From Verrucomicrobiaceae bacterium (GTDB taxonomy: Bacteria; Verrucomicrobiota; Verrucomicrobiia; Verrucomicrobiales; Verrucomicrobiaceae): a stretch of 64,000 nt of DNA. The first letter of the stretch is position 1. Each line of letters begins with the position of its first letter. The stretch is taken from contig JAIXYN010000053.1 in the NCBI GenBank assembly GCA_027490195.1, positions 1-64,000 on the forward strand. The letters run 5' to 3'. Shown here piece by piece: positions 1 through 64,000 of the stretch. The position numbers and the translations under genes are program-made. The notes under the pieces were generated by a model. The model had not been told where the DNA came from. It searched no databases and was given only the letters and a program-made list of their open reading frames with translations.

Positions 1-96
1 ACGGCGACGCAGTTACTTCAAGTTCTCACCCGGAACACGGTTCCAGATGGCCAGGGTCTTTCACCCCGGAGGATAGTGACGCTTCACAGCGCACTA

Positions 97-130
97 CGAC
101 AGACACTCCTGTCTGTCGATCAGCGTTCAC
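97..130. repeat. Palindromic REP-like element, copy 1
   Basis: The core GACAGACACTCCTGTCTGTC can fold into a hairpin. It is followed by a GATCAGCG-type tail. The same core recurs near 268-300 (inverted) and near 35474-35507. Confidence 0.75.
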
Positions 131-267
131 GCAAACTCTCATCGTTTTCGGCCACCCAAAGGCAAGGGCCGGATGGACAAGCCAATAGCCCATGGACTGG
201 CCTTCCAGGCCTTCATCAGCAAACATCCGTTTGAGGTATGCGAGGTCGAAGGGGTTTTCGGTGACGC

Positions 268-300
268 TGGCCGACAGACAGGAGTGTCTGTCGTACTTCA
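268..300. repeat. Palindromic REP-like element, copy 2 (inverted)
   Basis: This is the reverse complement of the element near 35474-35507, including the flanking CGCTGGCC and GTACTTCA tails, so about 33 bases are shared. It lies just upstream of the alpha/beta hydrolase start. Confidence 0.75.
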
Positions 301-343
301 AAGCCTTGAAACTTCTCACCCTCCCTATCGTTTCAGCCACATC

Positions 344-1264
344 ATGCGCCTCCTTCTTCCACTCCTCCTCGCCATCGCTCTGCCGCTGCATGCCCAAAAG
401 GGCGGCAAGACCAAGCCCTTGATCAAGCTGACTGAGGTCGAAGTCGCGACCAAAGAGGTCGTCTATAAAACCACGCCGCAGGGCGAGCTAAAGCTGCATG
501 TGTTTTCGCCAAAAGGCGATGTGCAGGCCGCAGTGCTCCGCCCCTGCGCGGTGTTTTTCTTTGGCGGTGGCTGGAAGAGCGGCTCGTATCTCCAGTTCGT
601 CCCGCAGGCAGAATACCTAGCCAGTCGTGGCATCATCGCCATCAGCGCGGATTACCGCATTCTCAACGTTCACAAGACCACGCCGGACAAAGCGGTGGAG
701 GATGCGAAGAGCGCCATCCGCTGGGTGCGCGGTCATGCCACAGAGCTCGGCATTGATCCCACCAAGATCATTGCTGGCGGCGGCTCCGCTGGCGGCCACC
801 TCGCCGCCTGTACGGCGCTCGTTTCTGCTTACGACGCTGAGTCGGATGACAAGTCCATCTCTGCCAAACCCAACGCCATGGTGCTGTTCAATCCCGCCAT
901 GAACATCGCCACGCTCTTCAAGCAGCGCGCCACTGGCGAAGGCCCGATGAAGTTGGAGATGGCGGAAGCCATCACTCCCAACAACTTTCTCACCAAAGAC
1001 ACCCCGCCCGCCATCCTCTTCTTTGGCACCGCCGACAAACTCAAAGCTGGTGGCGATGAATACATCACCCTAGCCAAAGCACTCGGCCTCCGTGCCGAGA
1101 TGTGGTCCGCAGCAGACATGCCGCATGGATTCTTCAACAAGGAGCCATGGATTCAAGTCACCGCGAAAAAGATGGACGAGTTCCTCACCTCGCTCGGCTA
1201 CCTCGGCGGCGGGCCCACCCTCAAGCTGCCAGAAAACGCGCCCTCATTGAAGCACGAGAACTGA
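344..1264 (+). CDS. Secreted alpha/beta hydrolase (esterase/lipase-like)
   Basis: This 306-residue protein begins with a signal peptide (MRLLLPLLLAIALPLHAQ), so I start it at the ATG at 344; the frame is open further upstream but that part runs through a repeat. The body has the alpha/beta hydrolase pattern. The oxyanion-hole region is around FFFGGGWKSG (residues ~70), the nucleophile elbow is GGGSAGGH (~145), the acidic region is near FFGTADKLKAGGDEY (~230), and the catalytic His is in MPHGFF (~265). This is the BD-FAE/carboxylesterase type found next to sulfatases and other degradative enzymes in Verrucomicrobia. It is probably exported; the substrate cannot be told from sequence. It is followed 39 bases later by a class V aminotransferase, with no evident functional link. 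Confidence 0.88.
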   Translation: MRLLLPLLLAIALPLHAQKGGKTKPLIKLTEVEVATKEVVYKTTPQGELKLHVFSPKGDVQAAVLRPCAVFFFGGGWKSGSYLQFVPQAEYLASRGIIAISADYRILNVHKTTPDKAVEDAKSAIRWVRGHATELGIDPTKIIAGGGSAGGHLAACTALVSAYDAESDDKSISAKPNAMVLFNPAMNIATLFKQRATGEGPMKLEMAEAITPNNFLTKDTPPAILFFGTADKLKAGGDEYITLAKALGLRAEMWSAADMPHGFFNKEPWIQVTAKKMDEFLTSLGYLGGGPTLKLPENAPSLKHEN

Positions 1265-1303
1265 GCTTGAAAAAAGTCACGCGAACTGCGTTTCTTCACA
1301 CGC

Positions 1304-2434
1304 ATGCTCACCGACTCCTCCCGCGCAGCCGATTTCCCCAGCCTCCACGGCATTCATTACCTCAACACCGCCGCCGAGAGCATCCCGCCTCTCTGTGTGA
1401 ATGAGGCCGTGGCGGAATACATGCACCACAAGTCGCTCGGCATGCATGGCCGCGACTTCCATTTCCCGCGTGTGGAGGACTGCCGCGAGATCACCGCCCG
1501 GCACCTCGGCCTCAGCACGGATGAAGTCTCCTTCTGCTCCTGCAGCTCCGAAGCCTACAACCTCCTCGCCAACGCGCTGCAACTGACGCCGAAGGACGAA
1601 GTCATCGTTACCGATCTCGATTTCCCTGCCGGAGCCACGCCCTGGCTCACCGCGCCAGAGTCTTCTCGCCCCATCACACGCCTTTGGAAGAATCGTGAAG
1701 GTGCCTTGGACCTCATCGATCTTGCCGCGTTGCTCAATGAGCGCACGGCCCTCGTGCAGGTCAGCCTCGTGAGTTTCTACAACGGCCACCGCATCCCCTT
1801 TGCACCGCTGCGCGATGTAATCCGCAAGCTCGCACCACAGGCGGTCATCGCCGTGGATGTCACGCAGGCGCTGGGCCGTGTCGCGCTTGATTGCCAGGAC
1901 GCCGACATCATGATTTCCAGCACGCACAAATGGACCCTCGGCATCCATGGCGGCGGCGTCATTGGCATTCCCAAAAAATCTGCCTCCCGCCTCACCACGA
2001 CTGCCGGTGGCTGGTATCACATCGAGAATGCCTTCGGTCCCGACCGCTTTGAAAGCGCCCGCATCAAGCCCGGCGCGCTCAGCTTCTCCGTCGGCATGCC
2101 CAGCTTCGCCGCGCTGTATGCCCTGAATGCTTCGCTGCGTTACCTCGAAGCCGTGGGCATGGACAAGATCATCGCCCATGCAGATCCGCTCATCGCCCGA
2201 GTGCATGCCGGATTGCAGGAACTCGGCCTCACCGCGCTCAGCGCTGCGCAGCCAGATTGCTCCAGTGGCATCGTGGCTTTCAAACACGAAAACACCGCCG
2301 CCATCAATGAGGCCCTGCTCGCGCAAAACATCCACGTCATGCATCAGGTGGGCCGCATCCGCATCGCTGTGCATGGCTACACCACCGCCGAGGACATTGA
2401 AAAGTTGCTGAGCACGCTGCGCAGCGCGCTCTAA
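1304..2434 (+). CDS. Aminotransferase class V-fold PLP enzyme (cysteine desulfurase-like)
   Basis: This is a 376-residue cytoplasmic PLP enzyme of the class V aminotransferase family. The start at 1304 leads directly into the N-terminal substrate-loop region (HYLNTAAESIPP). The pocket Asp is in AVDVTQALG, and the PLP lysine is in MISSTHKWTLG (near residue 210), the SxHK arrangement of NifS/SufS and isopenicillin-N-epimerase-like enzymes. There is no obvious catalytic Cys loop of SufS type near the C-terminus, so it is more likely an epimerase- or selenocysteine-lyase-like paralogue than the housekeeping desulfurase. Neighbours give no pathway clue. Confidence 0.88.
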   Translation: MLTDSSRAADFPSLHGIHYLNTAAESIPPLCVNEAVAEYMHHKSLGMHGRDFHFPRVEDCREITARHLGLSTDEVSFCSCSSEAYNLLANALQLTPKDEVIVTDLDFPAGATPWLTAPESSRPITRLWKNREGALDLIDLAALLNERTALVQVSLVSFYNGHRIPFAPLRDVIRKLAPQAVIAVDVTQALGRVALDCQDADIMISSTHKWTLGIHGGGVIGIPKKSASRLTTTAGGWYHIENAFGPDRFESARIKPGALSFSVGMPSFAALYALNASLRYLEAVGMDKIIAHADPLIARVHAGLQELGLTALSAAQPDCSSGIVAFKHENTAAINEALLAQNIHVMHQVGRIRIAVHGYTTAEDIEKLLSTLRSAL

Positions 2435-2511
2435 AACAGCGCCCCGCCTTTTTTCATCCTTGGGTGGGACGCCCCTTGCCCTGACAAGCTGGAAGCCTAT
2501 CCTCCACGATC

Positions 2512-5103
2512 TTGGACTGGGAATCGCCAAAACTCCTTCTGCTCATCCTGCCCGCAGTCGCTCTGCTGCTGTGGATCGAATCGCGCTCATCGCATCCCAT
2601 GACCGGACTGCGGAAACGCCTGCTGCTGGTCACACGCGCCATCGGCGTGATGCTTGCCATTGCCGCGCTCGCCGGTCCAGCCCGTGTCACGCAAACAGGC
2701 CGCAAGGCGCTCGGAATCATTGTCGACGCCAGCCAGAGCATGGGCGAGGAAGGACTCACGAAATCGCTCACTGAAGCGGCCCGCGTGCGTGCAGGGCTCG
2801 GCAGCGAGATTGATTCCTTTGTCGTGCAGCTTGGTTCGCAGCCCGAGCTCCTGCCCGCAGGCAGCACGCCCGCCATGCAGGCCGCATGGCAAAAACAAAA
2901 CGGCGGAGACAGCCACTACGCTGCCGCCGTCGAATACGCCGAGGCCTTGTTTCCACCCGGTGCCAGCCGCAACATCCTCCTCATTGGCGACGGCCACGAA
3001 ACGCGCGGCAGTCTGCTCGATGCCGCACGCGAAGCCGCCATCTCGGGCATCAAACTGCACGCGCTGCCCATTTCGGGTCCACGTCTTCCAGACGCACGCA
3101 TCCTGTCGCTCACGCCCAATCGCACCCGTTTGTTTGAAGGTGCCAGCCTGAGTTTAAAGGCGGCCTTTGAGAGCACCATCGCAGGCACCGGCACCCTGAA
3201 GCTCTACGAAAACGGCATCGAGGTGGAAAAGCGCCCCGTCACGCTCAAGCCCGGCGCTACGCAGGAGATCGTCTTCAGCCGCACTCCATCCACACGCAAC
3301 ACCTTCCAATACCGCGCAGTGCTGGAAGGGATCGCTGGCGACACGCTTCCCGGCAATGACAGCGCGCTCGCCATCGTCGATGTGCGCGGTCGCCTGCGGC
3401 TACTCTACATCGAATCCGACGCCGCTGAAGGCCGCTACCTCACACAGGCGATGGAGAAGGAGGGCATCGAGCTCGACATGCGCCAGCCGGGCAATCTCGC
3501 GATCACGTTCGAAATGCTCGGCGGCTACGATGGCGTCATTCTCTCAGACGTTCCCGCACACCAGCTTGGCGAGCCGCTCATGAATGCGCTGCGCGACTAC
3601 GTGGACAAACTCGGCGGCGGCCTGGTCATGCTCGGTGGCCCAGGCTCCTTCGGTGTCGGTGGTTACTATCGTACGCCCATTGAAGAAGTGCTGCCCGTGC
3701 GGCTGAAGGCACCGGACGAAGAAGAAAAGCAAAGCGCCGCCGTCGCCATCGTGCTGGATCGCTCCGGCTCCATGGCTGGTGAAAAATTGGAAATGGCCAA
3801 AAGCGCCGCCATCGCCACAGCGGAAGTGCTCGGGCACAACGACTCCCTCGGCGTGTGGGCCTTCGACTCGGAGGCGCATGTCGTCGCGCCGATGACGCGG
3901 CTGACTTCTACAAACGCAGTGTCCGGTCAGATCGCCGCCATCGCCTCAGGCGGTGGCACCAATCTGCTACCGGCCTTTCAGCTCGGGCGCGAGGCCCTGC
4001 TGCGCACGAAGGCCCGCGTGAAGCACATGATCATCCTCACCGATGGCCAGACCGCAGGCTCCGGCTACGAACAGCTCGCCACGCAGTGCCGTGGCGAAGG
4101 CCTGACGATTTCCACCGTCGCCATCGGCGAAGGCTCGCACGTGGCGCTGCTTCAGGCCATCGCCTCCAGCGGCGGCGGTCAGTCCTATTCGACGATGGAT
4201 GCCAGCAGCATCACGCGCATCTTCACGCAGGACACCCTCATGCACACCGGCCGCATGATTCGTGAAGAGCCCTTCACGCCTGAGCTGAAGGAAAAAGCCC
4301 CCATCCTCGCCGGCTTTGAAAAGTGGGACTCGCCCGAGCTACTCGGCTACGTGAAAACCACCCGCCGCACTTCGGCGCAGGTGCCGCTCGTCACTGAAAC
4401 GGGAGATCCCCTGCTCGCGCACTGGCGCTTCGGTCTTGGCAAAGCCACCGCCTTCACTTCGGATGCGAAAAGCCGCTGGGCCTCGCTCTGGATCGCACGC
4501 TGGCCCGACTACGGTCGTTTCTGGTCCCAGGTGCTGCGTGAAACCGCACGCGCTCCGCAGGGCCGCCTCATGGATCTCTCCGCACGCATGCAGGGAGACG
4601 ACGCCCGCATCAGCGTCGATCTCCTCGCAGATGCGGGCACGCGCGCCAACAACGCCACCATCTCCGCAGAAGTATTCCATGTAGCCGCAGATGACCTTGG
4701 CGCGCCGATGCAAGCCGTGCAAAAACTCAACCTGCGGCAGGATGCACCCGGCAGCTATGCGGCGGACTTCAAACCCACCCAGGCCGGCGTGTATCTCATC
4801 CGCGCCCAGTTCGGTGCGGAGATGGTCACCACCGGCCTCATTCACAATCCCTCCACCGAAGCCAGTCTCGGCACCGTGAACGAAGAGCTGCTGAGAGAAG
4901 CCGCGCGCATCACCGGCGGCGATTACCTCACCGATGCCAAACGCCTGCCCAATCTCGATACCACCAAGGCGATCCAATACGAGGAACTCTGGCCTTCATT
5001 GCTGCTCGCACTTCTCATGATCTTCCTCATCGACACCGCCATCCGCCGCTGGGAGCACGTCGTGGGTTTGTGGCAACTCGTGCCGCAGCGCAAGGCGGCG
5101 TGA
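2512..5103 (+). CDS. Membrane VWA-domain protein with glutamine-amidotransferase-like middle domain
   Basis: The 863-residue frame starts at a TTG (2512). The next ATG (2599) would cut away the first membrane segment (LLLLILPAVALLLWI), so TTG is preferred. Two N-terminal membrane helices (~6-22, ~38-56) precede a first von Willebrand A-like region with a MIDAS-type DASQSM (~72). A class I glutamine-amidotransferase-like segment follows (~295-395, with GGGLVMLGGPGSFG). A second, fuller VWA domain comes next (DRSGSMAGEK ~417, then TNLLPA and LTDGQT). A C-terminal helix (LWPSLLLALLMIFLI, ~830) anchors the end. This architecture is common in Planctomycetes and Verrucomicrobia in BatA-like or aerotolerance clusters. 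The role is probably extracytoplasmic protein interaction; the exact function is unknown. Confidence 0.87.
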   Translation: MDWESPKLLLLILPAVALLLWIESRSSHPMTGLRKRLLLVTRAIGVMLAIAALAGPARVTQTGRKALGIIVDASQSMGEEGLTKSLTEAARVRAGLGSEIDSFVVQLGSQPELLPAGSTPAMQAAWQKQNGGDSHYAAAVEYAEALFPPGASRNILLIGDGHETRGSLLDAAREAAISGIKLHALPISGPRLPDARILSLTPNRTRLFEGASLSLKAAFESTIAGTGTLKLYENGIEVEKRPVTLKPGATQEIVFSRTPSTRNTFQYRAVLEGIAGDTLPGNDSALAIVDVRGRLRLLYIESDAAEGRYLTQAMEKEGIELDMRQPGNLAITFEMLGGYDGVILSDVPAHQLGEPLMNALRDYVDKLGGGLVMLGGPGSFGVGGYYRTPIEEVLPVRLKAPDEEEKQSAAVAIVLDRSGSMAGEKLEMAKSAAIATAEVLGHNDSLGVWAFDSEAHVVAPMTRLTSTNAVSGQIAAIASGGGTNLLPAFQLGREALLRTKARVKHMIILTDGQTAGSGYEQLATQCRGEGLTISTVAIGEGSHVALLQAIASSGGGQSYSTMDASSITRIFTQDTLMHTGRMIREEPFTPELKEKAPILAGFEKWDSPELLGYVKTTRRTSAQVPLVTETGDPLLAHWRFGLGKATAFTSDAKSRWASLWIARWPDYGRFWSQVLRETARAPQGRLMDLSARMQGDDARISVDLLADAGTRANNATISAEVFHVAADDLGAPMQAVQKLNLRQDAPGSYAADFKPTQAGVYLIRAQFGAEMVTTGLIHNPSTEASLGTVNEELLREAARITGGDYLTDAKRLPNLDTTKAIQYEELWPSLLLALLMIFLIDTAIRRWEHVVGLWQLVPQRKAA

Positions 5104-5112
5104 TACAGCAGC

Positions 5113-5130
5113 CATCTCGCTCCGCGAGAT
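5113..5130. repeat. Short palindrome CATCTCGC-TCC-GCGAGATG
   Basis: Perfect 8-bp arms with a 3-nt loop, immediately after the VWA gene stop. It forms a composite with the larger inverted repeat that follows. Confidence 0.6.
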
Positions 5131-5146
5131 GAGTCCAAGCGCCTGC

Positions 5147-5221
5147 AAAGTACTCGTGAGCTTTAGCTCACTCTGGAAGGCGCGGAGTTTCCCAGAGTGA
5201 GCTAAAGCTCACGAGTACTTT
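5147..5221. repeat. Large inverted repeat between convergent genes (bidirectional terminator or REPIN)
   Basis: Two 30-base arms (5147-5176 and 5192-5221) are perfect reverse complements around a 15-base spacer. Each arm is itself palindromic at its centre (GTGAGCTTTAGCTCAC) and ends in GTACTTT. It separates the plus-strand VWA gene from a minus-strand phosphatase-like gene and covers the latter's stop codon. It could terminate transcription from both sides. The nested palindromes and the GTACTT tail also fit a dispersed REP doublet. Confidence 0.85.
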
Positions 5222-5543
5222 CCTCCAGAAGCGGCTCCACCCGCTCCCGAATCAACGCCACGAGCTCCGGATTCATAAACTCAAAATCGTCCGGGATGTC
5301 GAGCACGTCGATGTGCAACTCGCGCACGATCTCAGGAAACTGCTCCCGCAGACGCTGCTTGTGCTCATGTTCCATCACCATCACACGATCCGCCCACAGC
5401 AGCAGCTTCTCCGAAACCCGGCAGCGTGCGGAAGCGCTGGTGCCAGCACTGCGCACTTCCACACGCGGATCGTTTTGATACACCTTCTCCGCCGTCGGAC
5501 TGCGCCATTGGTTGCGGGAGCAGAGGAAAAGAAGGCGCATCAT
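5202..5543 (-). CDS. Low-molecular-weight protein-tyrosine-phosphatase-like protein
   Basis: This is a 113-residue protein starting at the ATG at 5543, which overlaps the upstream gene's stop as ATGA. It opens with MRLLFLCSRNQWRSPTAE, which fits the C-X5-R-[ST] phosphate loop of LMW phosphatases and ArsC-type enzymes but lacks the usual GNICRSP wording. The rest (SAGTSASA, VMEHEHKQRL, LDIPDDFEF) matches the shorter family called predicted protein tyrosine phosphatase. The last residues (ESTREL) and the stop are encoded by the inverted repeat at 5192-5221, so the native C-terminus may have been replaced. It is translationally coupled to the hypothetical gene upstream. Confidence 0.82.
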   Translation of the reverse strand: MMRLLFLCSRNQWRSPTAEKVYQNDPRVEVRSAGTSASARCRVSEKLLLWADRVMVMEHEHKQRLREQFPEIVRELHIDVLDIPDDFEFMNPELVALIRERVEPLLEESTREL

Positions 5544-5929
5544 GAGTCCATCTTGTGATTTAGGATCCATTCAGCGAGCTCACGGACGTATTTTCGCCGG
5601 TCATTCAACAACAATGTGGCCGCACCGAAGAAACGCGGTGCATCAAGACAAAGACCCAAGTTTAACTGATCACGGAACTGCTCGGCAACCTCTCCTTGCG
5701 CCAATCGAGCCAAAATGCATGACGTCAATCGCTGCCGCTGCGCATCGGTTAGACCGCAGTGTTTGAAGCGCCGCGCCATCATTGCCCTCGCCCGATTGTG
5801 CCAGAGACCTTGGGTCGTTGCCTCGAAAAAGCTCACACATGACTCAATGCCTGCCGCATCACCTTTCAAAAGCTGGTCTGCCATCCGATGCAGATCAGCT
5901 TTCGTCAGAGACTCGAAGGACTCGATCAT
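5540..5929 (-). CDS. Hypothetical protein, helical
   Basis: This 129-residue protein matches no family I recognise. It begins MIESFESLTKADLH and is rich in Ala, Leu, Arg and Cys. Spaced amphipathic stretches (LTDAQRQRLTSCILARLA, RRKYVRELAEWILNH) suggest short alpha-helical HEAT-like repeats, an inference only. No signal peptide or membrane segment is visible. Its stop overlaps the start of the phosphatase-like gene (ATGA), so the two are probably cotranslated. It begins only 9 bases after the minus-strand gpmI stop. Confidence 0.72.
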   Translation of the reverse strand: MIESFESLTKADLHRMADQLLKGDAAGIESCVSFFEATTQGLWHNRARAMMARRFKHCGLTDAQRQRLTSCILARLAQGEVAEQFRDQLNLGLCLDAPRFFGAATLLLNDRRKYVRELAEWILNHKMDS

Positions 5930-5938
5930 GTGAAGATG

Positions 5939-7489
5939 TTACTTCTTCACCAGCAAGCTATTCCCCGTCATCTCTGCCGAAGGCTTCACACCGAGCATAT
6001 CCAGCAGCGTCGGTGCGATGTCCGCGAGCTTGCCGTCGGCGACGGTGTAGCTGTTGGCATCGGCGGCGACGTAGATGCCATGGACGAGATTCGTCGTGTG
6101 CGCGGTGTTGGGGCTGCCATCCGGATTGCGCATCGTCTCGCAGTTGCCGTGGTCGGCGGTGATGAAGAGCTTGCCGCCGAGTTCGAGGACTTTTTGAACG
6201 ATGAGGCGCACGCCGAGATCGATGGTCTCACAGGCGTGGATGCCCGCTTCGACAACGCCAGTGTGGCCGACCATGTCGGGGTTGGCGTAGTTCATGATGA
6301 CGAGGTCGTAGCTTTCCAGACGGTGCATCACTTCAAACGTAAGATCCGGCGCGCTCATCTGCGGCTTCTTGTCGTAGGTGGGCACCTCCTTCGGGCTGAT
6401 GGCGAGGTAGCGGTCTTCGCCGGGATTCGGCTCTTCCACGCCGCTGTTGAAGAAGAAGGTCACATGCGGATATTTTTCCGTCTCCGCAGCACGCAGCTGG
6501 GTCAATCCAGCAGCGGCCACCACCTGGCCGAGGTTGTTGCTCAGGCTTTCAGGGCCAAAGATCACACGGGCACCGAGGGCGGTGTAAGTGGCGTCGTATT
6601 CGGTGAGGGTGTAGTAGCCGGTCTTCGGAGTGACTTCGCGGTCGAAGCCATTGAAGTCCGCTTTCAGGAAAGCCTCACTGAGCTGGCGTGCGCGGTCGGC
6701 GCGGAAGTTGAACCACAGAATCACATCGCCATCGCGAATGCGCTGCTCGTTGGCATTGGAGAAAATCATGGGCTGCATGAACTCATCCCCACGCGGATCT
6801 TGCGGGTACGCGCCCTGCACGGCGGCGCTAGGCAGATCGGTGCGGACTTCGCCACGGCCAAGGACGATGGCGTCCCAGGCGAGCTTGTTGCGCTCCCAGC
6901 GCTTGTCGCGGTCCATGGCGTAGTAGCGGCCAATGACGGTGGCGATTTTGGCTCCGCTCGGCGCGAGGTCTTTTTCCAGCTTGGCCATGTAGGCGGCACC
7001 ACCCGTCGGGGAGGTGTCGCGACCATCGGTGATCGCATGCACCATCAAATCGCTCACGCCTGCAGCCTTCGCGGCATTGCAAAGTGCGGCCAGGTGATCC
7101 TGATGCGAGTGCACACCGCCATCGCTGATGAGGCCCAGGAAGTGGAGACGCTTGCCCTTGGCTTTCTCAAAGGCCTCGACGAGCACCGGCATGGAAGCCA
7201 GTTCGCCATCGCGGATGCATTTGTTGATGCGGGTGAGGTCCTGATACACCACGCGGCCCGCGCCGAGATTGAGGTGCCCCACTTCGCTGTTGCCCATCTG
7301 GCCATCCGGCAGGCCCACGTCCTCGCCGCTGGCGCTGACGGTGCCGCGCGGATAGGTCTCATACAGGTGGTCATGAAAGGGGGTGCGGGCCAGCAGGGTG
7401 GCATCGCCATTGGCTACGGCTTGAGCTTTGCCGCCGGGGTTGATGCCCCAGCCGTCACGGATAATCAGAACAACAGGTTTTTTGGTCAT
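5939..7489 (-). CDS. gpmI: 2,3-bisphosphoglycerate-independent phosphoglycerate mutase
   Basis: The 516-residue length is typical for iPGM. The N-terminal metal site is seen in VLIIRDGWGINPGG, with the phosphoserine region at PDGQMGNSEVGHLNLGAG (the Ser is in NSEVGH). Later metal ligands lie in ITDGRDTSP, NYANPDMVGHTG and TADHGNCE. The enzyme interconverts 3- and 2-phosphoglycerate in glycolysis and gluconeogenesis using two Mn ions. The start at 7489 (MTKKPVVLI) fits the family N-terminus exactly. The gene is monocistronic or leads into the small genes at 5929-5202; the facing amidase gene is divergent. Confidence 0.97.
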   Translation of the reverse strand: MTKKPVVLIIRDGWGINPGGKAQAVANGDATLLARTPFHDHLYETYPRGTVSASGEDVGLPDGQMGNSEVGHLNLGAGRVVYQDLTRINKCIRDGELASMPVLVEAFEKAKGKRLHFLGLISDGGVHSHQDHLAALCNAAKAAGVSDLMVHAITDGRDTSPTGGAAYMAKLEKDLAPSGAKIATVIGRYYAMDRDKRWERNKLAWDAIVLGRGEVRTDLPSAAVQGAYPQDPRGDEFMQPMIFSNANEQRIRDGDVILWFNFRADRARQLSEAFLKADFNGFDREVTPKTGYYTLTEYDATYTALGARVIFGPESLSNNLGQVVAAAGLTQLRAAETEKYPHVTFFFNSGVEEPNPGEDRYLAISPKEVPTYDKKPQMSAPDLTFEVMHRLESYDLVIMNYANPDMVGHTGVVEAGIHACETIDLGVRLIVQKVLELGGKLFITADHGNCETMRNPDGSPNTAHTTNLVHGIYVAADANSYTVADGKLADIAPTLLDMLGVKPSAEMTGNSLLVKK

Positions 7490-7702
7490 AGCTACTGGGT
7501 CAATGGGTCAAAGCGGCGGCTCCGTCAAGCGCGGGGTCAAGGCGGCGAGGCCAGGAAAGGCTGGAATCACCCTTTTGACCAGCTTAAGCATTTCTTGGCA
7601 AATCCTAACCACCCCCGGGGCCGACTCGTCAGATCGTTTGCGCTCCGGGCCGACTCAGGCTATAAAAGCTCGCCTTTCTCCGTTACTGCCGTCATTCCTG
7701 CC
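7490..7702. other. Divergent promoter region between gpmI and amidase
   Basis: This 213-base gap separates divergent genes and must hold both promoters. The plus strand is open through it in the amidase frame, but that extension runs antisense through gpmI and lacks protein character. No unambiguous -35/-10 pair is visible; TATAAA at 7660-7665 is the best -10 candidate for the amidase. Confidence 0.35.
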
Positions 7703-9130
7703 ATGACTTCCGGATTGTCTTCCCACCTCCCCAAGGCCCTCGTCGCCACCTTTGCTCTTGCCCTGGCATCAGCCTCGTGCGGCGTGGCGCATGCAGAAGA
7801 TGCAAAGCCGGGCTTTTTCAAAAAGCTCTTCGGCGGTGGAAGCAAGACCGAGACCCCGCCTCCTGCGCCAGAGCCTGAGAAAAAGCCGGCCACCAAGCCG
7901 AAACCAGAGCCGGAAAAGACCGCCACCAAGAAGCCTGCGAGCAGCAAACCGCCACGGGTCATCATCACCACGACCGGCGGCAAGAAAGTGGAGATCGGCA
8001 AAAAATCCGCTCCTGCCAAGACCGTTGCGAAAACAGAGACTCCCAAGCCTGCGCCAAAAGAGGAGCCCATCAAGGATGTAACGAAATCTTCCGCCTCGAA
8101 GGACAACGAAGCCCCCATGAAGGGCGAGTTCAAAGAAGACGATGACGACAAAACCGTCAGCACGGAGAAATCCAAAGCTGTGGAAGTCCTTCCTGCCAAT
8201 GGCGGCTGGGAGATCGTGAAGATCGGCGGACGCGACTACGTGACAGCGGAGAGCATCCGTAATTTCTACAACCCCGTCTATGGCTTCACCACCTTTCGCA
8301 TTCAGGGCACGCACTTCTGGCTCGGCTCCTCCAAGCTCATCCTGAAGGCTCAGATCGGCTCCCAGGAGATGCTGATCAACAACATCAAGTTCATCCTCAG
8401 CTTCCCGGTGGTGGAGTACAACGGCAAGGTGCTCTTCTCGCGCCTTGATCTGTGCAAGCTCATCGACCCCGTCCTCTATCCCAGCCACATTCAGAACGCT
8501 GAGTTCTTCGACACCGTCGTGGTCGATGCCGGCCATGGCGGCCATGACGCCGGTGCCCGTGGCATTTATGGCTACGAGAAAGACTTCGCCCTGAAGATGG
8601 CCATGTCCGTGCGCGCAGCCCTGATGCAGCGCGGCTTCAAGGTCATCCTCACACGTGCGACGGACACCTTCATCACCCTCGGCGGACGCGTGGCCATCGC
8701 CAATCAGACCCCGAAGAGCATCTTCCTCAGCTTTCACTTCAATTCCGGCGGCGCTGCTGCCACCGGCATTGAAACCTGGGCGCTCACGCCTCAGAGCGCT
8801 GCAGCCACCATCAGCCGTGGGGGTGGTTACAACGTCAACGGCGTCACCGGCAACAAGCAGGACTCCGCCAACATCGCCCTCGCCACCGCCGTGCATGCCA
8901 GCGTCATCAGCCGCTTCAAGTTCGTCGATCGTGGCATCAAGCGTGCCCAGTGGAGCGTGCTCACCGGCTGCAAGCGTCCCGGCATCCTGTTTGAAGGTGG
9001 CTTCGTCACCAACGGTGCGGAATGCCAGCTCGTCGCCTCTGAAACGTATCGCCAGCAGGTGTCAGCCGCCATCGGCGACGCCGTGCTGAACTATCGCAAG
9101 GCGCTCGAATCGGCGATGGCCAAGCGTTGA
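7703..9130 (+). CDS. N-acetylmuramoyl-L-alanine amidase (AmiA/AmiC family)
   Basis: This is a 475-residue exported protein. A signal peptide (LVATFALALASASCGVAHA) follows the ATG at 7703. It is followed by a long Pro/Lys/Glu/Thr-rich linker (~residues 45-165) of the kind that spans the periplasm or contacts the wall. The C-terminal ~240 residues are an Amidase_3 catalytic domain. Zinc ligands are seen in VVDAGHGGHDAGARG (first His), YEKDFAL (Glu), and FLSFHFNSGG (second His), with the catalytic Glu in GILFEGGFVTN. The enzyme cleaves the lactyl-peptide bond of peptidoglycan during division. The segment between the linker and catalytic domain (WEIVKIGGRDYVTAESI) resembles a copper-amine-oxidase-N or AMIN-like module. 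Confidence 0.93.
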   Translation: MTSGLSSHLPKALVATFALALASASCGVAHAEDAKPGFFKKLFGGGSKTETPPPAPEPEKKPATKPKPEPEKTATKKPASSKPPRVIITTTGGKKVEIGKKSAPAKTVAKTETPKPAPKEEPIKDVTKSSASKDNEAPMKGEFKEDDDDKTVSTEKSKAVEVLPANGGWEIVKIGGRDYVTAESIRNFYNPVYGFTTFRIQGTHFWLGSSKLILKAQIGSQEMLINNIKFILSFPVVEYNGKVLFSRLDLCKLIDPVLYPSHIQNAEFFDTVVVDAGHGGHDAGARGIYGYEKDFALKMAMSVRAALMQRGFKVILTRATDTFITLGGRVAIANQTPKSIFLSFHFNSGGAAATGIETWALTPQSAAATISRGGGYNVNGVTGNKQDSANIALATAVHASVISRFKFVDRGIKRAQWSVLTGCKRPGILFEGGFVTNGAECQLVASETYRQQVSAAIGDAVLNYRKALESAMAKR

Positions 9131-9147
9131 GGCAGAAGGTTAATCCT

Positions 9148-9699
9148 TCAAACTTTCGGTAGTTTCTCCCGCAATAGCGAGGTCAATTCCGTGGTCTCTG
9201 CCAGTGTGAACTCAGCAGCCACCTTCGGCTCATGATGGCTCAAAATGCGCACCGTGCGCGGCACGCCTGCATTGATGGCCATCTGGATGTCTCGATCATG
9301 ATCTCCCACCAGCCAGCTTCGCGTCAAATCGAGACCATGATCATCACGTGCGCGAAAGATCATCTCCGCACTCGGCTTGCGGCAGGTGCAGGTGCCCGAG
9401 AGATGAGTGCAGGCATAGATGCCATCCAGCGCCGCCCCATGCTGCGCCAGTTCGCCTTGCATGCGACTATGAAGATCGTCGAGTACCTCCTGCGTCATCA
9501 GCCCTTTGCCCACGCCCTGCTGGCTCGTCACCAGGATCGTCGCATACCCACGTTCATGACACAGCGCCAAAGCCTCGACGGTGCCCGGCGCAAACTGAAA
9601 ATCCTCCCAGCGCAGCACATAGCCGTCCCCCGGAGAGACATTGACGACACCATCACGGTCAAAAAATACGGCAGGACGAAGAAGCGAATCAGTGGGCAT
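9148..9699 (-). CDS. D-glycero-D-manno-heptose 1,7-bisphosphate phosphatase-like HAD enzyme
   Basis: A 183-residue HAD hydrolase of the GmhB/histidinol-phosphatase group. The start at 9699 (MPTDSLLRPAVFFDRDGVVN) puts the DxD nucleophile motif near residue 14; the frame extends 20 codons upstream without domain content. A GmhB-type zinc loop, C-x-H-x5-C-x-C, is visible in YACTHLSGTCTCRKP. HAD motif IV is VGDHDRDIQMAINAG. GmhB removes the C7 phosphate of heptose bisphosphate on the way to ADP-heptose for LPS core. No other heptose gene is nearby, so the substrate is a family-based inference. Confidence 0.85.
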   Translation of the reverse strand: MPTDSLLRPAVFFDRDGVVNVSPGDGYVLRWEDFQFAPGTVEALALCHERGYATILVTSQQGVGKGLMTQEVLDDLHSRMQGELAQHGAALDGIYACTHLSGTCTCRKPSAEMIFRARDDHGLDLTRSWLVGDHDRDIQMAINAGVPRTVRILSHHEPKVAAEFTLAETTELTSLLREKLPKV

Positions 9700-9737
9700 G
9701 CGTTCGCACGCATAGCCGCGCTGTACGAACAAGGAAA

Positions 9738-9766
9738 CTGCTCTTTGCTGCAGCAGCAAAGAGCAG
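9738..9766 (-). terminator. Perfect hairpin downstream of ribD
   Basis: Two 13-base arms (CTGCTCTTTGCTG and its complement) with a 3-base loop lie 12 bases past the ribD stop. On the minus strand the stem is followed by TTTCCTT. This is a plausible rho-independent terminator, though the T tract is short. Confidence 0.6.
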
Positions 9767-9777
9767 CAGCCCGCATT

Positions 9778-10842
9778 TTACTCCTGCACCGCATCCGGCC
9801 AAACAGGGAACCCGTGGAAGCAGACGTTGTCACCCATGGGACGAACGGTGATGTTGTGCAGCTCGATCGAGGCGGGCAAAGCAGGGCCGGCCAGGGATGG
9901 ACGCCCACCGCCACAGAAGCGCGGAGCGATGTACCAATAGACCTCATCCACCAACTGGTCGCGGAAGGCCTGGCCGAGGATGATGCCACCGCCCTCGATG
10001 AGCACGGAAAGCACCCCTTGTTTACCGAGGAGGGCCAGGGCCTCAGGCAGATCCTTGCCATGCATGATGACGGTGCGGTCCTTGAACGCGTCCGTGAAGA
10101 TTTGGGAATGCGGTGGAAGATCGCCGCTGCGCGTGAGGACGACACGCAAAGGCTGCAGCTTGCCGCTGCCCGCGCTGCCATCGCGCAGAGTGAGCTGGGG
10201 GTTGTCTTTGCGGATCGTCTCGGCACCGACAAGAATGGCGTCCACCCGCATGCGCAGCCTCCGGCCATGGGCGCGAGCGGCGTCGTTGGTGATCAGTGAG
10301 CTCTCCCCCGCTGGGCGCGTGATGCGGCCATCCAGACTCTGGCCAGCCTTGGCAATGACGTAGGGGATGCCTGTCGTAATCCATTTGGCAAAAGGGCGGA
10401 TGATCGCCCGGCATTCTTTCTCCAGCACCCCGGCGGTAACCTCGATGCCAGCGAGCAGGAGAATGTTGCGAGCTTGCTCGCAGTGGCTGGGATTGGGATC
10501 ATGCGCACCGAAGACCACGCGCTTGATGCCAGCGGCTTTGATCGCCTCGGTGCAGGGCGGTGTTTTGCCCTGCGTGCAGCAGGGTTCGAGTGTGACGTAG
10601 ATCGTGGAACCGCGCAGCAGCTTGGGGTTTAACTTTTGCGCATCGCGGATGGCCTCCACCTCGGCATGCGGCTCGCCCGCCTTGTGGTGGTAGCCGCGCC
10701 CGATGACTTTTTCCTGGGCGACAATGACAGCACCCACAGGTGGATTGGGACTGGTGAGACCGATGCCAAGCTGGGCCTGGTCCAGGGCGAGGTGCATCCA
10801 ATGCTGGTCGGGCGTTTCTTTATGAGCGATGGGCGGCGGCAT
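9778..10842 (-). CDS. ribD: Bifunctional riboflavin biosynthesis deaminase/reductase RibD
   Basis: A 354-residue protein with both RibD domains. The N-terminal cytidine-deaminase-like domain (~1-150) carries the zinc signature: HAEVEAI, then LEPCCTQGKTPPC. The C-terminal reductase domain (~155-354) has GQSLDGRI, DAILVGAETIRKDNP and VLIEGGGIILGQAF. It converts 2,5-diamino-6-ribosylamino-pyrimidinone 5'-phosphate to the ribitylamino-uracil phosphate in two steps, using NADPH. No other rib gene is seen in the window. It is divergent from the GspF-like gene. Confidence 0.97.
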   Translation of the reverse strand: MPPPIAHKETPDQHWMHLALDQAQLGIGLTSPNPPVGAVIVAQEKVIGRGYHHKAGEPHAEVEAIRDAQKLNPKLLRGSTIYVTLEPCCTQGKTPPCTEAIKAAGIKRVVFGAHDPNPSHCEQARNILLLAGIEVTAGVLEKECRAIIRPFAKWITTGIPYVIAKAGQSLDGRITRPAGESSLITNDAARAHGRRLRMRVDAILVGAETIRKDNPQLTLRDGSAGSGKLQPLRVVLTRSGDLPPHSQIFTDAFKDRTVIMHGKDLPEALALLGKQGVLSVLIEGGGIILGQAFRDQLVDEVYWYIAPRFCGGGRPSLAGPALPASIELHNITVRPMGDNVCFHGFPVWPDAVQE

Positions 10843-10975
10843 GCAGGGTCCGCATGATAGGCGATGAAACGCACCTGAGAAGCAATAAGAGTGTCACACA
10901 AAGGGGATCGCCCCAGTGTCTGAAGTTTTTTGTACTCGCTGTCACGAACGCGCTGGCGTTAGTTTCCTACCGCCG

Positions 10976-11971
10976 ATGAAACTCTCCGAAAAAGCACTGC
11001 TGTATCGCGAACTGGCCAAGCTGGTGGGGGCAAACTTTCATCTGGACCGCTCGCTGGAACTCCTGCTCAAGCAGCAGCCGTCCCATGCACGCCGCGCCTG
11101 GCTGCAGGGCCTGCAGCACGGCCTCAAGGAAGGCAAGAGTGTCGCCGCCTCCATCACCGAACATTGCGGTGCCTTTTCAGATGCCCTTGAGTGTGCGCTG
11201 ATCGATGCCGGAGAGCGCAGCGGACGCCTGGGAGATGCCTTCAGCCATCTGTCGCGCTACTTTGAAGCCTGGAACATGGCGGTGAAGCAGGCCATCGGGG
11301 CGATGATTTATCCGCTGGTGCTCGCACATCTGGGCATCGTGCTGCCAGAGCTGCCGACCCTGGTCACGTCAAGCATGGAAGAGAAACCCTACTCGCTGGG
11401 GGGCATCTTCATGCCGCTGGCCATTCTCTGGCTGATCCTGCTGTCCCTCTTCCTGATCTGGCGCTGGCTTTCGCGGCTGGGGGCGGAATCCGCAGCCGTG
11501 GATCGCGGGCTAGGCTACCTCCCGCTGATCGGCAGTGTGCGCCGACACTGGGCGCTGGCACGCTTTTCCCAGGTATTTCACGCCTGCCTGCTGGCCTCCA
11601 TGCGGATCACGGAGTCCATGCAGCTCGCGGGCAGCGCCTCCCACAGCGGCCTGCTGCGCCATGCCGCGAAGGATGCCGCCCAACGCATCGCAGCAGGTGA
11701 AACGATCGCCGGAGCCATGGCGGACGTGCATGGCTTCCCCATGGCCTTCGTGCATGGCATCGCCACGGCTGAAGAAGCAGGAACCCTGGATCACGAAATG
11801 AACCGCTGGGCCGCTACGGAGACCATCGAGGCAGGAGATGCCGTGCAACGTGCCGCGCAGTGGCTGCCAAAAATAGCCTATGCAGTCGTCGTCATGTATG
11901 TGGCCTACCGCATCATCGCCATGATGAGCGGGTTTTACAGCGGCATGCAGCAGCAGCTCGACAGCATGTGA
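10976..11971 (+). CDS. Type II secretion system F-domain (GspF/PilC-like) protein
   Basis: A 331-residue inner-membrane protein. I place the start at 10976 (MKLSEKALLYRELAKLVGAN), where family similarity begins; the open frame extends 20 codons upstream. Two T2SF repeats are visible, each with a soluble helical part. The first has LALLLKQ-like and ALIDAGERSGRLGDA text near 60-95. The second is around 185-270, with TAEEAGTLDHE. Membrane segments lie near 115-135, 155-175 and the C-terminus (IAYAVVVMYVAYRII). GspF/PilC proteins form the platform for pilus or pseudopilus assembly. No GspE/G partners are adjacent, so this copy is orphaned here. Confidence 0.87.
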   Translation: MKLSEKALLYRELAKLVGANFHLDRSLELLLKQQPSHARRAWLQGLQHGLKEGKSVAASITEHCGAFSDALECALIDAGERSGRLGDAFSHLSRYFEAWNMAVKQAIGAMIYPLVLAHLGIVLPELPTLVTSSMEEKPYSLGGIFMPLAILWLILLSLFLIWRWLSRLGAESAAVDRGLGYLPLIGSVRRHWALARFSQVFHACLLASMRITESMQLAGSASHSGLLRHAAKDAAQRIAAGETIAGAMADVHGFPMAFVHGIATAEEAGTLDHEMNRWAATETIEAGDAVQRAAQWLPKIAYAVVVMYVAYRIIAMMSGFYSGMQQQLDSM

Positions 11972-12050
11972 GGCAAAACAAGGCTTCTGGCGGCAATATT
12001 CACTCCTTAAGGACGAAAAGTGCTTTACGGCCTTCATTAAATGCGCTTTC

Positions 12051-12064
12051 TGTTCGCCCGAACA
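12051..12064 (+). promoter_or_regulatory. LexA-type SOS box upstream of recA
   Basis: TGTTCGCCCGAACA is a perfect TGTTC-N4-GAACA palindrome 31 bases before the recA start; the symmetry extends to CTGTTCG-CC-CGAACAG. This matches the LexA motif I recall being reported for Verrucomicrobia, so SOS control of recA is likely. No lexA gene is in the window. Confidence 0.85.
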
Positions 12065-12094
12065 GCTTTTATTCCACACTGAACACCCACGATT

Positions 12095-13201
12095 ATGGCC
12101 AGAGCACCCAAAGAAACTTCCGAAACTTCCGCAGCCAAACCCGACAAGCTCGCTGAAGCACGCGGCCGCAATCTCGATCTGGCCATCCAGCAGATTCAAA
12201 AAGACTACGGTGAAGGCGCCATCCTCCGCATGGGCGGCGAAGGCGTGAAGTCTGACATCACCGTCATCCCCACCGGCAACCTGCTCATCGACCAAGCGCT
12301 CGGCACCGGCGGCTTCCCGCGTGGTCGCGTGGTGGAAATCTACGGCCCGGAATCCTCCGGTAAAACCACCCTCACCCTCACCGTCATCGCCCAGGCGCAG
12401 AAAACCGGCGGTTTGGCAGCATTCATTGACGTGGAGCATGCACTCGATCCCGCCTATGCCCGCCGCCTTGGCGTCAAGATGGACGAGTTGCTCGTCTCGC
12501 AGCCTAGCTCTGGTGAAGAAGCCCTGCGCATCTGCGAAACACTCGTCCGCTCCAACGCTCTCGACGTCATCGTCATCGACTCCGTCGCCGCGCTCGTCAC
12601 CCGCCAGGAACTCGAAGGCGAAATCGGCGACTCCACCGTGGGTGCTCAGGCCCGCCTCATGAGCGCTGCTCTCCGCAAGCTGACCGCCATCATCGCCAAG
12701 GCCCGCACTTGCTGCATCTTCACCAACCAGATTCGTGAAAAGATCGGCGTCATGTTCGGCAATCCCGAAACAACCCCCGGTGGCAAGGCCCTCAAATTCT
12801 ACGCCAGCGTACGCGTGGACATCCGCCGCATCGGTGCCATCAAGACCACCGACGGCACCGTCACCGGCAACCGTACCAAGGTCAAAGTGGTGAAGAACAA
12901 GCTCGCTCCTCCTTACACCGAGGCTGAGTTCGACATCATGTACAACGAGGGCATCTCCAATGTCGGCTCGCTGCTCGATCTCGCCATGGACTACGAAATC
13001 CTGCAAAAGCGTGGCTCATGGATCAGCTACAAAGGTACCCAGCTTGCCCAGGGCCGCGATGCCGCCAAGGAAGTCCTCCGCAACGACGCCACCGTGTATG
13101 CTGAGATCGAAGCCGCTGTGAAGGCCAAGCAAGCCGAAAAATCCGCCGGCTCAGAGAAAGGCTCTTCCAAAAGTTCCGCTCCAGCCAGTGAAGAAGAATA
13201 A
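12095..13201 (+). CDS. recA: Recombinase RecA
   Basis: 368 residues, a normal RecA. Walker A is [10 protein letters not shown], Walker B is [11 protein letters not shown], the L1/L2 region includes [15 protein letters not shown], and the canonical MGAEG-like N-terminal text appears as [12 protein letters not shown]. It forms ATP-dependent filaments on single-stranded DNA for homologous recombination and stimulates LexA self-cleavage. The C-terminal tail is unusually Lys/Ser/Glu-rich ([15 protein letters not shown]). Transcription is probably repressed through the LexA box at 12051-12064. The gene is followed by a GC-rich hairpin at 13212-13239. Confidence 0.99.
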
Positions 13202-13211
13202 CCAGGACCAG

Positions 13212-13239
13212 GCGTGGGGCGGGCAGCACCGCCCTACGC
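13212..13239 (+). terminator. GC-rich hairpin after recA
   Basis: An 11-bp stem (GCGTGGGGCGG with CCGCCCTACGC, one G-U pair) with a 6-base loop starts 10 bases after the recA stop. There is no T tract directly after it, so it may be a REP-like hairpin or a weak terminator. Confidence 0.45.
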
Positions 13240-13306
13240 TAGCGGCCTTCGTTGTTTGACTTTTCTTGCCCCTTGCGCCTCTTTTCGTGGTCACTCCGCG
13301 AATCGT

Positions 13307-13714
13307 ATGGCTAAACACGGCCAGAAAAATCAGGAACCCTCCGCATTCGAGAAACAATCGGTCTGCGGTGGCAGGCAAGCTGTTGTCGATCTCTGCGAAA
13401 TCACCACCTGCGGACTCGTGTTTTGGTCACGCCAGCGTTTCGATCTGGGAGCCGAACTTCAGGTGCGCATCAAACGCACCACGCTGACGCCCGCCATGCT
13501 CGCCATGACCACCTCAAATTCCAGGTGGGTCATGCTGAAATGCCTCGTGGCCACCTGCCCGCCGCAGCGGCGTGAGGACGGTTCCTTCGGCTTCAAAGTC
13601 TCCCTTCTCGTGGTGCAGGCAGCGGACGAACGCACTGCCGCCCCCAAGCTCCGCTCCAAGATGCGCTGGTTTGCACCGCGGCTTCCTGGTCTCCAGCGCT
13701 TTGGATTGAATTGA
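13307..13714 (+). CDS. Hypothetical protein, PilZ-like
   Basis: A 135-residue protein starting at the ATG at 13307 (MAKHGQKNQEPSAFEKQSV); the frame extends upstream through the hairpin region but that part has no protein character. The middle (VVDLCEITTCGLVFWS ... LGAELQVRIKR) has the shape of a PilZ beta-barrel, where a D-x-S/T-x-x-G-like motif follows the first strand. Here the motif would be DLCEITTCG. The usual upstream RxxxR is not clear, so c-di-GMP binding is uncertain. The C-terminal tail is basic (RSKMRWFAPRLPGLQRFG). Confidence 0.6.
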   Translation: MAKHGQKNQEPSAFEKQSVCGGRQAVVDLCEITTCGLVFWSRQRFDLGAELQVRIKRTTLTPAMLAMTTSNSRWVMLKCLVATCPPQRREDGSFGFKVSLLVVQAADERTAAPKLRSKMRWFAPRLPGLQRFGLN

Positions 13715-13783
13715 CGCGGACTCCAACGCACATCCTGCGAGGCGGTAGAAGAGAGCCCCGCGACTGCCCGCATCCCCGTCCCT

Positions 13784-15244
13784 TTAATTCTTCGCGGCGA
13801 TGGCGGCGCGGTAGTTGGCATGGGCGCGGAAGTATTCGGACTGGGCTTCGACCTCAAGGACTTGGGCGTCAAAGCTGGCCTGCTCGCGGATCTGGAGGGC
13901 GAGGAGGTCAGTGGCACCTTGCTTAAGGCGCTCGGCTTCGGCGTTGGCGAGCTGCTGGGCGAGGTCCACATTCCGGCGTGTTTGCCGCAGCACTTCATGC
14001 GCGGCGAGGAGCGCGCTATGGGCGTCGCGCACGTCGGCGGTGATGCGCTGGCGGGCAAAGAGCATCTCCTGGTTCAGGCGCTCGATCTGCGCGTCAGCCA
14101 CTTCCAAGCGGCCTTTGGCCTCGCGGCGCTGAATGGGGAGCTTGAACTCGATCTTGCCCTCGACTTCCGTGCGTTCGACGTCGCGCGGGGCTCTGCCGTT
14201 CATGCCCTGCGCGGCCTGCACGCCGAGCTCCAGGCTGGGCAGGAGATTGTTCTTGGCGAGGCGGCGGTCGATGTCGGTTTTCTCCAGCGTGAGTTCGATG
14301 CGGCGCATCTCGGGGCGGAAGATGAGGGCCTTGGCGATGTCCACCGTGAGCTGGGATTCACTCGGGTTGGCGTGATTGGGGAAAGCGGAGGGAAGGCGCG
14401 TTCGCGGGGCGAGGATGGGCTCGGCGGTGCGGTTGTCGCGGAAAAAGAGGGAAAGCTCAATGGTGGTGGCCTGAAAGCGGCGGGTGGCCTGGACGACGGC
14501 AATCTCACGGCTGACGACGAGGCGCTGATTGTCCACCTGCACGATGGGTGCTGAGGCACCGTTTTTCACCTGCTGGGCAATGGCGGAGTCGCGTTCCTTG
14601 GCCACTCGAAGGAGTTCTTCGGTGAGGGAGAGGCGCTGCCCTGAGGCCAGCCAACCATAATATGAAATGGTAGCCGCACGAATGAAGTCCAGGAACTGCC
14701 GAAAGATGATGGGGTCCGCCAACTCTTGGTCGATCTCCGCCTGCCAGAGGGTGGCGCGGCGGCGGTCAATGGTGCCGTCCCGCAGCAGAGGAATGCGGAA
14801 GCCAAGGACGCCTTCTCCATCCGAGCTGGTGCGCTCCTTGTTGTAATTTGGCAGGAAGCCGCTGCTGAGACGATAGCCTCCGTAAACGCTGCCGCCCCAG
14901 TTGGAGAGCGGCTGCTCCAGGGTGGTGTAGGCAGTCTTGCCGTCGTAGTACCCGGCGGGGGCAAACGCGCTGCCAGCATTGAGGTTCAGGTCAAAGGCAC
15001 CCAGCGCCTGGCGGGCGCGGCCATTGGCGATGTCCTGCTCAATCATCGCCGCTAGGTAGGGCGGGTACTGGGTCTGCACGCTTTGCAGCACCTCGGTGAG
15101 CATCAGCGGGCCGATTTTTTCCTCCGGCGCGGCCTCTAGGCCAGCGAAGGGCAGCATCAGCGCCATCATGGCGGCGCGGGAGCGCTTCCCGCGCTGCGCT
15201 GTGTGCCTCGTGGCTTTCAGCTTCTGTGTCGATTGAAAAATCAT
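13784..15244 (-). CDS. TolC-family outer membrane efflux/secretion protein
   Basis: A 486-residue protein and the last gene of a three-gene export operon. The ATG at 15244 overlaps the stop of the HlyD-like gene (ATGA), so I start there. A hydrophobic export segment (MMALMLPFAGLEAAPEEK) follows a basic N-terminus. The body has the long alternating helices and short beta segments of TolC repeats, with paired coiled-coil stretches such as AEIDQELADPIIFRQF and LEVADAQIERLNQEML. It should trimerise into an outer-membrane channel docking with the HlyD adaptor and ABC protein encoded upstream. Confidence 0.88.
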   Translation of the reverse strand: MIFQSTQKLKATRHTAQRGKRSRAAMMALMLPFAGLEAAPEEKIGPLMLTEVLQSVQTQYPPYLAAMIEQDIANGRARQALGAFDLNLNAGSAFAPAGYYDGKTAYTTLEQPLSNWGGSVYGGYRLSSGFLPNYNKERTSSDGEGVLGFRIPLLRDGTIDRRRATLWQAEIDQELADPIIFRQFLDFIRAATISYYGWLASGQRLSLTEELLRVAKERDSAIAQQVKNGASAPIVQVDNQRLVVSREIAVVQATRRFQATTIELSLFFRDNRTAEPILAPRTRLPSAFPNHANPSESQLTVDIAKALIFRPEMRRIELTLEKTDIDRRLAKNNLLPSLELGVQAAQGMNGRAPRDVERTEVEGKIEFKLPIQRREAKGRLEVADAQIERLNQEMLFARQRITADVRDAHSALLAAHEVLRQTRRNVDLAQQLANAEAERLKQGATDLLALQIREQASFDAQVLEVEAQSEYFRAHANYRAAIAAKN

Positions 15245-16572
15245 TTCTTGGTGGGGTCGAGTTTGCCGTCGGCATTGGAGTTCACAGCGGGGAAACCATT
15301 GATCTGCCGCCACAGTTCAAACCAGAGCGGCACCTCATCAAGGAGGAACCACGCATTGGCACGGGTGCCCTGGCGCAGCCAGCGGTCGCGGTCCGGCCAG
15401 CCGACGGTCACCTTTCCGTGGCCGTCGCCACGGTCCAGGACATCATCTGCCGGGCCGATGAGCACACGGAATTGCCCCTGACCGTTGTCGCTTGCATCGA
15501 TAAACACGACCTCGCCGCCAAAGGTGCCGATGGCGAGCTGTGGCCAACCGATGGCCTGAATGGCAGGCCAGCCCTCAAACGCCAGGCGCACGGGGCTGCC
15601 GGGAGTGATGACGCCGTTCTCCTCTTTTCGCACATGCACCAGCGGCATGTCATTGCCATCCACCCACACCTCGACGTTACGGCTGTCGCTCTCGGGAATG
15701 ATGACACAGATGAGCGATCCGGGTCGCAGGTAGGTGCCGTCTGTGACGGCGACCTGGAGCACGACACCATCGCGCGGAGCCTCGACGACCTGGCGGAGGT
15801 TTTGATTGATCTGCACATCGATGACGGAGAGATCGCGCTCAGCCGTGGCGACTTCTCCGAGGGCGCTGCCTTTGGAGGCGTGAATGGAGGCGATGAGGGC
15901 ATCCATATCATTGCCGGTGCGCTTGAGAGCAGCCTCGGCAGACTTGAGGTCGGCACTTGTCGCGTCACGCTGCAGCGTGGCCAGTTCCATGCTGCGCTGG
16001 GATTCGAGCTGCTTGCTGAAGAGCTCCTGCGTGCGGGTGTGATTGAGCTGCGCGGTTTCTGCGGCGATCTTCGCGCCGGCGACGCGCTGATGCGCGCCAT
16101 CAATGGCCTGCGCCTTGGCCAGCTCCTGCTGCGTGATCTGCGCGGTGAGCGACTCCACGCGCCCCTGGGCAAAGTCACGCCGGCTCTCGATGGCCTCGCG
16201 CTGCGCCCTGAGGTTGTTGATCAAGTTGGGGTCGTTGTCCTGGATCTCGATGATGAGCTCTCCTTTCTTCACGCGCTGTCCTTCCGTGACGTGGAGATTG
16301 CGCACGCGGCCGGAGACCTGAGCCTCCACATTCACGCGGCGGTCCAGCGGATTGAAGGCGATGACGCGGCCTGTGCCGGCGACGAACTGGCGCCAGGGTA
16401 AAAACAGGAGGGCGAACAGCAACACAGCAAAGCCCATGAACAGGAGGCGGCTAAAGATGCGTGTGAAGCGTGCTGGGCTGGCGATGCTCAGCGCGGGCAG
16501 CGGAGGTGCCGTGGAGAAGGAATCGGAAAGAGAGGGAGAATGCATGGAGGCAGGCAATTGAGTCGTCGTCAT
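15241..16572 (-). CDS. HlyD-family membrane fusion (adaptor) protein
   Basis: A 443-residue adaptor. The chosen start is 16572 (MTTTQLPASMHSPSL), 4 bases after the ABC gene stop; a start at 16608 would overlap that gene. A short cytoplasmic N-terminus is followed by one membrane helix (LLFMGFAVLLFALLFLPW, ~45-62). Next come a lipoyl/biotinyl-like half (AQVSGRVRNLHVTEGQRVKKG), a long coiled coil (~140-260), the second lipoyl half (VVEAPRDGVVLQVAVTDGTY), and a beta-barrel domain. HlyD proteins bridge an inner-membrane ABC transporter to TolC. The chain overlaps the tolC-like gene by 4 bases. Confidence 0.9.
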   Translation of the reverse strand: MTTTQLPASMHSPSLSDSFSTAPPLPALSIASPARFTRIFSRLLFMGFAVLLFALLFLPWRQFVAGTGRVIAFNPLDRRVNVEAQVSGRVRNLHVTEGQRVKKGELIIEIQDNDPNLINNLRAQREAIESRRDFAQGRVESLTAQITQQELAKAQAIDGAHQRVAGAKIAAETAQLNHTRTQELFSKQLESQRSMELATLQRDATSADLKSAEAALKRTGNDMDALIASIHASKGSALGEVATAERDLSVIDVQINQNLRQVVEAPRDGVVLQVAVTDGTYLRPGSLICVIIPESDSRNVEVWVDGNDMPLVHVRKEENGVITPGSPVRLAFEGWPAIQAIGWPQLAIGTFGGEVVFIDASDNGQGQFRVLIGPADDVLDRGDGHGKVTVGWPDRDRWLRQGTRANAWFLLDEVPLWFELWRQINGFPAVNSNADGKLDPTKK

Positions 16573-16576
16573 GGCA

Positions 16577-18748
16577 TCAGGCGGCGGAGGTTTGCGAGGT
16601 GGTGCCATCGCTCAGGCGGCAGGGGGCGAGCTCGATGATCTGATCGCACCGGGCGATGACCTGGGAGTCACGTGTGGTGACGACCACGGTCCAGGGCTGT
16701 GACTTGTCCAGGATGGCGTCGGAGAGCTGGGCAAAGGAGGCGTCGTCCATGTTGTCGAGCAATTCGTCAATGAGAAGCAGACGGGGGCGCTGCACGAGCG
16801 CACGGGCAAAAAGGAGCCGCATGCGCTGATTGCCGGAGAGGGGAGCACCGCCGATCTTCAGCCGCAGATTCAGGCCCTCGGGACGTGCGAGGACTTCGTC
16901 CAGCAGGCCCACTTGCTTGAGCGCCAGACGGATTTCATCCATGCCGATGTCGCTGCGGCCGAGGCGGAGATTTTCCACCACCGTGGCATCCATGATCTCG
17001 TCCCGGCGCAGGAACTGGGTGCTCTCGCGCAGGGCTTCGAGGTCCCAGCTGCGCAGGTCCAAGCCGTCAACCGTGATAAAGCCGCTGGTGGGCTGGCGCA
17101 GGCCAAAGAGGATGTCCAGCAGGGAGCTGGCACCCGCGCCATGCGGCCCTACGATGGCAACGCTGGAACCTGCGGGGATGCTGAAGCTGCGCCCACTGAA
17201 AAGAGGCATGTTGGGGTGATGTGCAAAGGACATCTGGCTGGCCACCACCTCTGAACCGCTGCCGCTGAGCTTGGGCTTTTCTCCGCCCTCGCGCTCAGTT
17301 TCGAGATCGAAGATGTGGCCGAGCTTGTCCATGGCGGCCATGGCGTCATACCAGGCTTCGAGTTTTTTGCCGAGCTTGGAAAGCGAGGAGACGATGCCGC
17401 TCATGACAATCTCGCTGGCAACGAGCTGGCCCAGGGTGATCTGCTGGCTGATGACGAGATAGCCGCCCACCACCAGCAGCGCCGCCGAGGCCACCACCTG
17501 AAGCGAGAGGAGGGCGGTGATCTGCCGCATCAGCACGCGAAAGTGCTTGCTGCGCGCCATGACGTAGCTGGCACTCAGTTCATTGGCACGCTCATAGGCC
17601 ATGCGGCTGCCTCCGGGCCCTTTGAAGAGAAAGGGGAAATGCGCGATTTCCTCAAACCAGCTCACCATGTCGTATTTCATCCGCGACTCCTGGATGCTGG
17701 TGTCCACCGCTCCTCGACCGAGAAGCCAGAGGCTGAGAACAATGAGGATAAGCAGCACGGCGGCAAAAAGCAGGAGCAGAGGATGGTACAAGGAGAGCAG
17801 TATCATGCCGATGAGTCCGCCAAAGACGAGGTTCACACCATCCAGCAGCAGCAGAGCGGTGGCCTTCTGCGCGGTGACCACATCCAGAAAGCGGTTCACC
17901 ATCTCCGGCGCGTGCACCTCATCATGCACCTGCGCCTTCACCCGCGGTAGGCGGTAGGCCAGGTCTGAGGCGGCACGCACAAAGATGCGGCGCTGAATCA
18001 TGTCTGACACATAGAGTTGAAAACCCGTGACGACTGCCTGCAGCCCCAGGCAGCCAAACAGCGCCAGTGATATGATCACCAATGCCTGCACATAGGGGCG
18101 TGACTGCCCACCGAAGGCCAGATTGCTCACGATGGCATCCACCGCCAGCGGCACCGCGAGGTAGAGCAGCGCCGAAATCACTGAAAACATCAGCAGCGTG
18201 CGCACCTCCCGCTTCTCGGCCAGCAGAAGGCCGATGAAACGACGCGCCGGACTGACGCCGTCATGGTCATGATGAGCGTCGTGACCAGGCTTTGGCGCAT
18301 CGCTCAGCCCCTCCGCCCCCTGGTCAAGGTGCACGATGCCCGCCTCCACCACGGCATGCACACTCTCCACTCCCACGAGGGCTGCCAGTTCCTGTCGCGT
18401 CACTGTGACCCTGAGGTCCGGGTGCTCCCCATCCGCCATGCGGAGTCGAAACCATCCGGCGAAAGTGATGACCAGCCAGCGGCTCTCCACGCTGCTCCAG
18501 ATGACCACGGGAGAATCCGCATGTGCATGCCAAACGACCTCGCTCAGGGGCAGGCGGACAGGAGACACCTGCATGCGTACGCCCGCTGCGGCTGCGCTGA
18601 GCTGTGCCAGGGGATCATTGGGCACCTGCATGGCATGGTGAACGGCCTGACGTGCACGCTCGTGATCCAGATCACTGCCGAGGATGGCAGCCAGCTGCAT
18701 CAGAGTCATGGAAGAAAGAGAGGCTGGGGGGGCGGATATCGGTGTCAA
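16577..18748 (-). CDS. Type I secretion-like ABC transporter with degenerate ATPase domain
   Basis: A 723-residue ABC exporter half-transporter. An N-terminal soluble region (~1-175) ends in a His/Asp-rich linker (PGHDAHHDHDG). Six hydrophobic segments of an ABC exporter fold follow (~185-470), and then a nucleotide-binding domain (~500-715). The ATPase motifs are eroded: Walker A reads GPHGAGASSL, with Ala in place of the catalytic Lys; the signature is LSGNQ; Walker B LLLIDELLDNMD keeps Asp and Glu; and the H-loop is VVTTRDSQ without its His. I checked the Walker A codons on the DNA. First gene of the ABC-HlyD-TolC operon. It may bind ATP without efficient hydrolysis, or need a partner. Confidence 0.9.
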   Translation of the reverse strand: MTPISAPPASLSSMTLMQLAAILGSDLDHERARQAVHHAMQVPNDPLAQLSAAAAGVRMQVSPVRLPLSEVVWHAHADSPVVIWSSVESRWLVITFAGWFRLRMADGEHPDLRVTVTRQELAALVGVESVHAVVEAGIVHLDQGAEGLSDAPKPGHDAHHDHDGVSPARRFIGLLLAEKREVRTLLMFSVISALLYLAVPLAVDAIVSNLAFGGQSRPYVQALVIISLALFGCLGLQAVVTGFQLYVSDMIQRRIFVRAASDLAYRLPRVKAQVHDEVHAPEMVNRFLDVVTAQKATALLLLDGVNLVFGGLIGMILLSLYHPLLLLFAAVLLILIVLSLWLLGRGAVDTSIQESRMKYDMVSWFEEIAHFPFLFKGPGGSRMAYERANELSASYVMARSKHFRVLMRQITALLSLQVVASAALLVVGGYLVISQQITLGQLVASEIVMSGIVSSLSKLGKKLEAWYDAMAAMDKLGHIFDLETEREGGEKPKLSGSGSEVVASQMSFAHHPNMPLFSGRSFSIPAGSSVAIVGPHGAGASSLLDILFGLRQPTSGFITVDGLDLRSWDLEALRESTQFLRRDEIMDATVVENLRLGRSDIGMDEIRLALKQVGLLDEVLARPEGLNLRLKIGGAPLSGNQRMRLLFARALVQRPRLLLIDELLDNMDDASFAQLSDAILDKSQPWTVVVTTRDSQVIARCDQIIELAPCRLSDGTTSQTSAA

Positions 18749-18999
18749 AATTGGGGGATTAGTTGCGTCGGTTACGACTAGTTAGCACAGTTGGATACAA
18801 CCTGGTGAGTCCAAAAAAGAGCCGTGAATGTAAGACTGGGAACGACAAGAAAAACAGCATAAAGAAATGAGAAGTTCAACCGTAAAGGGTCAGCCCATCG
18901 CATTTACGCCCCGCCTTTCATGCCTAGCTTTGCCGAGAGAAACCACCCCTTCGCTCGCACCAACCAATCGCCGCACCGTGAGAGTTTTCATCATACCTT
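18749..18999. other. Intergenic region upstream of the export operon
   Basis: This 251-base gap separates the end of the minus-strand rppH gene (19000) from the ABC gene start (18748). It is A/T-richer than its surroundings and should contain the export operon promoter on the minus strand. I see no clear consensus -35/-10 pair and no gene. Confidence 0.4.
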
Positions 19000-19470
19000 C
19001 TAGGCAAACTCAATTCCAAAAAAGTCCAGCATGACTCTGCGATAAACTTGGCGCTTGAATTTCGGCACCCAGTCCATCTGAAACTCCGACGGCTTGATCC
19101 ATTTGAACCCCGCGAACTCGCGATGCGTCGCATCCAGATTGAAGTCGGTGTCCGCACCGGTAAAACGGCACAAAAAGTAGGACTGTTCCTGGCCGCCGTA
19201 GATGCCGTACTTCAGCCGGCCCTTTGAAAACGAATACCTGTAGCCGTCCCGCCGCTGGAGGATCAGCAGCATCTCACGCCTCACACCAATCTCCTCCTCC
19301 AGTTCGCGAAACAGCGCCGTTTCCGCATCCTCGCCTTCATCAATGCCACCTTGGGGAAACTGCCAGGCGCCTTTGATGTTGATACGCTCCGCCACAAAGA
19401 TGTCGCCGTTCTCCCGCTGCAAGATTGCAGCAACATTCGGCCGATAAACGATGGCTTCAGCGGGGATCAT
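19000..19470 (-). CDS. rppH: RNA pyrophosphohydrolase-like Nudix enzyme
   Basis: A 156-residue Nudix protein. The Nudix box G-x5-E-x7-REUxEExGU is seen as GGIDEGEDAETALFRELEEE, followed by IGV. The N-terminus (YRPNVAAILQRENGDIFVAER), the WQFPQGG motif and the C-terminal WVPKFKRQVYRRVM match RppH/NudH, which removes pyrophosphate from mRNA 5' ends to start decay, or hydrolyses diadenosine polyphosphates. Its ATG at 19470 overlaps the stop of the upstream NlpC/P60-like gene (ATGA). Confidence 0.92.
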   Translation of the reverse strand: MIPAEAIVYRPNVAAILQRENGDIFVAERINIKGAWQFPQGGIDEGEDAETALFRELEEEIGVRREMLLILQRRDGYRYSFSKGRLKYGIYGGQEQSYFLCRFTGADTDFNLDATHREFAGFKWIKPSEFQMDWVPKFKRQVYRRVMLDFFGIEFA

Positions 19471-19979
19471 AAACCAGATGGATGGCGCATGGTGTAGCCT
19501 TTCGAGGGCCGCGAGCGGCTGCTCCAGCGTGGCCCAGAGCTGTCCGCATCACTGTAGCCTGTATCAAGCCGCAGTCCGGCCACCTCCATAAAGACGTGCC
19601 CCTTGCGAGCATAGACCGTGATCCACTTGCCGCGACCGCTGCTCCCGTAACCCCGGAAGGCTCCGGATGTCGTCGGCGCATTGAGCTTGCCTGCGGCGTG
19701 CAGCACATACGAAGTCGTGCCTGAGCAGTCATAGCCGCTGTCTTCAAAGTGAGCATGCCCACCGCCACGGCGATAGGGCATGGTGCAGATGCGATTCCCC
19801 GCAGAGATCGCCCGCAGCACCGCCGCCGGTGCATTGGCAGGCGGCACGGCCCTGCCGCCGATGATGACCGCCGTTTTGCCCGGGGCATACTTATACTCCC
19901 AGCGCGCTCCAGCGCTGGAGCCGCACTGGCACAGCAGGACGCATAGGGGCAAAGGTATTAAATGTAAAAGAAAGCGCAT
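19467..19979 (-). CDS. NlpC/P60-like (C40-type) cysteine peptidase, exported or lipoprotein
   Basis: A protein of about 170 residues. Several in-frame ATGs exist (19979, 19982, 19991); I take 19979, which opens a hydrophobic export segment (MRFLLHLIPLPLCVLLCQCG), perhaps a lipoprotein signal. The catalytic pattern of papain-fold C40 peptidases is recognisable: Cys in GYDCSGTTSYVLHAAG, His in ARKGHVFMEVAG, and a following LDTGY. These enzymes usually cut D-Glu-diaminopimelate bonds in wall peptides. It is shorter than most, has no binding domain, and overlaps rppH by 4 bases. Confidence 0.75.
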   Translation of the reverse strand: MRFLLHLIPLPLCVLLCQCGSSAGARWEYKYAPGKTAVIIGGRAVPPANAPAAVLRAISAGNRICTMPYRRGGGHAHFEDSGYDCSGTTSYVLHAAGKLNAPTTSGAFRGYGSSGRGKWITVYARKGHVFMEVAGLRLDTGYSDADSSGPRWSSRSRPSKGYTMRHPSGL

Positions 19980-20071
19980 CATCCATGCCATCGTAATCAG
20001 GCCAGTCGAAATGACAAGGCATGCAACACTGCCTTGCCTTGTTTTCAAAAACCCGCCAGAATCCGCCCCAC

Positions 20072-21013
20072 ATGATCAAAAAACTCGCCGCCCCCTTGAT
20101 GCTGGCCGCCGCTGCCTGCGTCGTGGCCTTTTCCGCGCCCGCCCCAAAGCACAAGATTCTCTTCTTCTCCAAGTCCAGCGGCTTCGAGCACAGCGTCATC
20201 TCCTGGAAGAACGGCCAGCCCAGCTATGCCGAAAAGGTGCTGCAGGAACTCGGTGCCAAGAACGGCTGGGAGTTCGAATTTTCCAAAGACGGCTCCAAAT
20301 TCAGCAAGGACTACCTGGCGCAGTTTGACGCGGTCTTCTTCTACACCACAGGGGATCTCTGTAGCGAAGGCACCGACAAGCAGCCGCCCATGACCAAGGA
20401 AGGCAAGCAGGCCCTCTTCGACTACGTCAAAAGCGGCAAGGGCTTCATCGGCACGCATTCCGCCAGCGACACCTTCCACACCGACAACGAATCCCAGAAA
20501 GGCCCTGAGCGTTACCTGAACCACGGCGACAAAGCGGACGCCTACGTCCGCTTCCTCGGTGCCGAGTTCATCAAGCATGGCAAGCAGCAGGACGCCAAAA
20601 ACACCGTCACCGACGCCAAATTCCCGGGCTTCGAAAAAGTCGGCGCGACCTACGGCTTCATGGAAGAGTGGTACTCGCTCAAGGATTTCAATTCCGACAT
20701 CCACGTGCTCAGTGTCATCGACGCCCCCGCCATGGAAGGCAAAGAATACGAGCGCCCCGCCTACCCCAGCACCTGGGCACGCAAGGAAGGTGCCGGCCGC
20801 GTCTGGTACACCGCCATGGGCCATCGCGAAGACGTCTGGACCAATCCCACCTTCCAGGAAATCCTCATCGGTGGTGTGAAGTGGGCGCTGGGCGATGTCC
20901 AGGCCGATGTGCCACCGAACCTCAAGGAAACCGCTCCCGGAGCGATGACCAATCCCCCCTACGTCGCCCCACCGCCACCAAAGCCTGCAAAGACCGAAGC
21001 CGCCAAAAAGTAG
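20072..21013 (+). CDS. Exported ThuA-like domain protein
   Basis: A 313-residue protein with a signal peptide (MIKKLAAPLMLAAAACVVAFSAPAP at the N-terminus), which sets the start at 20072. The mature part is a ThuA (trehalose-utilisation-like) fold related to glutamine amidotransferases: HKILFFSKSSGFEH, then AVFFYTTGDLC, FIGTHSASDTF, and a C-terminal RVWYTAMGHRED. Such proteins are abundant in Verrucomicrobia and Planctomycetes, often linked to sugar dehydrogenases, but the reaction is not established. A Pro/Ala/Lys-rich tail follows. REP palindromes begin right after the stop. Confidence 0.88.
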   Translation: MIKKLAAPLMLAAAACVVAFSAPAPKHKILFFSKSSGFEHSVISWKNGQPSYAEKVLQELGAKNGWEFEFSKDGSKFSKDYLAQFDAVFFYTTGDLCSEGTDKQPPMTKEGKQALFDYVKSGKGFIGTHSASDTFHTDNESQKGPERYLNHGDKADAYVRFLGAEFIKHGKQQDAKNTVTDAKFPGFEKVGATYGFMEEWYSLKDFNSDIHVLSVIDAPAMEGKEYERPAYPSTWARKEGAGRVWYTAMGHREDVWTNPTFQEILIGGVKWALGDVQADVPPNLKETAPGAMTNPPYVAPPPPKPAKTEAAKK

Positions 21014-21014
21014 T

Positions 21015-21033
21015 CCAGTTGCGCCGCAACTGG
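21015..21033. repeat. Palindrome CCAGTTGCGCCGCAACTGG
   Basis: A near-perfect 19-base palindrome beginning one base after the ThuA-like gene stop. A second copy with a variant centre lies at 21063-21083. Confidence 0.7.
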
Positions 21034-21062
21034 TCCCCTCCCCTTTCTCTACAATCCTCGCC

Positions 21063-21083
21063 TCCAGTTGCAGCGCAACTGGA
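21063..21083. repeat. Palindrome TCCAGTTGC-A-GCGCAACTGGA, second copy
   Basis: The same family as 21015-21033, 15 bases before the cstA start. The pair forms a REP doublet in the short gap between two co-directional genes and may act as a terminator or mRNA stabiliser. Confidence 0.7.
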
Positions 21084-21098
21084 CAACTTTCACAGACC

Positions 21099-23141
21099 AT
21101 GCCCAAGCCCGTTCAAATCCTCATCTGGATCGCCATCTCCCTTCTCGGAGCAGGCTCCGTCGCATTCTCCGCACTGCACAAAGGTGAAACCATCAATGCC
21201 CTGTGGCTTGTCGTGGCCGGTTTGTGTTCGTTCGCGGTCGCCTACCGCTTTTACAGCAAGTGGCTCATCACCAAGGTACTCGTGCTCGACAAACATCGCG
21301 CCCCGCCATCGGTCACACACAAGGACGGCAAGGACTTCGTGCCGACCAACAAGTGGGTCGTCTTCGGCCATCACTTCGCCGCCATCGCGGGCCCTGGCCC
21401 ACTCGTCGGCCCCGTGCTTGCAGCCCAGTTTGGTTACCTGCCCGGCATGCTTTGGATCTTGATCGGTGCCACCCTCGGCGGCGGTGTGCACGATGCCATC
21501 GTCATGTTTGCCTCCATCCGACGCGGCGGCAAATCCGTGGGCCAGATGCTCAAGGAAGAAGTGAACCCCGTGGTCGGCTTCGTGGCCATGGTCTCCGTCC
21601 TGGCCATCATGACCATCCTGCTTGCCGTTCTCGGCCTCGTGGTGGTGAAAGCACTCGCCGAGAGCCCCTGGGGCCTCTTCACCATCGTCATGACCATCCC
21701 GCTAGCCTTCATCATGGGCTTTGGTCACACCATCTTTGGCGTCAGCGTACGCAACATCACCATCTTCGGCATCGTCGGCCTGCTCGTCAGCGTCTGGGCA
21801 GGCAGCAACCTGAAGGCCTGGGGCATCGAGCACTTCTTTGACTACAAAGGCGAGACCATCGCATGGTCCATCATGATCTATGGCTTCGCCGCCTCCGTGC
21901 TGCCGGTGTGGATGCTCCTCGCCCCGCGCGACTACCTGAGCACCTTCATGAAGATCGGCACCGTCGCCGTGCTGGCCATCGTGGTCATCTGGGTCGCTCC
22001 AGATTTGCAGATGCCGAAGATTACCAAGTTCGTGGATGGCACCGGCCTCGTCTTCCTTGGCAGCGTGTTCCCCTTCGTCTTCATCACCATCGCCTGCGGT
22101 GCCATCTCCGGCTTCCACGCCCTCATCTCCTCCGGCACCACCCCCAAGCTGCTCGACAACGAAGCCGACATCCGCAGCGTGGCTTACGGCGCGATGATCA
22201 CCGAGATGCTCGTCGCCCTCATGGCCCTCGTGGCCGCCTGCGCGCTGCAGCCCGGCGAATACTTCGCCATCAATGCTGGCATCAATAAGACGATGGCCCC
22301 CACCGAAGTCGTCGGTGTCATCTCCAATGCGGGATTCCCCGTCACCGTCGCAGGCATGGACAAACTGGCCGCTGACATCGGCGAGAAGACCATGTTTGGC
22401 CGCGTCGGCGGTGCCCCCACCTTTGCCGTTGGCATGGCGCAGATGTTTGCCCGCGCCTTTGGCCCGGCCTGGATGTCCTTCTGGTACCACTTCGCCATCA
22501 TGTTTGAGGCGCTGTTCATTCTGACCACCATCGACGCCGGTACACGAGTGGGCCGCTTCATCCTGCAGGACTTCCTTGGCGGCATCTGGAAACCCCTCGG
22601 CAACACCCGCAGCCTCCCCGCCAACGTCTTCGCCAGCGCCCTGCTCGTCGCTGCTTGGGGTTACTTCCTCTATCAAGGCGTGGTTGATCCCCTTGGCGGC
22701 ATCAACACTCTCTGGCCGCTCTTCGGCATCGCCAATCAGCTCCTCGCCGTCATCGCCTTCTGCCTCGGCACCACCATCCTCATCAAGATGGGCAAGGCGC
22801 GCTACCTCCTCGTCACGGTGATCCCTCTGGTTTTCCTCATGAGCGCCACCTTCGCCGCCGGCTACATCAAGCTCTTCGACCAAGACCCGCGCATGGGCTT
22901 CATCGCCGGTGCCAAAATGTATGGCGACAAACTCGCCAAGGGTGGCACTCCCGTCGAAATGAAAACCTGGGCCGCCCAGCAGTTCAATTTCAACATCGAC
23001 ACCGCCGTCACCGCCTTCTTCCTCCTCGCCGTCGCCGTCATTTTCCTCGGCTGCCTCGTCGAATGGATCAAGCTGCTCAGCGGCTCAAAGAAAGTCGTGC
23101 TCAATGAAGAGCCGTATGTGGCGCTGCCGGAAGGGGCGTGA
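21099..23141 (+). CDS. cstA: Carbon starvation protein CstA family (peptide/pyruvate transporter)
   Basis: A 680-residue integral membrane protein with many transmembrane helices along its whole length. Family landmarks are FGHHFAAIAGPGPLVGPVLA (~85-105), GGVHDAIVMFASIRRGGKSV, GAISGFHALISSGTTPK and LTTIDAGTRVGRF. CstA/BtsT proteins import peptides or pyruvate when preferred carbon is exhausted. Size and motifs are normal. It is followed by an AT-richer, oppositely oriented gene, which marks a change of gene ancestry. Confidence 0.95.
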   Translation: MPKPVQILIWIAISLLGAGSVAFSALHKGETINALWLVVAGLCSFAVAYRFYSKWLITKVLVLDKHRAPPSVTHKDGKDFVPTNKWVVFGHHFAAIAGPGPLVGPVLAAQFGYLPGMLWILIGATLGGGVHDAIVMFASIRRGGKSVGQMLKEEVNPVVGFVAMVSVLAIMTILLAVLGLVVVKALAESPWGLFTIVMTIPLAFIMGFGHTIFGVSVRNITIFGIVGLLVSVWAGSNLKAWGIEHFFDYKGETIAWSIMIYGFAASVLPVWMLLAPRDYLSTFMKIGTVAVLAIVVIWVAPDLQMPKITKFVDGTGLVFLGSVFPFVFITIACGAISGFHALISSGTTPKLLDNEADIRSVAYGAMITEMLVALMALVAACALQPGEYFAINAGINKTMAPTEVVGVISNAGFPVTVAGMDKLAADIGEKTMFGRVGGAPTFAVGMAQMFARAFGPAWMSFWYHFAIMFEALFILTTIDAGTRVGRFILQDFLGGIWKPLGNTRSLPANVFASALLVAAWGYFLYQGVVDPLGGINTLWPLFGIANQLLAVIAFCLGTTILIKMGKARYLLVTVIPLVFLMSATFAAGYIKLFDQDPRMGFIAGAKMYGDKLAKGGTPVEMKTWAAQQFNFNIDTAVTAFFLLAVAVIFLGCLVEWIKLLSGSKKVVLNEEPYVALPEGA

Positions 23142-23184
23142 CATCCTCGTTCCACCATTATCCCCAATCGATATTAAATTTAGG

Positions 23185-23859
23185 TCAGGGGTGTTCTATT
23201 TTTTGCAGAAGAAATGCTTCGCGCTTTCTTGCCATTGAATGATTGCACCCATACAACTCACCACAAACGGAATCGTCTTTGTAGATCACAAATAATCCGT
23301 ACTGGTAAGCATACTTGTCAGACTCAATAAGGCATTTGATCTTCTTGCGATCTTTTCCGATTACGGAACTGGCAACAGGAGCTTTCTTGCATTCAACCAC
23401 CAAAAAATTCAATTTTGCTACGCCGTCTTTTCGATTGTGAATGATGATGTCAGGCCGAACCACGACTCCATTGGCTTCTTTCTGAATATCCCCCTTTCGG
23501 TTGAATTCAATATCAACGTAAAGGCCGTGTTTTAGTTTTGAGAAACACGATTGAGAAAGAAGTTTTTCTGCGAGTTTATGATTGATGCAAACTTCGTGCA
23601 GCTTCCTAGCTACGTAGGTATCCGGCTCCAAAGGAAGACAAAAAAGAGAGCGATCCTCAATATACAACATCTCGAATGCTCTTTTAATTGCCTCGGCAAT
23701 TTCGAAGACTGGATCAGTCGGAATTTGGGACGGTGTCTCAGACTCTTCACTCATCCAGCGTAATAACGCCTGACGCACGACTTCGTCGGCACCTTGTTTA
23801 CCCTGAGCCACCTGGCGCTGAATAAATGCTTCAATTGGGCCAGTCAGCGTGAGTTCCAT
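23185..23859 (-). CDS. Ribbon-helix-helix plus PD-(D/E)XK nuclease-like protein
   Basis: A 224-residue protein from the ATG at 23859 (MELTLTGPIEAFIQRQ); the frame continues upstream to 23964 but would then overlap the divergent gene's start. Residues ~1-38 resemble a ParD/CopG-type antitoxin (IEAFIQRQVAQGKQGADEVV then RQALLRWM). The C-terminal part has the PD-(D/E)XK pattern: a helix Glu in ARKLHEVCINHKLAEKL, then VVRPDIIIHN, then FLVVECKKA. I infer a DNA-directed nuclease with its own DNA-binding arm, or a degenerate regulator. The coding sequence is clearly more A/T-rich than neighbours, which suggests transfer. No partner gene is adjacent. Confidence 0.75.
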   Translation of the reverse strand: MELTLTGPIEAFIQRQVAQGKQGADEVVRQALLRWMSEESETPSQIPTDPVFEIAEAIKRAFEMLYIEDRSLFCLPLEPDTYVARKLHEVCINHKLAEKLLSQSCFSKLKHGLYVDIEFNRKGDIQKEANGVVVRPDIIIHNRKDGVAKLNFLVVECKKAPVASSVIGKDRKKIKCLIESDKYAYQYGLFVIYKDDSVCGELYGCNHSMARKREAFLLQKIEHP

Positions 23860-23952
23860 GGTGCAATTGTTTAGGACCACGTGCTCGATGTCAAGCGTCA
23901 CCGAAGTCTCAACCCGCGTGTTTTTTTGATCGTCAGCCGCCTCAACCTTCGT

Positions 23953-25248
23953 ATGAAGCGCCACATGATTTTCAAAAACGCCCTCCTCTCCGCCGCAGCT
24001 CTCGCTCTGGCTGCCGCCTCATCAGCCGCCCCCACCGCCCCTGCTTCCCCTTCCCAAAACTGGCCTGAGTTCCGCGGCCCCGCCGCTCAGGGCCACTCAG
24101 ACGCCAAGAACCTCCCCCTCACCTGGAGTCCCACCTCGCACATCGCTTGGAAAACACCCGTCGCAGGCATTGGCTGGTCCTCACCCGTGGTGGCAGGGAC
24201 GCGCATCTTCCTCACCTCCGCCGTCTCTCTCAGCGGCAAGGAAGAGGCCACCGCCGACCGCTCTCTGCGCGTCATCTCGCTGGATGCCAGCAACGGCAAG
24301 CCCGTGTGGGACGTGGAGCTCTTCCAGGCGAAATCGCCGCGCGCGCATCGCAAAAACAGCCACGCCAGCCCAACGCCGATCTTTGAAGACGGCAAGCTCT
24401 ACATCCACTTCGGTCACCTCGGCAGCGCCTGCTTGGACGCCGCAACCGGCAAGACGATCTGGAGCACGCAGGAGTTTGCATACTCGCCCGTGCATGGCAA
24501 TGGCAGCAGCCCCGTGCTGTTTGAAGACCTCCTCATCTTCAATGCCGATGCCGAAAAAGAACCCAAGGTCATCGCGCTCGAAAAGACCACCGGCAAAATG
24601 CGCTGGGCCTTCGCCCGCCAGTCCGAAGCCAAAAAGAAATTCTCCTTCTGCACCCCGCTCATCATCGATGTGAACGGTCAGAAGCAGCTCATCACCCCCG
24701 GCAGCGGCGTGGTGAACGCGCTCAACCCCAAGGACGGCACCGAAATCTGGCACTTCAATTACGATCAGGGCTACTCCGTCGTCCCGCGCCCGATTTACTC
24801 GCATGGCATGATCTACCTCTCCAGCGGCTACGACAAACCCGTGCTCTACGCCATCAAGGTGGACGCCTCATCCAAGGGCGATGTCACAGCAAGCCACCTC
24901 GGCTGGACCATCGACAAAGCCGCCCCTCACAATCCCAGCATGGCCGTCATCGGCGATGAACTCTACTTCGTGGCCGATAACGGCATCCTCACCTGCGCCG
25001 ACGCCAAGACCGGCACCGTCCACTACTCCGAACGCTGCACCGGCCCCATCTCCGCCTCACTCCTCGCCGCTGACGACAAGCTCTACCTTCAAGACGAAAA
25101 AGGCCTCGGCGTCGTCGTGAAGCCCGGCAAGACCTTCAGCATCCTCGCCCAAAACGATCTCGGCGAACACAGCCTCGCTTCTTATGCGGTGATCGACTCA
25201 GATCTCTTGATCCGCACCGAGGGGAATCTGTACCGGATCAAGAAGTAA
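23953..25248 (+). CDS. Exported PQQ-binding-like beta-propeller protein
   Basis: 431 residues with a signal peptide (IFKNALLSAAALALAAASSA). Starts at 23953 or 23965 are both possible; the upstream open frame overlaps the divergent gene. The mature protein is a beta-propeller with PQQ/YncE-like blades: NWPEFRGPAAQGHS, then repeated DA-xx-GK-xx-W units (LDASNGKPVWDVELF, LDAATGKTIWS, LEKTTGKMRWAF, LNPKDGTEIWHF). Verrucomicrobia and Planctomycetes have many of these outer proteins, usually without a proven cofactor. It is probably a scaffold or binding protein in the periplasm. Confidence 0.9.
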   Translation: MKRHMIFKNALLSAAALALAAASSAAPTAPASPSQNWPEFRGPAAQGHSDAKNLPLTWSPTSHIAWKTPVAGIGWSSPVVAGTRIFLTSAVSLSGKEEATADRSLRVISLDASNGKPVWDVELFQAKSPRAHRKNSHASPTPIFEDGKLYIHFGHLGSACLDAATGKTIWSTQEFAYSPVHGNGSSPVLFEDLLIFNADAEKEPKVIALEKTTGKMRWAFARQSEAKKKFSFCTPLIIDVNGQKQLITPGSGVVNALNPKDGTEIWHFNYDQGYSVVPRPIYSHGMIYLSSGYDKPVLYAIKVDASSKGDVTASHLGWTIDKAAPHNPSMAVIGDELYFVADNGILTCADAKTGTVHYSERCTGPISASLLAADDKLYLQDEKGLGVVVKPGKTFSILAQNDLGEHSLASYAVIDSDLLIRTEGNLYRIKK

Positions 25249-25821
25249 TCGAAGAACGCCACGCGGCTGCAAAAAGGCCCGAACGTTATATTGGTGAGCC
25301 GCACGCCCACCGACATCTTCCTGCCGTCATACTCGAAGAACTGATCGGCCACCTCATCCTCTTTGCGGTCCGCGTGGTGGATGGCATTCTGGGGGTGTTT
25401 GGAGTATTGCGTTCAGGTTCGCAGACGTTGGCGGAAAACTCACGCGTGGGAGAGTCGCCCATGGAAGCCGACTCGCGGCGGTGGTGGGACCGACTCGACA
25501 ACCGCTGGTTCTGCCTCAGCCTGCTCCTGCTGGGGATCGCGGCGGCGCTCGGGGTGAGTCGGGAGTGGTAGCAGGGTGTGTCGGCGGGTTGACTCTTTTT
25601 GGGTACCCTTTCTGGCATTCAGTGCCCAGCAGAGCATTAAACAGCAAACTTTGACGCATCCAACCGGGCGAAACCCAAAATACCACCCAAAAATCGGCAT
25701 TTTTAAACCCACAATCCACCATCCAAGGCCAATTCACCCCTAAAAAGTCCATTTTCCGATTGTGATTTTCCAATTCGACCCCACTCTAACCCTCTAAATC
25801 GCAATTTTCACCCCAACCATC
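25249..25821. other. 573-base intergenic region before ilvB, with a doubtful short ORF
   Basis: No confident gene. One frame is open from the previous stop to 25571 and would encode, from a GTG at 25374, a 65-residue peptide ending in a membrane-like stretch (FCLSLLLLGIAAALGV); upstream codons in the same frame also read as hydrophobic protein (LIGHLILFAVRVVDGI). It may be a gene remnant. From about 25590 the DNA turns A/T-rich and should hold the ilv promoter and leader; TTGACT near 25589 is a possible -35. I saw no leader peptide with runs of branched-chain codons. Confidence 0.4.
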
Positions 25822-27549
25822 ATGAGCCAGCAAAAAATGGACGGCGCGCAGGCGCTCATCAAAACCCTCGCAGACCTCGGCATCGAGTACGTCTTCGGGT
25901 ACTCCGGTGGCGCAGCCATCCCGATCTTCGACGCGCTGCAAACCGTGAAGACGGACATGAAGTTCATCCTCGTCCGTCACGAGCAGGGTGCCGTTCACAT
26001 GGCTGACGGTTACGCCCGCGCCACTGGCAAGCCCGCCGTCGTTCTCGTCACCTCCGGCCCCGGCGCTGGCAACACCATCACCGGCCTCATGACCGCGCAG
26101 ATGGACAGCGTTCCGATGATCGTCCTCTGCGGTCAGACCGTCAGCTGGATGCTTGGCAAGGACGCCTTCCAGGAGGCCGACATCTTCAACATCACGGCCC
26201 CAGTCGTGAAGCACAACTACCTGATCAAGAGCTCCAATTCCTTGCCACGCATCGCCAAGGAGGCCTACCACATCGCCACCACGGGCCGTCCAGGTCCGGT
26301 TCTGATCGACATTCCGAAGGACTTCAGCCAGGGCGCCTTCACCGGCACCTTTGATGAGCCGATGGACCTGCCTGGCTACCATCCCGAAGACAACTTCAAG
26401 ATTGATCAGGCAGGCATCAAAGAAGCCGCACGTCTGCTCGCGGGTGCCCAGCGCCCCGTGATCCTCGCGGGTCAGGGCGCCATGATCGCCCGTGCCGACA
26501 AAGAACTGCTCATGCTGGCCGAGACCCTCAACTGCCCGGTCACCACGACCCTGCTCGGCAAGGGTGTCTTTCCGGAAACGCACCCCCTCTCCCTTGGCAT
26601 GCTCGGCATGCACGGCACCGCCTATGCAAACAAGGCCATCGTCGAAGCCGACCTCATCTTCAATGTCGGCTCCCGCTTCGATGACCGCATCATCGGCAAG
26701 CCGCACATGTTTGGCCGCAACGCCAAGCTCATCCACATCGACATCGATGCGGCGGAGTTCCACAAGATGATCAAGGTCGATGTCACCATCAAAGGCGACG
26801 CCAAGGCCGCGCTCAGCGATCTCCTTCCGCTGGTCGAAAAACTGCCCACCGAAGACTGGCTCACCCATCTCGACGGCTACAAGAAAAAATTCCCCCTCTC
26901 TTACAAGAAGCAGGGCGGTCTGCGCATGCAGCAGGTCATTGATGAACTTTACACCCTCACCAAGGGCAAGGCCATCATCTCCACGGACGTTGGTCAGCAC
27001 CAGATGTGGGCCGCGCAGTTCTACAAGAACGACAGCAGCTACCACTGGCTCAGCTCTGGCGGTGCCGGCACCATGGGCTTCGGCTTCCCTGCGGCCATCG
27101 GTGCGCAGCTCGCCTGTCCAGACAAGCTAGTCGTCTCCATCTCCGGTGATGGCGGCTTCCAGATGACCCTGTTTGAACTGGCAACCGCCGCCATCCACAA
27201 GCTGCCCATCAAGATCCTCATCTTGAACAACAGCTACCTCGGCATGGTCCGCCAGTGGCAGGAGCTCTTCTTTGAGAACCGCGAGAGCGGCGTTGATCTC
27301 ATCGGCAACCCCGACTTCGTCAAACTCGGCGAAGCCTACGGCATCAAAGGCTGGCACATCCGCCGCCCTGCCGATGTGGAGCGCGTCCTGCAGCAGGCCC
27401 TCGACTACAATGACGGCCCCTGCATCATCGAAGCCGAGTGCATCAAAACGGAAAACGTCTTCCCGATGATCCCTGCCGGTGCCGCTCTCGAAGACATGAT
27501 CACCGAAGCGCCTAAGCAGCGGATGGAGAAGCCCACTGGGTCCACGTAA
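25822..27549 (+). CDS. ilvB: Acetolactate synthase large subunit
   Basis: 575 residues, normal for the catalytic subunit. The N-terminal ThDP/pyrimidine domain has YVFGYSGGAAIPIFDAL and the catalytic Glu in RHEQGAVHMADGYARA. The central FAD/DHAP-like domain contains AGQGAMIARADKELL, and the C-terminal ThDP diphosphate domain has SGDGGFQMTLFELATA with ILILNNSYLGMVRQWQ. It condenses two pyruvates, or pyruvate and 2-oxobutyrate, in valine, leucine and isoleucine synthesis. The regulatory subunit gene ilvN follows after an interposed DNA methyltransferase gene. Confidence 0.97.
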   Translation: MSQQKMDGAQALIKTLADLGIEYVFGYSGGAAIPIFDALQTVKTDMKFILVRHEQGAVHMADGYARATGKPAVVLVTSGPGAGNTITGLMTAQMDSVPMIVLCGQTVSWMLGKDAFQEADIFNITAPVVKHNYLIKSSNSLPRIAKEAYHIATTGRPGPVLIDIPKDFSQGAFTGTFDEPMDLPGYHPEDNFKIDQAGIKEAARLLAGAQRPVILAGQGAMIARADKELLMLAETLNCPVTTTLLGKGVFPETHPLSLGMLGMHGTAYANKAIVEADLIFNVGSRFDDRIIGKPHMFGRNAKLIHIDIDAAEFHKMIKVDVTIKGDAKAALSDLLPLVEKLPTEDWLTHLDGYKKKFPLSYKKQGGLRMQQVIDELYTLTKGKAIISTDVGQHQMWAAQFYKNDSSYHWLSSGGAGTMGFGFPAAIGAQLACPDKLVVSISGDGGFQMTLFELATAAIHKLPIKILILNNSYLGMVRQWQELFFENRESGVDLIGNPDFVKLGEAYGIKGWHIRRPADVERVLQQALDYNDGPCIIEAECIKTENVFPMIPAGAALEDMITEAPKQRMEKPTGST

Positions 27550-27558
27550 TCACGTAAG

Positions 27559-27576
27559 CGCACTCGTTCGAGTGCG
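27559..27576. repeat. 18-base palindrome after ilvB
   Basis: CGCACTCG-TT-CGAGTGCG is a perfect palindrome in the 38-base gap between ilvB and the methyltransferase gene. It resembles the other short word-palindromes in the window. Confidence 0.65.
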
Positions 27577-27587
27577 GCGATGGCTCG

Positions 27588-28373
27588 ATGAAATCCAACC
27601 GCATCATCCACGGCGACGCCCTGCTGGAACTCCAAAAGATTCCCGCAGCCGTCGCCCAAGCCATCATCGCCGATCCGCCTTACTTCAACGTTCTCGAAGA
27701 TGAAGCCTGGGACACCCAATGGAAAACAGCCGCCGACTACCTCGCCTGGTGCGATGAGTGGGTGGCGGAATCCATGCGCGTCCTGCGCGATGACGGCCTG
27801 GCCTTCATCTTCGGCCAGCTAGGCAAACGCGAGCACACTTTTCTGCACCTCATGTCACGACTCAGTCTAACGCACCAGTTTCACGATCTCATCATCTGGG
27901 ATCGTGCGGTGGGCTATGACGAGCGCCGCGACAGCTTCACCCCGCAGTACGAAATGGTCCTTGTCCTGCGCAAAGGCGATGACGTGAAGTTCAACAAGGA
28001 CGCCGTGCGCATCCCGTATGATGCCGCCACCATCGAGCTCTATCTCCGCGACAAGCGCTACAAGGACATGGACGCCCGCCGCGCCCATCTCGAAAAAGGC
28101 AAGTATGCCACCAACATCCTGCGCGTGCCCAGCCTCAAAGGCATCTCCAAAGAAAAGTGTGGCCATCCCTCGCAGAAGCCGATCAACCTCATCGACAAAC
28201 TCATCGCCTGCTCAACCGACGCCGGCGACCTCGTCATCGATCCCTTCCTCGGTTCTGGCACCACCGCAGCAGCGGCTCAGCGCCTCCAGCGCCAGTGGCT
28301 CGGAATCGAGAAAGACGCCAGCTACGTCGAGATCGCACAGCGCCGACTCCAGTCCGACGAACTCCCCCTTTAA
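27588..28373 (+). CDS. Site-specific DNA methyltransferase (beta-class, N6-adenine type)
   Basis: 261 residues. The catalytic motif IV comes first (IIADPPYFNVLEDEAWDTQW, ~22) and the AdoMet-binding motif I last (DPFLGSGTTAAAAQRLQ, ~222), the beta-class order seen in YhdJ- and CcrM-like enzymes. DPPY favours N6-adenine methylation. The HPSQKP motif (HPSQKPINLIDKLI) just before motif I is typical. No restriction endonuclease gene is next to it, so it looks like an orphan methylase. It lies co-directionally between ilvB (38-base gap) and ilvN (18-base gap), so it should be cotranscribed with them. Codon and base use look like the host, which argues against very recent arrival. Confidence 0.9.
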   Translation: MKSNRIIHGDALLELQKIPAAVAQAIIADPPYFNVLEDEAWDTQWKTAADYLAWCDEWVAESMRVLRDDGLAFIFGQLGKREHTFLHLMSRLSLTHQFHDLIIWDRAVGYDERRDSFTPQYEMVLVLRKGDDVKFNKDAVRIPYDAATIELYLRDKRYKDMDARRAHLEKGKYATNILRVPSLKGISKEKCGHPSQKPINLIDKLIACSTDAGDLVIDPFLGSGTTAAAAQRLQRQWLGIEKDASYVEIAQRRLQSDELPL

Positions 28374-28391
28374 ATCAACCATCGAAATCCC

Positions 28392-28937
28392 ATGAGCGAA
28401 CGCATCCCCGCCACCACCGACAAAAAACCAGCACCGCAGGCTGACATCGTCAACATCCACACGCTCAGCGTCATGGTGAACAACCAGCCCGGCGTCCTCG
28501 GCCGCATCTGCGCCGTGTTCAGCCGCCGTGGTTTCAACATCGAATCCCTCGTCGTCTCCCAGACGCGCGATCCCCGCTTCAGCCGCATGACCATTGGCAT
28601 CAGTGGCCATCCCGAAGGCCTGCACCAGATCATCATGCAGGTGAACAAGCTCATCGACGTCATTCACTGCATCGAGCACACCGACCGCGACGCCGTCTCC
28701 AAGGAAATGGTGCTCGTCAAGGTCGCCGCCACTGCCGCTGAGCGCACCGAGATCCTCCAGATCATCGAGCACTACAACGGCAAGACCGTCGATCTTCAGG
28801 AAGACAGCCTCATCGCCCTGATCAGCGGCAACAGCGACAAACTCGACGCCGCCGTCCGCCTGCTGACCAAGTTTGAAATCGTCGAAACCGTCCGCACCGG
28901 CAAAGTCGTCATGGCCCGTGGCCTGACTGAGACCTGA
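28392..28937 (+). CDS. ilvN: Acetolactate synthase small (regulatory) subunit
   Basis: A 181-residue IlvN/IlvH protein. The N-terminal ACT domain (~20-95) is plain in HTLSVMVNNQPGVLGRICAV and FSRRGFNIESLVVSQT; a second ACT-like half follows (VLVKVAATAAERTEILQII). It binds valine at the ACT interface and gives feedback control of the IlvB catalytic subunit. Start at 28392 leaves a polar ~20-residue lead before the ACT domain. It is the last gene of the ilv cluster and is followed by a strong hairpin at 28971-29004. Confidence 0.96.
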   Translation: MSERIPATTDKKPAPQADIVNIHTLSVMVNNQPGVLGRICAVFSRRGFNIESLVVSQTRDPRFSRMTIGISGHPEGLHQIIMQVNKLIDVIHCIEHTDRDAVSKEMVLVKVAATAAERTEILQIIEHYNGKTVDLQEDSLIALISGNSDKLDAAVRLLTKFEIVETVRTGKVVMARGLTET

Positions 28938-28950
28938 GCGCTGCGCCTTG

Positions 28951-29098
28951 ATGACGAATGTCGAATGAATGAAGCCAGAATGCCCAGCTAGGGATTCTGG
29001 CTTCAAGATTTTCGCATGCTAAATGAATCAATGCATGCGTATCATTCACAGCATTTTTAGTCATTCGTCCTTCCTCATTCTGGTTTCGTCATTTTTTC
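28951..29098. repeat. ATGACGAATG-type repeat block with strong hairpin
   Basis: The ilvN-glycosyltransferase gap is filled by repeat-like DNA. ATGACGAATG at 28951 is echoed in inverted form near the right end (CATTCGTC). Inside it, GAAGCCAGAAT (28971-28981) pairs with ATTCTGGCTTC (28994-29004), with an additional CCC/GGG inner stem. It can terminate the ilv transcript, although no T tract follows directly. The same motif forms a hairpin at 52185-52214. Confidence 0.7.
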
Positions 29099-30391
29099 AT
29101 GCGCATCCTACACCTCACCCCCGGCACCGGCAATTTCCACTGCGGAAGCTGCCTGCGTGACCATGCGCTGATCAAGGCCCTGCGCGTGCGCGGGCATGAT
29201 GCACTCATGGCGCCTCTGTACCTTCCGCTGGTCACGGACCGCGAGTTTGGCACTCAGGAGCTGCCCGTGCAGATCGGTGGCATTTCATTGTTTTTGCAGC
29301 AAAAGTTCACCTGGTTTCACAAGCTGCCGCGGTTCGTCCATAACTGGATCAACAAGCCAGACCGACTGCGCCTGGCCTCCAAGCGCATGGGCATGACCAG
29401 CCCCAAGGTGCTCGGAGAAATGACGCTCGGTGCGCTGCTCGGCACCGAGGGCCGCCAGTGGGGTGAGTGGCATAAGCTCCTCGAATGGATTCGCGGTCAT
29501 GGCAAGTTTGACGTCATTTCCCTCTCCAACAGCCTGCTCACCGGCCTCGCCCCTGCCATTGAAAAAGAACTGGGCATTCCAGTAGTTTGCTCGTTGCAGG
29601 GGGAGGACAGCTTCCTCGACACCCTGCCGGAGCCCTACCGCACCCAGTGCTGGGAGGCCATGGAGCGCAACGCTCGCAGCATTCGCCGGTTCATTGCCCC
29701 CAGCCAGTTCTATGCCGATCACATGACCCAGAGGCTCGATGCTGGCAAAGCGCAGATCAAGGTGCTGCCCAATGGCATCGACACCACCGCCTTCACCACG
29801 GCATCCCCAGACCCGAACTGGCCCACCATCGGTTACTTCGCCCGTATGATCCACGGCAAGGGCCTCACCACCCTGGTGGATGCCTTCATCGACCTCGCTA
29901 AACGCGGCACCGTACCGCGCGTCAAGCTGCGCATCGGAGGCGCAAAGACCCCCATCGACGAAAAATACGTGGCGGGTCTCCAGAGCAAGCTCAAGGCGGC
30001 CGGACTCACCAACCGCGTGGAGTGGCACCCGAACGTCAGCTTCAAAGACAAGGTGCATTTCTTCCACGACCTCACCGTCTTCAGCGTGCCCGCCACCTAT
30101 GGCGAGGCCTTCGGCCTCTACGTCATTGAGGCAGTCTCCAGCGGCGTCCCCGTGGTGCAGCCTGACCATGGTGCCTTCCCGGAACTCATCGCCGCCACCG
30201 AAGGCGGTGTGCTCTGCAAGCCCGACGATGCCAAAGCCCTCGCAGACGCCCTCGAATCCCTGCTCAACGACGATGAGCAGCGCGAGAAGCTCTCCAAAAA
30301 CGGAATTTCCCGCGTTCGTCAGGAATTCAGCGCCACCCGCATGGCCGAGCGTTTCGAAGCCGTTCTCCAGGAAGCCGTGGCCTCCACGTAA
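29099..30391 (+). CDS. Glycosyltransferase family 4-like (group 1) protein
   Basis: 430 residues with the GT-B fold. The N-terminal acceptor half starts MRILHLTPGTGNFHCGSCLR, and the C-terminal donor half has IGYFARMIHGKGLTTLVDAF and ends in the EX7E region (YGEAFGLYVIEAVSSGVPVV). It would transfer a nucleotide-activated sugar to an unknown acceptor, probably for envelope polysaccharide or glycolipid. No membrane helix is seen. The gene is not in a visible polysaccharide cluster; a Minf_1886-like gene follows after 46 bases. Confidence 0.9.
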   Translation: MRILHLTPGTGNFHCGSCLRDHALIKALRVRGHDALMAPLYLPLVTDREFGTQELPVQIGGISLFLQQKFTWFHKLPRFVHNWINKPDRLRLASKRMGMTSPKVLGEMTLGALLGTEGRQWGEWHKLLEWIRGHGKFDVISLSNSLLTGLAPAIEKELGIPVVCSLQGEDSFLDTLPEPYRTQCWEAMERNARSIRRFIAPSQFYADHMTQRLDAGKAQIKVLPNGIDTTAFTTASPDPNWPTIGYFARMIHGKGLTTLVDAFIDLAKRGTVPRVKLRIGGAKTPIDEKYVAGLQSKLKAAGLTNRVEWHPNVSFKDKVHFFHDLTVFSVPATYGEAFGLYVIEAVSSGVPVVQPDHGAFPELIAATEGGVLCKPDDAKALADALESLLNDDEQREKLSKNGISRVRQEFSATRMAERFEAVLQEAVAST

Positions 30392-30437
30392 CCCGTGCAT
30401 TGACCCTGCCCTTCTCCGCTCCAATGTTTGCCTGCCC

Positions 30438-30851
30438 ATGACTTCCATCAGCTTTGGCGAGGCCGTACGGCGCTCGATTCAAAAAGACCCTCGCTACCAC
30501 CCGGCCGCCTACGAACTGGTGCGCGATGCGCTGCACATGGCCGCCAAAAAATTCCGCGATGAAAACGCCGACGACCAGCACGTCACCGGTCAGGAGTTGC
30601 TCGCAGGTTTCCGCGACTATGTGCTCCAGGAATACGGCCCCATGTCCACCATCATTCTCGACCAATGGGGCCTCCAGCGTGGCGAAGATGTGGGCAACAT
30701 CGTCTATAATCTGATCGACTGCGGCTACTTCGGTAAAAACGATGGCGACAGCATCGAAGACTTCGCCGGCGGCTACGACTTCGCCCTCGCTTTCTCCACT
30801 CCTTTCCTCCCTGCCTCGCTGCGTGAAGCGCACGAGAAAAAATCCTCATGA
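30438..30851 (+). CDS. Minf_1886-like conserved protein of Verrucomicrobia/Planctomycetes
   Basis: A 137-residue soluble acidic protein of unknown function. The ATG at 30438 opens MTSISFGEAVRRSIQKDPRY, then HPAAYELVRDALHMAA, VTGQELLAGFRDYVLQEYGP and DVGNIVYNLIDCGYFGKND. I recognise this wording as a small family confined to Verrucomicrobia and Planctomycetes; that recognition is from memory. The stop overlaps the start of the M16 peptidase gene (ATGA), so the two are translationally coupled. The frame is open far upstream, but this is a shadow of the glycosyltransferase gene. Confidence 0.85.
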   Translation: MTSISFGEAVRRSIQKDPRYHPAAYELVRDALHMAAKKFRDENADDQHVTGQELLAGFRDYVLQEYGPMSTIILDQWGLQRGEDVGNIVYNLIDCGYFGKNDGDSIEDFAGGYDFALAFSTPFLPASLREAHEKKSS

Positions 30852-33415
30852 AAAAAGTTTTGTCCCGTTCCTTGTCCACCCCATCAAGCGCCCGCACCGT
30901 TCCCTCATTGGACGCCAGCGTCACCACTCTGCCCAATGGCCTGGAGGTCATCGTACGCGAAGATCATGCCCACCCGCTCGTCAGCGTGCAGGTGTGGATC
31001 AAGGCCGGCAGCATGCATGAGGAGCAGCACACCGGTGCTGGCATCGCGCATTGCGTGGAGCACATGCTTTTCAAAGGCACCGAGAAACGCGACCCCGCGC
31101 AGATCTCCCAGGGTATCCAAGCACTCGGCGGCTACGTGAATGCCTACACCTCTTTCAACCGAACCGTCTATTGGATCGACGGCCTCGCTGAACACGCCGG
31201 CGGCTATCTTGACATCCTCGCCGACATGGTCCGCCATTCGAAATTCGATGCCGCTGAACTCGATCGCGAAAAGGAAGTCATCCGCCGTGAGATGGCCATG
31301 GACAACGACGACCCCGGCAGCGCGGTCCAGCATCTGATGCAGGCCACCGCCTTCCGCCAGCATCCGCTGCGCCATCCCATCATCGGCCATCGTGAAGTCT
31401 TCGATCAGATCACCCGTGCCGATGTTTACGGCTTTGTACAGCGCCACTACGTGCCCAACAATGCCTTCATCGTCATTGCCGGTGATGTCGAGACCTCCGA
31501 GGTCTTGGACACCGTGCGCAGCTTCTTTGGCGACTGGCAGCGCCGTGCCTTTGATCCCGTTTTGTTGACCGCAGAGCCGCTCCAGCATGGCAGCCGCTCC
31601 GCCGCCAAAAACTTCACCACCGAACTCACTCGCATCGCTCTCGGCTGGCAGATCCCCGGAGAAAACCATGCGGACAAACCAGCACTCGACGTGCTCGCCT
31701 TCCTGCTAGGCTCCGGCCGCAGTTCACGCCTCTACCAAGAGCTGCGCGAGAAACGCAGCCTTGCCCATTACATCTGGGCCGGTGCCTGGTGCGCACCGGA
31801 GGTCGGCCTCTTCAATGTCGAGGCGGAATGCAATCCCGCCGATGCTGAAAAGCTCAAGAAGGGCATGCTCGAAGTCATTGCCACCATGCAAAAAGTCGGA
31901 CCGGGCCGTGCCGAACTTGAAAAGGCCGTGTGCGCCACGCTCAACGGCCAGCTTCGCACGCTGAGCACCGTCAAAGGCCAAGCTGGCAGCCTCGGCAATG
32001 GCTGGCTGCTCTCCGGCTCACTCGACTACCAGCGCCAGTTCCTGAAATCCATCACCTCCCTTACGCCGGAGGTCATCCGTGATGCCGCACGCCGCTACTT
32101 GAACCCGGAAGCCATGAGCACCGTGGTCGTGGGCGATAAAGTTGAGACAGACAACAAGGCCAAATCCACCGCCGACTCCGCACGTCCCGATATTCAGCGC
32201 TTCAAACTCAAGAATGGCCTCATCCTGATCGTGGGAGAGAATCCACGCCTGCCGCTCATCAGCGTCCGCACCAACTTCCTCGCCGGTGTTCTCGCCGAAA
32301 CCGATCTCTCCGCCGGTGTGACACAGATCTCCGCGCAGATGCTGCTCAAAGGCACCAAGAAACGTGCGGCTGTCGAGATCGCCTCCGAACTCGAAAATCG
32401 CGGCGGCAGCCTCATCTGCTCCGCTGACGCGCACCGCTACATGATCGGTGCCGACGTCATGTCTGGAGATGAAGCCAACGCGCTCGACCTCGTGGCAGAT
32501 CTCATTCTCAATCCATCGCTGCCCCAGGCCCAGCTGGCTGAAGTGAAAAAGCGCCAGATCGCCAGCATCCTCGAAGAGCAGGAAGACCCGCTCACCGTCG
32601 CCATGCGCAAAGCAAGGCGCGAGATCTTTGCCGGCCAGCCCTTCCACCGCACTGCTCTCGGCACCGAGAAATCCGTGGCCGCGCTGAAGCTCACCGACTG
32701 CCGCGCCATGCTGCATGCCAGCTTCGCCACCGGCAACGGCGTCATCTCCGTCTTTGGCGATGTGCAGGCCTCCGTGGTGAAAGCGCAGGTGGAAAAAGCC
32801 TTCGCCAAACTGCCACACGGCAATCGTCAGATCGCCATGGGACGCGAGTACCACGCCAGCGCCAAGCCCGCCGCTTGGACCGAGCATCTCGACAAAGAAC
32901 AAGCCGTCATCGTCGTCGGCTTCCGCACCGTCGGCCTCGAAGATCGTGACGTGCATGCACTCAATCTCATTGATGAAGCCTGCAGCGACATGGGCAGCCG
33001 TTTGTTCAACCGCATCCGCGAAGAGCTCGGCCTCGCCTATTATGTTGGCGCGCAAAACTTCGCCGCCATGGGTGCCGGTGCCTTCTACTTCTACGTCGGC
33101 ACAGATCCCAAAAAAGTGAAGCTCGCCGAGAAAGAACTCATGGCCCAGATCAATGATCTCGCTAGCAACGGCCTTCATGCCGACGAGATTGACCGCGCCC
33201 GCGTCACATGGCGCTCCTCCTGGTTGCGTGCCCAGCAAGGCAACACCGCCATGGCGGACGTCTGCGCTTGGAATGAAATCAACGGCCTCGGCTGGGATCA
33301 CTACCAAAAACTCCCCGGCATCATGGCCGACATCAGCTCCAAAGAAATTCAACGCGTCGCCGCGAAGTACTTCGGAGAGAAGAAAGCCTTCATCGTACGC
33401 GTGCTGCCGAAGTAA
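30848..33415 (+). CDS. M16-family zinc metallopeptidase, two-domain fusion
   Basis: 855 residues containing two tandem M16 (insulinase/pitrilysin) units. The first (~25-430) is catalytic: the inverted zinc motif HxxEH is HCVEHMLFKGT (~62), and the distal Glu is in EKEVIRREMAMDND. The second (~440-855) lacks HxxEH (the matching place reads ISAQMLLKGTKK) and is the usual non-catalytic clam-shell half. Mitochondrial-processing-like peptidases have these halves on separate chains; here they are fused. No signal peptide is evident, so it may be cytoplasmic or exported by another route. Its start overlaps the previous stop. Confidence 0.93.
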   Translation: MKKVLSRSLSTPSSARTVPSLDASVTTLPNGLEVIVREDHAHPLVSVQVWIKAGSMHEEQHTGAGIAHCVEHMLFKGTEKRDPAQISQGIQALGGYVNAYTSFNRTVYWIDGLAEHAGGYLDILADMVRHSKFDAAELDREKEVIRREMAMDNDDPGSAVQHLMQATAFRQHPLRHPIIGHREVFDQITRADVYGFVQRHYVPNNAFIVIAGDVETSEVLDTVRSFFGDWQRRAFDPVLLTAEPLQHGSRSAAKNFTTELTRIALGWQIPGENHADKPALDVLAFLLGSGRSSRLYQELREKRSLAHYIWAGAWCAPEVGLFNVEAECNPADAEKLKKGMLEVIATMQKVGPGRAELEKAVCATLNGQLRTLSTVKGQAGSLGNGWLLSGSLDYQRQFLKSITSLTPEVIRDAARRYLNPEAMSTVVVGDKVETDNKAKSTADSARPDIQRFKLKNGLILIVGENPRLPLISVRTNFLAGVLAETDLSAGVTQISAQMLLKGTKKRAAVEIASELENRGGSLICSADAHRYMIGADVMSGDEANALDLVADLILNPSLPQAQLAEVKKRQIASILEEQEDPLTVAMRKARREIFAGQPFHRTALGTEKSVAALKLTDCRAMLHASFATGNGVISVFGDVQASVVKAQVEKAFAKLPHGNRQIAMGREYHASAKPAAWTEHLDKEQAVIVVGFRTVGLEDRDVHALNLIDEACSDMGSRLFNRIREELGLAYYVGAQNFAAMGAGAFYFYVGTDPKKVKLAEKELMAQINDLASNGLHADEIDRARVTWRSSWLRAQQGNTAMADVCAWNEINGLGWDHYQKLPGIMADISSKEIQRVAAKYFGEKKAFIVRVLPK

Positions 33416-33655
33416 GAAGAGCCAGTTTCACTACTCCTAGCGCGGGTATGGCGACAGCCCGCCCGTCTGCCAGCGCTCACGCCCTCAGCCCTTCAGGTAC
33501 TGAAACATGGTACTTTCCGGAAGGCGAGCGCGAACCGATTGTCTGACAGAGAACTGTGCAACCACACTACGCGGTTCCACCTGCATAGGCAACGCACACA
33601 CCCATCAGAGAATTTTTTCGTGACAAGCTATCGGGGCATTTGTTAAGCCTGTCAC
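33416..33655. other. Intergenic region with degenerate REP-like text
   Basis: No gene. GGCGACAGCCCGCCCGTCTG followed by CCAGCGCTCACGC near 33450 resembles a decayed copy of the GACAGACACTCCTGTCTGTC repeat with its CAGCGTTCACGC tail, and GGTACTTTCC near 33508 matches the GTACTT tail. The promoter of the following membrane protein should also lie here. Confidence 0.4.
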
Positions 33656-34093
33656 ATGAATCCATTTGAAGCCCCTGCCGCATCCTCTACTGAAATTCGA
33701 GACTTGAAGGCTGAGATCAAAGACTGGGCCCTCGGCATCCGCTATCTCTTTGCAGTGCTCAATGTGTTGCCGCTCTATTACTGCACACGCATGTTGCTGG
33801 CAGCTCCCAGGTTTCAAAGCATCTTCGAGGACATGCTGGTATCCAAAGACAAGCTGCCGGGCCTGACACAATTGATATTCGAATGGTCCATGCCTTTGCT
33901 GGGCGGCGTGTGGCTGCTGACGACTTTGACGATTGTCCTCATCTTCACCCTCGAACGAGCCCGCCATGTCTGGATCATGGCTGCCATATCGATGTTCCTG
34001 GTGATCGCAACCGGCCATCTCACTGCCACGGTGCTCGTTGAACCACTGATCACGGTGATCCAAAATCTCTCGGGCAGTGGAAATTTGCCCTGA
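33656..34093 (+). CDS. Hypothetical small membrane protein
   Basis: 145 residues, no family recognised. An N-terminal polar part (MNPFEAPAASSTEIRDLKAE) is followed by three hydrophobic segments: GIRYLFAVLNVLPLYYC (~28-45), LLGGVWLLTTLTIVLIFTL (~81-99) and VWIMAAISMFLVIATGHLTA (~104-123). The pattern suggests a three-pass inner-membrane protein. It lies directly before the tandem structured-RNA copies, and RNA copy 1 begins about 30 bases after its stop, so the RNA could be carried in this gene's 3' UTR. Confidence 0.72.
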   Translation: MNPFEAPAASSTEIRDLKAEIKDWALGIRYLFAVLNVLPLYYCTRMLLAAPRFQSIFEDMLVSKDKLPGLTQLIFEWSMPLLGGVWLLTTLTIVLIFTLERARHVWIMAAISMFLVIATGHLTATVLVEPLITVIQNLSGSGNLP

Positions 34094-34124
34094 TTGAAAA
34101 AAAACCGAACTTCCCCGCCAAACT

Positions 34125-34299
34125 TGGCCCGGCGGCTGCTCTATCACTCACTCAGTTGGGGCGAGAGCTTCACAAAAATTTCTCGGGTTCGCTCGAGGAA
34201 ACACACAACGAGCTGGAGAGTCGCTTCATGGTTGGGACTCTCTGGTCACCTAAAGGCCCGGAAGGATTTTGGTTGGGTCCTTCCGGGCCGAGTTGTTTT
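34125..34299 (+). ncRNA. Putative structured RNA, copy 1 (attenuator-like)
   Basis: 175 bases with an ungapped partner at 34496-34670. Helices in copy 1: a GNRA-capped hairpin (34157-34162 with 34167-34172, loop GAGA); a UUCG-capped hairpin (34179-34187 with 34192-34200); GAGAGTC/GACTCTC (34216-34222 with 34236-34242); and a 12-bp 3' stem (34255-34266 with 34278-34289) followed by GAGTTGTTTT. The 5' GGCCCGG (34126-34132) repeats the left arm of the 3' stem and could compete for its right arm, as in attenuators. Copies differ mostly by changes that keep pairing, including two double compensations in the 3' stem. The class is not one I recognise. Confidence 0.75.
34255..34299 (+). terminator. 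Terminator-like hairpin of RNA copy 1
   Basis: A 12-bp perfect stem GGCCCGGAAGGA/TCCTTCCGGGCC with an 11-base loop (TTTTGGTTGGG), followed by GAGTTGTTTT. The U run is interrupted, so termination strength is uncertain. Confidence 0.65.
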
Positions 34300-34480
34300 C
34301 ACACATCTCGGCAGCTTCCAAATGCAGACCTCAAAGGCATGGTGCGAAGCCTGAAGTGACCGACAAATCTTGGGATGATCTAAAATCGTTCTTGGGGAGA
34401 CATACCTACCCCACCACACACAGACGTCTGCCTTTAATGTCCATCTGCCCAGCAGAAGAGAAAAATGATTCTGGTCCGCA

Positions 34481-34486
34481 TAAAAT
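34481..34486 (+). promoter_or_regulatory. Possible -10 element for RNA copy 2
   Basis: TAAAAT lies 10 bases before the first base of copy 2, close to the spacing expected for transcription starting at the conserved RNA. No good -35 is seen at 16-18 bases upstream. Confidence 0.3.
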
Positions 34487-34495
34487 GCGCGAGAC

Positions 34496-34670
34496 TGGCC
34501 CGGCGGCTGCTCTATCAGGAACTCGGTTGGGGCGCAAGCTTCACAAACATTTCTTGGGTTCGCCCGGGGAAACACACAACGAGCTGGAGAGTCACTTCAT
34601 GGTTGGGACTCTTTGGTCACCTAAAGGCCCGGGAGAATTTTGGTTGGGTTCTCCCGGGCCGAGTTGTTTT
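34496..34670 (+). ncRNA. Putative structured RNA, copy 2 (attenuator-like)
   Basis: The second 175-base copy, with no indel relative to copy 1. The GNRA loop changes from GAGA to GCAA and stays GNRA. The UUCG loop is kept while its stem swaps C-G, U-A and G-U pairs for U-G, U-G and G-C. In the 3' stem an A-U becomes G-C and a G-C becomes A-U. Read as protein, most differences fall at codon position 1 and change residues, which argues against a coding origin. It ends about 105 bases before the cyclophilin ATG, so it could lie in that gene's leader. Confidence 0.75.
34626..34670 (+). terminator. Terminator-like hairpin of RNA copy 2
   Basis: A 12-bp perfect stem GGCCCGGGAGAA/TTCTCCCGGGCC with the same 11-base loop as copy 1, followed by GAGTTGTTTT. 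Confidence 0.65.
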
Positions 34671-34774
34671 AAGACGGCAAGAACAGACGCGGCCAAGCCG
34701 TAGCCGGAGGCGTTCATTTTGATCATTGCAAAACAATGGCTTCGTGGCTCATTCCCCTCCCTACCAACCCAAAT

Positions 34775-35362
34775 ATGAAATCAATCGCACCGACTCTTGC
34801 CGCTCTCGTCATCACGTTTGCTGGTCTGACCGGCACAACCCCAGCCCAAACCGTGAGTGAAGCCAAACCAGTGAAAATCGTGATGGAGACCTCCAAAGGC
34901 ACCATCGAAATCGAACTCGACGCCGCCAAGGCCCCCATTTCTGCCGCTAATTTTGTGAAGTATGTGAAGCAAGGCTTCTACGACGGCCTGATCTTCCACC
35001 GCGTCATCCCCGGCTTCATGGTGCAGGGCGGCGGCTTCACCCCGGACATGCAGCAGAAGGAGCCTGCCGACAAAATCCAAAACGAAGCCAAGAACGGCCT
35101 CAAGAACGTCAAAGGCACCCTCGCCATGGCCCGCACACCGGACCCCCACAGCGCCAGCTCCCAGTTCTTCATCAACCTCAAGGACAACAGCTTCCTCGAC
35201 TATCCAGGACAGGATGGCTGGGGCTACTGCGTCTTCGGCAAGGTGACCAAAGGCATGGACGTCGTCGATGCCATGGCCACCGTCGAAACCGGTCGCAAAG
35301 GCCCGCACGGTGACGTCCCAGTGGAGCCGATCGTCATCAAGAGCGCCAAGCTCGCGGAATAA
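34775..35362 (+). CDS. Exported cyclophilin-type peptidyl-prolyl cis-trans isomerase
   Basis: 195 residues; the ATG at 34775 opens a signal peptide (MKSIAPTLAALVITFAGLTG). The mature domain is a bacterial cyclophilin: VKIVMETSKGTIEIELDAAK, FYDGLIFHRVIPGFMVQGGG (catalytic Arg in FHRV), ASSQFFINLKDNSFLD, and WGYCVFGKVTKGMDVVDA. It would speed proline isomerisation during folding of exported proteins. The two structured-RNA copies lie directly upstream and may influence its expression. A clean terminator follows at 35393. Confidence 0.95.
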   Translation: MKSIAPTLAALVITFAGLTGTTPAQTVSEAKPVKIVMETSKGTIEIELDAAKAPISAANFVKYVKQGFYDGLIFHRVIPGFMVQGGGFTPDMQQKEPADKIQNEAKNGLKNVKGTLAMARTPDPHSASSQFFINLKDNSFLDYPGQDGWGYCVFGKVTKGMDVVDAMATVETGRKGPHGDVPVEPIVIKSAKLAE

Positions 35363-35392
35363 TCACCGCCACAGCTTCGCCTGCCAAATTCC

Positions 35393-35423
35393 AATGCCAG
35401 CCGGGAAACCGGCTGGCATTTTT
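35393..35423 (+). terminator. Rho-independent terminator after the cyclophilin gene
   Basis: AATGCCAGCCGG pairs with CCGGCTGGCATT around a GAAA loop, followed by TTT. It begins 30 bases after the stop. Confidence 0.85.
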
Positions 35424-35473
35424 CTTGAGCGCGATGGGCACTCCTGATGCAAACAGGCAGGCAGATTCTCTGA

Positions 35474-35507
35474 AGTACGACAGACACTCCTGTCTGTCGG
35501 CCAGCGC
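35474..35507. repeat. Palindromic REP-like element, copy 3
   Basis: Carries the core GACAGACACTCCTGTCTGTC with GAAGTAC before it and GGCCAGCG after it. It is the exact reverse complement of the element near 268-300. A different hairpin with a GGTACTTC tail (GGGCAAGAGTGCCC, near 35615) follows about 110 bases later. Confidence 0.75.
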
Positions 35508-35638
35508 CTTCGCACGCTCCCCGCGCCTACGTCCCACCCCAAACCGACTGAACAGCCCGGAGACGCACTCGAACAACTCGTGAACTTTGGCCCATGATGG
35601 AGCGCTGATCGACGGGCAAGAGTGCCCATGGTACTTCT

Positions 35639-36505
35639 TCACATGAACTTCTTCACGCGCTCCCTCACATCTGTCTCCAGTCGCTTCACGTAATTCACCG
35701 CGTACTCCACCGGACACAGGCCGTCGTCCTTCGTCAGCGGCGTCAGATCCATCGCAAAGGTCAGCAGGCTGGTCTTGTCCGTCGTGTGCGAGTCAAAGTA
35801 GGTCGCGTTCGCATGGCGCAGGCCTTCTTCCGCCAAGTCATAGCGCTTGCCGCCGCTGATCTGCGAATCAAACACCCCAAGCAGCGGGCGCAGCATGTGC
35901 GGGTGCTTGTCCACCCACAGCATCTCCTTGTCCTCAGCGAGCAGCCAGTCCAGCTTGCGCCAGACTTCACAGCCATACACTTTCTCAGGCCGCTGCTCTG
36001 GCGGCAGCTCACGAATGGCCTCTAGGCAACGCAGAAAAGTCGCCACATGCGTGTCATGCCGGTCACAGGGATTGTGAAGATAGAGAAACTTGGGCTGCGA
36101 CTGCTCCAGAACGAACTTCAAATCCGCGATCGCCGGCTCGTGCCTCGGCTTTTTGATGTCCTCGCTCGGGTAGCCAAGCTGCACCATGAAGCTGTACTCA
36201 CCCACGTAGGCCGCCTTGCGCTGCTCAATGAGGCGCACTTTCTGCATCTCCTCATCCGTGTAGGATTCATACGGACCCTTGCGCGGACTGCCCGCGCCAT
36301 CGGTGACCACCACGCCGCCAAACCACTGCGATTTGTGATGAAAACACTCCGTGATGCCATGATACGCGGCGATTTCCAGGTCGTCCTGATGCGAAACAAT
36401 GCCCAGATGCGTCACTCGGCGCAGCGCGATCCCCGGTTCAGTTTCATCAGGAATGTAAAGGTCGTGTTTAGGATGTCGAAATTGCACAGGAATGCGACCA
36501 TGCAC
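35639..36505 (-). CDS. PIG-L-family deacetylase
   Basis: 288 residues. The N-terminal Rossmann-like part reads THLGIVSHQDDLEIAA, a variant of the PHPDD zinc motif with SHQDD. The second zinc site is in FLYLHNPCDRHDTHVATF, matching HP-x-D-x-H-x-x-x. PIG-L/LmbE enzymes remove N-acetyl groups from GlcNAc-containing substrates. Here the target could be a sugar conjugate, but none is indicated by neighbours. The protein is cytoplasmic by sequence. The ATG at 36505 is the first in frame; upstream there is no further coding text. Confidence 0.87.
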   Translation of the reverse strand: MHGRIPVQFRHPKHDLYIPDETEPGIALRRVTHLGIVSHQDDLEIAAYHGITECFHHKSQWFGGVVVTDGAGSPRKGPYESYTDEEMQKVRLIEQRKAAYVGEYSFMVQLGYPSEDIKKPRHEPAIADLKFVLEQSQPKFLYLHNPCDRHDTHVATFLRCLEAIRELPPEQRPEKVYGCEVWRKLDWLLAEDKEMLWVDKHPHMLRPLLGVFDSQISGGKRYDLAEEGLRHANATYFDSHTTDKTSLLTFAMDLTPLTKDDGLCPVEYAVNYVKRLETDVRERVKKFM

Positions 36506-36819
36506 GGCAAGACGGGGAGTGCAAAGAGCATTCCCACACTGCTGCCGCCACCATTAGCACACGCACAATGCCGCGCAGGATGAACGCCCCTCAGAGGGGG
36601 AAAAGCCCCACCATGGACGCCCACACACTGTCAAAATATTTGCCCCTCACGACTCAGCGCCCCATTCCGTCCTTTATGCGGCACTCCGCACTCTCCTACG
36701 CCGCTTCACGCGCCCAGCCCTGACAAAAGCCCCCACCGCTCACTCTCCTAACGTCTGGACAAAGGCCCCTGCCACGCCATGATCGCCGCTCAATTCAACC
36801 AACCCCGCCGCCCCTTGCC
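36506..36819. other. 314-base intergenic region, no gene seen
   Basis: This gap separates the divergent PIG-L and YqeY genes and should hold both promoters. The short stem CCCCTCAGAGGGG lies near 36589-36601. No conserved gene, RNA or recognisable promoter pair stands out. Confidence 0.45.
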
Positions 36820-37272
36820 ATGAGCTTCATTTCCCAAATTTCCGAAGACCTCAAAAACGCCATGCGTGCCAAGGACACCGTGGCCCTCAACGTCATCCGC
36901 AACCTCAAGTCCGCCCTCAAATACGCCGCCATCGAAAAACTCGGCGCGGATGGTGAACTCGGCGACACCGATGCCCTGGCCGTGGTGCGCAAGGAAATCA
37001 AAAAACTGCAGGATTCCGTGGACGGCGCCGAAAAAGCCGGTCGCCCGGAAGCCGTGGAAGCCGCCAAGGCCGAGATCGCCGTGCTGGATAAATACCTCCC
37101 TGCCGCCATGAGCACGGAAGAACTCGGCAAGCTCGCCGAAACCGTCATCGCTGAACTCGGTGCCACCTCCAAGAAGGACATGGGCGGCGTCATGAAGGCG
37201 CTGCAGGAACGCGTCGCAGGCCGTGCCGACAGCAAGTCCATTTCCACCGAAGTCGCCAAACGCCTTTCTTAA
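36820..37272 (+). CDS. yqeY: GatB/YqeY domain protein
   Basis: A 150-residue all-helical YqeY protein: ISEDLKNAMRAKDTVALNVI, then RNLKSALKYAAIEK, then the C-terminal tRNA-binding-like helices (YLPAAMSTEELGKLAETVIA and KDMGGVMKALQERVAGRAD). Length and pattern are those of the free-standing relatives of the GatB tail, found next to translation or isoprenoid genes and of uncertain role. It precedes ispD by 48 bases on the same strand. Confidence 0.93.
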   Translation: MSFISQISEDLKNAMRAKDTVALNVIRNLKSALKYAAIEKLGADGELGDTDALAVVRKEIKKLQDSVDGAEKAGRPEAVEAAKAEIAVLDKYLPAAMSTEELGKLAETVIAELGATSKKDMGGVMKALQERVAGRADSKSISTEVAKRLS

Positions 37273-37320
37273 ACCGGTGACTGCCCCGCCGCGCACCGTT
37301 TCCATGATCCACCGGCTTCC

Positions 37321-37986
37321 ATGACCTCCGCCATCATCGTTGCCGCAGGCAGCAGCAGACGCATGGGCTTCAACAAGCTCCTCGCACCGCTGGCCGGTGA
37401 ACCCGTGCTCAGGCGGACCCTGGGCGTTTTCCAGGCCTGCGCCGCCATTGATGAAATCATCGTCGTCACCAGCGATGCCCTGCGCCCGGAAATCGAAGCC
37501 TGGCACGCCACCGCTCTCGGTAAAGTCACCCAGATCATCATCGGCGGTGCCGAACGCCACCTCTCCGTCCATGCCGGCCTTCAGGCCTTGAATCCAGCAT
37601 GCCAGATCGTTGCAGTGCATGATGGTGCACGCCCCCTCATCTCTGCAGCTCAAATCACCCGCTGCATTGAGGCCGCCCGCACCCAGGCCGCTGTCGCCTG
37701 CGCCCGTCCGATGGCCGAAACCCTCAAGCGCTGCGACAGCTCAGGCCGCATCATCGACTCCATTGACCGTGCCAATGCCTGGATCATGGAAACGCCACAG
37801 GTGTTTCAGCGCGATCTTCTCGTGCGCGCCTATGACGCGGTGATCCGCGACGGACTGCTCGTCACCGATGAAGTTTCCGCCGTGCAGCACCTCGGCGCAC
37901 CTGTCTTTGTCGTCGAAAATTTTGAACTGAACCCCAAGATCACGTTCCCGGCAGACATTCTGCTGGCTCAGCGTTTTGTCGATTGA
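37321..37986 (+). CDS. ispD: 2-C-methyl-D-erythritol 4-phosphate cytidylyltransferase
   Basis: A 221-residue IspD. The CTP-binding loop is IIVAAGSSRRMGFNKLLAPL at the N-terminus, and VHDGARPLISAAQITRCIEA, then WIMETPQVFQRDLL and VTDEVSAVQHLGAPVFVVEN, mark the substrate side. It makes CDP-methylerythritol in the non-mevalonate isoprenoid pathway. The other MEP genes are not in this window. The downstream MFS-acyltransferase gene starts right at its stop. Confidence 0.95.
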   Translation: MTSAIIVAAGSSRRMGFNKLLAPLAGEPVLRRTLGVFQACAAIDEIIVVTSDALRPEIEAWHATALGKVTQIIIGGAERHLSVHAGLQALNPACQIVAVHDGARPLISAAQITRCIEAARTQAAVACARPMAETLKRCDSSGRIIDSIDRANAWIMETPQVFQRDLLVRAYDAVIRDGLLVTDEVSAVQHLGAPVFVVENFELNPKITFPADILLAQRFVD

Positions 37987-37994
37987 ACGACCCC

Positions 37995-40517
37995 ATGCTC
38001 GATACCGCCGAACTCGACAACGCACCGCATCTGCCACGCCGAAACTGGGCTTCCATCGTCCTCGTACTTTTCGTACAGGCGATGAACTCCTTCAGCGACA
38101 ACTTCGTGAAGATGTTGCTGATCGCCCTGTCCATCATCATCGCCAAAGACTCCTGGGTGGGCCGCCACATGGAGCTCTGGCTCGGGGCCATCTTCTCCCT
38201 GCCCTACATGATCTTTGCCCCGCTGGCCGGTTACTGGTCAGACCGTTTCTCCAAGCGCAAAGTCATGGTCTGGATGCAGGTCATGCAGATCATCTGCTTC
38301 GTTTGGCTGGCACTGGCTCTGTGGGTGAAGCGCGTACCCGGCTCGCTCGAAATCTGTCTGGTCGGTTTCTTTGTGCTCGCCGTCCAGGCAGCGGTGCTCA
38401 GCCCGGCCAAGATGGGCATCATGAAGGAGCTCGCCGGTTCCCGCCGCCTCGGCCAAGTCTCCGGCTGGCTGCAGGTCACCATGCTCGCCGGCATCCTCGG
38501 TGGCATGTGGGCCGGTGGCATCTGGTATGGCACCGAGTATGAAAAAACGGGAGACGCCTGGATGTCCGCGCTCTGGCCTCTCATCGTCATCAGCATCTTC
38601 GGCATTGTTGAGCTCATCGCCGCCATCTGCATTCAGACCACGCCCTCGCACACCGAAGTCCGCTGGCGCAAAGGCATGGCCCTGGAGCACTTCGAAAGCC
38701 TCAAAATCGTCTTCCGCCGCCGGTCCATCCGCCTCGCCGCGATGGGAGTGACGTACTTCTGGTTCATCTCGAATGCCCTCAGCTTCATCCTCGTCACCCT
38801 CACCAAGGAGCTGCACCCAGACACCGGCCATGGCGATGGCCCCATGGAGCTCGCCAAAGTCGCCGGCATCCTCGGCATCGGCGTCATCAGCGGCAGCATC
38901 TTTGCCTCCCACGTCTGCCGGAATCGCATCGAGCTAGGCCTGATTCCCCTCGGCGGCTTCGGCCTCGTCGCCGGCCTGCTCTGGTCCGGCCTCGCCACCC
39001 TCGGCAGCAGTTGGATGTACGCCGGCATCATCTTCACCGGAGCCGCTGGCGGCTGCTTCATGGTCCCACTCTATGCCTTTGCGCAGGACAAGGCCGAAAA
39101 GCAGGAAAAAGCCCGCATCCATGCCGGCATGAACCTCATGGACTGCCTCGGCACCCTCGTCGCCGTCGCCATCGTCGCCCTCATGAAATGGATGGAGCTC
39201 ACCGCCTCCACCCAGTTCCTCATCCTCGCCATCCCCACCTTCTTCGCGGCCATCTACATCATGCGCCTGCTGCCGCAGGATCTGGTGCGGTTCCTTATGC
39301 TCGCCGCCGTCCGCTTCCTTTACAAAGTGAAGCCCGTGCACATGGACCGCATCCCAGCCACTGGCGGCGTCCTCCTCCTGCCAAACCACGTCAGCTATGT
39401 CGATGCCCTCATCGTCGGCTCAGCCAGCCGCCGCCCCGTCCGCTTCGTCATGTGGGACGCCCTCTACAATCTCTGGTGGCTCAAGTGGCTCATGCGCCTC
39501 ATCGGCACCGTCCCCATCTCCGCCACCCGTGCCAAAGACGCCATCCGCGCCGTTGCCGCTGCACTCAAGGAAGGCGAGATCGTCTGCCTCTTCCCCGAAG
39601 GCCAGATCACCCGCCACGGCATGGTCAATGAACTCCGCAAAGGCTTCGAACTCATGGCCCGCCAGGGAGACGCCCAGGTCGTCCCCGTTTATCTGGATGG
39701 CCTCTACGGCAGCATCTTTTCCTTCCAGGGCGGCAAATTCTTCACCAAACGCCCCAAGCACCTCCGCTACCCCGTCGAAGTACACTTCGGTGAACCCCTC
39801 GCCCCGCGCGCCGCCACCGCAGAGGTCGTCCGCCACGCCATGCTCGCCCTCAGTGCCGAGGCCTTCCTCAAACGCAAAAACTGGCAGCACGCCGAAGCCG
39901 ACCTCGTCGCCTTCGCCAACGCCCTCCGCCTCGCCGAAACCGAGTGGCATCACCCCGGCGATGTCTTCCTCAGCCTCGAACCCGCAGGCAGCGTCATCCA
40001 CCGCACCGTCAAAGCCCTCACCCAGGTCCTCCCCGGCACCAAGTTCATCGATCACGGCCCCGAAGCCCACCCCGCCCACATCGTCGCCTTCGGCACCCGC
40101 GCCACCTTGGGAAAACTCACCGGCCACGAACGCCTCTTCTTCTGCCTCGACAGCGACCTCTCTCCCCTCCCCGCTAATCTTCCTCTTCCTCCTCCTCTTA
40201 CTCCTCATCCCCTTCAGGATCCGGCTCAGTCTCTCACTCAGTCCGCCCCCACCGTCCTCCGCGGCTACATCGACGCCCCCACCGGCATCCTCCTCACCTC
40301 CGAAGTCCCCAATCCTCCCCTGCCAGACGCCGACAAAGACCAGCAACTCGGCCAAAAACCCCACACCCTCGGCCGCCTCCTCCCCGGCCTCGCCATCGCT
40401 TCCACCCCCGAAGGCCTCACCATCAGCAGCCTCCTCCCCGACTCCCCCCTCACCGCCACCATCCCTGGCGCCAAGATGGACGAGCAGGGGTTTTTGGTGA
40501 TCAACATCGCTAATTGA
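37995..40517 (+). CDS. MFS transporter fused to a 1-acylglycerol-3-phosphate acyltransferase
   Basis: 840 residues. An MFS-like membrane domain (~12 hydrophobic segments) fills residues ~15-430. A PlsC-type domain (~435-640) follows: NHVSYVDALIVGS (the HX4D box), AIRAVAAALKEGEIVCLFPE then GQITRHG. The last ~200 residues resemble a shortened, divergent tail of an acyl-CoA/ACP synthetase, with a Pro/Leu-rich low-complexity insert (~733-760) and then GRLLPGLAIASTPEGLTISS. Aas-type proteins for lysophospholipid re-acylation have the MFS-PlsC-ligase order, so this looks like an Aas relative that has lost a working ligase. The start is ATG at 37995; a TTG at 37983 is an alternative. Confidence 0.9.
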   Translation: MLDTAELDNAPHLPRRNWASIVLVLFVQAMNSFSDNFVKMLLIALSIIIAKDSWVGRHMELWLGAIFSLPYMIFAPLAGYWSDRFSKRKVMVWMQVMQIICFVWLALALWVKRVPGSLEICLVGFFVLAVQAAVLSPAKMGIMKELAGSRRLGQVSGWLQVTMLAGILGGMWAGGIWYGTEYEKTGDAWMSALWPLIVISIFGIVELIAAICIQTTPSHTEVRWRKGMALEHFESLKIVFRRRSIRLAAMGVTYFWFISNALSFILVTLTKELHPDTGHGDGPMELAKVAGILGIGVISGSIFASHVCRNRIELGLIPLGGFGLVAGLLWSGLATLGSSWMYAGIIFTGAAGGCFMVPLYAFAQDKAEKQEKARIHAGMNLMDCLGTLVAVAIVALMKWMELTASTQFLILAIPTFFAAIYIMRLLPQDLVRFLMLAAVRFLYKVKPVHMDRIPATGGVLLLPNHVSYVDALIVGSASRRPVRFVMWDALYNLWWLKWLMRLIGTVPISATRAKDAIRAVAAALKEGEIVCLFPEGQITRHGMVNELRKGFELMARQGDAQVVPVYLDGLYGSIFSFQGGKFFTKRPKHLRYPVEVHFGEPLAPRAATAEVVRHAMLALSAEAFLKRKNWQHAEADLVAFANALRLAETEWHHPGDVFLSLEPAGSVIHRTVKALTQVLPGTKFIDHGPEAHPAHIVAFGTRATLGKLTGHERLFFCLDSDLSPLPANLPLPPPLTPHPLQDPAQSLTQSAPTVLRGYIDAPTGILLTSEVPNPPLPDADKDQQLGQKPHTLGRLLPGLAIASTPEGLTISSLLPDSPLTATIPGAKMDEQGFLVINIAN

Positions 40518-40834
40518 ACCGGCCCCTCACAACACCACTTACGCCCAGTCGGCTGCTCCTAAACCCTTAGCTGACATCCGCGTTGAAATAGAATTTCGCA
40601 GGGAATGAGAGTGGTAATATAGCCGTCGATGCGCTGCAAACTGGTGCAATCTGCTCACACATCCACTGATAGCAGCAATGCTATTTGAGGTGGCTAGCGG
40701 TATTTTTTCATTGTGATGTAGCAACCTTTTTCCTCAAAAGTGCCTAAGGAGAGAGGCGACTTGTATGTATGGCTTAGAAATATATTTTGTTGTTTGATCC
40801 AAATGTGCATTATATCTTGGCCGGAAGGCTGAAG
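40518..40834. other. AT-rich leader upstream of the Gabija pair
   Basis: This 317-base gap has no gene. The base composition drops sharply toward A/T here and stays low through the next two genes, marking the left side of a transferred segment. TATATT at 40781-40786 is a candidate -10 about 50 bases before the start, with TTGTAT at 40761-40766 as a poorly spaced -35 (14 bases). GGAAGG at 40821-40826 is a likely ribosome binding site for gajA. Confidence 0.4.
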
Positions 40835-42832
40835 ATGAAAATAACCAGTATCAAGATCAAAAATTTCCAATGTTTCGGCCCCTCCGCAGTGATCATTGAT
40901 CTGGAGAATCTGACCGCATTAGTTGGAACAAATGGCACGGGCAAAACAGCGATTCTTCAAGCCTTGGTAAGACTGTTTGGAAGCTCAAGTGAACGGCGTT
41001 TGAGGCGGAAAGATTTTCATCTGCCAACGGGAACGGCAGAATCTGAGGTTGAGAACGCCTCTTTGTCCGTCGAGGTGCGCATTGAATTCCCGGAGGGTGG
41101 AGATGGCGTAGCGCAATGCTTCAACCAGATGAGCATAGAGGAGGTTGGTTCTGAGCCCTATTGCAGAATCCGCCTTGATGGCGAGTGGACCCGTTCAAGT
41201 GCGCCAGAAGGGGATATTGAAGAACGTGCGTATTGGATCACCACAGCAGATGACGACCCTGATGACGACGCAAAACGCCCTATCCCAAATGCAGACCGCT
41301 CTTTGATCAATGTCCACTATGTACCGGCAACACGTGATCCGCTGAAACAACTTCGCCAGGTTTCCGGCACGATTCTTCACCGCCTGTTCAGGGCGGTAGA
41401 ATGGCAGGAACACACGCGTGAGGCCGTAGCTGATGCATGTGAAAGCCTGAGAGGGGCCATTAACGAAGAGATTGGCGTTCAAAGCATCCAGGAGGCAATT
41501 TCAGAGGCTTGGAGCCATCTTTACACCTTACCAGTTCACAAGGAAGTTAAGATCCAGTCCGTCAGCAATGATTTCGAAAGCCTCCTCAAGGGCATAGAAG
41601 CAGTATTCAGCTCAGCAGAAGAGGCAAACGAAGCTGGAATTGAAAGCCTCAGTGATGGGGTGAAGTCCCTGTTTTACTTCACACTTGTGAAGGCGAGCTT
41701 TGCCATTGAAACGGCTGTCAGAACAAGTGATGAAACCACTACTGGAATTGATATCGAAAAGCTTAACCTTCCATGTCTCACTCTGTTTGCGATTGAAGAG
41801 CCGGAAAATCATCTTGCACCTCATTATCTTGGAAGAATCGTCTCACTTCTTAATGAAATGTGTGAGTCCGAGGAGGCCCAGGTAGTTCTGACAAGCCAGG
41901 CTTCGGGAATATTAAAACGGGTTGATCCAACAACAGTCCGGCATGTGCGGTTGTTGAACGAAACACAGACAAGTGTGGTCCATGCCATTAAATTGCCGGA
42001 TGAGGAGGAAGAGGCTGAGGCCTACAAATTTGTGAAAGAAGCTGTTCGGGCTTATCCCGAGCTGTATTTTTCAAGCCTCGTTGTATTTGGAGAAGGCGAT
42101 AGCGAAGAGTTGATCATACCTCGAATTGCAAGGTCCTCTGGTATTAATCTTGATCAAGCGTTCGTTTCAGTTGTACCTCTGGGAGGTTGCTTCGTGAACC
42201 ATTTTTGGCGTTTACTTAGTGATCTCAAAATTCCTCATATCACACTTCTAGACCTGGACAGGGAAAGGCACAACGGGGGCTGGACTAGGGTCAAGTACGT
42301 ATGTGACCAATTAATTGCAGCGGGAAAACCAAAAGCTGAAGTGCTAAAAATTGATAACGGGGTCTTGTCAGACGCTGAACTGAAAAAGATGCCTTCATGG
42401 CCTTTAGAAAAAGACGACCTTGCGAGCATGAAAAGCTGGTGCCGGGCCTTCGAGGATTTCAATGTATTTATGTCTGGCCCTTTGGATTTGGATCTTTTGA
42501 TGTACAATGCATACACCGATGAATATCAGGCCACAGCTGATGAGGGTCCTGATGTGCCAGATGAAGCTGGAAAATTTGAAAAGAGGCTACGCAGTGCTTG
42601 CGTTGCCGTTCTAAAATCTGAAAATGCAGAGGCAGCTACCTATTCCACAGAGCAGAAGGAATCATTTATTTGGTATAGCTATCTTTTCCTTGGTCGTGGA
42701 AAGCCCGGCACACACCTTCGGGCATTGAATAAAATAGATGATGACGATCTCTTTGAAAACGCGCCGCCCGTTCTCAAAAGACTGGTCAACCGCATAGGCA
42801 GTAAACTTGGCCTAAATATTGGAGCTGCCTAA
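40835..42832 (+). CDS. gajA: Gabija GajA-like OLD-family ATPase/TOPRIM nuclease
   Basis: 665 residues from the ATG at 40835 (MKITSIKIKNFQCFGPSAVI), with GGAAGG upstream; the frame is open 16 codons further. The N-terminal AAA/ABC-like ATPase has Walker A GTNGTGKTAIL (~32). The ABC-type Walker B region is TLFAIEEPENHLAPHYL (~325). The C-terminal TOPRIM nuclease domain shows VVFGEGDSEELIIPRI and LLDLDRERHNGGW. This is the class 2 OLD nuclease form that pairs with a UvrD-like helicase in the Gabija anti-phage system. GajA nicks invading DNA when nucleotide pools fall. The GajB gene follows after 1 base. Base composition is much more A/T-rich than the rest of the window. Confidence 0.92.
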   Translation: MKITSIKIKNFQCFGPSAVIIDLENLTALVGTNGTGKTAILQALVRLFGSSSERRLRRKDFHLPTGTAESEVENASLSVEVRIEFPEGGDGVAQCFNQMSIEEVGSEPYCRIRLDGEWTRSSAPEGDIEERAYWITTADDDPDDDAKRPIPNADRSLINVHYVPATRDPLKQLRQVSGTILHRLFRAVEWQEHTREAVADACESLRGAINEEIGVQSIQEAISEAWSHLYTLPVHKEVKIQSVSNDFESLLKGIEAVFSSAEEANEAGIESLSDGVKSLFYFTLVKASFAIETAVRTSDETTTGIDIEKLNLPCLTLFAIEEPENHLAPHYLGRIVSLLNEMCESEEAQVVLTSQASGILKRVDPTTVRHVRLLNETQTSVVHAIKLPDEEEEAEAYKFVKEAVRAYPELYFSSLVVFGEGDSEELIIPRIARSSGINLDQAFVSVVPLGGCFVNHFWRLLSDLKIPHITLLDLDRERHNGGWTRVKYVCDQLIAAGKPKAEVLKIDNGVLSDAELKKMPSWPLEKDDLASMKSWCRAFEDFNVFMSGPLDLDLLMYNAYTDEYQATADEGPDVPDEAGKFEKRLRSACVAVLKSENAEAATYSTEQKESFIWYSYLFLGRGKPGTHLRALNKIDDDDLFENAPPVLKRLVNRIGSKLGLNIGAA

Positions 42833-42833
42833 G

Positions 42834-44735
42834 ATGCCCCGAAGAGTTCCAAAAGAAAACTGGAGGCCCAAAGGAGTAAAATCTTTGGAACGCAACGCAT
42901 TGAAAGTAGTTCGATCAGCCAACAATGCATTAGTTATTGCAGGGCCAGGTGCTGGCAAAACTGAACTTCTGGCTCAGAGGGCGTGTTACCTGCTTGAGAC
43001 AGGAGTGTGTGCAATGCCCAAGCGCATTCTCGCAATCAGCTTTAAGCGGGATGCGGCCAAAAACCTGGCTGATCGGGTGGCCAAACGCGTTGGCCCCGAG
43101 TTGGCAGGGCGGTTTGATTCTTTGACTTTTGATGCCTTTGCAAAAGGCCTTGTTGACCGGTTCCTGAATGGAATCCCCGAATTTTTTCGACCTAGCAGTG
43201 ATTACGTAATTGATTTTAAAATTGAGAACAAGGGACCGTTTAAGGCATTGATGGAAGCCGCCACCGATGAGGCCAAAGGGCGAAGCCTCGGCAGCATACA
43301 GGCGTTACACTTCAGTGAGTTGTACAAAAATTATTTTGTCGGAAAAGTTCTTCCGGAAACGCCCCCCTTGAAGGGAAATCTTGAGACAGTTGTGGCTTAT
43401 CACATCTGGAAAAATCTATTGCGAACTGGCAAACGCTCAGCACTTAACTTTCACATGATCGGTCGATTGGCTGATCTGCTGTTGAGAAGCAATCCTGCGG
43501 TTTTGAGCTTTCTCAGGCAAACATATGCTTACGTTTTCCTCGATGAATTCCAGGATACTAGTGGTATCCACTATGCACTCACAAAGACAGCCTTTCAGGG
43601 TTCAGGTTCCGTACTGACAGCAGTCGGAGATGAAAAGCAAAAGATCATGGTCTGGGCTGGGGCTTTGCATGGCGTCTTCCAAAAATATACCGAGGATTTT
43701 GGCGCGGAGGCTCATCCCTTAAAAATGAACTACAGGTCAGCAAGGGAGCTGGTTAGAGTGCAAAGTTATCTCATCAACTCTCTCGAGCCGAATGGGGAAC
43801 CGCCGGAGGCTGCTGACGACGGAAGCAATGGTGAAGGAGAGTGTTTGGTGTTAAATTTTGCCAATCACGAGGAGGAGGCTGAACACTTGGCCTCTATCGT
43901 GCAGAAGGCTGTCGATGAGGAAGGATTGCAGCCACGGGATCTGTGTATTCTGACGAGGTCTAGACCCAAGATTTACAGTGAGGAGTTTCATGCAAGGCTA
44001 ACTGATATGGGCATTGCTTCAAGAGTGGAAAATGACTTTCAAGATCTTTTGACGGAACCAGTTATAGAATCCGTGCTGCACTTTTTCAAGTTTACTCTAA
44101 ATAAGAAATGCCCCGATTCCTGGGCATACATAGTCGGATTGTATATCAAAGCGGTCGGCGCGACTTTTGATGATCATGAATACTTGCGAGAAGCGGAGTT
44201 GAGGATTTTAGAATTGCGCAAAATTCTGAGAACCGAATTACGCCAAGTAACCACGAAAGAACAAATCCTGTCAATTGTGAAACGTGTTATTAGCTTGTAT
44301 GGTTCTAATACATTTCAGCGCCTGTTCCCTCAGTATAGACAAGGTACTTTTCTGAACGATAAAATAACCGAGTGCGTAGAAGAGCTGCATGCTTCACGCA
44401 AAAGAGCAAGCTCATGGAAAAAAGCAATTGAGGACTTCGAAGGAGTGAATTCTGTTCCGATAATGACTGTGCATAAAAGCAAAGGATTGGAGTATCACAC
44501 TGTCATTTTTATTGGTCTTGAGGATTCAGCTCTTTTTAGCTTTTCAAAAGCGGAGAATGAAGAAACGTGCGGATTTTTCGTGGCTCTATCAAGGGCTAAG
44601 ATGCGGGCAATTTTTACGTTTTGCCACAGACGTCCCGATGCAACCTCTGGAAGGTTAACCCTACAAAGAAAAACGGCAATAGATCCTTTGTATAGATTAT
44701 TACGTGAAGCAGGAGTTGAGAGCCATGACATCTGA
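42834..44735 (+). CDS. gajB: Gabija GajB-like UvrD/Rep-family helicase
   Basis: 633 residues. The start ATG at 42834 lies 1 base after the gajA stop; an earlier TTG at 42819 overlaps gajA. Superfamily 1 motifs are present: Walker A VIAGPGAGKTELLAQRA, motif II VFLDEFQDTSGIHYAL, and motif III written VGDEKQKIMVWAGA rather than the usual GDxxQSIYxFRGA. Later ones are MNYRSARELVRVQSYL (motif IV), MTVHKSKGLEYHTVIFIG (motif V), and VALSRAKMRAIFTF (motif VI). It is longer than the ~500 residues I recall for the reference GajB. It would act with GajA in phage defence. A/T-rich codon use matches gajA, so the two travelled together. Confidence 0.92.
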   Translation: MPRRVPKENWRPKGVKSLERNALKVVRSANNALVIAGPGAGKTELLAQRACYLLETGVCAMPKRILAISFKRDAAKNLADRVAKRVGPELAGRFDSLTFDAFAKGLVDRFLNGIPEFFRPSSDYVIDFKIENKGPFKALMEAATDEAKGRSLGSIQALHFSELYKNYFVGKVLPETPPLKGNLETVVAYHIWKNLLRTGKRSALNFHMIGRLADLLLRSNPAVLSFLRQTYAYVFLDEFQDTSGIHYALTKTAFQGSGSVLTAVGDEKQKIMVWAGALHGVFQKYTEDFGAEAHPLKMNYRSARELVRVQSYLINSLEPNGEPPEAADDGSNGEGECLVLNFANHEEEAEHLASIVQKAVDEEGLQPRDLCILTRSRPKIYSEEFHARLTDMGIASRVENDFQDLLTEPVIESVLHFFKFTLNKKCPDSWAYIVGLYIKAVGATFDDHEYLREAELRILELRKILRTELRQVTTKEQILSIVKRVISLYGSNTFQRLFPQYRQGTFLNDKITECVEELHASRKRASSWKKAIEDFEGVNSVPIMTVHKSKGLEYHTVIFIGLEDSALFSFSKAENEETCGFFVALSRAKMRAIFTFCHRRPDATSGRLTLQRKTAIDPLYRLLREAGVESHDI

Positions 44736-45023
44736 CCTTTCGCCGGTGATGAATAAGGGATCAGCGTGCAAACACTTGCGATTTAGCCCCCTCCCAAGGC
44801 AAAACCCAGCCCATTCCCCTGCCGCAATTATGACCTCAACATTCTCTGTCAAGCCGCTCAATTCAATCTCTGCCACCTCCGCCTCTCTGCCCCTCTGCGG
44901 CAAAAGCGCCTCCTCCAGCGCTTCCTGACAGAACGCCCGCCTCCTTTAGGTCCGGGACGGAGATGGGGGAGGTTAAATGATTCAGTGGCAGTGAAGAAGC
45001 TAACCTTTTAATCTGTCCCAACC
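44736..45023. other. Intergenic region after gajB, no gene seen
   Basis: The A/T-rich composition ends within this 288-base gap, giving the right edge of the transferred segment. No integrase, tRNA or att-like direct repeat was recognised at either edge. The text CTCTGCCCCTCTGCGGCAAAA resembles degenerate repeat DNA also seen near 46160-46190. Confidence 0.4.
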
Positions 45024-45674
45024 ATGAAGCCTAACCCACCCCTCATTCGCGTCCAAGGTAGCGGCCAGGTGGCCTCCACCCCGGACACCGTCATCCTCGG
45101 TCTCGAACTCATCAGCGAACACCGCGACTATGCCAAGGCCACGGCCGATGCGGGCCGCAAGCTGGAGCTTCTGCGTGCCTCACTCCCCAAGGCCGAACTC
45201 ACCGCCGACCAGCTCAAAACCGACTCCTTCAACGTGGGTGTCGAACGCGACTACGAGACAGGTACCTACATCTTCCGTGGATACAGCGTGAAGCACCGCC
45301 TGAGCCTGCGCCTCCCCTTTGATCCCGCCCATTTGGGCCGGGTCCTCGCCGCCGTCACCTCTTCCCATGCCAAGGCCAGCCTCTCCCTCAGCTTCACCGT
45401 CGCCGACCCCGAAGCCGTCAAGCGCCGCGTCCTGGAAGCCGCCGTCCACAACGCCCGCAGCCGCGCCGAACTCATCGCCACCGCCGCAGGCCAGAAACTC
45501 GGCCCCATCCACAGCATCGACTACGGCCACACCGAAATCCACATCCGCTCAGAGCCACACTCACTGAATACAATGTGCGCAGCAGCCCCCATGGGCATGG
45601 ACCTCGACCTCAACCCCGCCGACATCGACTCCGAAGACACCGTCCTCGTCGCCTGGGAACTCGAAGCAGCCTAA
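45024..45674 (+). CDS. SIMPL-domain (DUF541) protein
   Basis: 216 residues, one SIMPL domain. Family text: IRVQGSGQVASTPDTVILGL, YAKATADAGRKLELLRASL, and the C-terminal LIATAAGQKLGPIHSIDYGH. SIMPL proteins form ring oligomers; some are periplasmic, but no signal peptide is seen here, so it is probably cytoplasmic or starts elsewhere. The role is unknown. Neighbours do not help. Confidence 0.88.
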   Translation: MKPNPPLIRVQGSGQVASTPDTVILGLELISEHRDYAKATADAGRKLELLRASLPKAELTADQLKTDSFNVGVERDYETGTYIFRGYSVKHRLSLRLPFDPAHLGRVLAAVTSSHAKASLSLSFTVADPEAVKRRVLEAAVHNARSRAELIATAAGQKLGPIHSIDYGHTEIHIRSEPHSLNTMCAAAPMGMDLDLNPADIDSEDTVLVAWELEAA

Positions 45675-46227
45675 CCCAAAGATCTCCGCTCAAGATCCGA
45701 TTCAAAAACGCTGTGTCCATCGTGCCTGTGGGGTAACTTCCACTCCTGCATCGACAGCCGACGCTTCGCTTCACGAGCTTGCCTTGTTCCCGAAGTGCTG
45801 CCCGAGCCTCTCATATGGACTGCGGTTGCGCAGTGAGGCACGAACGGAGCTACCGCTTTCGACGTGCGAATCTGCTCACGCGCACCAGGGAGGATTCGAA
45901 GGCGGGAACCGGGGGACATCCTACAGCCGGTCAGCGGGCGCGCGCCACGAGACGTTCGAAAGCGGCAGCTTCACCCTTTCAGGGCTGCTCAGCCGCACTC
46001 CAAAAGCGCTGCGCACTTCCACGCCACAAACCAACGAAAGCAACTCCCACTTCCACACTTCAGCGCAGCGGACTTCGTTTACTCTGGGGTGAAGTTCCGA
46101 TTTCGAAGCCCCCAGTGCACATATCCCAGCCACAACCCATCAGCCTCCACTCAGACTCAATCTCTGCGGCGTTCCAACCTCTGCGGTGTTAAATCTGTAT
46201 TCCCTTCACATCGTTCGGTTCCCAATT
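45675..46227. other. 553-base region without a convincing gene
   Basis: Several overlapping short frames are open here, but none has protein-like composition or a sensible start. The DNA is mixed in composition and looks like decayed repeat or gene remnants. The AT-richer hypothetical gene that follows probably has its promoter here. Confidence 0.4.
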
Positions 46228-46800
46228 ATGTCACAAACAACAACGATCCAATATTTCTCGGCCAACCCCAGCCTCATAAGCAAAGAAAATCTGGTCAGGT
46301 GCTTTGACGCAAGTGGCACAACCAAAACTCTGGGTTGCATGCGCGCATCTTGCCAAGAAAGCCCGTGGGAGGCATTTAAAAACGACATTGAATTCCATCA
46401 AAAATGGGAATCGCTCGGTGGTTCGCTTTCACCAACAGAAGCGGCTTCGTTAGTCAGCGATGAATTCGAGATATCGTTCGATTTGGGTTCGCCTCCCATG
46501 GCAGCGCAAATACATCAGGCTGTGCTAAATGAAATCCCGCCCTCGATCTTTGGAGAGCATTGCCCTGGCAATATGAGCATCATCGTCGGTTGGCATGACA
46601 TCTATGACACCGTTGAAAACGAAGAAGGGCATTTCATCGCACGCGCTTCCTTTTCCGTCAGATTCTGGGGCTACTCCATACCATCCAACATCGCCGGGTA
46701 TCGGGATCATTATTTCAAGCTGCCCGCAGCCATCCTTTTGAAGCAACAATTGGAGTCCATCCTTGGCCCCCTCGACGCATGCATTTTACTGGAAGTGTGA
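46228..46800 (+). CDS. Hypothetical protein
   Basis: 190 residues from the ATG at 46228 (MSQTTTIQYFSANPSLIS); the frame extends 14 codons upstream. I recognise no family. The sequence is soluble and acidic with aromatic-rich stretches (ASFSVRFWGYSIPSNIAGYR). It has the look of a small sporadic protein and its base composition is A/T-richer than typical neighbours. No signal peptide or membrane segment is visible. Function unknown. Confidence 0.65.
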   Translation: MSQTTTIQYFSANPSLISKENLVRCFDASGTTKTLGCMRASCQESPWEAFKNDIEFHQKWESLGGSLSPTEAASLVSDEFEISFDLGSPPMAAQIHQAVLNEIPPSIFGEHCPGNMSIIVGWHDIYDTVENEEGHFIARASFSVRFWGYSIPSNIAGYRDHYFKLPAAILLKQQLESILGPLDACILLEV

Positions 46801-46873
46801 AAAATGAAATCAGACTGCACAACAGTGACTCGCTCGCATGGCTTAAGGGTTGAATCCAAAACGACCATCAAAC

Positions 46874-49603
46874 CTACTCCGCCATAAACAGCGCCTGAAT
46901 ATCCGACTGCGTCAGTTGCAGCTTGTCCGCACGCCCCGCCAGCAGCCCCTCGACCAGCGCGGCTTTCCGTTGCTGCATCTTCACGATGCGTTCCTCAATC
47001 GTGTTTTCGCAGATCAGCTTGTGCACAAACACCGGATTCTTCTGCCCGATGCGATGCGCCCGATCACTCGCCTGCGCCTCCGCGGCAGGATTCCACCACG
47101 GGTCATAATGAATGACCGTATCTGCCGTCGTCAGATTGATCCCTGCGCCACCCGCCTTCAGGCTGATCAAGAAAACCGGCACCTTGCCCGCCTGAAACTC
47201 CTGAATCGGCGTCTCACGATCCTTCGTGCTCCCCGTCAGTTTCACATAGCGCGTCCCATCCTTCTTCAAGCGCGCCTCAATGATGGCGAGCATTTCCGTG
47301 AATTGCGAAAAGATGAGAATCCGCCTTCCCTCCTCGATGAGTTCGGGCAGCAATTCATCCATGAGGAAGGCCGTTTTTGCGGAATCCGACACACCTTGCG
47401 CCGTCTCCTGCTTCAATAACTGCGGATGGCAGCACACCTGCCGCAGCTTCAAAAGCGCATCGAGTACGACGATCTGGGATCGATCCAACCCATTCACCTC
47501 AATCGCCTCCCGCACCCGCTTGTCCATCGCCGCCCGGATCGTTTCATACAAATCCATCTGCGCCTGCCCCAGCTCAATCGTGTGCAGAATCTCCGTCTTC
47601 GGCGGCAGCTCCTTGGCCACCGCATCTTTCGTGCGGCGCAGCAGCAGCGGTTGAATCCGCGTGCTGAGCTGCTTCTGGCGCTCCGCATCGGCTTCTCGTT
47701 CAATGGGATTGCGATAGTGCTGACGAAACGTGTCCGCATCACTCAGCAGCCCCGGCATCAGGAAATTGAAAAGGCTCCACAGTTCTCCGAGATGGTTTTC
47801 CATCGGCGTACCTGTGAGGCAAAGGCGGTGCTTGGCCTTCAATCCACTGCAAGTCTGTGCAGCCAGGCTCTTCGGATTCTTGATGTTCTGCGCTTCATCC
47901 AGCGCGACGATATGCCATTCCTGCGCCTGCATGACATCGGCATCGCGCACGAGAAGCGGGAAACTGGTGACAACGAGATCGTATTGCTTGAGGTGCTTGA
48001 AGTCGCTCTTGCGCGACTGCCCCTGCATGAGCAGCAGACTCAGTGAAGGCGTGAATTTGATCGACTCATTGATCCAGTTCCGCAGCACGCTCGTGGGTGC
48101 CACGATGAGGCAGGGATGCTTCATGCGTCCGCTTTCCTTCTCGATGAGGATATGCGTGAGCGTCTGCAGCGTTTTGCCCAAGCCCATGTCATCGGCCAGG
48201 ATGCCGTGAAGACCGAACTCGCGCAGGAACTGCATCCATGAGGCGCCCTCGCGTTGGTAATCACGCAAGCTGGCCTTCAATGAAACAGGAGGATCGATGA
48301 GACCGATCTCACGGAAACTGCCAAGCTGCTGGCTGAGTGCGGTCAGTTCAGCAGGCGCACGGATCGGCAGGCCATCCAGCGTGGCGAGCTGTGCCGCGCG
48401 CAGCTTATCGAGCTGGAGCTTGCCATCCTTGCGCACGGGCCGCGTGGCGAGCAGTTCATCAAAGAAACGCAGCAGCACCACCAGCCGATGCGCAGGCACA
48501 GAGAGCACATCGCCTTGGTCACCCCCGAGTGAGAGCAGGAAGCGTTGATCGAGATTTTTTTCCAGCACGGCGGCAGTGAGGCCCTGATCAATGCAGTCCA
48601 CCAGCAGCGGCACCATCGAGATGCGACGCCCTTCGATTTCGACACCGAGATCAAGCGAGAACCATTCGCGCCCGTCTTGATCCCCCGCGAGATCGGTGAA
48701 CCACGCATCCTCACCAGCATCATGGATTTGAAAGCCGATGTCCTCCGGCACCTCCACCTGCCAGCCGGACTCACGCAGCTTGGGCACCTCGTCTTTGAGA
48801 AATTGCGACCAGAACAGAGCTTGATCTCCTGCCACGGCCATGAAGCCTAGTGTGGACTCAGGTGCTTTGGCTCCAGGCAGCGCTTCAGAAAATGATTTGA
48901 AACCTAGGCCCGTCAAATCCGCCAGCAGCAGGCGCTCTGAACGCAGATTGCGCACGAGGGTATGGCGCGTTTCGTATTCATCTGTCCACTGATGCGCCGG
49001 GCTGCGCACCAGCATCTCCAAGCGCAGCGGGCAGTCGTCGTATTCCGCACAGGGTTGAATGAAGGCGATGCTGCGTGGCACCCAGCCGCCGATGTTTTTC
49101 TTCGCATTGATCTGCGGCATGTTCACGACCATGCGCCGCACCAGCAGGATGGGCTTAGGCTCAGACGGCGGGAGTTCGATCTCTTTCGGTTCCTCCTGGG
49201 TGTCCGCCTCATCCTCCGTGGCAACAGACGTTTTCTCCCGCACACGCGCCATGGCTTCGATGCGTTTGCGTCCTTCCTCATGATCGAGCATGAGCATCAG
49301 AGCCGCCGCATGCTGGCAAAGCGTACCCATCGCGCAGGTGCAGTGCGAGGTCATTGCCATGCTGCCGTCTTCACGAAGTCGCAGATGCGCCGTGACGGAG
49401 GCGGAGTTGAACAAGGCCGTGCCGATGCCCGCGATCAGCTCCACTTCATTCTCTGCGCACACATGCACCCCCGCGAGGCCAATGTCCCCATGCTTGAGCA
49501 GCCGCCCGCCCTCCTCGATCTGCTGCCGCCGAAACAGCCACAGCCAAGATTTCGTGCGCACCTGCACCCAGAGTTTGGGGAATGAGAAATCTTCGAGGAC
49601 CAT
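46874..49603 (-). CDS. SNF2/RapA-like helicase with SWIM zinc finger
   Basis: 909 residues. The N-terminal region has a SWIM-type zinc finger (CTCAMGTLCQHAAALML, ~88-104). The C-terminal half is an SNF2 ATPase: Walker A ILADDMGLGKTLQTLTHIL (~470), DEAQ box WHIVALDEAQNIKNPKS, LCLTGTPMENHLGELWSLFN, and helicase-C motifs LISLKAGGAGINLTTADTVI then SDRAHRIGQKNP. Such proteins remodel protein-DNA complexes. Its ATG at 49603 directly abuts the stop of the PIN-toxin gene (TAA-ATG), so it is probably cotranslated with the toxin-antitoxin pair. Confidence 0.94.
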   Translation of the reverse strand: MVLEDFSFPKLWVQVRTKSWLWLFRRQQIEEGGRLLKHGDIGLAGVHVCAENEVELIAGIGTALFNSASVTAHLRLREDGSMAMTSHCTCAMGTLCQHAAALMLMLDHEEGRKRIEAMARVREKTSVATEDEADTQEEPKEIELPPSEPKPILLVRRMVVNMPQINAKKNIGGWVPRSIAFIQPCAEYDDCPLRLEMLVRSPAHQWTDEYETRHTLVRNLRSERLLLADLTGLGFKSFSEALPGAKAPESTLGFMAVAGDQALFWSQFLKDEVPKLRESGWQVEVPEDIGFQIHDAGEDAWFTDLAGDQDGREWFSLDLGVEIEGRRISMVPLLVDCIDQGLTAAVLEKNLDQRFLLSLGGDQGDVLSVPAHRLVVLLRFFDELLATRPVRKDGKLQLDKLRAAQLATLDGLPIRAPAELTALSQQLGSFREIGLIDPPVSLKASLRDYQREGASWMQFLREFGLHGILADDMGLGKTLQTLTHILIEKESGRMKHPCLIVAPTSVLRNWINESIKFTPSLSLLLMQGQSRKSDFKHLKQYDLVVTSFPLLVRDADVMQAQEWHIVALDEAQNIKNPKSLAAQTCSGLKAKHRLCLTGTPMENHLGELWSLFNFLMPGLLSDADTFRQHYRNPIEREADAERQKQLSTRIQPLLLRRTKDAVAKELPPKTEILHTIELGQAQMDLYETIRAAMDKRVREAIEVNGLDRSQIVVLDALLKLRQVCCHPQLLKQETAQGVSDSAKTAFLMDELLPELIEEGRRILIFSQFTEMLAIIEARLKKDGTRYVKLTGSTKDRETPIQEFQAGKVPVFLISLKAGGAGINLTTADTVIHYDPWWNPAAEAQASDRAHRIGQKNPVFVHKLICENTIEERIVKMQQRKAALVEGLLAGRADKLQLTQSDIQALFMAE

Positions 49604-49999
49604 TTAGATCAGCACAGCTTCGTTTGGATAGGTAGCCGCCATGCCTTGGTCAAGCGTCGCCACTTTGCCGCCGTTGCGGCGTGCCAGTTCGACCAGCCAC
49701 GCATCCGTGACCTGTCGGTGGCCTTGAATCTGGCGATGTGGCACATCGCGATACGGAAGGTCACCATCCCAATAAACATGCTGTGGATGAGCTTCGATTT
49801 CTACCAAGGCTCTCCACGCGGCATCTGCGCTTTGATCTTGTGCCAGGTGCATATGCAGGCGCACTAAGGTACCTTGAGAAACAGAGCAGGTAGCAAAGGG
49901 CTCGCTCAATGCGTCCAGCCATTGAGTTGCCCGCCCATGTGCGGCGTGACTCTTGATCATCAAGGCAATAAGAACGTTTCCGTCAGGCAGCCAGATCAT
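49604..49999 (-). CDS. PIN-domain (VapC-like) toxin
   Basis: 131 residues. The PIN acidic residues are visible: Asp in IWLPDGNVLIALMI (~6), and the later pair in HRQVTDAWLVELARRNGGKV and ATLDQGMA. The second acidic position is not clear (SQGTLVRLHMHL). VapC toxins cut RNA, often initiator tRNA or rRNA loops, and are neutralised by the cognate antitoxin. The start overlaps the antitoxin stop by 4 bases. The stop abuts the SNF2 helicase start. The pair is a type II toxin-antitoxin module. Confidence 0.88.
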   Translation of the reverse strand: MIWLPDGNVLIALMIKSHAAHGRATQWLDALSEPFATCSVSQGTLVRLHMHLAQDQSADAAWRALVEIEAHPQHVYWDGDLPYRDVPHRQIQGHRQVTDAWLVELARRNGGKVATLDQGMAATYPNEAVLI

Positions 50000-50247
50000 G
50001 CTTTGCCATCCAGATAGAGTTCTTCCTCAATCCGAAGAACATCTTCGGTCGTGAAGGGAAGCCGCCCCTCCGATGCCGCAAGCTTGTATCCATGCGGTGC
50101 CTTCAATGGTGGCTCGGTAGATTTTTTCAAAGTCGGCAACCGGCTCAGTGCATGCCTCACTACGCTGCTGACACTGGAATGCTCATGCTTCGCCACAGCT
50201 TCGATGCCGGCGTAGAGTTCGTCGTCGATGTCGATGGTGAGTTGCAC
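49996..50247 (-). CDS. Antitoxin of the VapC-like pair (ribbon-helix-helix type)
   Basis: 83 residues. The N-terminus (MQLTIDIDDELYAGIEAVA, then KHEHSSVSSVVRHALSRL) has the beta-strand then helix-turn-helix of ribbon-helix-helix DNA-binding antitoxins. The C-terminal tail (LPFTTEDVLRIEEELYLDGK) would wrap the toxin. It should repress its own promoter, which must lie in the 30-base gap after mazG or further upstream. It overlaps the toxin start (ATGA). Confidence 0.85.
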   Translation of the reverse strand: MQLTIDIDDELYAGIEAVAKHEHSSVSSVVRHALSRLPTLKKSTEPPLKAPHGYKLAASEGRLPFTTEDVLRIEEELYLDGKA

Positions 50248-50277
50248 AGGTGAAAATGGCTTTTTTAAATGATCATG

Positions 50278-51066
50278 TCAACCGCGCTTCACCTCATCCC
50301 ACGCGGCGTCCATCTGCTCCAGCGAGAGCTTGCCGAGTTCATGCCCCTGCTCTCGCAGATGTATTTCCATGGCGTGAAAGCGGCGGGTGAATTTTTCATT
50401 GGCAGCGGCCAGGGCGGGCTCGGATTCGATGCCGAGTTTGCGGGCGAGATTGACGACGCTGAAGAGCAGATCGCCGAGCTCTTCTTCCATGTGCGCTTTG
50501 TCACCTGAAGCGATGGCTTCTTCGAGTTCAGCGGCTTCTTCGCGGATCTTGGCAAAGACCGGCGTAGCGTCCGGCCAATCGAAACCGACGCGGGCGGCTT
50601 TCTTTTGCAGCTTTTGTGCGCGCATGAGCGCGGGCAGTCCATTGCCGGTGCCATGCAGCAGGCCTTCATGCTCCGTGCCTTTTTCGGTGCGCTTTATGGC
50701 ATCCCACTGCTTCAGCACGGCATCGGAGGTGGCGGCGCTGGTATCGCCAAAAACGTGCGGATGACGGCGAATGAGCTTCTCGGTCAGACCGTGCGCCATA
50801 GAGTCGAGATCGAAGGCTCCGGTCTCACTGGCGATTTCTGCATGAAGCACGGGCTGGAGCAGGATGTCGCCGAGTTCATCGCAAATCTGGGCCGGATCGC
50901 CGCTGCGGATGGCATCTGCCACCTCGTAGGCTTCTTCGATGACATGGGGGATGAGGGAGGTGTGGGTCTGCTCCATATCCCAGGGGCAGCCGCCGGGCGC
51001 GCGCAGGCGGTGCACGACGTAGCGCAGACGGGTCAGGGCATCGGGATGGTTGAGCATTTCGTCCAT
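50278..51066 (-). CDS. mazG: Nucleoside triphosphate pyrophosphohydrolase MazG
   Basis: 262 residues with the tandem MazG fold. The first repeat has APGGCPWDMEQTHTSLIPHV, EEAYEVADAI and the DELGDILLQ metal motif; the second has EEAAELEEAI and EELGDLLFSVVNLARKLG. MazG hydrolyses (d)NTPs to NMPs and pyrophosphate and can lower ppGpp. It lies 30 bases upstream of the antitoxin gene on the same strand, so it may be transcribed with the toxin-antitoxin-helicase genes. Confidence 0.95.
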   Translation of the reverse strand: MDEMLNHPDALTRLRYVVHRLRAPGGCPWDMEQTHTSLIPHVIEEAYEVADAIRSGDPAQICDELGDILLQPVLHAEIASETGAFDLDSMAHGLTEKLIRRHPHVFGDTSAATSDAVLKQWDAIKRTEKGTEHEGLLHGTGNGLPALMRAQKLQKKAARVGFDWPDATPVFAKIREEAAELEEAIASGDKAHMEEELGDLLFSVVNLARKLGIESEPALAAANEKFTRRFHAMEIHLREQGHELGKLSLEQMDAAWDEVKRG

Positions 51067-51233
51067 GCAGGCAGGTAGTGCGGTGCGTCGGCATGGTCAA
51101 GGCTTCGCCGGTCAAGAAGTGGTCAGACGACCGCCTTGAGCCCTGTTCCCGCGAGATTTTTTCCACCTCCCATGATGAGAGCTTGGCAAAACGGGCGTTC
51201 TCCCTGAATATCCCGTAACAACCAAACCATACC

Positions 51234-52172
51234 ATGCCGCGTAAAATCAGCCATATCGCACCGGAGTGGTGGGACTACACCACGTTAGAAGATGATCTGA
51301 TCAATGATGCCGCCCGGCTCACGGAACGAGATCTGCGCCAGCTCTCCCGTCCTGGATTCAAAGTGGTGATGTTTGACACGCTGGAGGACTTTTATCTAGC
51401 TGAGGCGCTGGAGTACATCCACGCCTGGAAGCAGGCCACCCCGGACAATCCGGCTGGCATCTGCGGCCCGGTGGGCCCCACGGAGCAGCTCCCACTCGTG
51501 GCACGTCTGATCAATGATCTCGGCATCTCGATCAAGGACGGCCACTTCTGGGGCATGGACGAATGGTATGATGAGCACACGAAGAAGGAAGTGACTTTGG
51601 AGCATCCGCTGTCGTTTGAAAAAGCGAACCGTGACCTCTGCTTTGACCGCATGCAAAAGAAGCTTTGCATGCCGGATACACAGTTGCATTTCCCGAAAGC
51701 GGACACGGCAGCCTACATCAAAAGCTGGCAGAGCGGTGTGCGCTGCGCGGTGATGCAGTGCGGTCAGGGCGACATCAAAAACTGGGCTTTCAACGATCCG
51801 CCCAAGCGCACGGGCAAATTCAAGAACGAGCCACCGCCACCTGCGGAGTTTCGCAAACTGACCACGCGCCTCGTGGATCTACATCCGGTGACTCTTATGC
51901 AGAATGCCCGCACCTCGGGTGGTGGTAATCTCACCCTGGTGCCGCAGAAGGCCATCACGGTGGGCCCCAAGGAAACCTGGATGGCTGAGAAAGTCAGCGT
52001 CTGGCACGCCGGCCAGCACGACACCCCTCTGGGCCAGCGGCTCACCGCACTGCTGATCTCCAAGCGTCTTGCAGATGCCTCCGTGCCCATGTCTCTGCTC
52101 GCTGAACATCCCAATGTGCAGTTCAACTACTACCGCGGCGGCCTGGGCCAATGCGATGTGGAAATGCACTGA
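51234..52172 (+). CDS. Glucosamine-6-phosphate deaminase-like (NagB-fold) protein
   Basis: 312 residues related to NagB/6-phosphogluconolactonase. The phosphate-binding loop is [31 protein letters not shown] matches the FNMDEY box carrying the catalytic Asp. The place that reads GxGxDGHIAFNEP in working deaminases is [15 protein letters not shown] here, so the second Asp, the His and the Glu of that motif are changed. It may have a different reaction, as in other NagB-like families, or be a divergent isomerase. Start at 51234 is the first ATG. Confidence 0.8.
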
Positions 52173-52184
52173 TCACCCACTGCG

Positions 52185-52214
52185 GAATGACGAATGGAAG
52201 TGCATTCGTCATTC
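52185..52214. repeat. GAATGACGAATG inverted repeat after the NagB-like gene
   Basis: GAATGACGAATG pairs with CATTCGTCATTC around a 6-base loop, 12 bases past the stop. The motif also occurs in the block at 28951-29098. It may act as a terminator but has no T tract. Confidence 0.7.
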
Positions 52215-52324
52215 GCGGTGCGGCCTCATTGACCTCGGTAAAGTAGGACATCTGCCCCCTTTCGCCGAAATCCAAACTAACGTTTGCTATTCCCCCAATG
52301 GGGACGAGGGTCATATCGCAAGTT

Positions 52325-52361
52325 AACCTGATAAAGGCTAAGCTAAGTCGTTCATCAGGTT
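52325..52361 (+). promoter_or_regulatory. Inverted repeat in the RRM-gene leader
   Basis: AACCTGAT (52325-52332) and ATCAGGTT (52354-52361) could form a stem over a 21-base loop about 80 bases before the RRM start. This may be an RNA thermosensor or autoregulatory site, or a DNA operator. Confidence 0.35.
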
Positions 52362-52440
52362 GTTTCCTTTGGTGTTCTTAAATCCGATTACGGAGCTTAC
52401 TCAGCCCTCATTCAGGCTGACTGAACTCAAGAAAATCGAT

Positions 52441-52836
52441 ATGAATACTAAAATGTACGTGGGCAACCTGCCCTTCACCGCCACAGAAGACGACGTCCGC
52501 GCTCTCTTCACCGACTACGGCACCGTTACCGACATCCACCTTCCGATGGACCGCGACTCCGGTCGTCCTCGTGGCTTTGCTTTCGTGACCATGGACTCCC
52601 AAACCGCCATGAATGAAGCCATCCGTGGCCTCAACGAAAAAGATTACGGTGGTCGCAACCTGACCATCAATGAAGCCCGTCCGAAAGAAGATCGTCCAGC
52701 AGGCGGCGGCGGCTACGGTGGTGGCGGCGGCGGTGGCCGTGGCGGCTACGGTGGTGGCGGCGGCAAGAGCGGTGGTGGTGGCGGCGGTGGCCGTGGCGGC
52801 TACGGTGGTGGCGGCGGCGGTGGCGGTCGCTACTAA
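52441..52836 (+). CDS. Glycine-rich RRM RNA-binding protein
   Basis: 131 residues from the ATG at 52441 ([20 protein letters not shown]). One RRM domain (~3-80) has RNP2 MYVGNLPF and RNP1 RGFAFVTM. The C-terminal ~45 residues are Gly/Arg/Tyr repeats ([18 protein letters not shown] type). Such small bacterial RNA-binding proteins resemble plant and cyanobacterial cold-induced RBPs. The long leader with an inverted repeat (52325-52361) and the strong terminator at 52882 make it a single-gene transcript. Tandem GGY codons explain the low-complexity DNA. Confidence 0.95.
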
Positions 52837-52881
52837 GCTTCCCCTCTGACCTTCCAACCCAAGGCCCCATAAAAATTATCG

Positions 52882-52913
52882 GCGGCATCCTGGCAACAGG
52901 ATGCCGCTTTTTT
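52882..52913 (+). terminator. Rho-independent terminator of the RRM gene
   Basis: An 11-bp perfect stem (GCGGCATCCTG with CAGGATGCCGC) capped by a GCAA loop and followed by six Ts. Confidence 0.95.
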
Positions 52914-52948
52914 GTGCCGTTAAGACGCGGCGGATCAATTCAACCCCT

Positions 52949-53164
52949 TTAGCGACCTGAGCCAAGCGCCATCAGCAGCCCCACCACGCCGCCGTAGATG
53001 GCTCCCCGCCACCATGTCGAGGTTAGGGGGCAGGTTCCAGAGCTGCATTGGCCGAAGTAGCCCAACGCCGAGCCGATGGCGGCACCAAAGGCGATGGGAA
53101 TGAGGAAGCGTGAGATGGAAATATGAATTGAGTTTTGGTTCAGCCGCACTTGCCGCCTCCGCAA
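52949..53164 (-). CDS. Small membrane protein, DUF6132-like
   Basis: About 71 residues if read from the TTG at 53164, overlapping the end of the DUF2892 gene by 25 bases; the true start is unclear. The recognisable part is FGAAIGSALGYFGQCSSGTC then PLTSTWWRGAIYGG. The motif C-x3-GTCP-x-TS is the one I recall for small DUF6132 proteins found with sulfur-transfer genes. It has two hydrophobic segments. It lies at the 3' end of the minus-strand DUF2892-RND-adaptor unit. Confidence 0.65.
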   Translation of the reverse strand: MRRRQVRLNQNSIHISISRFLIPIAFGAAIGSALGYFGQCSSGTCPLTSTWWRGAIYGGVVGLLMALGSGR

Positions 53165-53370
53165 CAGCCACCGCCTTTGTCATTGCCACCTTTGCCGCAG
53201 GTGCTGATGCCGAGAGGAGCATAGAGCGGGCAGAAGCGCACGAAGGCAGTGAGCAACGGCACGAGGCCGACGGCCCCCAGCCAGCTGTGATTGGCGATGC
53301 CGTAAGCGATGAGGCCGAGGCCCAAGATGATGCGCAGCGCGCGGTCCACGGTTCCGATGTTGGGTTTCAT
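53140..53370 (-). CDS. DUF2892-type small membrane protein with Cys/Gly-rich tail
   Basis: 76 residues: KPNIGTVDRALRIILGLGLI, then SWLGAVGLVPLLTAFVRFCP, matching the DUF2892 or YgaP membrane domain that often follows rhodanese. The C-terminus is Cys/Gly-rich (CGKGGNDKGGGCCGGGKCG), a possible metal- or persulfide-binding tail. It starts 6 bases after the RND gene stop. A second DUF2892 protein lies at 57754-57960. Confidence 0.9.
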   Translation of the reverse strand: MKPNIGTVDRALRIILGLGLIAYGIANHSWLGAVGLVPLLTAFVRFCPLYAPLGISTCGKGGNDKGGGCCGGGKCG

Positions 53371-53376
53371 AGTGTT

Positions 53377-56300
53377 TTAGGGTTTGGGTTCAGGATGAGA
53401 ATGTTTGTTGGCCATGAAGTAGAGCACCGGCACGGCCATACGGCTGATAAAGAGGCTGGCGATCTCCCCGGCCATAAGCGCGATGGCGAGGCCCTGGAAT
53501 ATTGGATCAGCGAGGATCACCGCCGCACCGACGACCACGGCCATGGCGGTCAGCAGCATGGGGCGAAATCGCACGGCTCCGGCGTCGATCACGGCCTCGC
53601 TCAGCGGCATACCCTCACGAATGCGCAGCTCGATGAAATCGACGAGGATGATGGAGTTTCGCACCACGATACCACCTCCTGCCATGAAGCCGATCATGCT
53701 GGTGGCGGTGAAGAATGCATCCATGAGACCGTGTGCGGGCAATATGCCAACCAGCGAGAACGGGATGGCGATCATCACAATGGCAGGTGTGATGAAACTG
53801 CGGAACCAGCCGACCATGAGGACATAGATGAGGATCAAACACGCGCCGAAGGCGGCACCGAGATCACGGAAGACTTCAATGGTGATGTGCCACTCGCCAT
53901 CCCATTTCAGCGCAGGTTCGGCATCGCTGAAGGGCATGGAGGCATTGAGGATCTGCAGTTCCGCGCCGCTGCCGCCGAACTCGCGCGTGTCGAGTTTCTT
54001 GAGAGCCTCGTTCATGTTGAAAATGGCGTACACAGGGCTTTCTACCACTCCGGCCACATCTCCAATGACGTAGGTCACCGGCATCAGGTTCTTGTGGTAG
54101 CGGCTCTTCTCCACGGTGACATGCTCCACATTCACCAGTTCACGCAGAGGCACGAGGGGCGAACCCGAGGCCCCGGGCTCGGGCAGAGCATTCGCATCGC
54201 CAGAGCGCACGCGCAACGCGAGCAGTTCCTCGGGTGTAGTCTTAGCGGAGCGCGGCAGTTCCAAGCGGATGTTCACATCCTCCTTCTCCTCAGGCTGGTG
54301 CAGCAGATCGACCGTCTCGCCATCCACAGCGATTTTGAGCGTCTGTGAAATCGTGGCAGCACTGATGCCATGGAGAGCGGCCTTCTCCTTGTCGATAACG
54401 AAGCGAGCCTTCTGCTGGTCGGCCTCGATGTACCAATCGACATCGACCACGCCAGGCGTGGACTTGAAAATGTTCTTCACCGCTTCGGCGAGTTTCAGGC
54501 GGTCCTCTTCATTCGGCCCATAAATTTCAGCAACGAGCGTTTGCAGCACCGGCGGACCTGGAGGCACTTCAGCCAGGGCCACACGCGCGCCGTAGCGTGC
54601 CGCAATGGCGGCAACGGCCGGGCGCACACGTTTGGCGATGTCATGGCTCTGCGCCTTGCGTTCGTGTTTGCCGACGAGGTTCACCTGAATATCCGCCACG
54701 TTGGCACCCCGGCGCATGAAGTAGTGGCGCACCAAGCCGTTGAAATTGTAAGGCGAGGCAACGCCGGCATAAATCTGGTAGTCGGTGACTTCAGGCTCCG
54801 TGCGGATCGCCGCAGCCATTTCCCGCGCCACGGCGGTCGTCTGCTCAAGCGAAGTGCCCTCGGGCATGTTCAGGATGACCTGAAACTCGCTCTTGTTGTC
54901 AAAAGGCAGCATCTTCACCTTCACCCAGCCAAGTCCGACCGTCGCCATGGCGAGGAGCAACATCACCGTGATGCCGATGAGAAACATCCACCGCCAGCCG
55001 GTGTGATGAATCAGCGGGCCCATCATGCGGCGGTACAGTTTCGTGAAGAAATCTTCCGCGTGCTCAGACGAGAGGTGCTTGTGGCCGTCGTCCACTGCGA
55101 CACCTTCCGTCAGCTTCGAATACTTGCCGCCCCAACGCAGAATGCGAATGGAGGCCCACGGCGTGACGATGAAAGCGATGAGCAGCGACCAGAACATGGC
55201 AGCACTGGCACCAATCGGAATGGGCCGCATGTAAGGTCCCATGAGACCGCCGACAAAGGCCATCGGCAGCACGGCGGCGATCACGGCAAAGGTGGCGAGG
55301 ATAGTGGGATTGCCCACTTCACCCACGGCTTCGACGGCGATCTTTGACCAGTCCCGCCCCTTGTTCTGCGGCAGGTGAAAATGACGCACGATGTTTTCCA
55401 CCACCACGATCGCGTCATCCACCAGGATGCCGATGCTGAAAATCAGCGCGAAGAGGGTGATGCGGTTCAGCGTGAAGCCGTAGAGATAAAAAATGAGGAG
55501 CGTGAGAGCCAGTGTGGCAGGAATAGCCACGGCGACGATGCCGCTCTCACGCCAGCCAAGCGTCAGCCAGATCAGGATGGCCACGCTGAACACGGCGATG
55601 CCCATGTGCAGCAGCAGTTCGTTGGATTTCTCCGCTGCGGTCTCGCCATAATTTCGCGTGACGCTCACGGTGACATCGGCGGGAATGATCGAGCCTTTGA
55701 GAAGGTCCACTTTGCGAATCACTTCGTCCGCCACGGAGATCGCGTTCGCACCGGGACGTTTGGCGATGCTGAGGGTTACGGCTGGTTCTTCGGAAGTCTT
55801 GGAGCCGTAGAGGACGTACTGCACCGCATCCTCGCCGCCATCATGGATCTCGGCCACTTCGCGCAGATACACCGGCCGGCCGCCAAACACACCGACGACC
55901 ACATCTCCCACATCGTGCGCGGTTTTCAGGAAGGCGCCGGTTTCCACGAGCACCTCGTTATTACCGGTGGTCAGGCCGCCTGCGCGAAACTGGCGGTTGG
56001 CCTGCTGCAGCATCGGCACGAGCCCCGCTGGGCTGAGATTGCGCGAGGCCAGCTTCACGGGATCAAGCATCACCCGCACCGCACGACGCGCACCACCCAG
56101 CAGATTCGTTTCCGCCACCAGCGGCACCTGTTTGACTGACTCATCCACCTGGGCCGCCAGACGGCGCAGTGTGAGGTGGTCATAGCGTGCGCTGTGGAAG
56201 GTTAGCGCCAGGATCGGCACATCATCAATACTCTTCGGTTTGACCAACGGTGGTGTCACACCCATCGGGATGCGGTCGAAATTGGCGCGTAGTTTCTCGG

Positions 56301-56664
56301 TGATCTTCACCAGACTGCGTTCGGGATCCTCTCCCACTTTGAAGCGCACGATGACCAAGCTCTCGCTGTCGCGGGAGGTGCTGTAGATGTATTCCACCCC
56401 GGCCACTTCCCACAGCAGCTTTTCCATGGGCCGCGTGGCACGTTCTTCGATCTCCTTCGCAGAAGATCCGGGCATGGACACCATGACATCGACCATCGGC
56501 ACCTTGATCTGCGGCTCCTCCTCACGCGGCAGCAGCACAACAGCCGCCGCGCCGAGAATGACGGAGGCGATGATGACCAGCGGGGTCAGTTTGGAATCAA
56601 TGAACATCGCGGCAATGCGGCCGGCGACACCCAGGTTCTCAGAATGATTGGAAGGCTCGCTCAT
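53377..56664 (-). CDS. RND-family efflux permease (AcrB/CzcA superfamily)
   Basis: 1095 residues, full RND size. One N-terminal helix ([20 protein letters not shown]) is followed by a porter domain, six more helices, a second porter half and the last helices. TM4 carries the proton-relay acids in [18 protein letters not shown]. It would export a toxic solute across the envelope with the adaptor encoded just upstream; no outer-membrane TolC gene is in this cluster. The start at 56664 overlaps the adaptor stop (ATGA). Two DUF2892 genes flank the pair, an unusual setting for an RND pump. Confidence 0.95.
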
Positions 56665-57677
56665 GGCTGGATTGTCACGGGTTGGCCGTCGGCAAGTTTG
56701 CTGACATCAGTGATCACGACCTGCTCCCCTTCTTCGAGGCCGGAAAGCACTTCGATGCTGCCATTGATCGCCTTGCCCGTTTTCACCAGGCGCAGGTTTG
56801 CATGCCCTTCTTTGACAACGAAAATCAGTTCCATCTGTCCGCGCTTGATCACACTGCCCTGGGGAACCATCAGCAGCTGCATTTCCGCCATCGGCACAGC
56901 CACACGGCCAAACTGGCCGGTGCGCAGTCCCTCCGCCGCCGGCAGATCCAGCTTCACTTGAAACGTGCGGCTTACGGGATCGGCCACAGGAGCGATCTCA
57001 CTCACCGTGGCATCAAGCGGCTTTGCCACGGATGCGATTTTCACCTGCATCGTTGCCCCCATGGTGATGCGGTCCAGAATAGCTTCGGGGAGGTCGGCTT
57101 CAAAGCGCAGAGTAGTCGGCGCTTCCATTTCGAGCAAGTGCCTGCCCGGCATTGCCAGATCACCTACGTCGGCGAGCTTGCGGGTCACCACGCCATCAAA
57201 TGGCGCAGTCACTCGGGCGTAGCCCATTATCGTTTCGGCTTCATTGACACCCGCAGTGGCCACTTTGACCCGGGCATCGGCGGCATCGAAGTCCTGCCGT
57301 GTCGTCGCATTGCTGGCGACGAGCTCCTTTTGCCGCGCAAAGTCGCGCTGAGCCTGATCCAGCAGCGCCTTGGCCTGATCTACCTTGGCCTGAATCTCCT
57401 GATTTTCCAGCCGGGCGAGCATGTCCCCCGCCTTCACAGCAGCGCCGGGCGTGGCGGTGTATTCCAGGACACGGCCACTGATTTTCGCCTCCACCTGGGC
57501 ACGCAGTTTGGAGCGCACCGTACCCACGACCTCTTCGACCGCCATATGCGGCTGTAATTTGGCCATCTGCACTTTCACTGCGCTGCCGGGCAGAGGAGTC
57601 GTGGTTGGATGGCCAGCCTCATGCCTGCCACAGGCGGCGAGGGCGAGCAGTGCACCGAAGGAGAGAAGTCGTTTCAT
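56661..57677 (-). CDS. RND efflux periplasmic adaptor (lipoprotein)
   Basis: 338 residues with a lipoprotein signal ([20 protein letters not shown]; lipobox Cys at ~16). The fold is the usual adaptor: lipoyl half ([20 protein letters not shown]), helical hairpin ([20 protein letters not shown]), second lipoyl half ([20 protein letters not shown]), and beta-barrel and membrane-proximal domains. It links the inner-membrane RND permease to an outer channel. It overlaps the permease gene by 4 bases. Confidence 0.93.
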
Positions 57678-57753
57678 GGTGGTTTTATAAGGGGCGGGTC
57701 TGGAGTCCTTGAACCAAGGCTAACAGAAGCAGGCAGTCCGGTGCTCCTCCTAT

Positions 57754-57960
57754 TTAGTGTTTTGCGCAGCAGGAACCACCGACGCCGAGTTTCTTGAGAA
57801 TCGTTTCAGCAGGGCAGAAGCCCGTGAAGGCGGACTGCAGCAGGTTCGCACCCACAAAGGCGGTGAGCCAGAGCCAGTTCGGATGCACGTAGTGGCTGAG
57901 GGCCAGGCTGACGAGGATCATGGTGCCGGCGAGGGCGCGGATGGCGTTTTCGAGTTTCAT
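57754..57960 (-). CDS. DUF2892-type small membrane protein
   Basis: 68 residues from the ATG at 57960 (MKLENAIRALAGTMILVSLA); the frame is open 19 codons upstream across the operator region. Two membrane segments (GTMILVSLALSHYVHPN and WLTAFVGANLLQSAFTG) precede FCPAETILKKLGVGG and a Cys pair near the end (CCAKH). This is the YgaP-like membrane module found with sulfurtransferases. It is divergent from the ArsR regulator and probably under its control. Confidence 0.9.
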   Translation of the reverse strand: MKLENAIRALAGTMILVSLALSHYVHPNWLWLTAFVGANLLQSAFTGFCPAETILKKLGVGGSCCAKH

Positions 57961-58009
57961 GGTGGTAGGACGGGATTTGAGATTGACGATCTGAATTTTC
58001 AAAGGATAA

Positions 58010-58043
58010 TCATACACAACTGTATGAGTCTATACACATATAG
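58010..58043. promoter_or_regulatory. Operator-like palindromes between DUF2892 and arsR
   Basis: TCATACA-CAAC-TGTATGA (58010-58027) and CTATA-CACA-TATAG (58030-58043) are two adjacent inverted repeats in a 111-base divergent gap. They are good candidates for ArsR binding sites controlling both directions. Confidence 0.6.
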
Positions 58044-58071
58044 CAAATATCTGCAAACTCTTTTTCACATC

Positions 58072-58422
58072 ATGCCCGCCGCACGTAAAAAATCCCTGCC
58101 GCCGGTCTCCGAAGAGGCCCTCGCCTTGATCGCCTCCTGGTTCCGCACGCTCTCTGAACCCAGCCGCCTGAAAATTCTGCGCGCGCTGGAGGAGGGCGAA
58201 AAGAACATCACCGAACTCGTCGCCTCCACAGGCCTCACTCAAGCGAATGTCTCGCGCCATGTGCATTCGCTGGTGGACGCGGGAATGGTCGGTCGCCGCC
58301 GTGAAGGCCTGACCGCGATCTGCTTCATCGCCGATCCGAGCATCACCGAACTGTGCGACAGCGTCTGCAACAACCTCCTCAAACGTCTCTCTAATCAGGT
58401 GAAAAATCTCAGTGGTGCCTGA
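58072..58422 (+). CDS. ArsR/SmtB-family transcriptional regulator
   Basis: 116 residues from the ATG at 58072; an in-frame ATG at 58024 lies inside the operator and is less likely. The winged-helix is clear: LIASWFRTLSEPSRLKILRA, then ITELVASTGLTQANVSRHVH, then SLVDAGMVGRRREG. Three Cys (ICFIAD, ELCDSVCNN) lie in the C-terminal half; BigR/SqrR regulators use a Cys pair to sense persulfide, but the N-terminal Cys of that pair is not evident here. From its setting it should repress the sulfur-handling genes on both sides. Confidence 0.9.
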   Translation: MPAARKKSLPPVSEEALALIASWFRTLSEPSRLKILRALEEGEKNITELVASTGLTQANVSRHVHSLVDAGMVGRRREGLTAICFIADPSITELCDSVCNNLLKRLSNQVKNLSGA

Positions 58423-58461
58423 GCCGCCCGTTTCCCCATACACTCAATTCTCCTTCGCAAC

Positions 58462-58872
58462 ATGATCTGGACCCTTGTTATTCTCATAGCCGTCATCGGC
58501 GGCTGGTACTGGTATGAAGGAGACTGGGACCGCCGTCTCTTCACAGCGCAGCCCGGCTCCGTGTGTGCGAACCTCAATGCCGGCCAGGCCAATGCGTGGC
58601 TGCGTGAACACCCTGAGACGCAGGTGCTGGATGTGCGGTCCTCGGGCGAATTTGAAGACGGCGCCCTGCCTCATGCGGTGAACATTTCAATCGGCGACGC
58701 AACCTTCGAGCCAAAGGTGGCAGCGCTCAACAAGGACAAACCCGTGCTGGTGTATTGCGCAGGCGGCTTTCGCAGCCGCAAGGCCGTGATCGTTTTGAAA
58801 CAACTCGGCTTCCGCAACATCCAGCACATCCACCGCGGCTACATGTCGTGGCAGCCCGACGCCCAACCATGA
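58462..58872 (+). CDS. Membrane-anchored rhodanese-domain sulfurtransferase
   Basis: 136 residues. An N-terminal helix (MIWTLVILIAVIGGWYWYEG) anchors a single rhodanese domain. Its active-site loop is VYCAGGFRSRKAVI with the persulfide Cys, and the CH2-like motifs VLDVRSSGEFEDGALPHAVN come before. It would accept or deliver sulfane sulfur. It follows arsR by 39 bases and overlaps the next gene (ATGA), so these form one transcript. Confidence 0.92.
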   Translation: MIWTLVILIAVIGGWYWYEGDWDRRLFTAQPGSVCANLNAGQANAWLREHPETQVLDVRSSGEFEDGALPHAVNISIGDATFEPKVAALNKDKPVLVYCAGGFRSRKAVIVLKQLGFRNIQHIHRGYMSWQPDAQP

Positions 58873-59351
58873 AACACCTGCTCTTCTCTCTTCTAGCTCT
58901 CACCATTTCCACCTCTGCCACCGAGCCGGAGGTCATTCCGATCCAGGTGCGCGAGAACCTGCGCATCGTCTATCAAGTGACCGATAACTTAGCCCATGAG
59001 GGCGTGAACAAGGGACTGTTTTACGCCCGCAAACTCATCAACACTTATGAGAAGCAGGGCATCGCCGCAGACCAGGTGCATCTGCATCTAGTCTATCACG
59101 GCACCGGCATTGCCGCTGTGGTGAACGATGCGGCCCGCAAACGACTCGGCACGGATGCGGCCAATCCGAACGGCGAGATTCTCGCAGAACTCATCAAGCG
59201 CGGCGTGCAGGTGGAGCTGTGTGAAAACACGATGCAGCAGAAAGGCGTGAAGCCCACGGAGCTGATGCCCGGCGTCAAACTCGTCATCGGCGCATTCCCG
59301 CGTCTGATCGATCTGCAGCTGCAAGGCTTCGCCTACATCAAGTTTGAGTAA
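58869..59351 (+). CDS. Exported DsrE-family protein
   Basis: 160 residues with a short signal peptide (MKHLLFSLLALTISTSA). The rest follows the DsrE/DsrF-like fold: IVYQVTDNLAHEGVNKGLFY, LVYHGTGIAAVVNDAARKR, LIKRGVQVELCENTMQQKGV (conserved Cys) and MPGVKLVIGAFPRLIDLQLQ. Small DsrE proteins carry persulfide sulfur. The start overlaps the rhodanese stop, so the two probably act together, this one outside the cytoplasm. Confidence 0.87.
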   Translation: MKHLLFSLLALTISTSATEPEVIPIQVRENLRIVYQVTDNLAHEGVNKGLFYARKLINTYEKQGIAADQVHLHLVYHGTGIAAVVNDAARKRLGTDAANPNGEILAELIKRGVQVELCENTMQQKGVKPTELMPGVKLVIGAFPRLIDLQLQGFAYIKFE

Positions 59352-59407
59352 AAAGATCGACGCACTGATCGAGAACTACTTCGTGAAGTTCCGGCGGAAG
59401 TGAGTCC

Positions 59408-59866
59408 TCACTGGCTTCGCATCCACGCAAGCAGACGGTCTGCGGGCTGGAAGCCGGTGGTTTGTGCGACGAGTTTGCCGTTTCGTAGCAGCGCGAAGGC
59501 GGGGATACCCTGAACACGGAACTGGCTGGCGATGTCCTGCCGTTCATCGGTGTTTACTTTGACCAGGATGGCCGCGCCTGCGGCCTTGGCGGCAGCTTTG
59601 GCAAACTCAGGAGCCATCATCTGGCAAGGGCCGCACCATGGGGCCCAGAAATCCACCACGACAGGCAGCGTACTCTGCGAGATGAGCGCGGCGAAATCGG
59701 ACGCACTCGTGATCTCGACAGGTTCGGCCACATGGGGCAGCTCAGCTTTGCAGTTGCCGCAGCGGCCCTGCAGGGCGGCTTTGGCGTAAACGATGCGGTT
59801 GGCTGTGCCGCAGGCGGGACAGGGCAGAATGATGCCGCGCTCATCGGCGGTCAGGTGGGAACTCAT
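59408..59866 (-). CDS. trxC: Thioredoxin with N-terminal zinc ribbon (Trx2/TrxC type)
   Basis: 152 residues from the ATG at 59866 (MSSHLTADERGIILPCPACG); upstream codons in frame read through the divergent promoter. The zinc ribbon is LPCPACGTANRIVY and LQGRCGNCKAELP. The thioredoxin domain has VDFWAPWCGPCQMMAPEF with the WCGPC active site. TrxC proteins reduce disulfides and are linked to oxidative or sulfur stress. It lies minus-strand inside the otherwise plus-strand sulfur genes, divergent from the SQR-like gene. Confidence 0.95.
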   Translation of the reverse strand: MSSHLTADERGIILPCPACGTANRIVYAKAALQGRCGNCKAELPHVAEPVEITSASDFAALISQSTLPVVVDFWAPWCGPCQMMAPEFAKAAAKAAGAAILVKVNTDERQDIASQFRVQGIPAFALLRNGKLVAQTTGFQPADRLLAWMRSQ

Positions 59867-59898
59867 AAATGACAAGATTGGGGGGACATTAAAAATTG

Positions 59899-59920
59899 TA
59901 TATACGCATACGCGCATATA
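59899..59920. promoter_or_regulatory. Operator-like TATA-rich palindrome between trxC and SQR-like gene
   Basis: TATATACGCATACGCGCATA followed by TA is symmetric at 18 of 22 positions. It lies 32 bases from each gene start. It resembles the TATAC-type repeats near arsR (58010-58043), so the same ArsR could act here. Confidence 0.5.
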
Positions 59921-59952
59921 AACGGTACAGCAACACAACGCACCCACACCTC

Positions 59953-61182
59953 ATGATCAAGCATCTTCTCATTCTCGGCGGCGGCACGGCCGGTACCATC
60001 ATGGCCAACAACCTGCGCAGACGGTTGCCCGCTTCCGATTGGCACATGACCGTGGTGGACCGTTCGGACAAGCATCTCTACCAGCCCGGGCTGCTCTTCC
60101 TGCCCTTCGGCAAGTATGAAGAGAGCGACATCATCCGGAAGACCTGTGATTTCATTCCCGAAGGCGTCACCTTCACGCAGGCGGAGGTGGATCAAATCAT
60201 TCCCGAAAATCATGAAGTAACGATCAAGGGTGGGAGCACGCTCAAATACGATCTGCTGATCATCGCCACAGGCTGCCGCACGGCACCGGAGGAGACTGCG
60301 GGCATGCTGGGGCCGAAGTGGCGGGTGAATGTGCATGATTTCTACACGCTGGACGGTTCACGAGCGCTGCGTGAAAAGCTCAAGTCCTTCACGGGCGGGC
60401 GCGTGGTGGTGCACATCAACGAAATGCCAATCAAGTGCCCCGTGGCCCCGCTGGAGTTCACCTTCCTGGCAGACACGTTTTTCCGCGAGCAGGGTGTCCG
60501 TGACAAGGTCACGCTGACCTACGTCACGCCGCTTTCCGGTGCATTCACCAAGCCGAAAGCGTCGAAAAAGCTGGGGCATCTGCTCGGGGACAAAGGCATC
60601 GAACTCGTGACGGATTTCGTGGTGGAGAAAGTGGATCAGGAAAACAACAAGCTGGTGTGCTTTGACGGCCGCGAGGTGCCCTATGACCTGCTCATCACCA
60701 CACCGACAAACATGGGGGACGAAGCCGTGCGCCGTTCCGCCCTGGGGGATGATCTGGATTTTATCGCCACGCAGAAACACACGTTGCAGTCCGTCGAATA
60801 CAAGGACGTTTTCATCATCGGCGATGCGACGAACCTGCCCGCGTCCAAGGCGGGCTCCGTGGCCCATTTTGAAAGCGAGACTCTGGCGGACAACATTCTG
60901 CTGCACATCGCAGGCAAGCCGCTCAAGGAGGAGTTCGACGGACACTCCAACTGCTTTATCGAATCCGGCAACGGCAAGGCGCTGCTGATTGATTTCAATT
61001 ACGAATACGAGCCGCACGAAGGGCCGTTTCCCTTCCCCTTCGGCCCCATGCGCCTGCTGGAAGAGAGCCGCGTGAACCACTGGGGCAAGCTGGCCTTTCG
61101 CCACATATACTGGAACGTCCTCCTTCGCGGCTGGCCGCTGCCGGGCATCAGCCGGCAGAAAAAGAAGCCAGCTGACGCGTAA
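59953..61182 (+). CDS. Sulfide:quinone oxidoreductase-like FAD protein
   Basis: 409 residues from the ATG at 59953, which opens the FAD-binding GxGxxG-type motif (HLLILGGGTAGTIMANNLRR). Further landmarks: HLYQPGLLFLPFGKYEESDI, the conserved Cys in INEMPIKCPVAPLEFTFLAD, YDLLITTPTNMGDEAVRRSA, and the second FAD motif VFIIGDATNLPASKAGSVAH. These match the SQR family, which oxidises sulfide and passes electrons to quinone. A TusE/DsrC-like and a DsrE2-like gene follow closely, consistent with onward handling of sulfane sulfur. Confidence 0.9.
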   Translation: MIKHLLILGGGTAGTIMANNLRRRLPASDWHMTVVDRSDKHLYQPGLLFLPFGKYEESDIIRKTCDFIPEGVTFTQAEVDQIIPENHEVTIKGGSTLKYDLLIIATGCRTAPEETAGMLGPKWRVNVHDFYTLDGSRALREKLKSFTGGRVVVHINEMPIKCPVAPLEFTFLADTFFREQGVRDKVTLTYVTPLSGAFTKPKASKKLGHLLGDKGIELVTDFVVEKVDQENNKLVCFDGREVPYDLLITTPTNMGDEAVRRSALGDDLDFIATQKHTLQSVEYKDVFIIGDATNLPASKAGSVAHFESETLADNILLHIAGKPLKEEFDGHSNCFIESGNGKALLIDFNYEYEPHEGPFPFPFGPMRLLEESRVNHWGKLAFRHIYWNVLLRGWPLPGISRQKKKPADA

Positions 61183-61202
61183 TCATCACCCAACCAACCA
61201 TC

Positions 61203-61514
61203 ATGAAAAAGACCATCGCAGGAACTGAAATCGACGTGAACGAGGAGGGCTACCTCGCCGACGCAACCCAGTGGAATGAAGCCATCGCCGCCGCCATCGC
61301 CACGGAGGAAGGAATTGGCGCGCTGACGGACGCCCACATGAAGGTGGTGATCTACCTGCGCGAGCAGCAGGCGAAGGGTGCTTCCCTGACCATTCGCAGC
61401 ATGGGCAAAAGCGGCGTGGTGACGACGAAGGAACTCTACGATCTCTTCCCCGGCGGACCGCTGAAGAAGTCCTCCAAGATTGCCGGCATTCCCAAACCCG
61501 TTGGCTGCATTTAA
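61203..61514 (+). CDS. TusE/DsrC/DsvC-family protein
   Basis: 103 residues. The C-terminal arm KIAGIPKPVGCI keeps the penultimate Cys that carries sulfur. The upstream Cys that completes the pair in true DsrC is Ser here (KKSSKIAGIP). That makes it TusE-like: a single-Cys sulfur relay rather than a dissimilatory sulfite reductase partner. Family text also includes LTDAHMKVVIYLREQQAKGA. It is 20 bases downstream of the SQR-like gene and 18 bases upstream of the DsrE2-like gene. Confidence 0.93.
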   Translation: MKKTIAGTEIDVNEEGYLADATQWNEAIAAAIATEEGIGALTDAHMKVVIYLREQQAKGASLTIRSMGKSGVVTTKELYDLFPGGPLKKSSKIAGIPKPVGCI

Positions 61515-61532
61515 CCCCTATCTCTTCCCATC

Positions 61533-62060
61533 ATGAGCACCCCAGACGACAAACAACCCGTGAAAAAAATGTCCATCATCGTGAGCCGTGGCTCGCTGGA
61601 TGGCATTTACCCCGCGCTGATCATGGCCAACGGCGCGCGCATGGAGGGCATCGAGGCCTCGCTGTTCTTCACCTTCTTCGGCCTGAATGCTCTGGCCAAC
61701 AAAACACTGGATCACTTGAAGGTCTCCACCGTGGGTAATGCCGCGCTGAACATGGCCATGCCTATGCTCGGCCTGCCCATCACGATGCCCTTCCCCACGG
61801 TGATGGGTGCCATCCCGGGCGTGTCAGCCTTTGCCACGCATCTGATGAACAAGGAGATGGAGAAGCTCGCCATCCCGCCCGTGCGCGAATTCCTCGAACT
61901 TATCTCCGACTCCGGCGGCAAGATCTTTGCCTGCAAGCTGGCGATGGACATGTTCAAGCTGAAGAAGGAAGACCTGATGGACCGCGTGGATGACGTGCTG
62001 ACCGTGGGTCAGTTCTACGAGGAATCCGCCGGTGTGGGGACGCACATCCTTTTCACCTAA
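61533..62060 (+). CDS. DsrE2-like peroxiredoxin-family protein
   Basis: 175 residues. Family text: [40 protein letters not shown] and [20 protein letters not shown], where the Cys matches the conserved DsrE2 thiol. DsrE2 proteins bind sulfane sulfur with rhodanese and TusA/DsrC partners. There are moderately hydrophobic stretches ([18 protein letters not shown]) as usual for DsrE2. It is the last gene of the SQR unit; its stop directly abuts the stop of the convergent ABC-ATPase gene. Confidence 0.9.
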
Positions 62061-62795
62061 TCACCACTGCAGGGTGGACACGTCCACCCGAGTCTCGTTG
62101 CGGCTTTCCTTGACGATGTGCCCATCGGAGAGGTGCAGGACGCGGTCGGCCATGGCGGCCATGGCGGCGTTGTGCGTGATGACGACAGTCAGCGTGCCGA
62201 GTTCTCGGTTGATGCGCTCGATGGCTTCCAGCACGGTGATGCCGGTGGTCACATCGAGAGCGCCGGTGGGTTCGTCACACAGCAGCACCTCGGGTTTCTT
62301 GGCAATGGCACGGGCGATGGCCACGCGCTGCTGCTCGCCGCCGCTGAGCTGGGATGGGAAATGATCCAGTCGGTGGCTCAGGCCCACGCGGTCCAGCGCA
62401 TCCTCCGGCTTCATCGGGTCCGGGGCGATGTCGGTGATGAGGGCCACGTTTTCGCGGGCGGTGAGGCTGGGGATGAGATTGTAGAATTGAAAGACGAAGC
62501 CCACACAGTTACGGCGGAACTGTGTCAGCGTGCGCTCGCCGCCGCCGGAGAGGTCCCAGCCTTTGTAGCGGAGGGTGCCGGAGGTGGGGATGTCCAGGCC
62601 ACCTAAAATGTTGAGCAGCGTGGACTTACCGCTGCCGGACGCGCCCAGCAGCACCACCAGCTCGCCGGGGTGGAAATCGAGGTCGACCCCCTGAAGGGCC
62701 ACCACATTGAGATCTCCGGTTTGGTAAACTTTTCGCAGCCCCCGGGCCGCAAAAATCGGCTTCTCGCCCACCGCAGGCGGCTGGCGGGTGCTCAT
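62061..62795 (-). CDS. ABC transporter ATP-binding protein (LolD/MacB-like)
   Basis: About 244 residues from the ATG at 62795 ([20 protein letters not shown]); in-frame ATGs at 62822 and 62837 are alternatives. All ATPase motifs are intact: Walker [22 protein letters not shown]-loop [19 protein letters not shown], signature [15 protein letters not shown], Walker [12 protein letters not shown] and H-loop VVITHNAAM. This subfamily (LolD, MacB, FtsE-like) energises export of lipoproteins or antimicrobial compounds. No permease gene is adjacent in the window. Confidence 0.93.
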
Positions 62796-62905
62796 GGTGC
62801 TGGTCGGCTGAGGGCTTGGCATGCCCCTACCTTGCATGGCGAAAGGGATTCTGCCAACACGATGATCGGTGGTTGCGTCCGGCGTTCATCGCGCAAGATT
62901 ATACA

Positions 62906-63679
62906 ATGCCCACTTTGGCCAGCGACGACACCCCCGAGATTCACACGACGAGGGTCAAACTCCCTACGCGTGAACGCACCAGCGGACGCACTTTCGTCAT
63001 TGGCGACATCCATGGCTGTTCGACGGCGCTGGATCTCTTGCTGCAGGAGTTGTCCCCCCAGAGCATGGACAGGGTCGTCACCCTGGGCGATTACGTGGAT
63101 CGCGGACCGGACAGTCGCGGCGTGGTGCAGCGTCTGCTGGATCTGGAAAAGCAGGTCCAACTTATTCCGCTGATCGGCAACCATGAAATTCTCATGCTCG
63201 ATGCCCGCAGCCAGCTGCTTGACTCCGGCTCCTGGTACGGCGTCGGCGGCAGGCAGACCATGCAGTCCTATGGCTGCAAGGACATCCCGGACTGGAACGC
63301 CATCCCGCAGGAGCACTGGGACTTCCTGAGCCAGCGCCTGCGCCGCTGGCATGCGGACGAAACGCATATCTTTGCCCACGCGAATGTGAACGCCATGCTG
63401 CCCTTGGAGGATCAGAGCGACGACTGGCTGTTCTGGCGGCGCTTTGATGATTCCCACCCGCATTTCTCGGGCAAGACGCTGGTGTGCGGTCACACTGCCC
63501 AGAAGAACGGACTGCCCCACATTCTTCCCGGCCGGATCTGCCTCGACACCTGGGCTTATGGGGAGGGCTGGCTCACCGCGCTCGATACCAGCACGCAAAC
63601 TCTGCTGCAGACCAATCAACGTGGCGAGGTACGGCGCTACAGTTTTGACGAGGTGCGCATGCTCACCGATAAAGCGTGA
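62906..63679 (+). CDS. Metallophosphoesterase (PP1-like serine/threonine phosphatase or ApaH-like)
   Basis: 257 residues from the ATG at 62906; upstream codons lie in the divergent promoter. The metal-binding signature is complete: FVIGDIHGCSTALDLLLQEL, VVTLGDYVDRGPDSRGVVQR, LIGNHEILMLDARS and LVCGHTAQKNGLPH. Small bacterial enzymes of this group act on phosphoserine or phosphothreonine proteins or on diadenosine tetraphosphate; sequence alone does not choose. It is followed 11 bases later by a truncated gene. Confidence 0.93.
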   Translation: MPTLASDDTPEIHTTRVKLPTRERTSGRTFVIGDIHGCSTALDLLLQELSPQSMDRVVTLGDYVDRGPDSRGVVQRLLDLEKQVQLIPLIGNHEILMLDARSQLLDSGSWYGVGGRQTMQSYGCKDIPDWNAIPQEHWDFLSQRLRRWHADETHIFAHANVNAMLPLEDQSDDWLFWRRFDDSHPHFSGKTLVCGHTAQKNGLPHILPGRICLDTWAYGEGWLTALDTSTQTLLQTNQRGEVRRYSFDEVRMLTDKA

Positions 63680-63690
63680 CCTCCCCCGCC

Positions 63691-64000
63691 ATGACACGCG
63701 CGCGCTGGATCCTCTCTGCTGCCACTCTCTGCGCGCTTTGGCTGATCGGTGCACTGGTTTGCCTGCCACACCTGCAGCGAGATCTTGAAACGGCCGCCCG
63801 GGATGTGCTCTCGCAGCAGCCCGCACTGCAAAATCGGATGGTCGGACTGCACCTTGAGTTTGACGGCCAGCAGGCACGAATCACCGGCAGCGTGCGCACG
63901 CAGGAAGACCGCAGCAGGGTCGAAAACACCGTGCGCAACCTGGTGCGACTGCCAGCACCGCTTTCCTTCGGACTTGGGCCTCACCTCAATCCTGTCAGTG
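63691..64000 (+). CDS. BON-like domain membrane or exported protein (cut by window end)
   Basis: The first 103 codons of a gene that runs off the window; no stop is present. It starts at the ATG at 63691 (MTRARWILSAATLCALWLIG), a signal peptide or membrane anchor. Then HLEFDGQQARITGSVRTQED followed by RSRVENTVRNLVRL fits the beta-alpha-beta of a BON domain, often seen in OmpA-like outer-membrane proteins. The spacing of 11 bases suggests cotranscription with the metallophosphoesterase gene. Full function cannot be judged. Confidence 0.75.
   Translation, partial: MTRARWILSAATLCALWLIGALVCLPHLQRDLETAARDVLSQQPALQNRMVGLHLEFDGQQARITGSVRTQEDRSRVENTVRNLVRLPAPLSFGLGPHLNPVS

Follow-up and report, generated by a model that had tools for sequence, protein, structure and literature searches.

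A tandem pair of conserved structured RNAs in Verrucomicrobiaceae with sigma-54-type promoters and a proposed function in trans

The sponge RNAs CsrB and RsmZ carry a repeated GGA motif in hairpin loops and titrate CsrA, and the genes of the Qrr small RNAs (sRNAs) of Vibrio are dispersed. As described in PMC10162802 and PMC2680268, the Qrr sRNAs are sigma-54-dependent, and some species carry more than one of them, V. harveyi having five. Two further sRNAs are treated in PMC9731577, namely GlnZ, which is released from the 3′ UTR of glnA, and NrsZ of Pseudomonas, a stand-alone RpoN-dependent sRNA. The RNA that we describe here is like Qrr in its several copies and in its apparent sigma-54-dependent control, which in our case is read from promoter sequence; it is unlike Qrr in that it has no match in Rfam, no LuxO-type activator or site was found, it carries twin UGGUUGG loops and its copies lie in tandem. 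GlnZ is, by analogy, a precedent for the form in which our RNA module sits in the 3′ UTR of a sigma-54-promoted mRNA (genomes G055, G096 and G057), but the host gene there is porin-like and not glnA, and in most genomes studied here the RNA has a gene of its own. This stand-alone form resembles NrsZ, whereas for our RNA control by nitrogen is a possibility. With CsrB and RsmZ the RNA shares a repeated loop motif, which is however UGGUUGG instead of GGA and occurs at two sites only. As regards homology in sequence to Qrr, GlnZ or NrsZ, the comparison went through Rfam, where the RNA has no match.

The window analysed is a stretch of 64,000 nt of contig JAIXYN010000053.1 from a Verrucomicrobiaceae bacterium, and by source genus and source family we mean the genus of this bacterium and the Verrucomicrobiaceae. 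It contains two direct repeats of ~175-180 nt each, with a start-to-start distance of 371 nt. A preliminary description of this DNA had reported two gapless 175-base copies with fewer than 20 differences, and the alignment of 34125-34299 with 34496-34670 is indeed gapless, with 16 of 175 positions differing. The substitutions listed at that time are also present, i.e. the two double compensations in the 12-bp stem (A-U to G-C and G-C to A-U), the change of the tetraloop from GAGA to GCAA and the replacement of C-G, U-A and G-U by U-G, U-G and G-C in the UUCG stem. As for the extent of the copies, the duplicated RNA stands while the proposed 5′ end does not; as each repeat opens with ~26 nt of promoter DNA, the transcripts are predicted to have approximately the ends given in Table 1. 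The covariance model R1 matches copy 1 at 34152-34303 and copy 2 at 34523-34674. Both DNA and covariance-model searches place two copies of the RNA in its own genome, a third DNA match being merely 17 bases long.

Table 1. Positions of the RNA genes, their parts and neighbouring genes within the window
Feature	Position	Strand	Basis or remark
Sigma-54 (-24/-12) promoter of RNA copy 1, TTGGCCCGGCGGCTGCT	34124..34140	+	GG-N10-GC; own-genome pattern match
RNA copy 1, predicted transcript	34151..34299	+	Start inferred from -12 element, end from U-tract
Hairpin 1, GNRA loop (GAGA), close to predicted 5′ end	34158..34171	+	Helix 1, 97.8% of cells paired
UUCG hairpin, long-form homologues only	34179..34200	+	Helix 2, 98.1% of cells paired; lacking in 19/54 rows
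Hairpin 2; loop 34223-34235 = GCUUCAUGGUUGG, with UGGUUGG	34213..34245	+	Helix 3, two-sided change in 7/10 pairs
Terminator hairpin; loop 34267-34277 = UUUUGGUUGGG, UGGUUGG again	34255..34289	+	Helix 4, 99.8% paired; terminator scan
Sigma-54 promoter of RNA copy 2, CTGGCCCGGCGGCTGCT	34495..34511	+	GG-N10-GC; own-genome pattern match
RNA copy 2, predicted transcript	34522..34670	+	Predicted ends; model R1, terminator scan
Copy 2 hairpin 2; loop 34594-34606 = ACUUCAUGGUUGG	34584..34616	+	Fold, alignment, covariation
Copy 2 terminator hairpin, loop UUUUGGUUGGG	34626..34660	+	Fold, covariation, terminator scan
Cyclophilin gene (PF00160), downstream, outside RNA gene	34775..35362	+	Leader ACCAACCCAAAT-AUG has CCAACC; possible target
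SIMPL-domain gene, possible target in source genome only	45024..45671	+	16-nt perfect complement, start region versus copy 1 hairpin 2

We propose that each repeat constitutes a complete sRNA gene, in which a sigma-54 promoter is followed, after ~12 nt, by the start of a ~150-nt RNA with four hairpins, and in which the loop of the intrinsic terminator would double as a functional loop. Firing of sigma-54 by an enhancer-binding activator, probably in a response of the nitrogen or starvation type, would lead to accumulation of the RNA, and UGGUUGG, single-stranded in two loops, would then pair in trans with translation start regions that contain CCAACC, most likely with the outcome that translation initiation is blocked. 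Tandem copies (1-3 per genome) would provide a higher dose, and in three genomes from two other genera the module would be processed out of a porin-like mRNA that has a sigma-54 promoter and contains the module as its 3′ UTR. The reading as a whole, a sigma-54-dependent trans-acting sRNA that pairs with CCAACC leaders, appears to us moderately probable. Expression, the nitrogen signal, processing, pairing and repression are the steps that we infer. If correct, the family offers a set of target leaders that can be tested, together with a conserved seed, a type of promoter and a likely signal.

Homology, structure, promoter motif, terminator and both genomic forms can be read from the DNA itself, and we regard it as virtually certain that both repeats are a conserved non-coding RNA. 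On the + strand folding of both copies beats 200 of 200 shuffles (z -3.57 for copy 1 and -2.75 for copy 2), and the - strand of copy 2 shows no excess folding (z -1.26, with 22 of 200 shuffles equally good). A covariance model, proposed as a check in the preliminary description, finds homologues beyond this locus, and over 54 distinct copies the four helices are paired in 98.0% of cells and have two-sided changes in 17 of 36 pairs, a count reached by none of 500 shuffles; in the terminator hairpin (helix 4) 6/12 pairs are changed on both sides. No slid helix register came near the observed covariation, a comparison that is biased in favour of the observed structure, as this was drawn from the same 54 sequences. 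Unguided, RNAalifold recovers three of the four helices and misses the UUCG stem, which is absent from 19 rows. When distant members are added, two-sided changes are seen in 23/36 pairs of an alignment that is model-fitted and thus leans towards the structure. Both loops are nearly invariant, reading (A/G)CUUCAUGGUUGG in hairpin 2 and mostly UUUUGGUUGGG in the terminator, and UGGUUGG is unbroken in 53/54 copies for each of the two; in distant genera the motif persists in both loops although its flanks vary. Within the source genus the RNA takes two size forms, a long one of ~150 nt, seen in the window, which includes the UUCG hairpin, and a short one of ~120 nt that is devoid of it.

The RNA copies very probably carry a sigma-54 promoter, judging from the element that precedes them. 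GG-N10-GC is present in 56/56 complete copies, with TTGGCCYG-N4-CTGCT as consensus, and the published -24/-12 motif is given in PMC5874634 as YTGGCACGrNNNTTGCW, with GG at -24, GC at -12 and ten bases between; compared to this motif the copies have equal spacing and deviate in three letters, at -22 (C instead of A), at -21 (C or T) and at -15 (C instead of T). Since the promoter stretch was part of the homology by which the 56 rows were obtained, and the rows of the logo were chosen by pattern, promoter conservation alone is no independent test. Independent support from sequence is provided by eight additional copies obtained with a promoter-free model, five of which (L126-L130) have the element upstream, at 26 nt in three and at 78 nt in L126; the element of L127, TTGGTCCGCTTGCTGCT, overlaps the beginning of the match. 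The same assignment accounts for the GGCCCGG at the 5′ end of the repeats, which had been suggested to form an antiterminator, a proposal that we reject: this stretch is the -24 element, and in short-form copies the terminator arm becomes GCCCCGG (L030, L033, L039, L040) while the 5′ stretch stays TTGGCCTG. Upstream of the promoter lies an A+T-rich block from -57 to -39, and no clear motif for an activator site was seen from -107 to -58. Sigma-70-like sites numbered 0 in the kilobase, against 0.5 expected by chance, which is little informative.

A relaxed promoter pattern occurs 13 times in the own genome (7 Mb), compared to twice for the reversed control. The 13 sites belong to the two RNA copies, rpoN, an ammonium transporter gene, MscL, a further gene (L226) and seven positions inside longer open frames, all or part of which chance may explain; from the beginning of the pattern to the start codon the distance is 60 nt for rpoN, 54 nt for the ammonium transporter and 79 nt for MscL. 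It is because the ammonium transporter shares this promoter type that we link the RNA to nitrogen, and we see the chances for and against a nitrogen-type signal as balanced. RpoN is encoded in 63/68 genomes of the family, in the own genome at C18:162874. As observations in their own right, the site of the ammonium transporter, TTGGCACGCCCATTGCT, is near-consensus (L225 1501-1555; G000:C18:194013), and rpoN has a sigma-54-like promoter of its own (L224 1501-1561; G000:C18:161881), the sequence of which suggests autoregulation. The RpoN DNA-binding domain is matched twice in each of G033, G017, G018, G042 and G041.

Homologues of the RNA are widespread in the source family. A DNA search of 96 genomes, including the own genome, gave matches in 45, comprising 44/48 of the source genus and one of another genus, and a profile search of 47 loci yielded 57 copies, of which 56 are complete and the 57th is truncated by a contig end. 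With a covariance model of the RNA part, devoid of promoter columns, 53/68 genomes of the family and 5/11 of its genera were matched, once in 42 genomes, twice in ten and three times in one (G029); in G015 and G031 the two matches are on separate contigs and may be assembly effects. Neither the DNA search nor a broader second model matched anything in four members of the source genus, G021 (52% complete), G034 (87%), G043 (91%, with 8% contamination) and G030 (95%). In a phylum sample of 288 genomes all 5 matches of the RNA-only model fall inside Verrucomicrobiaceae, and the broader model, applied to 386 genomes of the order, returned the same 53 plus five marginal matches beyond the family (E 1.7e-4 to 0.007). 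The latter were rejected, as by eye they are plain G+C-rich hairpins or unrelated and TGGTTGG is absent; the same holds for three weak matches in genomes of the family (E 0.04 to 0.5). A further match, in G126 (E 0.63), is weak too. Three weak antisense R1 matches on palindromic stems (E 0.0005 to 0.007) were kept out of the alignment by the E-value limit. The exact terminator-loop pattern, which misses copies that deviate from it, occurs in 42 stretches of the GTDB collection (84,980 genomes), all titled as bacteria of the source phylum, such as Prosthecobacter, Brevifollis and Verrucomicrobiaceae; the cultured species Brevifollis gellanilyticus is among the carriers. Three of these stretches (L187, L211 and L215, from two MAGs) are labelled Akkermansia muciniphila, and on these RNA-bearing MAGs, the genus members G036 and G031, the labels look wrong. 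The preliminary description did not recognise the class of the RNA, and Rfam (release 15) likewise has no match, either at the gathering score over 64 kb or, for 1 kb, with E values up to 5; a narrow full-text literature search, mostly without subscription papers, returned no described sRNA from the source phylum. Occurrence in 53 genomes of the family, covariation and the lack of an Rfam match thus favour, at the level of sequence, the earlier suggestion of a structured RNA and trans-acting RNA pair. Among the long-form copies the tree hints at one old duplication with exchange afterwards.

In three genomes from two other genera a porin-like gene with a sigma-54-type promoter has the RNA as its 3′ UTR. 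At these loci (L123 of G096, L124 of G055 and L125 of G057) there is no promoter element upstream of the RNA itself; the two-hairpin core lies directly 3′ of the stop codon, with the first UGGUUGG 34-42 nt past it, and the host gene, which encodes 253 aa in G055, is preceded by TTGGCCCGCATCATGCT or TTGGCCCGTGACCTGCT. We call this gene merely porin-like because its match to Gcw_chp (PF09694), a name that we rejected, scores 20.2 against a curated cut-off of 24, and NCBIfam gave no match. TGGTTGG is absent from the 3′ UTRs of the other 27 of 30 porin-like loci scanned, the homologues numbering more than 30 in all. Sigma-54-like sites were also noted upstream of porin-like homologues that have no UGGUUGG 3′ UTR, i.e. 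TTGGCCTGATTCATGCTT, TTGGCCTGATTTGTGCTT and TTGGCACGGTCCCTGCTT at L145, L146 and L153 (G052, G102 and G024, respectively). With the same type of promoter on the stand-alone and the 3′-UTR forms, the family offers a route to the study of their interconversion.

Candidate targets were sought in 864 kb of the own genome (the window and L233-L272) with 609 called starts, which are approximate as they stem from a simple gene caller. At -35 to +12 CCAACC was seen 40 times versus 3.8 expected, which ranks it first among 3654 non-ATG hexamers, and it peaks directly before ATG (10/609 starts, compared to 0-6 for the remaining 14 arrangements of these letters). In the same 864 kb motifs resembling Shine-Dalgarno (SD) sequences are not enriched at starts (16 versus 24 in the control window). 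The loop of hairpin 2, hereafter loop 1, is the exact complement of the start region CCAACCAUGAAG. Complement runs of at least 10 nt to loop 1 are found at 10 starts versus a shuffle mean of 1.8, where the letters around ATGAA were shuffled; as the maximum in 300 shuffles is 14, this measure alone is not beyond chance. Cyclophilin leaders are A/C-rich and by eye 12/16 of them contain CCAACC. Two proposals were abandoned: the SIMPL-domain gene as a conserved target, as the 16-nt match is absent from 7 other homologous copies shown, and secretion as a common theme of the CCAACC genes, for which signal-peptide enrichment is not significant (P 0.11, crude rule).

The enrichment of CCAACC does not clearly track the RNA, and for this reason the target step stays an inferred one. 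In two sampled RNA-less genomes the motif was counted 4 versus 1.4 and 6 versus 1.4 times, an enrichment of ~3- and 4-fold, and RNA-bearing genomes of other genera are little above this (7 versus 1.3 in G055 and 6 versus 1.6 in G056); smaller samples gave 8 versus 1.3 for long-form loci, 4 versus 1.3 for short-form loci and 2 versus 1.0 for other genera. The density of CCAACCATGA in the source genus is 5.70 per Mb with the long form, 4.88 with the short form and 4.86 in the four members without a match, and in other genera it is 3.60 with the RNA versus 2.85 per Mb without it (P 0.11); tracking of RNA presence by CCAACC is thus not significant by this measure. Enriched without the RNA and at densities that do not separate the groups, CCAACC may therefore be an RNA-independent leader feature. 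It appears to be a feature of leaders in this family which the RNA could make use of, and as a possible start-region signal it is of interest apart from the RNA. We would give even odds to action by pairing of UGGUUGG with leaders.

The best-surviving alternative is that the RNA acts as a sponge for a protein that recognises UGGUUGG loops, so that protein and not mRNA would be bound. The presence of the same motif in two loops, on well-conserved stems whose sequence is free to covary, would fit such a function. Each RNA however offers only two sites, and as GGA is absent from the loop sequences tabulated for the homologues, a CsrA-type sponge is disfavoured and the protein would not be CsrA in its known form. 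Moreover, the CUUCA that precedes UGGUUGG in loop 1 is conserved as well and complements an AUGAAG start, which would be needless for a protein motif, and we hold a sponge to be rather unlikely. A more far-reaching alternative is that the family lacks Shine-Dalgarno sequences, that CCAACC before AUG is the start signal and that the sRNA is a global switch which mimics the reader of this signal. Given that CCAACC is enriched and SD motifs are not, the RNA could be a mimic of the ribosomal end or of whatever factor reads this hexamer. The 3′ end of E. coli 16S rRNA is GGUUGGAUCACCUCC, and the UGGUUGG loops together with the linker that joins them, which is similar to G(A)UCACC (GGAUCACC in L128, GGAUCAC in L123 and L124, GGUCACCU in the window), are reminiscent of it at the sequence level. 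If this were true, leaders with CCAACC would be titrated or masked throughout the genome in a sigma-54 response; we consider it improbable.

Returning to the trans-acting sRNA that we favour, its genomic surroundings speak for a stand-alone gene and not for a cis-regulator of cyclophilin, and action in trans is in our estimate highly likely. The alternative of a leader or attenuator that acts in cis on the gene downstream, put forward in the preliminary description as a tandem regulator of cyclophilin, would be in keeping with part of the loci, counted here by eye. A peptidase M16 gene (PF00675) is found upstream of one set of long-form copies, in some genomes with a small membrane protein between, and in 16/18 loci of this set the RNA is on the same strand as, and upstream of, a cyclophilin gene, which in L064 is several genes off; short-form copies precede a xylose isomerase homologue in 15/21 loci, often with a HAD-type hydrolase (PF00702) before, and the copy in G100, from another genus, likewise precedes xylose isomerase (82% identical). 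The downstream genes nevertheless vary among clades, being glycine-cleavage-H-like (PF01597) in five other long-form loci and, where copies face convergent genes, reversed (L075, L087), so that homologues precede unrelated genes and not cyclophilin alone. The copies also close with a terminator hairpin of their own, and three genomes have this RNA as a 3′ UTR. Cis-regulation of cyclophilin is therefore very unlikely. A mobile or repetitive element (REP-like), or just an elaborate terminator, is hardly credible: palindromic stems and tandem copies might suggest it, but copies number 1-3 per genome and are syntenic within clades, viral contigs have zero matches to the exact terminator-loop pattern, and the loops belong to the most conserved parts. 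That the element encodes a short protein or peptide, as open frames spanning both copies and an AUG within loop 1 would allow, is a negligible prospect, since stem changes compensate and, as had been argued earlier, no protein frame is conserved, homologue indels of one to several bases and of a ~30-base block disrupting every frame. Finally, a block like AATCAATGGCTTCGTGGCTCATT is located at 34715-34775, before the cyclophilin start, and recurs in altered form in the 16 genomes compared.
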